From a virus, in the IMG/VR virus record IMGVR_UViG_3300047552_001252, positions 1 through 21,060 of that record: a stretch of 21,060 nt of DNA. One strand, 5' to 3'. Of this stretch, positions 1 through 21,060 are shown one piece after another. Each line of letters starts with the position of its first letter. Position 1 is the stretch's first letter. The notes beneath the pieces are model-generated. The model saw only the letters and a list, made by a program, of their open reading frames with translations, made no database searches and had not been told where the DNA came from. Both the position numbers and the translations under genes were made by a program.

Positions 1-33
1 GAGGGCGGCGGTTTAGGCGCCCCTGGTATTTAA
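1..33 (+). CDS. C-terminal end of upstream gene, probably portal protein gp20 (partial)
   Basis: Reading from base 1 in frame gives ten codons, EGGGLGAPGI, followed by TAA at 31-33. The start lies outside the window. Glycine-rich C-terminal tails occur on T4-like portal proteins, and in T4-like genomes the portal gene (20) lies just upstream of the prohead core and protease genes found here. The assignment is therefore by synteny only; ten residues carry no diagnostic motif. Another small structural protein is possible. Confidence 0.45.
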   Translation, partial: EGGGLGAPGI

Positions 34-71
34 TTCTTAAAATCCTTCAAAAAACACCGATATTAAGTAGA

Positions 72-85
72 AATCTGCGTAGATT
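72..85 (+). other. Small hairpin upstream of the head operon
   Basis: AATCT-GCGT-AGATT forms a 5-bp stem with a 4-base loop between the portal tail and the first promoter-like box. It has no U-tract, so it is a weak terminator candidate at best. It could instead be an RNA processing or stability element. Seen directly in the sequence; function is not known. Confidence 0.25.
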
Positions 86-94
86 AGTAAATAA
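86..94 (+). promoter_or_regulatory. Putative late promoter (TAAATA box) of the head operon
   Basis: AGTAAATAA with the TAAATA core at 88-93, 36 nt before the ATG of the prohead core gene. The core matches the T4 late promoter element (TATAAATA) and the shorter TAAATA form described for T4-like cyanophages. The same hexamer recurs in five other intergenic gaps of this window, always just before a gene. Confidence 0.5.
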
Positions 95-129
95 TTTACA
101 AGCCATATTATTGAAAGGATATTTTTAAT

Positions 130-1191
130 ATGAACAAATATGAACAGTTGATTGAGCATATCATCAACGAAAACGAACAAGCAGCTCGTGAGCTTTTTCA
201 CTCTATTGTAGTTGAAAAGTCTCGTGAGATTTATGAAAGCCTAATGGACGAAGACCAAGTTGATGAAAACATCGACCAGTACGACCAACAAGGCGACCTA
301 GCACAAGACGTTGCTAGCGATGAAACCCACGGTTTAGGTGAAGACGACCTAGAAGGTGGCGATATTGAATTAGACGGCGGCGACGAGTTTGGTGGCGATG
401 ATTTAGGTGGTGACGACATGGGTGACATGGGCGGTGACGACTTAGGTGGCGACATTGGCGGCGGCGATGCTGAAGGTGAATTCCAAAACATCCGTGATGC
501 AATTGACAGCTTAGAAGCTGAATTTGCTAAGTTAACTGGCGGCGACGAAGCTGGTGAAAACGACGGACAAAGTGGTACTGGCTCTGCTGAATTTGGCGGC
601 GCAGGTGAAGACGATGGTCAAAGCGGTACTGGCTCTGATGAGTTCGGTGGTGCAGAAGACGAAGCAAGCGACGAAGAAATGTTTGCTGAAGGTGAAAACC
701 CATTTGCTAAAAAGGGATCTGGTATGTCTGGTAGCGGCGCAAGCGGCTCTGGCAAATCTGGTTCTGGCAAAAGCGGTTCTGGCAAGATGACTGAAGCAGA
801 AATGATGCGTGAATACGTTGAAAAAGTTGCTGCTCCAGCTAACAGCGAAGGCACCCCAGTTGGAACAGGTAACAAAACTCCACGTGGCACAACTAACACA
901 AAGAACCCAGTAGCTGGCAAGAATGACATGGGCGGTTCTGCAAAGAACATCGCTAATGGTAAGTCAGATGCAGGTGATGTTGATGGCAACAGCACAAAAG
1001 CTAAAGCAGGTGGTTTTGTTAAGCCAGCACAAGAAATTGATGTTGCAAAGCGTAACGTAAACAAAGTTGGCGGCAACAAAGGCGCACAAGACTTTTATAA
1101 CACTAAAGCCAAAGGCAAAGATGCCGAAGGTAGCACTACCGATGGTAGCGTAAGTGTTAACAAGAAAAGCCTTGAAGGCGGCCGTAAGTAA
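130..1191 (+). CDS. Prohead core protein, gp67/gp68-like
   Basis: The protein has 353 residues. The N-terminus (about 1-40) holds a short helical segment with LFHSIVVEKSREIYESL, a signature of prohead core proteins lying between portal and protease in T4-like phages. Residues about 40-200 are extremely acidic and glycine-rich (GGDDLGG-type repeats at 76-116; two 17-residue copies starting at residues 142 and 159). A SGSGK-type repeat near 200-220 leads into a lysine-rich, low-complexity tail of about 130 residues, so charge is split between the halves. The start is supported by AAAGGA ten bases upstream. It heads the head operon, 13 nt before the protease. Inferred role: internal core component on which the capsid assembles, later digested by gp21. 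Repeat content makes homology calls by composition risky; the N-terminal motif and position are the real evidence. Confidence 0.7.
   Translation: MNKYEQLIEHIINENEQAARELFHSIVVEKSREIYESLMDEDQVDENIDQYDQQGDLAQDVASDETHGLGEDDLEGGDIELDGGDEFGGDDLGGDDMGDMGGDDLGGDIGGGDAEGEFQNIRDAIDSLEAEFAKLTGGDEAGENDGQSGTGSAEFGGAGEDDGQSGTGSDEFGGAEDEASDEEMFAEGENPFAKKGSGMSGSGASGSGKSGSGKSGSGKMTEAEMMREYVEKVAAPANSEGTPVGTGNKTPRGTTNTKNPVAGKNDMGGSAKNIANGKSDAGDVDGNSTKAKAGGFVKPAQEIDVAKRNVNKVGGNKGAQDFYNTKAKGKDAEGSTTDGSVSVNKKSLEGGRK
553..654 (+). repeat. Two tandem 51-bp repeats within the prohead core gene
   Basis: Copies at 553-603 and 604-654 encode GENDGQSGTGSAEFGGA and GEDDGQSGTGSDEFGGA. They differ by a few substitutions, keep the reading frame, and extend the acidic region. 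They look like a recent in-frame tandem duplication. A second short repeat block, SGSGK-type codons, follows at about 721-787. Confidence 0.8.
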
Positions 1192-1204
1192 TTAGGACAA
1201 TAAT

Positions 1205-1831
1205 ATGGCTTTGTACCTAAGAGAAAACCTTACTTTCGATCGTGCCAACATTATAGTTGAGTCCGAAGGCGACGGTAAGAATCTCAAAATGAAGGGGATA
1301 TTCATCCAGGGAGGCGTGAAGAACGCTAACCAGCGTGTATATCCTGTTCATGAAATTGAAAAGGCAGTATCCACCATTAACGAACAGATTAGTGGTGGAT
1401 ACAGTGTCTTGGGCGAAGTCGACCATCCTGATGATTTAAAGATTAATTTAGATCGTGTCTCCCACATGATTGAAAAAATGTGGATGGACGGTCCTTGCGG
1501 ATACGGTACTCTAAAAATCCTACCAACACCAATGGGTGAACTTGTTAAGTCAATGTTAACTAGCGGTGTGAAGTTAGGTGTTAGCAGCCGTGGATCCGGT
1601 AACGTTAATGAAAGTAGCGGTCATGTAAGTGACTTTGAAATCATTACAGTAGATATTGTGGCACAACCCTCAGCTCCTAATGCTTATCCTAAAGCAATTT
1701 ATGAAAGCCTTATGAACATGAAGGGCGGTTCGCAAATATTTGAGATGGCTCGTGATGCCTCTCAAGATCAAAAAGTACAAAAGTACATGAAAGAAGCAAT
1801 AACCCGCTTCATCAAAGACCTTAAAGTATAA
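1205..1831 (+). CDS. 21: Prohead maturation protease, gp21-like
   Basis: The protein has 208 residues, the usual size for T4 gp21. Family motifs are in order: NQRVYP near 42-47, GEVDHPD with His74, and GVSSRG (125-130) with the candidate nucleophile Ser127/Ser128, then VDIVAQPSAPNAYP near 149-162. This matches the His/Ser layout of T4-type prohead proteases, which cut after (L/I)-x-E. It acts inside the prohead, degrading core and scaffold and trimming the capsid protein, then itself. The start is set by AGGA at 1194-1197, seven bases before ATG. It lies between the core and scaffold genes, the canonical order, and is probably co-transcribed with them. Identity is close to certain; which of the two serines is catalytic is inferred. 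Confidence 0.93.
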   Translation: MALYLRENLTFDRANIIVESEGDGKNLKMKGIFIQGGVKNANQRVYPVHEIEKAVSTINEQISGGYSVLGEVDHPDDLKINLDRVSHMIEKMWMDGPCGYGTLKILPTPMGELVKSMLTSGVKLGVSSRGSGNVNESSGHVSDFEIITVDIVAQPSAPNAYPKAIYESLMNMKGGSQIFEMARDASQDQKVQKYMKEAITRFIKDLKV

Positions 1832-1845
1832 CAGGAGAAAACCTA

Positions 1846-2955
1846 ATGTTAGATGCTATCAAACCATTGCTAGATAGTGGCATTATTAACGAAAGCACTC
1901 AACAGGCTATCAATGAGGCTTGGGAAGCTCGTCTTTCCGAAGCTAAAGAGAGTGCCCGTGCAGAACTTCGTGAAGAATTTGCACAACGCTATCAGCATGA
2001 CAAACAAGTCATGGTTGAGGCTCTAGACAAAATGGTAACAGAGGGTCTAACTGCTGAATTGGCTGAATTCCAAACAGAAAAAGCCGCATTAGCAGAAGAC
2101 CGTGTTAAGTTCAAAGTTCACATGAACGAAAGTGCTAAGAAGTTTAACAACTTCATGGTAAGCAAGTTAAGTGAAGAAATCCAAGAACTTCGTAAGGATC
2201 GTCAAGTTTATGAAAACTCTATCGGTAAGTTAGAGTCATTTGTAATCAAGGCACTTGCAGAAGAACTAAAAGAGTTTGAACAAGACAAGAAAGCTGTAGT
2301 TGAAACTAAAGTCCGCTTAATTGCTGGTGCTAAAGAGAAACTAGCTGAACTACAACAGCAATTTATTGCTCGTAGTGCAGGCCTTGTAAAAGAAGCTGTT
2401 GCCAAGAATTTAGAGTCAGAGTTGACTCAACTAAAAGAAGACATCCAAGTTGCTCGCGAGAACATGTTTGGTCGTCGTCTATTCGAAGCTTTTGCTAGCG
2501 AATTCAGCGTTACTCACTTAAATGAGAACAAAGAAATTGCTAAGTTGCAAGCCGCATTAACACAGACTAAGCAACAAGTTGCCGAAGCTCGTCGTGAAGC
2601 TGCTGAAAAAGCTACCTTAGTTGAATCAAAAGAAAGAGAGATTCGTGTAATCAAGGAATCTGCAGATCGTAAGGCATTAATGTCTGATCTAATGAAACCA
2701 TTGAGCAAAGAGAAAGCCGCTGTAATGAGCGAGCTACTTGAAAGTGTCCAAACAAGTAAATTGCAAGGCGCTTACGAAAAATATCTACCAGCTGTACTAA
2801 ACAGCAAAGCTGCCGTAGCCGCACCTGCTCCACAAAAGCAGATGGTAAACGAAAGCCGCGTTGAAGTTACTGGAGATAAGGCTGCTAGAAACGCCGCGGA
2901 AACAAGAGTTGACACTAATGTCATCGACTTGAAGCGTTTAGCAGGGCTAAAATAA
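1846..2955 (+). CDS. 22: Prohead core scaffolding protein, gp22-like
   Basis: The protein has 369 residues, is rich in Glu, Lys, Ala and Gln, and has no hydrophobic segment. Long heptad-like stretches (about 25-280) predict extended coiled coil, as expected of T4 gp22, the main scaffold. Several gp21 consensus cleavage sites (I/L-x-E) are visible near the N-terminus: INE at 14-16, INE at 22-24 and LSE at 30-32. This fits a scaffold digested to peptides during maturation. AGGAG at 1833-1837 sits eight bases before the ATG, only 14 nt after the protease stop. Function follows from the family and the strict 21-22-23 order. Sequence alone, without context, would only say coiled-coil protein. Confidence 0.87.
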   Translation: MLDAIKPLLDSGIINESTQQAINEAWEARLSEAKESARAELREEFAQRYQHDKQVMVEALDKMVTEGLTAELAEFQTEKAALAEDRVKFKVHMNESAKKFNNFMVSKLSEEIQELRKDRQVYENSIGKLESFVIKALAEELKEFEQDKKAVVETKVRLIAGAKEKLAELQQQFIARSAGLVKEAVAKNLESELTQLKEDIQVARENMFGRRLFEAFASEFSVTHLNENKEIAKLQAALTQTKQQVAEARREAAEKATLVESKEREIRVIKESADRKALMSDLMKPLSKEKAAVMSELLESVQTSKLQGAYEKYLPAVLNSKAAVAAPAPQKQMVNESRVEVTGDKAARNAAETRVDTNVIDLKRLAGLK

Positions 2956-2983
2956 TTAACCCTAATTAGGAGAAAAATATATT

Positions 2984-4174
2984 ATGACAACCGCATTATT
3001 AGAAAGCCGTTGGGGCGAAACCAAAGAAGCCCTGTTAGAAGGCTTGAATGGTTCTAAGAGAACTACAATGGGTGTGATCCTTGAGAACACTCGCAAGATG
3101 TTGAGCGAATCTGCTACAGCAGGTGGTACAGCAGCAGGTAGCGTGGCTACACTTAACCGTGTAATTTTGCCAGTTATCCGTCGCGTTATGCCTACTGTTA
3201 TTGCTAACGAGCTAGTTGGTGTTCAACCAATGACTGGCCCAGTTGCACAGATCCATACACTACGTGTACGTTACGCTGATGGCGTTACAAACAGTGCTGA
3301 TGCTAGCCAGACAACTGCTGCTGGTGACGAAGCATTGAGCCCATTCAAGATTGCTACTCAGTATTCTGGTAGCACATTCCAAGGTACTGGCGCTGGCAAA
3401 GCTAACAGCACAGCTACAATGGAAGGCGTACCTGGTAACCGTATCAACGTACAAATCTTGAAGCAAGTTGTTGAAGCTAAGACACGTAAATTGTCTGCAC
3501 GTTGGACATTTGAAGCTGCTCAAGACGCACAAGCTATGCACGGCTTGGACGTTGAAGCAGAAGTTATGGCTGCTTTGGCACAAGAAATCACAGTTGAAAT
3601 CGACCAAGAGATCCTAGGTTCTCTACGTTCTTTGGCTGCTACTGAGTACACATACAACCAAGCTACCGTTTCTGGTACTGCTACATTCGTTGGTGACGAA
3701 CACGCTGCTTTAGCTGTTTTGATCAACCGTGCTAGCAACTTGATCGCACAACGCACACGTCGTGGTGCTGGTAACTGGGCTGTTGTTTCTAGCGCCGCAT
3801 TGACAGTATTGCAATCTGCAACTACTTCTGCTTTTGCTCGTACAACAGAAGGTACATTTGAAGCTCCTACAAACACTAAGTTTGTTGGTACTTTGAACGG
3901 TGCTATGCGTGTATACGTAGACGGTTACGCACAAGACAGCCAAGCTGTTCTAGTTGGTTACAAGGGTTCTAGCGAAGCAGACGCTGCTGCGTTCTATTGC
4001 CCATACGTACCATTGATGAGCTCTGGTGTTGTTCTAGATCCATCTACTTTCGAACCAGTAGTTGGCTTCATGACACGTTATGGTTATGTTGAGTTGACAA
4101 ACACAGCTAGCTCATTGGGCAACGCTGCTGACTACTTGGCAGAAATCGCTGTAAGCAACTTGAGCTTCCAGTAA
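2984..4174 (+). CDS. 23: Major capsid protein, gp23-like
   Basis: The protein has 396 residues, shorter than T4 gp23 (over 500) and than many marine relatives. Family blocks are all present: ELVGVQPMTGPVAQIHTLRVRY near 76-97, FEAAQDAQAMHGLDVEAEVM near 176-195, RRGAGNWAVVSSA, and VYVDGYA followed by VGYKGSSEADAAAFYCPYVP and GFMTRYGYVEL near the end. The N-terminus is a propeptide with gp21-type sites; LSE at 40-42 followed by SATAGG is the best candidate for the mature start. A strong AGGAG (about 2968-2972) precedes the ATG. Codons are biased strongly to CGT, GGT, GCT and AAC, as expected of the most abundant virion protein. It forms the capsid hexamers. No gp24-like vertex gene follows, so pentamers may use the same or a distant protein. 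Confidence 0.96.
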   Translation: MTTALLESRWGETKEALLEGLNGSKRTTMGVILENTRKMLSESATAGGTAAGSVATLNRVILPVIRRVMPTVIANELVGVQPMTGPVAQIHTLRVRYADGVTNSADASQTTAAGDEALSPFKIATQYSGSTFQGTGAGKANSTATMEGVPGNRINVQILKQVVEAKTRKLSARWTFEAAQDAQAMHGLDVEAEVMAALAQEITVEIDQEILGSLRSLAATEYTYNQATVSGTATFVGDEHAALAVLINRASNLIAQRTRRGAGNWAVVSSAALTVLQSATTSAFARTTEGTFEAPTNTKFVGTLNGAMRVYVDGYAQDSQAVLVGYKGSSEADAAAFYCPYVPLMSSGVVLDPSTFEPVVGFMTRYGYVELTNTASSLGNAADYLAEIAVSNLSFQ

Positions 4175-4181
4175 TCCACCC

Positions 4182-4203
4182 AACAGCATCTTGCGATGCT
4201 GTT
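4182..4203 (+). terminator. First hairpin after the capsid gene
   Basis: AACAGCATC-TTGC-GATGCTGTT is a perfect 9-bp stem just after the gp23 stop. It lacks a following U-run, so it may act as an mRNA 3'-end stabiliser together with the stronger hairpin directly downstream. Confidence 0.55.
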
Positions 4204-4207
4204 ACTC

Positions 4208-4236
4208 AAAAAGCCCCTTAATTGGGGCTTTTTTGT
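4208..4236 (+). terminator. Rho-independent terminator after gp23
   Basis: AAAAAGCCCC (4208-4217) pairs across TTAATT with GGGGCTTTTT, and the T-run continues to 4234. This is a classic intrinsic terminator closing the head transcription unit and separating it from the desaturase gene. Confidence 0.88.
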
Positions 4237-4254
4237 TGATTAAAAATTTTTACT

Positions 4255-4263
4255 AGTAAATAC
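4255..4263 (+). promoter_or_regulatory. Putative late promoter (TAAATA box) of the desaturase gene
   Basis: AGTAAATAC with TAAATA at 4257-4262. It is only 4 nt before the ATG, where the other boxes sit 17 or more nt away. If used in the usual way, transcription would begin at or within a few bases of the start codon. Confidence 0.4.
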
Positions 4264-4266
4264 ACT

Positions 4267-5148
4267 ATGCAATCAATATTCCGTTATTCACCAAAAGACA
4301 TATACCTTATCTTATATGCAGTCTTTTTATTTTGCCTTCCTTACACATTAGCAATTTGGACTCCGGCATTTAGTTGGATCTTAGTTATAAGTTTTTTCCA
4401 AATTTGGTTTATTGTAAACTGTCAGAATAGTTCATTACATCACCACACCCATTGGACTACGTTTAAGAATTCATCGTTAAACAGAATTTATGAATTATTT
4501 TTGAGTGCAGTAACAGGCATTCCACAAAACGCATGGAAAAATACTCACTTGTTACACCATAGATATGTAAACGATAAGCCTGATCATACTGGTGCAACAA
4601 AAGATCCAGTTAGTGTTTATCGGGGCCGCAGAGATGGTGAGCTGGTAAATTTTTGGGTCTACTGTTTTAGAATGACAGTATTTTTCCAAATCAAGAACTT
4701 CTTTATTGCGTCTCCTCGACGTATTCAAATTGATGAGTTTAATAAAAGATATAACAGAGAGTTGTGGGCATTTAGACTTTACATATTGTCGGTGATTGCA
4801 ATTAATCCTTGGTTCGGGCTATGGACTGCCCTAGTATACGCACTGGCTTTTTTTGTTAATAATGCAAACAGCTACGGCGAGCATTGGGGCGCTCTTAATA
4901 ACCGAGGCGATACTACACAAGACAGTATCGGTATATACAGCAAATGGTACAACATTTTTGGATTTAATGCAGGACTACACCAAGAGCATCATCACAAGCC
5001 AGGTGTACATTGGACTAAACTTCATGAAGTCACTCCACTGCTTCATCCAGATAGAAAAATTGTAAACCACGGGGTGCATATTACTAATAATCCATTTTGG
5101 AGTCATTTTGTTGCTCTTATTAAAGGTGAAAAGGTTAAACCTAAATAA
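4267..5148 (+). CDS. Membrane fatty acid desaturase-family protein (auxiliary metabolic gene)
   Basis: The protein has 293 residues. The three histidine clusters of the membrane di-iron desaturase/hydroxylase family are present: HHHTH at 58-62, HLLHH at 94-98 and HQEHHH at 238-243, with a further GEHWG (His206). Hydrophobic segments near 11-31, 34-52 and 168-198 fit an integral membrane enzyme with the His boxes on one face. The family introduces double bonds, or hydroxyls, into lipid chains using O2 and an electron donor; the substrate cannot be read from sequence. The gene sits alone between the capsid terminator and a new promoter box. No Shine-Dalgarno precedes the ATG, and no in-frame alternative start lies nearby. 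It is AT-richer than its neighbours and uses AGA for many arginines where the head genes use CGT, suggesting transfer. Likely role, inferred: changing host membrane lipids during infection. Confidence 0.88.
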   Translation: MQSIFRYSPKDIYLILYAVFLFCLPYTLAIWTPAFSWILVISFFQIWFIVNCQNSSLHHHTHWTTFKNSSLNRIYELFLSAVTGIPQNAWKNTHLLHHRYVNDKPDHTGATKDPVSVYRGRRDGELVNFWVYCFRMTVFFQIKNFFIASPRRIQIDEFNKRYNRELWAFRLYILSVIAINPWFGLWTALVYALAFFVNNANSYGEHWGALNNRGDTTQDSIGIYSKWYNIFGFNAGLHQEHHHKPGVHWTKLHEVTPLLHPDRKIVNHGVHITNNPFWSHFVALIKGEKVKPK

Positions 5149-5151
5149 ATA
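5141..5151 (+). promoter_or_regulatory. Putative late promoter (double TAAATA) overlapping the desaturase stop
   Basis: CTAAATAAATA contains two overlapping TAAATA cores, at 5142-5147 and 5146-5151, and the first includes the desaturase TAA stop. It would drive the 222-aa virion protein, with a leader of roughly 75-80 nt. Confidence 0.5.
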
Positions 5152-5159
5152 TAATGTTC

Positions 5160-5196
5160 ACTCTTAACTGAGAGTTTATGCAGTTACCCAACTGCG
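5160..5196 (+). other. Structured 5' leader with two hairpins
   Basis: ACTCT-TAACTG-AGAGT (5160-5175) and GCAGTT-ACCC-AACTGC (5180-5195) form adjacent stem-loops between the promoter box and the ATG at 5234. A competing pairing, GCGT (5194-5197) with ACGC (5207-5210), encloses the palindrome TAGGCCTA. This is the longest leader between a promoter box and its gene in the window. It may stabilise the mRNA or modulate translation of the next gene; that role is inferred. Confidence 0.4.
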
Positions 5197-5222
5197 TAGG
5201 CCTAGAACGCCAAATACATTAA
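5178..5222 (+). CDS. Possible 14-codon leader peptide (small ORF)
   Basis: ATG at 5178 opens MQLPNCVGLERQIH and stops at TAA 5220-5222, immediately abutting the GGAG of the next gene. A GAGAG lies three bases upstream as a weak, closely spaced ribosome site. The frame spans the second leader hairpin, so translation would melt that stem. It could be a coupling or leader peptide, or chance. No homology is recognised. Confidence 0.25.
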   Translation: MQLPNCVGLERQIH

Positions 5223-5233
5223 GGAGAAACAAC

Positions 5234-5902
5234 ATGGGACGTCCATTAAAAAAGACATTTTTCGGTTCATTTAACACTGACGGAGTTGGTGGCGAAGGCG
5301 TAGCAACAGCTACAGTAGGTACTCAAGGCGAAGGATACTTTGCAAACGCTGTGGTAACATTTGGTGCACCACAAGTTGCAGGTGGTTCTACTGCTACCGG
5401 TACAGTAATTATTGGTAACGTTACAATTGGTAACGTAGCCGGTATTACAATTACAAGTGCTGGCTCTGGATATACATCTGCTCCGACATTTACTATTACA
5501 GGTGCTAACACTACCCCAGCTAACACTTTTGCAACTACTTTAACAAGTGGTGCAGTGTTAAACGCAATCAATGCGAATGCATGGGTAACTGGCGGATCTG
5601 TTGGTAAAGCAGCAGATATTGTTAAGCAAGCTGGCTCACGCTCATTCCGTGTAACCAATGCTGACGGCACAAGCAATTGCAAATTGGTGACCACTGCGGC
5701 TCCAGCAGCAGCAGGCGAAATGACTATCACTGCAACTTTTGCAGATGACAGCACATTCTCGATTGCTAAAATCACTGAGAACTTAGTATATGATGCAGAC
5801 GGTAATTCTTACCGTTGGGCTGACTATTCTGGTAGCAAGCCTGCTTTTGCAACAGCAAGCAATGCAACAGTTCCTGTAACTGTGTCTATTAGTAACAACT
5901 AA
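5234..5902 (+). CDS. Virion structural protein, beta-rich, unknown exact role
   Basis: The protein has 222 residues and begins MGRPLKKTFFG, an N-terminus often seen on small structural proteins of T4-like aquatic phages. Residues about 60-105 are glycine/threonine/valine-rich with SAGSGYTSAPTFTITG, a beta-strand repeat motif. About 130-205 form a second beta-rich region (SRSFRVTNADGTSNCKL and EMTITATFADDSTFSIAKI). There is no signal peptide, membrane segment or catalytic motif. AAGGAG at 5221-5226 gives a strong start. It has its own promoter box, long structured leader and strong terminator, so it is a single-gene unit. Host-optimised codons suggest high expression. It may be a capsid decoration or tail-associated protein; the sequence does not decide. 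Confidence 0.65.
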   Translation: MGRPLKKTFFGSFNTDGVGGEGVATATVGTQGEGYFANAVVTFGAPQVAGGSTATGTVIIGNVTIGNVAGITITSAGSGYTSAPTFTITGANTTPANTFATTLTSGAVLNAINANAWVTGGSVGKAADIVKQAGSRSFRVTNADGTSNCKLVTTAAPAAAGEMTITATFADDSTFSIAKITENLVYDADGNSYRWADYSGSKPAFATASNATVPVTVSISNN

Positions 5903-5915
5903 TCCAAACTGGAAT

Positions 5916-5945
5916 AAAAATAGCGCCTTCGGGCGCTATTTTTTT
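5916..5945 (+). terminator. Rho-independent terminator with UUCG loop
   Basis: AAAAATAGCGCC (5916-5927), loop TTCG, GGCGCTATTTTT (5932-5943), with T continuing to 5945. A perfect 12-bp stem with a stable UUCG tetraloop and U-run; the A-run on the 5' side would let it work in both directions. It ends the 222-aa gene unit. Confidence 0.92.
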
Positions 5946-5948
5946 GAG

Positions 5949-5966
5949 AGATACAGTTTTGTATCT
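5949..5966 (+). other. Perfect 7-bp inverted repeat between terminator and promoter
   Basis: AGATACA-GTTT-TGTATCT lies directly after the terminator T-run and just before the TAAATA box, which itself lies inside a second small palindrome, AGATAAATATCT (5969-5980). It could be a protein-binding site or a second RNA hairpin. No function is assigned. Confidence 0.35.
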
Positions 5967-5968
5967 AA

Positions 5969-5978
5969 GATAAATATC
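5969..5978 (+). promoter_or_regulatory. Putative late promoter (TAAATA box) for the 5997-7364 genes
   Basis: GATAAATATC with TAAATA at 5971-5976, 20 nt before the ATG at 5997. It directly follows a strong terminator, supporting a new transcription start here. Confidence 0.55.
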
Positions 5979-5996
5979 TAATAACGGATTTTATAA

Positions 5997-6614
5997 ATGT
6001 CATTAAATACACGGTTTAACGGAACTTGGAACATTATTGGCCACGAAACAACTAGTAACGTGCAGGTAGTTTCGCACACCCTCATTGTTACAGGTAATTT
6101 AAAAGTACTTGGTACAGTGTCTAATATTTCGTCAACAAATACGCAAATCACTGACAACACTATTACTTTAAACCAAGGCGAAACTGGGTTTGGCGTTACA
6201 CCAGTTTACTCGGGTATAGAAGTTGATCGTGGTCAATTAGCTAAAACAGCATTACGCTGGAACGAATCGTTGGTGCGTTGGGAACTAACCACAGACGGAT
6301 CTGTTTATATGCCCATTGTTACTGGTGTAAAAGGTATTGAAGGTGTACAGCAAGATCCTGCACCGCAGTTAGGCGGAAACTTAGATGTATTAAGTCAGAC
6401 TATTTTTAGTTCCAACAACCAAGTTGTTAAATTTGACACCAACCTTGCAGTCAAAAATACAACAGTGGCTCCAAGTACGTTAAGTGGATACAACACAGTG
6501 TATGCACAAACCCCAAACGGTGGCGGTAGCGGTTTATTTGTTACTAACACAACCAAACAACAACAAGAATTAATCACAAAAAGTAAAGCAGTGTTTTACT
6601 CTTTGATGATGTAA
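5997..6614 (+). CDS. Tail fibre-associated structural protein
   Basis: The protein has 205 residues. Residues about 20-110 form a module recurring in fibre genes of T4-like phages: VTGNLKVLGTVSNISSTNTQITDNTITLNQG, then SGIEVDRG and LRWNESLVRWELTT. Diverged copies occur in the 1722-aa and 979-aa fibre proteins of this window. The C-terminal part (about 160-205) has SGYNTVYAQTPNGGGSGLFV and ends with KSKAVFYSLMM. The ribosome site is weak (GGA at 5986-5988). The next gene follows after 9 nt. It is likely a fibre or baseplate-associated protein; it may be an independent small gene made of fibre modules. The exact place in the virion is unknown. Confidence 0.6.
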   Translation: MSLNTRFNGTWNIIGHETTSNVQVVSHTLIVTGNLKVLGTVSNISSTNTQITDNTITLNQGETGFGVTPVYSGIEVDRGQLAKTALRWNESLVRWELTTDGSVYMPIVTGVKGIEGVQQDPAPQLGGNLDVLSQTIFSSNNQVVKFDTNLAVKNTTVAPSTLSGYNTVYAQTPNGGGSGLFVTNTTKQQQELITKSKAVFYSLMM

Positions 6615-6623
6615 GGATTAAAA

Positions 6624-6932
6624 ATGATTACCAGCACTCCATTAACCACAACCAACGCAAATATCATCTCAGGTACTAGCTCAGTTACTAAAGGTATTAC
6701 AGCAATGTACCTGTGCAATACCACTGGGTCAGCAGTAACAGCCAATGTTTACCTTGTGCCCACTGGCGGGACACCGGACTTGTGTCCGATTTATAGCAAT
6801 TTGTCTATTGCTGCTGGAGATACACATATTTCCGATACAGAACGCATTGTACTAGATAGCGGCGACAGCTTGTGGGCTAATTGCAGCGTTAACGGCGCAG
6901 TAGTTATTACAGTTAGCTCAACTGGAGCGTAA
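6624..6932 (+). CDS. Small virion protein, hypothetical
   Basis: The protein has 102 residues, beta-rich, with no membrane segment. AMYLCNTTGSAVTANVYLVPTGGTP (about 28-52) and IAAGDTHISDTERIVLDSGDSLWANC (about 62-87) resemble a short beta-sandwich protein found beside fibre genes in many phages, which I cannot tie to a named function. TAAGGA at 6612-6617 overlaps the upstream stop and sets the start. It sits between two module-built proteins and overlaps none; the downstream ATG is 3 nt after its stop. Co-expression with its neighbours suggests a tail or fibre accessory role. Confidence 0.6.
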   Translation: MITSTPLTTTNANIISGTSSVTKGITAMYLCNTTGSAVTANVYLVPTGGTPDLCPIYSNLSIAAGDTHISDTERIVLDSGDSLWANCSVNGAVVITVSSTGA

Positions 6933-6935
6933 TAC

Positions 6936-7364
6936 ATGGCCCGCTTTCTTAAAAATGCACAAATTCGCACAGGCAGTTATGCAGTGCAATTACCATTGGG
7001 TACAAACAGCTTGGGGCCAGATGCCCCGATTAATGGTCAAATTCGTTATAACCAATCAAACAATAAGATTGAGTTCTACTACAACAGTCAATGGAATCAG
7101 GTTGCTAAAATTGGATCTGTTGCATTAACTATTGATGAATTCACTGGCGACAACAGCACAGTGAACTTTACAATGAGTCAGAGTGAAAGCGATGCAAAGA
7201 ATGTGTTAGTTACAATTAGCGGTGTATATCAAGCACCAGTTAACAACTACACAGTATCTGGTACACAGCTATCATTTACAAGTGCTCCACCAGCAGTTGA
7301 TGCAAGCGGTAACCCAAACAAGATTATCGTAGTCCACAATATTAACTCAACTGACGCAGCCTAA
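6936..7364 (+). CDS. Small fibre-module protein (LPxG/IRYN and FTGD modules)
   Basis: The protein has 142 residues in two modules. The first (about 17-58) reads VQLPLGTNSLGP, GQIRYN, then IEFYYNSQWNQV. The second (about 66-138) reads FTGDNSTVNFTMS, VLVTISGVYQAP, YTVSGTQLSFTSAPP and ends in a beta strand. Both modules recur in the same order in the C-terminal parts of the 742-aa and 1722-aa fibre proteins, so this gene is almost a free-standing fibre C-terminal unit. GGAG at 6924-6927 lies inside the upstream coding end, eight bases before ATG. It may be a tail or fibre tip component or a remnant of a longer fibre gene; no receptor-binding residue can be named. Confidence 0.6.
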   Translation: MARFLKNAQIRTGSYAVQLPLGTNSLGPDAPINGQIRYNQSNNKIEFYYNSQWNQVAKIGSVALTIDEFTGDNSTVNFTMSQSESDAKNVLVTISGVYQAPVNNYTVSGTQLSFTSAPPAVDASGNPNKIIVVHNINSTDAA

Positions 7365-7371
7365 AAATCTG

Positions 7372-7380
7372 CTAAATATA
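7372..7380 (+). promoter_or_regulatory. Putative late promoter (TAAATA box) for the 742-aa fibre gene
   Basis: CTAAATATA with TAAATA at 7373-7378, 17 nt before ATG 7396, with GGAG at 7386-7389 between them. Transcription would start just before the ribosome site. Confidence 0.5.
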
Positions 7381-7395
7381 GAAACGGAGAGTTAA

Positions 7396-9624
7396 ATGGC
7401 TATTGGTAGAATTTCGGGCTCAATGCTTGTGTCCAACTTGGACAGACAAGGTACTGATCTTCAGTTTACCACCAGTGGCCAGCCTTTATACTACATGAAC
7501 TTTAGTCAGTTCCGTGTAGGTATCAACACAAACGTAACTCCACAGACACTAACTATAGATGGTAATCTAAGTACTAGCAACATTGTTATTAGTGGTAATA
7601 GTATCTCTACAAAAAATGGGGAATCAATTAACATCATTGGTAATGTTAGTTATAACATTGGAAATTTAAACATTGATGGCGGGTCTGCAGGTTACGTTGT
7701 TAGCACAAATGGTTCCGGTGCGTTATCGTGGCAAAACTTTGCAACTTTAAGCAACACCCAAGGATTCTACGGTAATGCGTTTGTTATGGGCTCTGCGACA
7801 GCAGGTTCGACTAGTAATGCATTAACATTCTCTTCTACTACATCAGTCACTGATGGCATTGCTAGCTTAAACAGCCTATTGGGAAATATTACTGATAGCA
7901 ATGGCACTCTAATACACGTTGCTGGTAACGTTACTGCTGGCAATGTAAATAGTCGCTTCTATGGCGACATTAATGGTAATATACTAGGCACTACGGCGTC
8001 TTTTACTAGCGTTACTGGCACATTATTAACCGCTTCTCAACCCAATGTAACTTCCTTGGGCACACTAAACAGCTTGGCAGTTACAGGAAACGTAACTGCG
8101 GGCAATGTAAACAGCACATTCTATGGTGACCAATTTGGTAACAGCACTGGTACTAGTGGTTCTTTTACAAACGTAACAGGTACTCTACAAACAGCAGCAC
8201 AACCAAACGTCACTAGCTTAGGCACACTCACTGAGTTAGTAGTTACTGGTAATGTAACAGCAGGCAACGTAGCAGGCACACAATTTAGTGGCAACATCGT
8301 TGGGGCCACTGGTAATTTTTCTGGAAACGTCAGTACTAATAACATTATTGGTACTATTGGCGATTTCACAACAGTAAACGGTACATTACAAACTTCTGCA
8401 CAACCAAATATTACCAGCGTTGGTACATTAACTGGATTGGTAGTTAATGGGAACGTTGCAGCAACGCACCTTAACGGTATGTTGCATGGTAACATTGTTG
8501 GGGGCACAGGTTTATTTTCGTCAAATGTTACATCTACTGGATACGTTGCATTTGGTTTAAACGCTGACCTATTGCAAGCCGGTGTACTTGGATTTGTTAA
8601 TGACAGCTACGGGTTTACTACTCAGTACAACACCGCAGTTATTGTCACTAACCAACAAGGTGCAACAACTCAAGCTCTGTTCTTGGGTGACACGTCTACC
8701 AGCAACAACAGCACACTATTGGGTGTATCAGTTAATAACACACCAGTGTTAAACTTAACTGGCACAGGTAACCTGGCAGTCACAGGCAACGTATATGCAA
8801 GCAACGTAATTGGCACACAGTTCAACGGAAACGTAATTGGCACAGTTACAGGTAACATTAGCGGAACCACTGCATCATTTACAACAGTAGAAGGTACACT
8901 AACTACCGCAGCACAGCCAAACATTACAAGTGTAGGCACGTTAACTAGTCTAGCAGTCACTGGCAACGTAACAGCAGGTAACGTAAACAGTACATTCTAC
9001 GGTGACGCTCACACAAACAACATTACTGGAATCAATGGTAACTTAACTATTACTGTACCAAGTAACAGCGTTGCTATTTTCTCGTCGGACCAAGCAGTTA
9101 AACTTCCAATTGGTGACAGCTACAACAGACCCGCTGGAGTAGCAGGGTATATTCGTTACAACACAGACACGCTATCTGTGGAATATTACGACGGCACAAG
9201 CTGGGTTCCTGTAACTAACAAAGTTACAAGTCAATCCTTCAATGGTGACGGTGTTAACGACACTTACGTTCTAACACACGATGCAAGTATTGAATCATTG
9301 TTGGTAACGATTAACGGTACTGTACAACAAAGTGGAGCATATACAGTTACCGCAGGTCAGATTACGTTCGCTGAAATTCCGTTAGTAACTGATGCAATTA
9401 ACATTCGTTACTTGGGCGGGGTAACGTCTTTTAGTGGTGTAGTATCAAACGACTTAACAATACAAGGCAACTTAACATTGTCTGGTATTTTGAGTGCTCC
9501 ACAAACAACCAAAGCGTCTAACGCCACTGGTACACCTGGCCAAATTTGTTGGGATGCAAACTATCTATATGTTTGTACAGCACCTAACACTTGGAAACGC
9601 AGTCCTTTAACTGGCGGTTATTAA
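7396..9624 (+). CDS. Tail fibre protein, repeat-rich, 742 aa
   Basis: The N-terminus (GRISGSMLVSNLDRQGTDLQF, then FSQFRVGINTN near 38-48) is an attachment-type module typical of fibre proteins of T4-like aquatic phages. Residues about 170-540 hold repeated modules of about 54 residues with VTGNVTAGNV, TGTLQTAAQPN and TSLGTL. The 162-bp spacing is exact between the QPN codons near 8038 and 8200, and a longer 67-residue version follows. The C-terminal part carries KLPIGDSYNRPAGVAGYIRYNT, a SLLVTINGTVQQSGAYTV module and the ending GQICWDANYLYVCTAPNTWK, a common fibre cap module. GGAG lies six bases before ATG. It has its own promoter box and terminator, so it can be made separately from the larger fibre. 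Likely a trimeric host-recognition fibre; the receptor is unknown. Confidence 0.8.
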   Translation: MAIGRISGSMLVSNLDRQGTDLQFTTSGQPLYYMNFSQFRVGINTNVTPQTLTIDGNLSTSNIVISGNSISTKNGESINIIGNVSYNIGNLNIDGGSAGYVVSTNGSGALSWQNFATLSNTQGFYGNAFVMGSATAGSTSNALTFSSTTSVTDGIASLNSLLGNITDSNGTLIHVAGNVTAGNVNSRFYGDINGNILGTTASFTSVTGTLLTASQPNVTSLGTLNSLAVTGNVTAGNVNSTFYGDQFGNSTGTSGSFTNVTGTLQTAAQPNVTSLGTLTELVVTGNVTAGNVAGTQFSGNIVGATGNFSGNVSTNNIIGTIGDFTTVNGTLQTSAQPNITSVGTLTGLVVNGNVAATHLNGMLHGNIVGGTGLFSSNVTSTGYVAFGLNADLLQAGVLGFVNDSYGFTTQYNTAVIVTNQQGATTQALFLGDTSTSNNSTLLGVSVNNTPVLNLTGTGNLAVTGNVYASNVIGTQFNGNVIGTVTGNISGTTASFTTVEGTLTTAAQPNITSVGTLTSLAVTGNVTAGNVNSTFYGDAHTNNITGINGNLTITVPSNSVAIFSSDQAVKLPIGDSYNRPAGVAGYIRYNTDTLSVEYYDGTSWVPVTNKVTSQSFNGDGVNDTYVLTHDASIESLLVTINGTVQQSGAYTVTAGQITFAEIPLVTDAINIRYLGGVTSFSGVVSNDLTIQGNLTLSGILSAPQTTKASNATGTPGQICWDANYLYVCTAPNTWKRSPLTGGY
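7915..8990 (+). repeat. Degenerate 54-residue (162-bp) fibre repeats
   Basis: Anchor codons for QPN(V/I)TS occur near 8038, 8200, 8401 and 8914. Spacing is 162 bp, then 201 bp, then 513 bp, the last enclosing a non-repeat insert (about 8515-8750). Units keep the frame and share TGTL-T-AQPN-TS-GTL and VTGNV-AGNV blocks. They are diverged in third positions, so this is an older duplication than the 81-bp array downstream. Confidence 0.75.
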
Positions 9625-9640
9625 TCCCAATATTACTGAA

Positions 9641-9671
9641 CCTTTGCCCAAATGGGCAAGGGTATCATTTT
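9641..9671 (+). terminator. Terminator hairpin after the 742-aa fibre gene
   Basis: CCTTTGCCC (9641-9649), loop AAAT, GGGCAAGGG (9654-9662): nine pairs with one G-U, followed by TATCATTTT. An in-frame ATG at 9652 lies in the loop, which argues against that ATG as a gene start. Confidence 0.7.
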
Positions 9672-9672
9672 G

Positions 9673-9681
9673 GCTAAATAT
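9673..9681 (+). promoter_or_regulatory. Putative late promoter (TAAATA box) for the 1722-aa fibre gene
   Basis: GCTAAATAT with TAAATA at 9675-9680, directly after the terminator hairpin and 22 nt before ATG 9703. Box, ribosome site (GGAG 9691-9694) and ATG form a complete start region. Confidence 0.6.
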
Positions 9682-9702
9682 GTTAGTATTGGAGCTTTGG
9701 CG

Positions 9703-12700
9703 ATGGCCGTAACCAGAATTAAGAATAATCAGATCACAGATTCAACAATCACATACACAAAGATTGCACCTGGAACGCTGGTCGGAAGTAACTTTAACGA
9801 GAATTTAACATTAAATTCTAACTTAAGTATTGTTGGTAACTTAACGATTACAGGTGTTTCTACAACTGTAAGTTCTACTAACACTTATGTTAATGACCCA
9901 TTGATTGTGTATAACAATGGATATGCCGGCAACTTGTCAAATTATGACATTGGTATGTTGGTAAACCGTAACTTGTCTGCACTAAGCGGATACGGTAACG
10001 TAAACACTGCGTGGGTATGGAGCGAAGCTGAAAATGCGTTTATTGCGATTACCACAACCGACACCGGTGCAGGTATTACAAACCTAAACAATAGCGGCTT
10101 TGCAAATATTAGAATTGGGAATTTAACTGCAATAGCAGCAACCTTATCTGGTAAAATTACAGCAGCAGAGCTATCAGGATTCCACACAGGTACTGCTGAT
10201 TTAAGTACAGCAGTAGTAACAAATTTCTCTTCTGGTAATGCACAAATTACTGGCGGCAACGTACAAGGTGTTGAATACCTACAAACAACTAATTTTAGCA
10301 CTGCTAATGCTAGGATCAACGGCGGCGCAATTAATGCAACACCGATTGGATCTACTACACCATCGGTTGGTATTTTCACTACAGTAACAGCAGGCGAGTC
10401 TGACACAATTGGTAACGCAAGTATTGGTGGTAACCTAAGTATCAACGGCAATTTGTTTGTTGTTACAGGTAACATTACTACTGCTAACTCTGCATTCTTT
10501 GTTGGTAATACTATCACCGGATTCAATGCATTATATGCAGGTATCCCAATTGGTTACACAATACTTCCGCAGGTAGTTGCACAGTTCTCTGAGAACTACA
10601 ACGGGTATTCTCAGATCAACACACAGAACATCAACGCAGGCGGTGATGCAACCACTGACTATGTTGCAACGGCCAACAACGGAACAGATACAACATTCTA
10701 TGTTGACCTCGGAATCAACAGTTCAAACTTTGATCCATTGAGTCCAAATAACAGTCTAGGTACTGCAACAGGTCCAAACGATGCATACCTTTACACACAA
10801 GCAAATGGTTCTGCTAACAACGGTGGTAACCTAATTGTTGGCACAACTACCGATCAACGATTTATCAGATTTGTAAGCGGTGGTGGAAACATTGAGCACG
10901 TGGTTGCCACAATGTCGCACCCTGGTGTATCTTCTACTTCAACGTCAACAGGCGCACTAACTGTAGTTGGTGGCATTGGTGCAAGTGGCAACGTAACTGC
11001 GACAGATTTCTACGGTAACTTAGTAGCGCCATATTCATTGGTCACTAACCTTGCAACCGGTAACGCACAAATCACTGGTGGTAGTGTAACTGGAGTAACC
11101 CTTGCTGCAACTACTTTGGTTGCAACTAACTTTAGCTCAGGCAATGCACAGATCTCTGGTGGTAACGTACAAGGTATCCAATACCTACAAGCAACAAATT
11201 TAAGCACAGGCAACGCAGTTATTACTGGTGGCAGTGTCACTGGTATTACTGGCCAAGCAAGCACCTTTACAACCACAAACTTCTCAACTGCTAATGCTCA
11301 GATCACTGGTGGTAGCGTAACAGGCATCACGGGTGCAGCAACCACATTCGAAGTAGATAACTTCTCAACTGCCAATGCTCAAATCACTGGTGGTAGTGTA
11401 ACGGGCATTACTGGTACTGCAACTACATTCGAAGTAGATAACTTCTCAACTGCTAATGCTCAAGTAACAGGCGGCAGTCTGACTGGGATTACTGGTGCAG
11501 CAACTACATTAGTTGCAACAAACTTCTCAACTGGCAACGCACAGATTACTGGTGGCAATGTACAGGGCATTGGCTATGTACAAACAACAAACTTCTCAAC
11601 TGGTAACGCAGTTATCACCGGTGGTAGTGTAACAGGCATTACTGGTCAAGCAAGTACATTCACTGCAACCAATTTTAGTTCAGGTAACATTGTTGGTATT
11701 TTAACTGGTACAGCGTCTACTGGTAACGTAGCATTGTACGAAAGTTATACATCAACCTCGACCAATGCAACCTTCTATCCAAGTTTCACGGACAATGGCA
11801 CTAGCAGCAATAGTGCAGCGTACACAAATACTTCGTTAACTTTTAACCCAGCATCTGGTACATTATCAACTACAATAGGTCGAGTAACAGGCAGTGATGC
11901 TGCAACAACATCAGCATCTGGTGCGTTGGTGGTAACTGGCGGAGCTGGTATCGGTGGTAACTTGTATGTTGGTGAAAACATTGTTGTTACTGGTAACTTA
12001 ACAGTACAAGGCACAACAACAGCAATCAACTCTGCAACATTGGATGTAACTGATTTAAACATCACAGTAGCCAAGGGTGCAGTAAATGGAGCAGCAGCAA
12101 ACGGTGCTGGACTTACTGTTGATGGCGCTAATGCAACGTTGTTGTATACCAATGCCACTGATAGCTGGAATTTTAACAAACAAGTAATTGGTCAATTTAC
12201 AACCAGTAACTTACAAGCCACTGGCGGCAGTATCACAAACTTTACTGGTGCTGCAAGTACGCTGGTTGCAACAAACTTCTCAACTGGTAACGCACAGATT
12301 ACTGGCGGTAGCGTAACTGGTATTACTGGGGATGCATCTTATTTAACAGCTACTAATTTCTCAACCGGCAATGCTCAAATTACCGGCGGCAGTATCACAA
12401 ACTTTACTGGTGCTGCATCATACTTGACAGCAACCAATTTTAGTTCCGGAAACATTGTTGGTACGCTATCTGGTACAGCATCTACTGGTAACGTAGCCTT
12501 ATATGAAAACTACACTGCGACTACAAACAACAGTGTATATTATCCAAGTTTCACTGATCGTTCTACAACAGGTAATAGTGCGGCGTATATCACTCCAGGT
12601 ATTAATTTTAATCCTAGCACTAATACTATTAATGCTACTACATTTAGTGGAACGTTTAGTGGTACAGCAAGTATAACTAGTGGCACTGTAAACGGAATCA

Positions 12701-14871
12701 CAGGATCAGCTTCAACCTTTGACATTACGAATTTTATTTCTAGTAATGTGTTAATCAATGGTGGCTCAGTGCATAACATAACTGGTAATGCACAAGTACT
12801 TGGTGTAGGAGAGTTAACTGCGGTTAGTGCAAACATTCACGGCGGCAGTATTGCAAACGTAGTTATAACATCGTTTTCTACTTTTGCTTCTAACTTAATT
12901 TCGCCGAATGTACTCATTACAGGCGGTTTCATAAGCAATGTAACCTACATTTCGGCAGAGACAGTGAGTGCAGCAAATGCACAAATATCTAGTGGTAGTA
13001 TCACAGGGTTAACAAATTTAAGTTCGTTAAACTTTTTTACCAATAGTGCTCAAATCATTGGTGGTAGCATCACTGGAATCACTGGACAAGCTGATTATTT
13101 TACAGCAACTAATTTTAGTTCTGCTAACGCAGTAATCACTGGCGGTAGTTTAGACAGCACCACAATTGGGCAAGCCAATCCGTCACACGCACACTTTACA
13201 GAGTTATTTGCACAAACAGCAATTACCACTGGTAATGTAGTCATTGACTCGTCAACACAATTGATTAGTCCTACTAATGCTGCATTAACAGTTCCAAATG
13301 GTGGTGCAGCATTTGGCGGAAATACTTATGTTGGCGGAACACTAAACGTAGGTGCAGCATCTCTATCCACAGCATTAGTAAATTCTTCAATTGCAGCCGT
13401 TAACTCAGTTAGTGATTTTGCACAGATGTATATGCTTAACACTAGCAGCACTGGATCTGCAGACTTCTCTGCATACGGTGACAATGGTACTGACACTGGT
13501 GGCTGGGCAGACATGGGCATGACTGGTAGTGCCTTTAACGATCCAAATTACGAAATCACTAAGCCAAACGACGGCTATGTATTTGTCAGACCTCAAAGTG
13601 GATTTGGTGGAAACTTAGTATTGGCAACTAGCGAAGCTGGAACTTATAACGATATTGTTATTGCAACCGGCGGCTTTACAGATTCACAAGAAGTTGCTCG
13701 TTTCCATGGCGATGCAAGTAATGGCGGGTATTTTAGTTTAACTCAGGGGACCGCAGCAACTAGCACAACAACCGGTGCATTGCGTGTAACAGGTGGGGCC
13801 GGTATCTCAGGCAATTTGTATACCGGAACACTTACTACAACTAGTGTTACAACCGACACTGTTGCGGCAACAGGTAATATTTCTACTCAACAGGCCTTAA
13901 CAGTTAACAGCACTAACACCGCAGGAATGGACTTTAAGGTCAACGGTGTAAACACCAGCAACTTGATCTGGGCAAGACCCAATGGTACATACGACCAAGT
14001 AATTATTGGAAATACCATTTCAACAGGCTCGATTGTAAATGGTGCTAAGTTACATATTAACAGTAAGGACAGTATTTTACTGCCAATTGGTACTGCTTCT
14101 GAACGCCCAAGCTCAAGTGGCGCCACTGATGTACCGGGTATGATCCGCTTCAGCACAACAAATGACGGTGTTGAATGGTACACAGCTGGCCGAGGTTGGG
14201 TTACCCCAACTAGTGAATTCACTATTATTAGTGACAACCAATTTACAGGAACAGGGTCGCAAGTTAACTTCTTGTTGAGCAGCCCGCAAACAACCAATAG
14301 CTGTATTGTTAGCGTTAACGGACTACTACAAAGTCCTGTACTCGATTACTATGTAACTGATGCAGTACTGACCTTTACATCTGCTCCAGCTAACGCAGCA
14401 AAGATTGATGTTCGTAGATTAACTACAACACAAACAGTAATTGCAATCACTGATTCAACTGGATACAACGAAGTTGCAACTGATACAGATGGTGTAACTA
14501 TCTATAGCGGAACTTCTAGCAAGGTACCAACCCTTAAAGTTGATGCCAATGGGGCATTAGTAAGCGGGCTAGGAAACGTTACAGTTTCTACAGCAAACGT
14601 TGAAACAGTAATTGACTCTTTCAGCAAAACAACATATCGCAGTGCAAAGTATTTGATCCAAGCAACATCTGGTAGCTCGTATCAAACTATGGAAGCATTA
14701 GTGATTCATGATGGTACTACTCCAACAGTAACAACATTTGGTGTAGTGGCAACAAGCGGTAATTTAGGTGTTCTAACAACTGGCATTAGTGGCAGCACAT
14801 TAAGCGTAAACTTTGTGGCTGCAAATAATGGAACCAACGTAAGGATAAGTAAACAATACATGTTAATTTGA
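9703..14871 (+). CDS. Large tail fibre protein with 27-residue repeats, 1722 aa
   Basis: The start is ATG 9703 (MAVTRIKNNQITDSTITYTK), with GGAG at 9691-9694 eight bases upstream. The in-frame ATG at 9652 would add 17 residues but lies in a terminator loop and upstream of the promoter box. Residues about 45-120 hold an INSTNT/GMLVNRN-type module. From about 170 to 1150 come arrays of NFSTGNAQITGGSVTGITG units. Two copies of a block of about 140 residues (nt about 10555-10990 and 13384-13830) contain a TDYVA/ADFSA, GTDT, DLG/DMG and PNDAYLY/PNDGYVF pattern. Several short GALVVTGGAGIGGNLYVG modules are scattered through it. The C-terminal part has an LPIGTASERP/GMIRF module, FTGTGSQVNF, and a beta-rich ending YRSAKYLIQATSG to VRISKQYMLI. 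It is built of beta repeats, with no enzyme motif. Likely a long trimeric host-recognition fibre; it heads a run of fibre genes. Confidence 0.82.
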   Translation: MAVTRIKNNQITDSTITYTKIAPGTLVGSNFNENLTLNSNLSIVGNLTITGVSTTVSSTNTYVNDPLIVYNNGYAGNLSNYDIGMLVNRNLSALSGYGNVNTAWVWSEAENAFIAITTTDTGAGITNLNNSGFANIRIGNLTAIAATLSGKITAAELSGFHTGTADLSTAVVTNFSSGNAQITGGNVQGVEYLQTTNFSTANARINGGAINATPIGSTTPSVGIFTTVTAGESDTIGNASIGGNLSINGNLFVVTGNITTANSAFFVGNTITGFNALYAGIPIGYTILPQVVAQFSENYNGYSQINTQNINAGGDATTDYVATANNGTDTTFYVDLGINSSNFDPLSPNNSLGTATGPNDAYLYTQANGSANNGGNLIVGTTTDQRFIRFVSGGGNIEHVVATMSHPGVSSTSTSTGALTVVGGIGASGNVTATDFYGNLVAPYSLVTNLATGNAQITGGSVTGVTLAATTLVATNFSSGNAQISGGNVQGIQYLQATNLSTGNAVITGGSVTGITGQASTFTTTNFSTANAQITGGSVTGITGAATTFEVDNFSTANAQITGGSVTGITGTATTFEVDNFSTANAQVTGGSLTGITGAATTLVATNFSTGNAQITGGNVQGIGYVQTTNFSTGNAVITGGSVTGITGQASTFTATNFSSGNIVGILTGTASTGNVALYESYTSTSTNATFYPSFTDNGTSSNSAAYTNTSLTFNPASGTLSTTIGRVTGSDAATTSASGALVVTGGAGIGGNLYVGENIVVTGNLTVQGTTTAINSATLDVTDLNITVAKGAVNGAAANGAGLTVDGANATLLYTNATDSWNFNKQVIGQFTTSNLQATGGSITNFTGAASTLVATNFSTGNAQITGGSVTGITGDASYLTATNFSTGNAQITGGSITNFTGAASYLTATNFSSGNIVGTLSGTASTGNVALYENYTATTNNSVYYPSFTDRSTTGNSAAYITPGINFNPSTNTINATTFSGTFSGTASITSGTVNGITGSASTFDITNFISSNVLINGGSVHNITGNAQVLGVGELTAVSANIHGGSIANVVITSFSTFASNLISPNVLITGGFISNVTYISAETVSAANAQISSGSITGLTNLSSLNFFTNSAQIIGGSITGITGQADYFTATNFSSANAVITGGSLDSTTIGQANPSHAHFTELFAQTAITTGNVVIDSSTQLISPTNAALTVPNGGAAFGGNTYVGGTLNVGAASLSTALVNSSIAAVNSVSDFAQMYMLNTSSTGSADFSAYGDNGTDTGGWADMGMTGSAFNDPNYEITKPNDGYVFVRPQSGFGGNLVLATSEAGTYNDIVIATGGFTDSQEVARFHGDASNGGYFSLTQGTAATSTTTGALRVTGGAGISGNLYTGTLTTTSVTTDTVAATGNISTQQALTVNSTNTAGMDFKVNGVNTSNLIWARPNGTYDQVIIGNTISTGSIVNGAKLHINSKDSILLPIGTASERPSSSGATDVPGMIRFSTTNDGVEWYTAGRGWVTPTSEFTIISDNQFTGTGSQVNFLLSSPQTTNSCIVSVNGLLQSPVLDYYVTDAVLTFTSAPANAAKIDVRRLTTTQTVIAITDSTGYNEVATDTDGVTIYSGTSSKVPTLKVDANGALVSGLGNVTVSTANVETVIDSFSKTTYRSAKYLIQATSGSSYQTMEALVIHDGTTPTVTTFGVVATSGNLGVLTTGISGSTLSVNFVAANNGTNVRISKQYMLI
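10222..10360 (+). repeat. First copies of the fibre repeat
   Basis: Unit starts at 10222 and 10291, 69 bp (23 residues) apart, encode NFSSGNAQITGGNVQG and the diverged NFSTANARINGGAIN. They are separated from the main array by a unique stretch with the first large block. Confidence 0.7.
11047..11700 (+). repeat. Main tandem repeat array, 81-bp and 69-bp units
   Basis: Unit starts (Asn codon of N-F/L-S) fall at 11047, 11128, 11197, 11278, 11359, 11440, 11521, 11590 and 11671. Spacings are 81, 69, 81, 81, 81, 81, 69 and 81 bp, so two unit types of 27 and 23 residues alternate in a patterned way. Units at 11278-11521 are nearly identical at the DNA level. Each encodes a variant of NFSTGNAQITGGSVTGITG. 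Confidence 0.9.
11671..12640 (+). repeat. Duplicated block with 765-bp offset
   Basis: NFSSGNIVG, GTASTGNVALYE, YPSFTD, NSAAY and FNP blocks occur at about 11671-11870 and again at about 12436-12640. The offset is exactly 765 bp (255 codons) at the repeat start. Everything between, including a GALVVTGGAGIGGNLYVG module, could be the product of one in-frame duplication followed by divergence. Confidence 0.7.
12208..12465 (+). repeat. Second fibre repeat array
   Basis: Unit starts at 12208, 12274, 12355 and 12436, with spacings of 66, 81 and 81 bp. It uses the same motif as the main array, including a SITNFTGAAS variant. The array ends in the same NFSSGNIVG unit as the main array. Confidence 0.85.
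13027..13155 (+). repeat. Isolated third cluster of fibre repeats
   Basis: About two degenerate units, NFFTNSAQIIGGSITGITGQ and NFSSANAVITGGSLDSTTIG, lie downstream of a diverged stretch. They are followed by the second copy of the block of about 140 residues. Confidence 0.6.
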
Positions 14872-14901
14872 TATTAACAGCCAACAGGGATATATGGAAC
14901 T

Positions 14902-17841
14902 ATGGCTAATGGGTATTTTGTAGTCCACAACGGGCTAACAGTCGGCAACGCAAACATTGCATCATCGGGTGCAATAACAACCACCGGGGCAATTGATGCT
15001 TCTGGTAACATATCAACTCCATCATCGGTGGTTGCAGCTTCGGTGTACGATAATGGCACAAGAGTAGTATCAACATCGTCGGGTGCAGGTAACGTAACCA
15101 TTTCGGGAACTGGTGTAAACTTAACTGCTCACGGGCCTGGTGCAGCCACAACTGGTAGCAGCACAGCTATTCCGATAATTACAACAGACGAATATGGTCG
15201 CATTAGTGCATTAAGCACAGCAACAGTTAGTTCTACGTTAAACATTGCAGGTGCATCAGGCACAGGTTCAGTTTCATTAACTAATCAAAGTTTAACTATT
15301 GCTGCTGGCACAGGTATTAACACTAGTGCAGTGGCACAAGAGATTACGATTACTAACTCTGGTGTAACAGGACTAAGCTCAAGTGGTGGCGGAAACATAT
15401 CAGTGAGTGCTGCCACTGGCGCAGTAACTTTGGCTCTTCCTGCTACAGGGCCAGGAGCAACCACAGTTGGTAGTTCTAGTGCAATTCCGATTATCACCAC
15501 TGATGCGTACGGTCGAGTTAGTGCATTAAGCTCTGCAAGCATAACAACAACTCTCAACACAAGTGGCACAACTGGCACTGGCGCAGTTGATTTGTCTAGC
15601 CAATTACTATCGTTTACAAGTACGAACGGGTTTGTTGCAGCAGTTAGCGGAAACGTAGTGTCGTTGTCTAGTCCACAAGACCTGAGAACGACAGCTAGCC
15701 CAACGTTTGCTGGAATTACATCAACGGGTGCAAGTCAAATTAATAATACATTAGATGTGACTGGTATCACATCTATTACCAATTCTACTCAAAGTACCGG
15801 CGCCGGAAACGGTGCGTTGGTTATTACGGGAGGTGCCGGTGTTGGCGGCGTTTCTTATTTTGGTAACGATGTACACATTGTTGGTAATTTGTATGTACCA
15901 AATTTAGTTGCAACTTCAACATCTACGCTAAGTGTTACTAGTCCATTGGTTTACTTAACTGGGTCTCCGTATCCCTACGACTTTGAAATTGGTATGTACG
16001 GCCACTTCATTGGCGGCAGCGCCAACGTGTATGGTCACACTGGTGTAGTTAGAAACCACAACAATAATAGATGGGTATTTTTTAGTAACGTGGCTGCGGA
16101 GCCTAGTTCAACAACTATAGATTTCACGGACCCGGGCACAGTATACGACACTGTGCAAGTTGGTGATTTATTGATTTCAAATAGTACAGCGAGCACAAGC
16201 ACCACTAGCGGGGCCTTAGTAGTAACTGGCGGCGCAGGCATTAGTGGTAACTTAAACGTTAACAGTGCAGGTTATTTCGGATACAATGCCGCCGCCACTC
16301 CACTTATTAACCCAAGTATTGTTGGTACAAGCTCTAGCCAAGCAGTTAATGCGGGCCAGTACTATGTACAAAGTGCGTTAATTAACACCAACGCCACTGG
16401 ATCATCTGACATTGTTGCTTATCCAAATAATACCACAGACGGTGTTACTGGATTTATGGACATGGGATTCACTGGCAACTTGTTCAGTGACCCAGCATAT
16501 ACTATTACCAAAGCCAACGATGGATATTTGTTTGCAAGTGCAAGAAATGGTTCTGCACTTGGTGGTAACTTGGTGTTAGCCACCGACAGCACAGGAACTT
16601 ATAATGACATTGTTATTGCAACTGGTAGTTTCTTTGCAGAATCTGAAGTAGCCCGTTTCCACGGTAACTCCAGCAGTAACGGTTACTTCCAAGTAACTAC
16701 AGGAACAGCAGCGACCAGCACTTCAACTGGTGCAGTTAGAGTCGCAGGTGGCCTGGGTGTTACTGGTGATATATTTGCGGGTTCGTTATATTCAGACAAT
16801 TACAAGTATGCTAACGGCAATCCTTTTGTATCTACTACAGTGGGCAATACCGCAGACATTACTGCAAACGTACCGAGTGGCAACAACGTAGGTCTAAGTT
16901 TAACTACTACAGGCGTAACAGCTGATACATATGGTAGCAGTTCTGCTATTCCGGTTATCACTGTTGACTCAAAAGGCCGTATCACTAATGTAACTACATC
17001 GGCAGCAAGTTCAACTATTAATTTAGCAGGAACAAGTGGCACTGGTTTAGTATCCGGCGGAGGCACATTAACTTTTGCAAGCACTAACGGTATAACTGCA
17101 ACAGCAAGTGGTAGCACTATTACTATTAATGCCCCACAAGATATCGGCACAACAGCAAGTCCAACCTTTGCGGGCGGCACATTTACCGGAAACGTAACCC
17201 GTTCAAGTAGACCGTTAATCACTAACTTCTCAGGTAACGTTGCTCCAGCGAACCCAATCCAAGGTGATGAATGGTTCCGCGGTAATACTGGTGCAATTTA
17301 CAAATACATTTACGACAACGTAAGCAACACATACAACTGGGTTAACTATAGCAGTGCGTTATATAACGCATCAACCAGTGCAACAGCAAACACACTGGCT
17401 CTACGTGATTCAAGTGCAAACTTGACAGCAACTAACTTTATTGGTACTGCAAGTAGTGCAAAGTATGCCGACTTGGCAGAAGTGTACACTAGTGATCAAG
17501 AGTACGCACCAGGAACAGTGGTTGTATTTGGCGGAGCTAAAGAGATTACAGTAACAACAAAAACACATGATACAAGAGTTGCTGGAGTTATTTCCACTAA
17601 CCCTGCGTATTTGATGAATAGTGAAGCAGAAGGATTGCCGGTTGCATTCACAGGGCGTGTGCCTTGTAAAGTGCGTGGACCTGTGTCTAAAGGTGATGTG
17701 TTAGTAACCAGTGCGTATGCACAATATGCAGAGCGTATGCACGATACTCTATACCGTCCGGGTTGCGTATTAGGTAAAGCTCTTGGTGAAGTAGCAGACA
17801 ATGAATTTGCCACAATCGAAGTGGTAGTAGGGAGATTTTAA
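14902..17841 (+). CDS. Tail fibre protein, 979 aa, with YADLAE-type C-terminal module
   Basis: It starts MANGYFVVHNGLTVGNANI. Three copies of a module with AIPIITTDxYGRxSALS, then TSGTTGTG and TFAG are centred near nt 15160, 15480 and 16940. A GALVITGGAGVGG module is followed by an INSTNT-like block with FEIGMYGHF and VVRNHNNNRWVFF. The third copy of the block of about 140 residues (nt about 16310-16790) matches those in the 1722-aa fibre. The C-terminal stretch of about 130 residues (SSAKYADLAEVYTSDQEYAPGTVVVFGG to the end) is a module of fibre and tail proteins whose fold resembles autoprocessing chaperone domains; cleavage here is unproven. GGGA at 14887-14890 precedes the ATG with loose spacing. 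Its TAA shares a base with the next ATG (TAATG), so the two are translationally coupled. Confidence 0.8.
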   Translation: MANGYFVVHNGLTVGNANIASSGAITTTGAIDASGNISTPSSVVAASVYDNGTRVVSTSSGAGNVTISGTGVNLTAHGPGAATTGSSTAIPIITTDEYGRISALSTATVSSTLNIAGASGTGSVSLTNQSLTIAAGTGINTSAVAQEITITNSGVTGLSSSGGGNISVSAATGAVTLALPATGPGATTVGSSSAIPIITTDAYGRVSALSSASITTTLNTSGTTGTGAVDLSSQLLSFTSTNGFVAAVSGNVVSLSSPQDLRTTASPTFAGITSTGASQINNTLDVTGITSITNSTQSTGAGNGALVITGGAGVGGVSYFGNDVHIVGNLYVPNLVATSTSTLSVTSPLVYLTGSPYPYDFEIGMYGHFIGGSANVYGHTGVVRNHNNNRWVFFSNVAAEPSSTTIDFTDPGTVYDTVQVGDLLISNSTASTSTTSGALVVTGGAGISGNLNVNSAGYFGYNAAATPLINPSIVGTSSSQAVNAGQYYVQSALINTNATGSSDIVAYPNNTTDGVTGFMDMGFTGNLFSDPAYTITKANDGYLFASARNGSALGGNLVLATDSTGTYNDIVIATGSFFAESEVARFHGNSSSNGYFQVTTGTAATSTSTGAVRVAGGLGVTGDIFAGSLYSDNYKYANGNPFVSTTVGNTADITANVPSGNNVGLSLTTTGVTADTYGSSSAIPVITVDSKGRITNVTTSAASSTINLAGTSGTGLVSGGGTLTFASTNGITATASGSTITINAPQDIGTTASPTFAGGTFTGNVTRSSRPLITNFSGNVAPANPIQGDEWFRGNTGAIYKYIYDNVSNTYNWVNYSSALYNASTSATANTLALRDSSANLTATNFIGTASSAKYADLAEVYTSDQEYAPGTVVVFGGAKEITVTTKTHDTRVAGVISTNPAYLMNSEAEGLPVAFTGRVPCKVRGPVSKGDVLVTSAYAQYAERMHDTLYRPGCVLGKALGEVADNEFATIEVVVGRF

Positions 17842-18830
17842 TGGCTTTTCCAGTAAGTCCGACAAACGGACAACAATACACAGTCAACGGAGTTACTTAT
17901 GTCTACGACTCTGCAATGGGAGTTTGGGATCCGCAAGGGTCGTCGGCAAGTGCTAGTCCAGTGTCTAGTGTAGCAGGTCGCACTGGTGCAGTTACTCTAA
18001 CAGCAGCCGACATTGATGGGGGCACGTTTCCTAGTGCATTAACAGCAGCAAACTCTTTCACAGTTGGTGGCACAGTAACAGCAAGTTCATTTTCTGGGGC
18101 AGGCACAGGCCTTACCGGCACAGCTAGTAATTTAACAGCCGGGTCAGCGACTACAGCAACTACGGCCACAAACCAAAGTGGTGGTACAGTTAGTGCAACT
18201 AGCGTAACGTCATCTGGTGCAGTAACATCTGGCGGCAATAGTGGGTTTAACAATGCAACTTATTCGTCGGGTATGAGAAATCCAATTTGGTACTTTGGCA
18301 ACGCATCAACTTACGGTATTAGTTATTTTCAAGGAACGTCGGGCATCGGCGGAGTTGACACAATCGGTATTCATCCTAACGGGCAAGCATCAGCAGCAGG
18401 CTCGACCCTAGGAGTAGCAACAACCGGGGTATACTCAATAGTGCCGTTAGCGGTCACAGGGGCAATTACTGCTACAACTTCTATTACGGCCTACTATTCA
18501 GATGAACGATTAAAAACACGAGTTGGTAAAATTGAAAACGCACTAGACAAAGTGGATGAACTAACAGGCTTCCTGTATGTAGAAAACGATGTAGCTAAGA
18601 GTTTTGGATTTGATAATACAGATGTACAGGTTGCACTTTCGGCTCAGGATGTTGAGCGAGTGCAACCCGAAGCAACTGCATTGGCTCCGTTTGACAGAGA
18701 TTTAAATGGAAATAGTAAAAGTGGTGAGCATTATTTAACAGTGCAATACGAACGTCTAGTTCCATTACTAGTTGAAGCAATTAAGGAATTGCGACAAGAA
18801 GTAAATAGTATTAAGCAACAACTCAAATAA
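17841..18830 (+). CDS. Fibre protein with Peptidase_S74 intramolecular chaperone domain
   Basis: The protein has 329 residues. The N-terminal module is MAFPVSPTNGQQYTVNGVTYVYDSAMGVWDP (1-31), a frequent tip or linker module, followed by GRTGAVTLTAADIDGG and serine/threonine-rich beta repeats. From Tyr218 the Peptidase_S74 domain begins: YYSDERLKTRV with Ser220-Asp221 and Lys225, then FGFDNTDVQVALSAQDVERVQPEA and a C-terminal coiled coil (about 307-329). In this family the domain trimerises the fibre and then cleaves itself off just before the Ser-Asp. That would leave a mature fibre of about 219 residues. The ATG overlaps the preceding stop, with GGGAG upstream. The domain is recognised with confidence; autocleavage is inferred from the intact motif. 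Confidence 0.87.
   Translation: MAFPVSPTNGQQYTVNGVTYVYDSAMGVWDPQGSSASASPVSSVAGRTGAVTLTAADIDGGTFPSALTAANSFTVGGTVTASSFSGAGTGLTGTASNLTAGSATTATTATNQSGGTVSATSVTSSGAVTSGGNSGFNNATYSSGMRNPIWYFGNASTYGISYFQGTSGIGGVDTIGIHPNGQASAAGSTLGVATTGVYSIVPLAVTGAITATTSITAYYSDERLKTRVGKIENALDKVDELTGFLYVENDVAKSFGFDNTDVQVALSAQDVERVQPEATALAPFDRDLNGNSKSGEHYLTVQYERLVPLLVEAIKELRQEVNSIKQQLK
18802..18807 (+). promoter_or_regulatory. Possible TAAATA box before the glycine-rich genes
   Basis: TAAATA sits inside the end of the S74 gene, 25 nt before ATG 18833, a spacing similar to the intergenic boxes. As it is within coding sequence and the hexamer also occurs by chance (for example at 7946-7951), support is weak. Confidence 0.2.
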
Positions 18831-18832
18831 CT

Positions 18833-19492
18833 ATGGCAGTAACATTAGACAACAGTGGTATTACCTATAGCGATGGGACAAAACAAGCATCGGCTCCGAA
18901 CTCGTCGTTGGATTACGGTCGCTTAGTGTCTATTACCACATTTACATCAAGCGGCACATACACAGCTCCAACACCTTGCAGCAAACTTCTAGTTAAAGTA
19001 CAAGGTGGCGGCGGTGGCTCTGCCGGGCACTGCGAAGGCGGTGGTGCCGGGGGATATAGTGAACGACTAATTCATGCAATTACTCCCGGCATGACCTTTG
19101 CTGTAACAATTGGCGGCGGTGGCGGGGGTGTTGGCTATTATGCTGCCGCAGGCGATGGCGGAACTAGCAGCTTTGGTAGTTACTGTTCTGCTTCTGGCGG
19201 TTATGGTGCCAATAGAAATTATAGTCACACAGGCGGTCATGGTGGCACTGGATCTGGCGGCCAAGTAACGTTGCAAGGTGGCGGCGGCATTGGCCATACA
19301 AACGGATTTGGTAGTTGGGGCCCACGTGGCGTGCCAACATACTGGGGCGGCAGCTTCGGTACTAGACATAGTGGTGGAGAGCAAATTGGTTCAGGCACTC
19401 CGGGAAGTGGGGCAAGCCCTGGTACTACCGGAAACGGTGGCAGCGGCAAAGCTGGTCGCGCCGGTATGGTTGTTGTTTATGCATACAGTTAA
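18833..19492 (+). CDS. Glycine-rich tip/adhesin-like fibre protein, copy 1
   Basis: The protein has 219 residues. MAVTLDNSGITYSDGTKQ (1-18) is the SGIxFSDGTxQ module of fibre proteins. Residues 37-60 (FTSSGTYTAPTPCSKLLVKVQGGG) open a glycine-rich domain with runs GGGGGSAG (58-65), GGGGGGVGYYAAAG (94-107) and GGHGGTGSGGQ (134-144), ending GMVVVYAYS. Poly-glycine lattices of this kind form the receptor-binding core of gp38-type adhesins in T-even phages. Homology to gp38 is not claimed, only similar architecture. Cys49, Cys67 and Cys118 are present. No Shine-Dalgarno is seen; the ATG is 2 nt after the S74 stop, so translation is probably coupled. It is the first of three paralogues. Confidence 0.72.
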   Translation: MAVTLDNSGITYSDGTKQASAPNSSLDYGRLVSITTFTSSGTYTAPTPCSKLLVKVQGGGGGSAGHCEGGGAGGYSERLIHAITPGMTFAVTIGGGGGGVGYYAAAGDGGTSSFGSYCSASGGYGANRNYSHTGGHGGTGSGGQVTLQGGGGIGHTNGFGSWGPRGVPTYWGGSFGTRHSGGEQIGSGTPGSGASPGTTGNGGSGKAGRAGMVVVYAYS

Positions 19493-19501
19493 GAGGACAA
19501 T

Positions 19502-20155
19502 ATGGCAATTACATTAGGATCAAGTGGCATTACATTCACTAATAGCAGTAGCCAAACTACAACAGCCTCATATGACCGTGGCAGACCGATTAGTATTGTT
19601 ACATTTACGAGCAATGGCACATATTATGTGCCGGCAAAGTGTAGTACTATTTTAGTTCAAATTGTTGGTGGTGGCGGCGGCAGTGCTGGCTATTGTGAAG
19701 CAGGCGGTGCAGGGGGATTTGCTGAAGGAGTATTTTCAGTATCGCCGGGGCAAACCTATGCAGTAACAATTGGTGGTGGTGGCGGAGGTGTAGGATATTA
19801 CGCAGCCGCCGGTCGTGGCGGAACTAGCAGCTTTGGTTCATTAATAAGTGCAACTGGCGGCTACGGCGCAAATAATAATTATAGCCACGGTGGTGGTCAC
19901 GGTGGCTCGGGATCTGGCGGACAAATTAACTTAGACGGCGGCACCGGCTGCGGTCACGGTAATAGTGCAAGCCACGGACAACCTTCCGGGGGTGGTCCTA
20001 GCTTCTTTGGTGGTCCTGGTGGGCAGTATAGAAGCACTACCCCGAGTAATTACAGCCCAGCCCTTGGATCTGGGGCAACAGGCGGACGAACAAATGACGG
20101 TGGGTCGGGCACAGGCGGCGCCGGCGGGGTATGCGTAGTATATGCATATACATAA
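19502..20155 (+). CDS. Glycine-rich tip/adhesin-like fibre protein, copy 2
   Basis: The protein has 217 residues and is colinear with copy 1. It has MAITLGSSGITFTNSSSQ, then FTSNGTYYVPAKCSTILVQIVGGGGGSAGYCEAGG, GGGGGGVGYYAAAGRGGTSS and GGYGANNNYSHGGGHGGSGSGGQ, ending GGVCVVYAYT. Residues up to about 150 align with copy 1 almost without gaps. From about 150 to 195 the two diverge (GHGNSASHGQPSGGGPSFFGGP here), then reconverge; this segment is the likely variable receptor-contact region. Cys47 and Cys65 match Cys49 and Cys67 of copy 1. GAGGA at 19493-19497 directly follows the upstream stop and gives a good start. It is a tandem duplicate with probable receptor-binding function, inferred from composition and position. 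Confidence 0.72.
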   Translation: MAITLGSSGITFTNSSSQTTTASYDRGRPISIVTFTSNGTYYVPAKCSTILVQIVGGGGGSAGYCEAGGAGGFAEGVFSVSPGQTYAVTIGGGGGGVGYYAAAGRGGTSSFGSLISATGGYGANNNYSHGGGHGGSGSGGQINLDGGTGCGHGNSASHGQPSGGGPSFFGGPGGQYRSTTPSNYSPALGSGATGGRTNDGGSGTGGAGGVCVVYAYT

Positions 20156-20164
20156 GGTTTAACA

Positions 20165-21060
20165 ATGGCAGTAACATTAGGTAGAGTTGATAACAACTTA
20201 TTAAGTCCCGGAACATGGGCAGCAGGTAACGGTGGCACAGGTATTTTTGGTGCAAACGGCGATACTGGTGAGCAAAATAGATACATGGGCACAAATCCAT
20301 GGGGTCAATCTGCATTAGTATGGCAAACTGTCCCAAGTGGCAACGGCAATGCAGACGGCGGCTGGAATACCAGCGGAGTATCAATTGACAATACCTCACT
20401 TTACCGATTCAGTGTATGGGTACGTAGAACAAGCGCCACTGGAGGTGGTACGTTTTACTTCGGAATTCAAAGTAACTTAGGGACCGCAGTTAATAATGCC
20501 AATGGATCGTCAAACGGGAATCCGTATTGGGATTATCGTAGCACCGGGTCATTGACACAAAACCAATGGTACTTAGTAGTTGGCCACTGTTTTCCATGGT
20601 ATCACAATGGTACCCAAGCTCATCCAGACTCTGGATTCTATACAACCTCAAACGGTACTTCTAAGGTAGCGTTATTAGCCGGGGATATTTCTCAAGATTG
20701 CCGATGGACCTCGGGCACTACTACAGCAGTTCATAGAACATATCATTACTATTGTGGAGATAGCACAACTCGTTTGGAACTTTACTGGCCTCGTATTGAC
20801 AAAGTTGATGGTAGCGAACCGTCACTGCAACAGTTGTTAACGTCAAACAACCCAGGTGATGGAATTAGATTTAGTGATAATACAGTGCAGGCCACAAAAC
20901 CACCGGGGATGTTAGGGCAAGACTTTAACGACAGGGGAAATCTAATAGACATAGCATGTTTTACTAACAGCGGTACCTGGACTAATCCTGGTGCGTCAAT
21001 GGTACATGTTAAGTTAATTGGCGGCGGTGGCGGCGGAGCCGGATACTGCGAGGGCGGCGG
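20165..21060 (+). CDS. Glycine-rich fibre protein, copy 3, with added N-terminal domain (partial)
   Basis: Open to the window end, so only about 298 residues are visible and no stop is reached. It begins MAVTLGRVDNNLLSPGTW, sharing MAVTL with copy 1. About 225 residues of a beta-sandwich-like domain follow (SLYRFSVWVRRTS, FYFGIQS, QNQWYLVVGHCFPWYH, DCRWTSGTTTAVHRTYHYYC, TRLELYWPRIDKVDG). The GIRFSDNTVQATK module comes at about 232 and the glycine-rich domain starts at about 262 (FTNSGTWTNPG, GGGGGGAGYCEGGG). AAGG lies seven bases before ATG. The inserted domain looks like a carbohydrate-binding or lectin-type sandwich seen in phage tail proteins; that function is a guess from shape. The glycine-rich part is clearly paralogous to copies 1 and 2. 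Confidence 0.75.
   Translation, partial: MAVTLGRVDNNLLSPGTWAAGNGGTGIFGANGDTGEQNRYMGTNPWGQSALVWQTVPSGNGNADGGWNTSGVSIDNTSLYRFSVWVRRTSATGGGTFYFGIQSNLGTAVNNANGSSNGNPYWDYRSTGSLTQNQWYLVVGHCFPWYHNGTQAHPDSGFYTTSNGTSKVALLAGDISQDCRWTSGTTTAVHRTYHYYCGDSTTRLELYWPRIDKVDGSEPSLQQLLTSNNPGDGIRFSDNTVQATKPPGMLGQDFNDRGNLIDIACFTNSGTWTNPGASMVHVKLIGGGGGGAGYCEGG

Follow-up and report, generated by a model that had tools for sequence, protein, structure and literature searches.

A desaturase-superfamily gene in the cargo slot beside the major capsid gene of a T4-like jumbo phage

Why does a phage carry a gene for a membrane enzyme of the fatty acid desaturase family among the genes of its virion? The question is raised by an IMG/VR virus record of 21,060 bases (hereafter the window), which derives from a T4-like jumbo phage and has such a gene on its plus strand at 4267..5148. 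A sequence-only reading of this DNA had described a 293-aa desaturase-family protein set among virion genes, and our searches agreed with it in coordinates, length, family and setting. The protein matched the Pfam family FA_desaturase (PF00487) with E=5.7e-24 and 85.7 bits, against a curated cut-off of 29.7 bits. No NCBIfam model matched it, the DesA-family equivalog NF049918 included, PHROGs gave no match, and sequence searches of the PDB returned no solved desaturase at a convincing E-value. In the window, an ORF at 130-1191 (from the ORF list) precedes the gp21 protease (1205-1831) and a gp22-like scaffold (1846-2955), both assigned by profile searches. These are followed by the gp23 major capsid protein (2984..4174, plus strand; PF07068, 1.1e-99), whose best reference matches are capsids of the jumbo phages PA5oct, MIJ3, Phosso and Vibrio 2.275 (66-69% identical). 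The head genes thus run up to gp23, then comes the desaturase ORF and then the fibre-type ORFs, which were also placed by profile searches. The first of these encodes an MGRPLK-type small virion/fibre-associated protein (5234..5902, plus strand; weak phrog_460 match, 8.7e-6), and its homologue is the first downstream gene in many relatives.

We observed that the three histidine clusters pointed out in the sequence-only reading are intact (H58-HHTH-62, H94-LLHH-98 and H238-QEHHH-243). In an alignment of 23 rows, comprising 18 phage proteins (the window's included) and five rhizobial ones, H58, H62, H94, H97, H98, H206, H238, H241, H242 and H248 are invariant in all 23 rows, and the histidines outside those ten vary. 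The spacing in the window protein is H-X3-H, H-X2-HH, a lone H206 and H-X2-HH, with H248 as an extra residue. In AlkB and stearoyl-CoA desaturase the two irons are bound by nine histidines spaced in this way, and the nine conserved in the window protein are its putative di-iron ligand set. The product would be an integral-membrane, non-haem di-iron oxygenase of the fatty-acid desaturase superfamily.

The desaturases of the window and of the related locus L003 are 93% identical in amino acids but only 47% identical at four-fold sites, so selection is purifying. Among pairs of the window, L002-L005 and L027, the C-terminal part is 77-95% identical, with four-fold sites at 30-62%. Within the window, L002, L003 and L004, the C-terminal part with His box 3 is 90-95% identical, compared to 54-62% for the N-terminal part in most pairs; by these comparisons the C-terminal part is the most constrained region of the enzyme. 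Recent recombination was considered as the cause of this C-terminal conservation and was rejected, as four-fold sites are equally diverged in both parts; constraint therefore underlies the identity. The same data bear on the idea of a catalytically inactive membrane protein with another role, for example in superinfection exclusion or receptor masking. A small membrane protein beside fibre genes, with an N-terminal membrane half that diverges faster than the rest, would suit such a role, yet none of the putative metal-binding histidines varies and the part carrying His box 3 is the most conserved, and we consider this explanation very improbable.

The AlphaFold2 model of the window protein has a pLDDT of 81 and a pTM of 0.83; only around residues 211-270, a stretch that contains His box 3, does the pLDDT fall to 52-64. 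AlkB (8f6t, Z 13.6; 8sbb, Z 13.3; 239 residues) scored highest among characterised structures, at a level that helical bundles can reach by chance (Z ~13). Stearoyl-CoA desaturase (4zyo) followed with Z 7.0, and its Foldseek match was weak (E 0.07). The best viral structure matches were giant-virus fatty acid desaturases, weak by E-value. Among enzymes that have been characterised, AlkB and stearoyl-CoA desaturase give the best structural matches and share the spacing of the His ligands, but their sequence identity to the window protein is only 10-15%. AlkB also pairs with rubredoxin, whereas neither rubredoxin (PF00301) nor ferredoxin (PF00111) was matched in the contig fragments of the relatives searched; the host may supply rubredoxin.

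Between gp23 and the desaturase lies a strong intrinsic terminator (4208..4233, plus strand) that is conserved in relatives and parts the slot from the head operon; the intergenic stretch containing it has a folding z of -6.1. The terminator proposed upstream of the desaturase is real. We surveyed the position behind gp23 in 80 capsid loci, a sample whose frequencies are not population values, together with the desaturase loci. In PA5oct the position is taken by a Hef-like homing endonuclease. At least 22 of the slot ORFs in the surveyed loci are homing-endonuclease-like, and ~20 other kinds occur there. These include SGNH-like ORFs and minus-strand TPR/glycosyltransferase ORFs; in other loci the fibre genes follow directly. 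Apart from the desaturase, slot genes were sorted into kinds chiefly by visual inspection; Pfam profiles backed NUMOD3 in L059 and Glyco_transf_9 in L010. The desaturase is not universal in the slots of the clade sampled. The position after gp23 is a cargo slot.

Separately, a minus-strand ORF with TPR and Glyco_transf_9 features, opposite to all its neighbours, was seen near the slot in many of the relatives, among them L010 (2696-3934), L009, L014, L015 and L032.

The cargo status of the gene follows from the unrelated genes at the same position in relatives and not from its codons, from which the sequence-only reading had also argued for acquisition. The gene is indeed AT-richer overall (GC 0.366), but its GC3 of 0.32 lies inside the range of its neighbours (0.27-0.40); the surplus AT sits in the first and second codon positions, where the composition of a membrane protein would put it. 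The stated preference for AGA (8 of 14 Arg codons) holds against all other genes (p=0.008) but not against the fibre genes (p=0.22). In a numerical comparison of synonymous usage, gp23 was the outlier (z 18.1, against 3.1 for the desaturase). With a neighbour-like GC3, a fibre-like use of AGA and an outlying capsid gene, the codon case for recent acquisition is weak, and we rejected codon usage as its proof.

We observed a sharp break in synonymous identity at the end of gp23 when the window (2984-5148) was compared with L002, L003 and L004. Four-fold identity is 0.71-0.99 in the head genes and 0.34-0.70 in the desaturase and later genes. The desaturase therefore seems to travel with the fibre-side module rather than the head module, as though the two recombined at the slot. 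Head genes are highly expressed, and tighter constraint on their codons may add to this contrast.

The T4 late -10 box is TATAAATA, and TAAATA is close to this box. Such a TAAATA lies at 4257..4262 (plus strand), 4 nt before the ATG of the desaturase, and is its probable promoter; counting L002-L004, L027 and L028 as well, the distance from box to ATG is 4-7 nt. Further TAAATA boxes overlap the desaturase stop (5142..5151, plus strand) and are the probable promoter of the downstream fibre genes. Across the loci of the relatives, TAAATA is present in sense orientation in 150 of 341 upstream gaps and in antisense in 16 of 341; over the whole window it shows no enrichment. The sequence-only reading had seen a promoter box downstream of the gene. 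As a sigma-70-like promoter this was rejected, such boxes occurring at chance level (9 found against 9.6 expected); what stood was a T4-late-like TAAATA after or over the desaturase stop codon, conserved in seven of the seven loci aligned. Judged from this conservation, the TAAATA box ahead of the desaturase most likely drives its transcription late in infection, in line with the late expression proposed for it earlier.

The box is found 4-5 nt before the start, with no ribosome-binding site, in the window (4257-4266), L003, L004, L052, L057 and L059, and likewise for the slot genes of L098, L112, L119, L123 and L127. This spacing is common to most homing-endonuclease ORFs of the slot and to both types of desaturase found there, and together with the missing ribosome-binding site it suggests that slot mRNAs are leaderless. 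Going by these sequence features, the desaturase mRNA is probably leaderless, as are the messages of other slot genes.

The other type of desaturase occupies the slot in L123 (6350-7060) and L127 (6270-6974), where ORFs of 234-236 aa belong to the DesA family. With NF049918, a model of the phospholipid delta-9 desaturase, L127 scored 401.3 bits, above the cut-off of 400, and L123 scored 392.8 bits, just below it. Both proteins match only positions 10-240 of the 385-position model, and the pKLC102 homologue has 397 aa. Both genes start 4 nt behind a TAAATA box, like that of the window. The DesA-type and window proteins share the Pfam superfamily and the slot, but the DesA-type His spacing (HRSQAH, HRKHH, HNNHH) is unlike that of the window protein, and the DesA-type proteins form a separate clade (100/100). 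In Pseudomonas, the substrates of DesA are the acyl chains of phospholipids in the membrane (PMC10634369). The strongest argument for a lipid role is this convergence: a DesA-type and a window-type desaturase in the same slot, behind the same box, favour the view that the lipids of the host membrane are changed late. That one slot among late genes has taken up two unrelated desaturases argues for a benefit of the activity to the phage.

An insulated slot, with its terminator and promoter, could on the other hand take any gene, and the desaturase might then be selfish or neutral cargo without a particular role in infection. The promiscuity of the slot and the patchy presence of the gene in the clade are consistent with this. 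However, the gene has been under strong purifying selection over deep divergence with all its catalytic histidines kept, and two non-orthologous desaturases have entered one slot. We regard neutral cargo as unlikely.

In the tree, a step that the sequence-only reading had put forward for placing the protein, the 18 phage proteins, including that of the window, form one clade (93/92); a rhizobial clade is the nearest well-resolved bacterial kin, and DesA stands apart. The proteins of L005 and L007, which lie in another gene neighbourhood, nest among the slot proteins, and thus the gene moves between phages. The window protein had no tblastn match at E<=0.01 in the 50,697 phage records of INPHARED, and P0002 had none there at E<=0.1; with the absence of a PHROG match, this makes the branch distinct from the desaturases of sequenced phages. 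A search of 198 Bacteroidota genomes gave no match at E<=1e-12. The nearest cellular relatives are 'fatty acid desaturases' of rhizobial plasmids (WP_173993813.1 of Agrobacterium fabrum and kin), which share with the window protein an N-terminal F-x5-D, all nine histidines and H248. They are only ~27-31% identical to it and, unlike the window gene, lie within a conserved operon. This operon encodes a two-component system, a HAD phosphatase, a class III aminotransferase, an arginase, EamA proteins, an alpha/beta hydrolase, a GNAT protein and usually a CFA synthase.

Two other phage settings were recorded. The phage of L005 (L005 34-6273, with 19 tRNA genes; L039 218-1048 and 3436-4233) also has an ORF resembling Rieske/ring hydroxylases, ORFs that look GNAT-like by eye and, ~12 kb from the window-type gene, a second, DesA-like desaturase, which does match phage-record desaturases. 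L033 (1002-5386) and L042 (3753-8102) have a tail-side cluster of a cupin-like protein, a radical SAM enzyme (PF04055), two unknown ORFs and a more distant relative of the desaturase; the cluster looks like a small biosynthetic pathway.

Some members of the desaturase superfamily serve secondary metabolism, such as RtxC of rhizobitoxine synthesis. The window enzyme could similarly be a tailoring oxygenase that hydroxylates or desaturates a non-membrane substrate, be it a small molecule, a peptide, a glycan intermediate or a component of the virion or fibre. Distant relatives that sit among pathway-like genes, in L033/L042 and in rhizobia, fit small-molecule tailoring as well as lipids. The radical SAM, cupin-like and unknown enzymes of the former, the aminotransferase/arginase/hydrolase/GNAT operon of the latter, and the Rieske-like and GNAT-like ORFs and second desaturase of L005's phage all point this way, as does the slot itself, which adjoins the fibre genes and forms one divergent module with them. 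However, no such partner genes flank the desaturase in the window, L001-L004 or L027, where it stands alone, and the slot of sister phages holds a DesA-type lipid desaturase; we find a tailoring role, the chief rival to lipid modification, possible but doubtful. A broader version takes in the range of settings, namely the jumbo post-gp23 slot, the tRNA-rich phage of L005 and the tail-side clusters with radical SAM enzymes. It holds that a phage-specific desaturase branch has spread among unrelated phages and, instead of acting on bulk membrane lipids, works as a tailoring oxygenase in small phage-encoded pathways, where its target might be the virion or a molecule of the envelope. The branch is phage-specific as far as searches of plasmids, phages and viral contigs and a single pattern-based scan of genomes go, and we hold this version to be rather improbable.

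We lean, with modest confidence, towards a late-expressed membrane acyl desaturase or hydroxylase that alters the lipids of the host membrane. In the window, L001-L004 and L027 no pathway genes adjoin the desaturase, which favours a substrate common to all hosts. Late transcription from the gene's TAAATA box would yield an enzyme inserted into the host inner membrane, which would use O2 and a host electron donor on the acyl chains of membrane lipids. Desaturation of these chains would be the reaction, hydroxylation being less likely, and the benefit could be a change in membrane fluidity or composition during virion assembly or preparation for lysis.

The sequence-only reading called such a gene an unusual way to alter host membranes; if unprecedented was meant, this does not hold. 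Desaturases have been published from cyanophages (Roitman 2018 as cited in PMC8228385 and PMC11480375), from Arctic viruses (vFAD, with His boxes reported as intact; PMC7300359) and from phages or viruses of Lake Baikal (PMC7678222). They are phage- or virus-borne with a proposed alteration of the host membrane, like the window gene, and the idea of a phage desaturase is therefore not new. The descriptions consulted mention no slot beside gp23 for them. Within the reach of our searches, what is new is the branch, its place next to the capsid gene of jumbo phages, and the presence of a further, unrelated desaturase at that place.

The slot offers a stereotyped terminator, late box and start codon beside the most conserved phage gene, and therefore phage cargo at this position is easy to survey. 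With the desaturase gene itself, the idea that T4-like jumbo phages may rework the membranes of their hosts has a clear case that can be put to the test.
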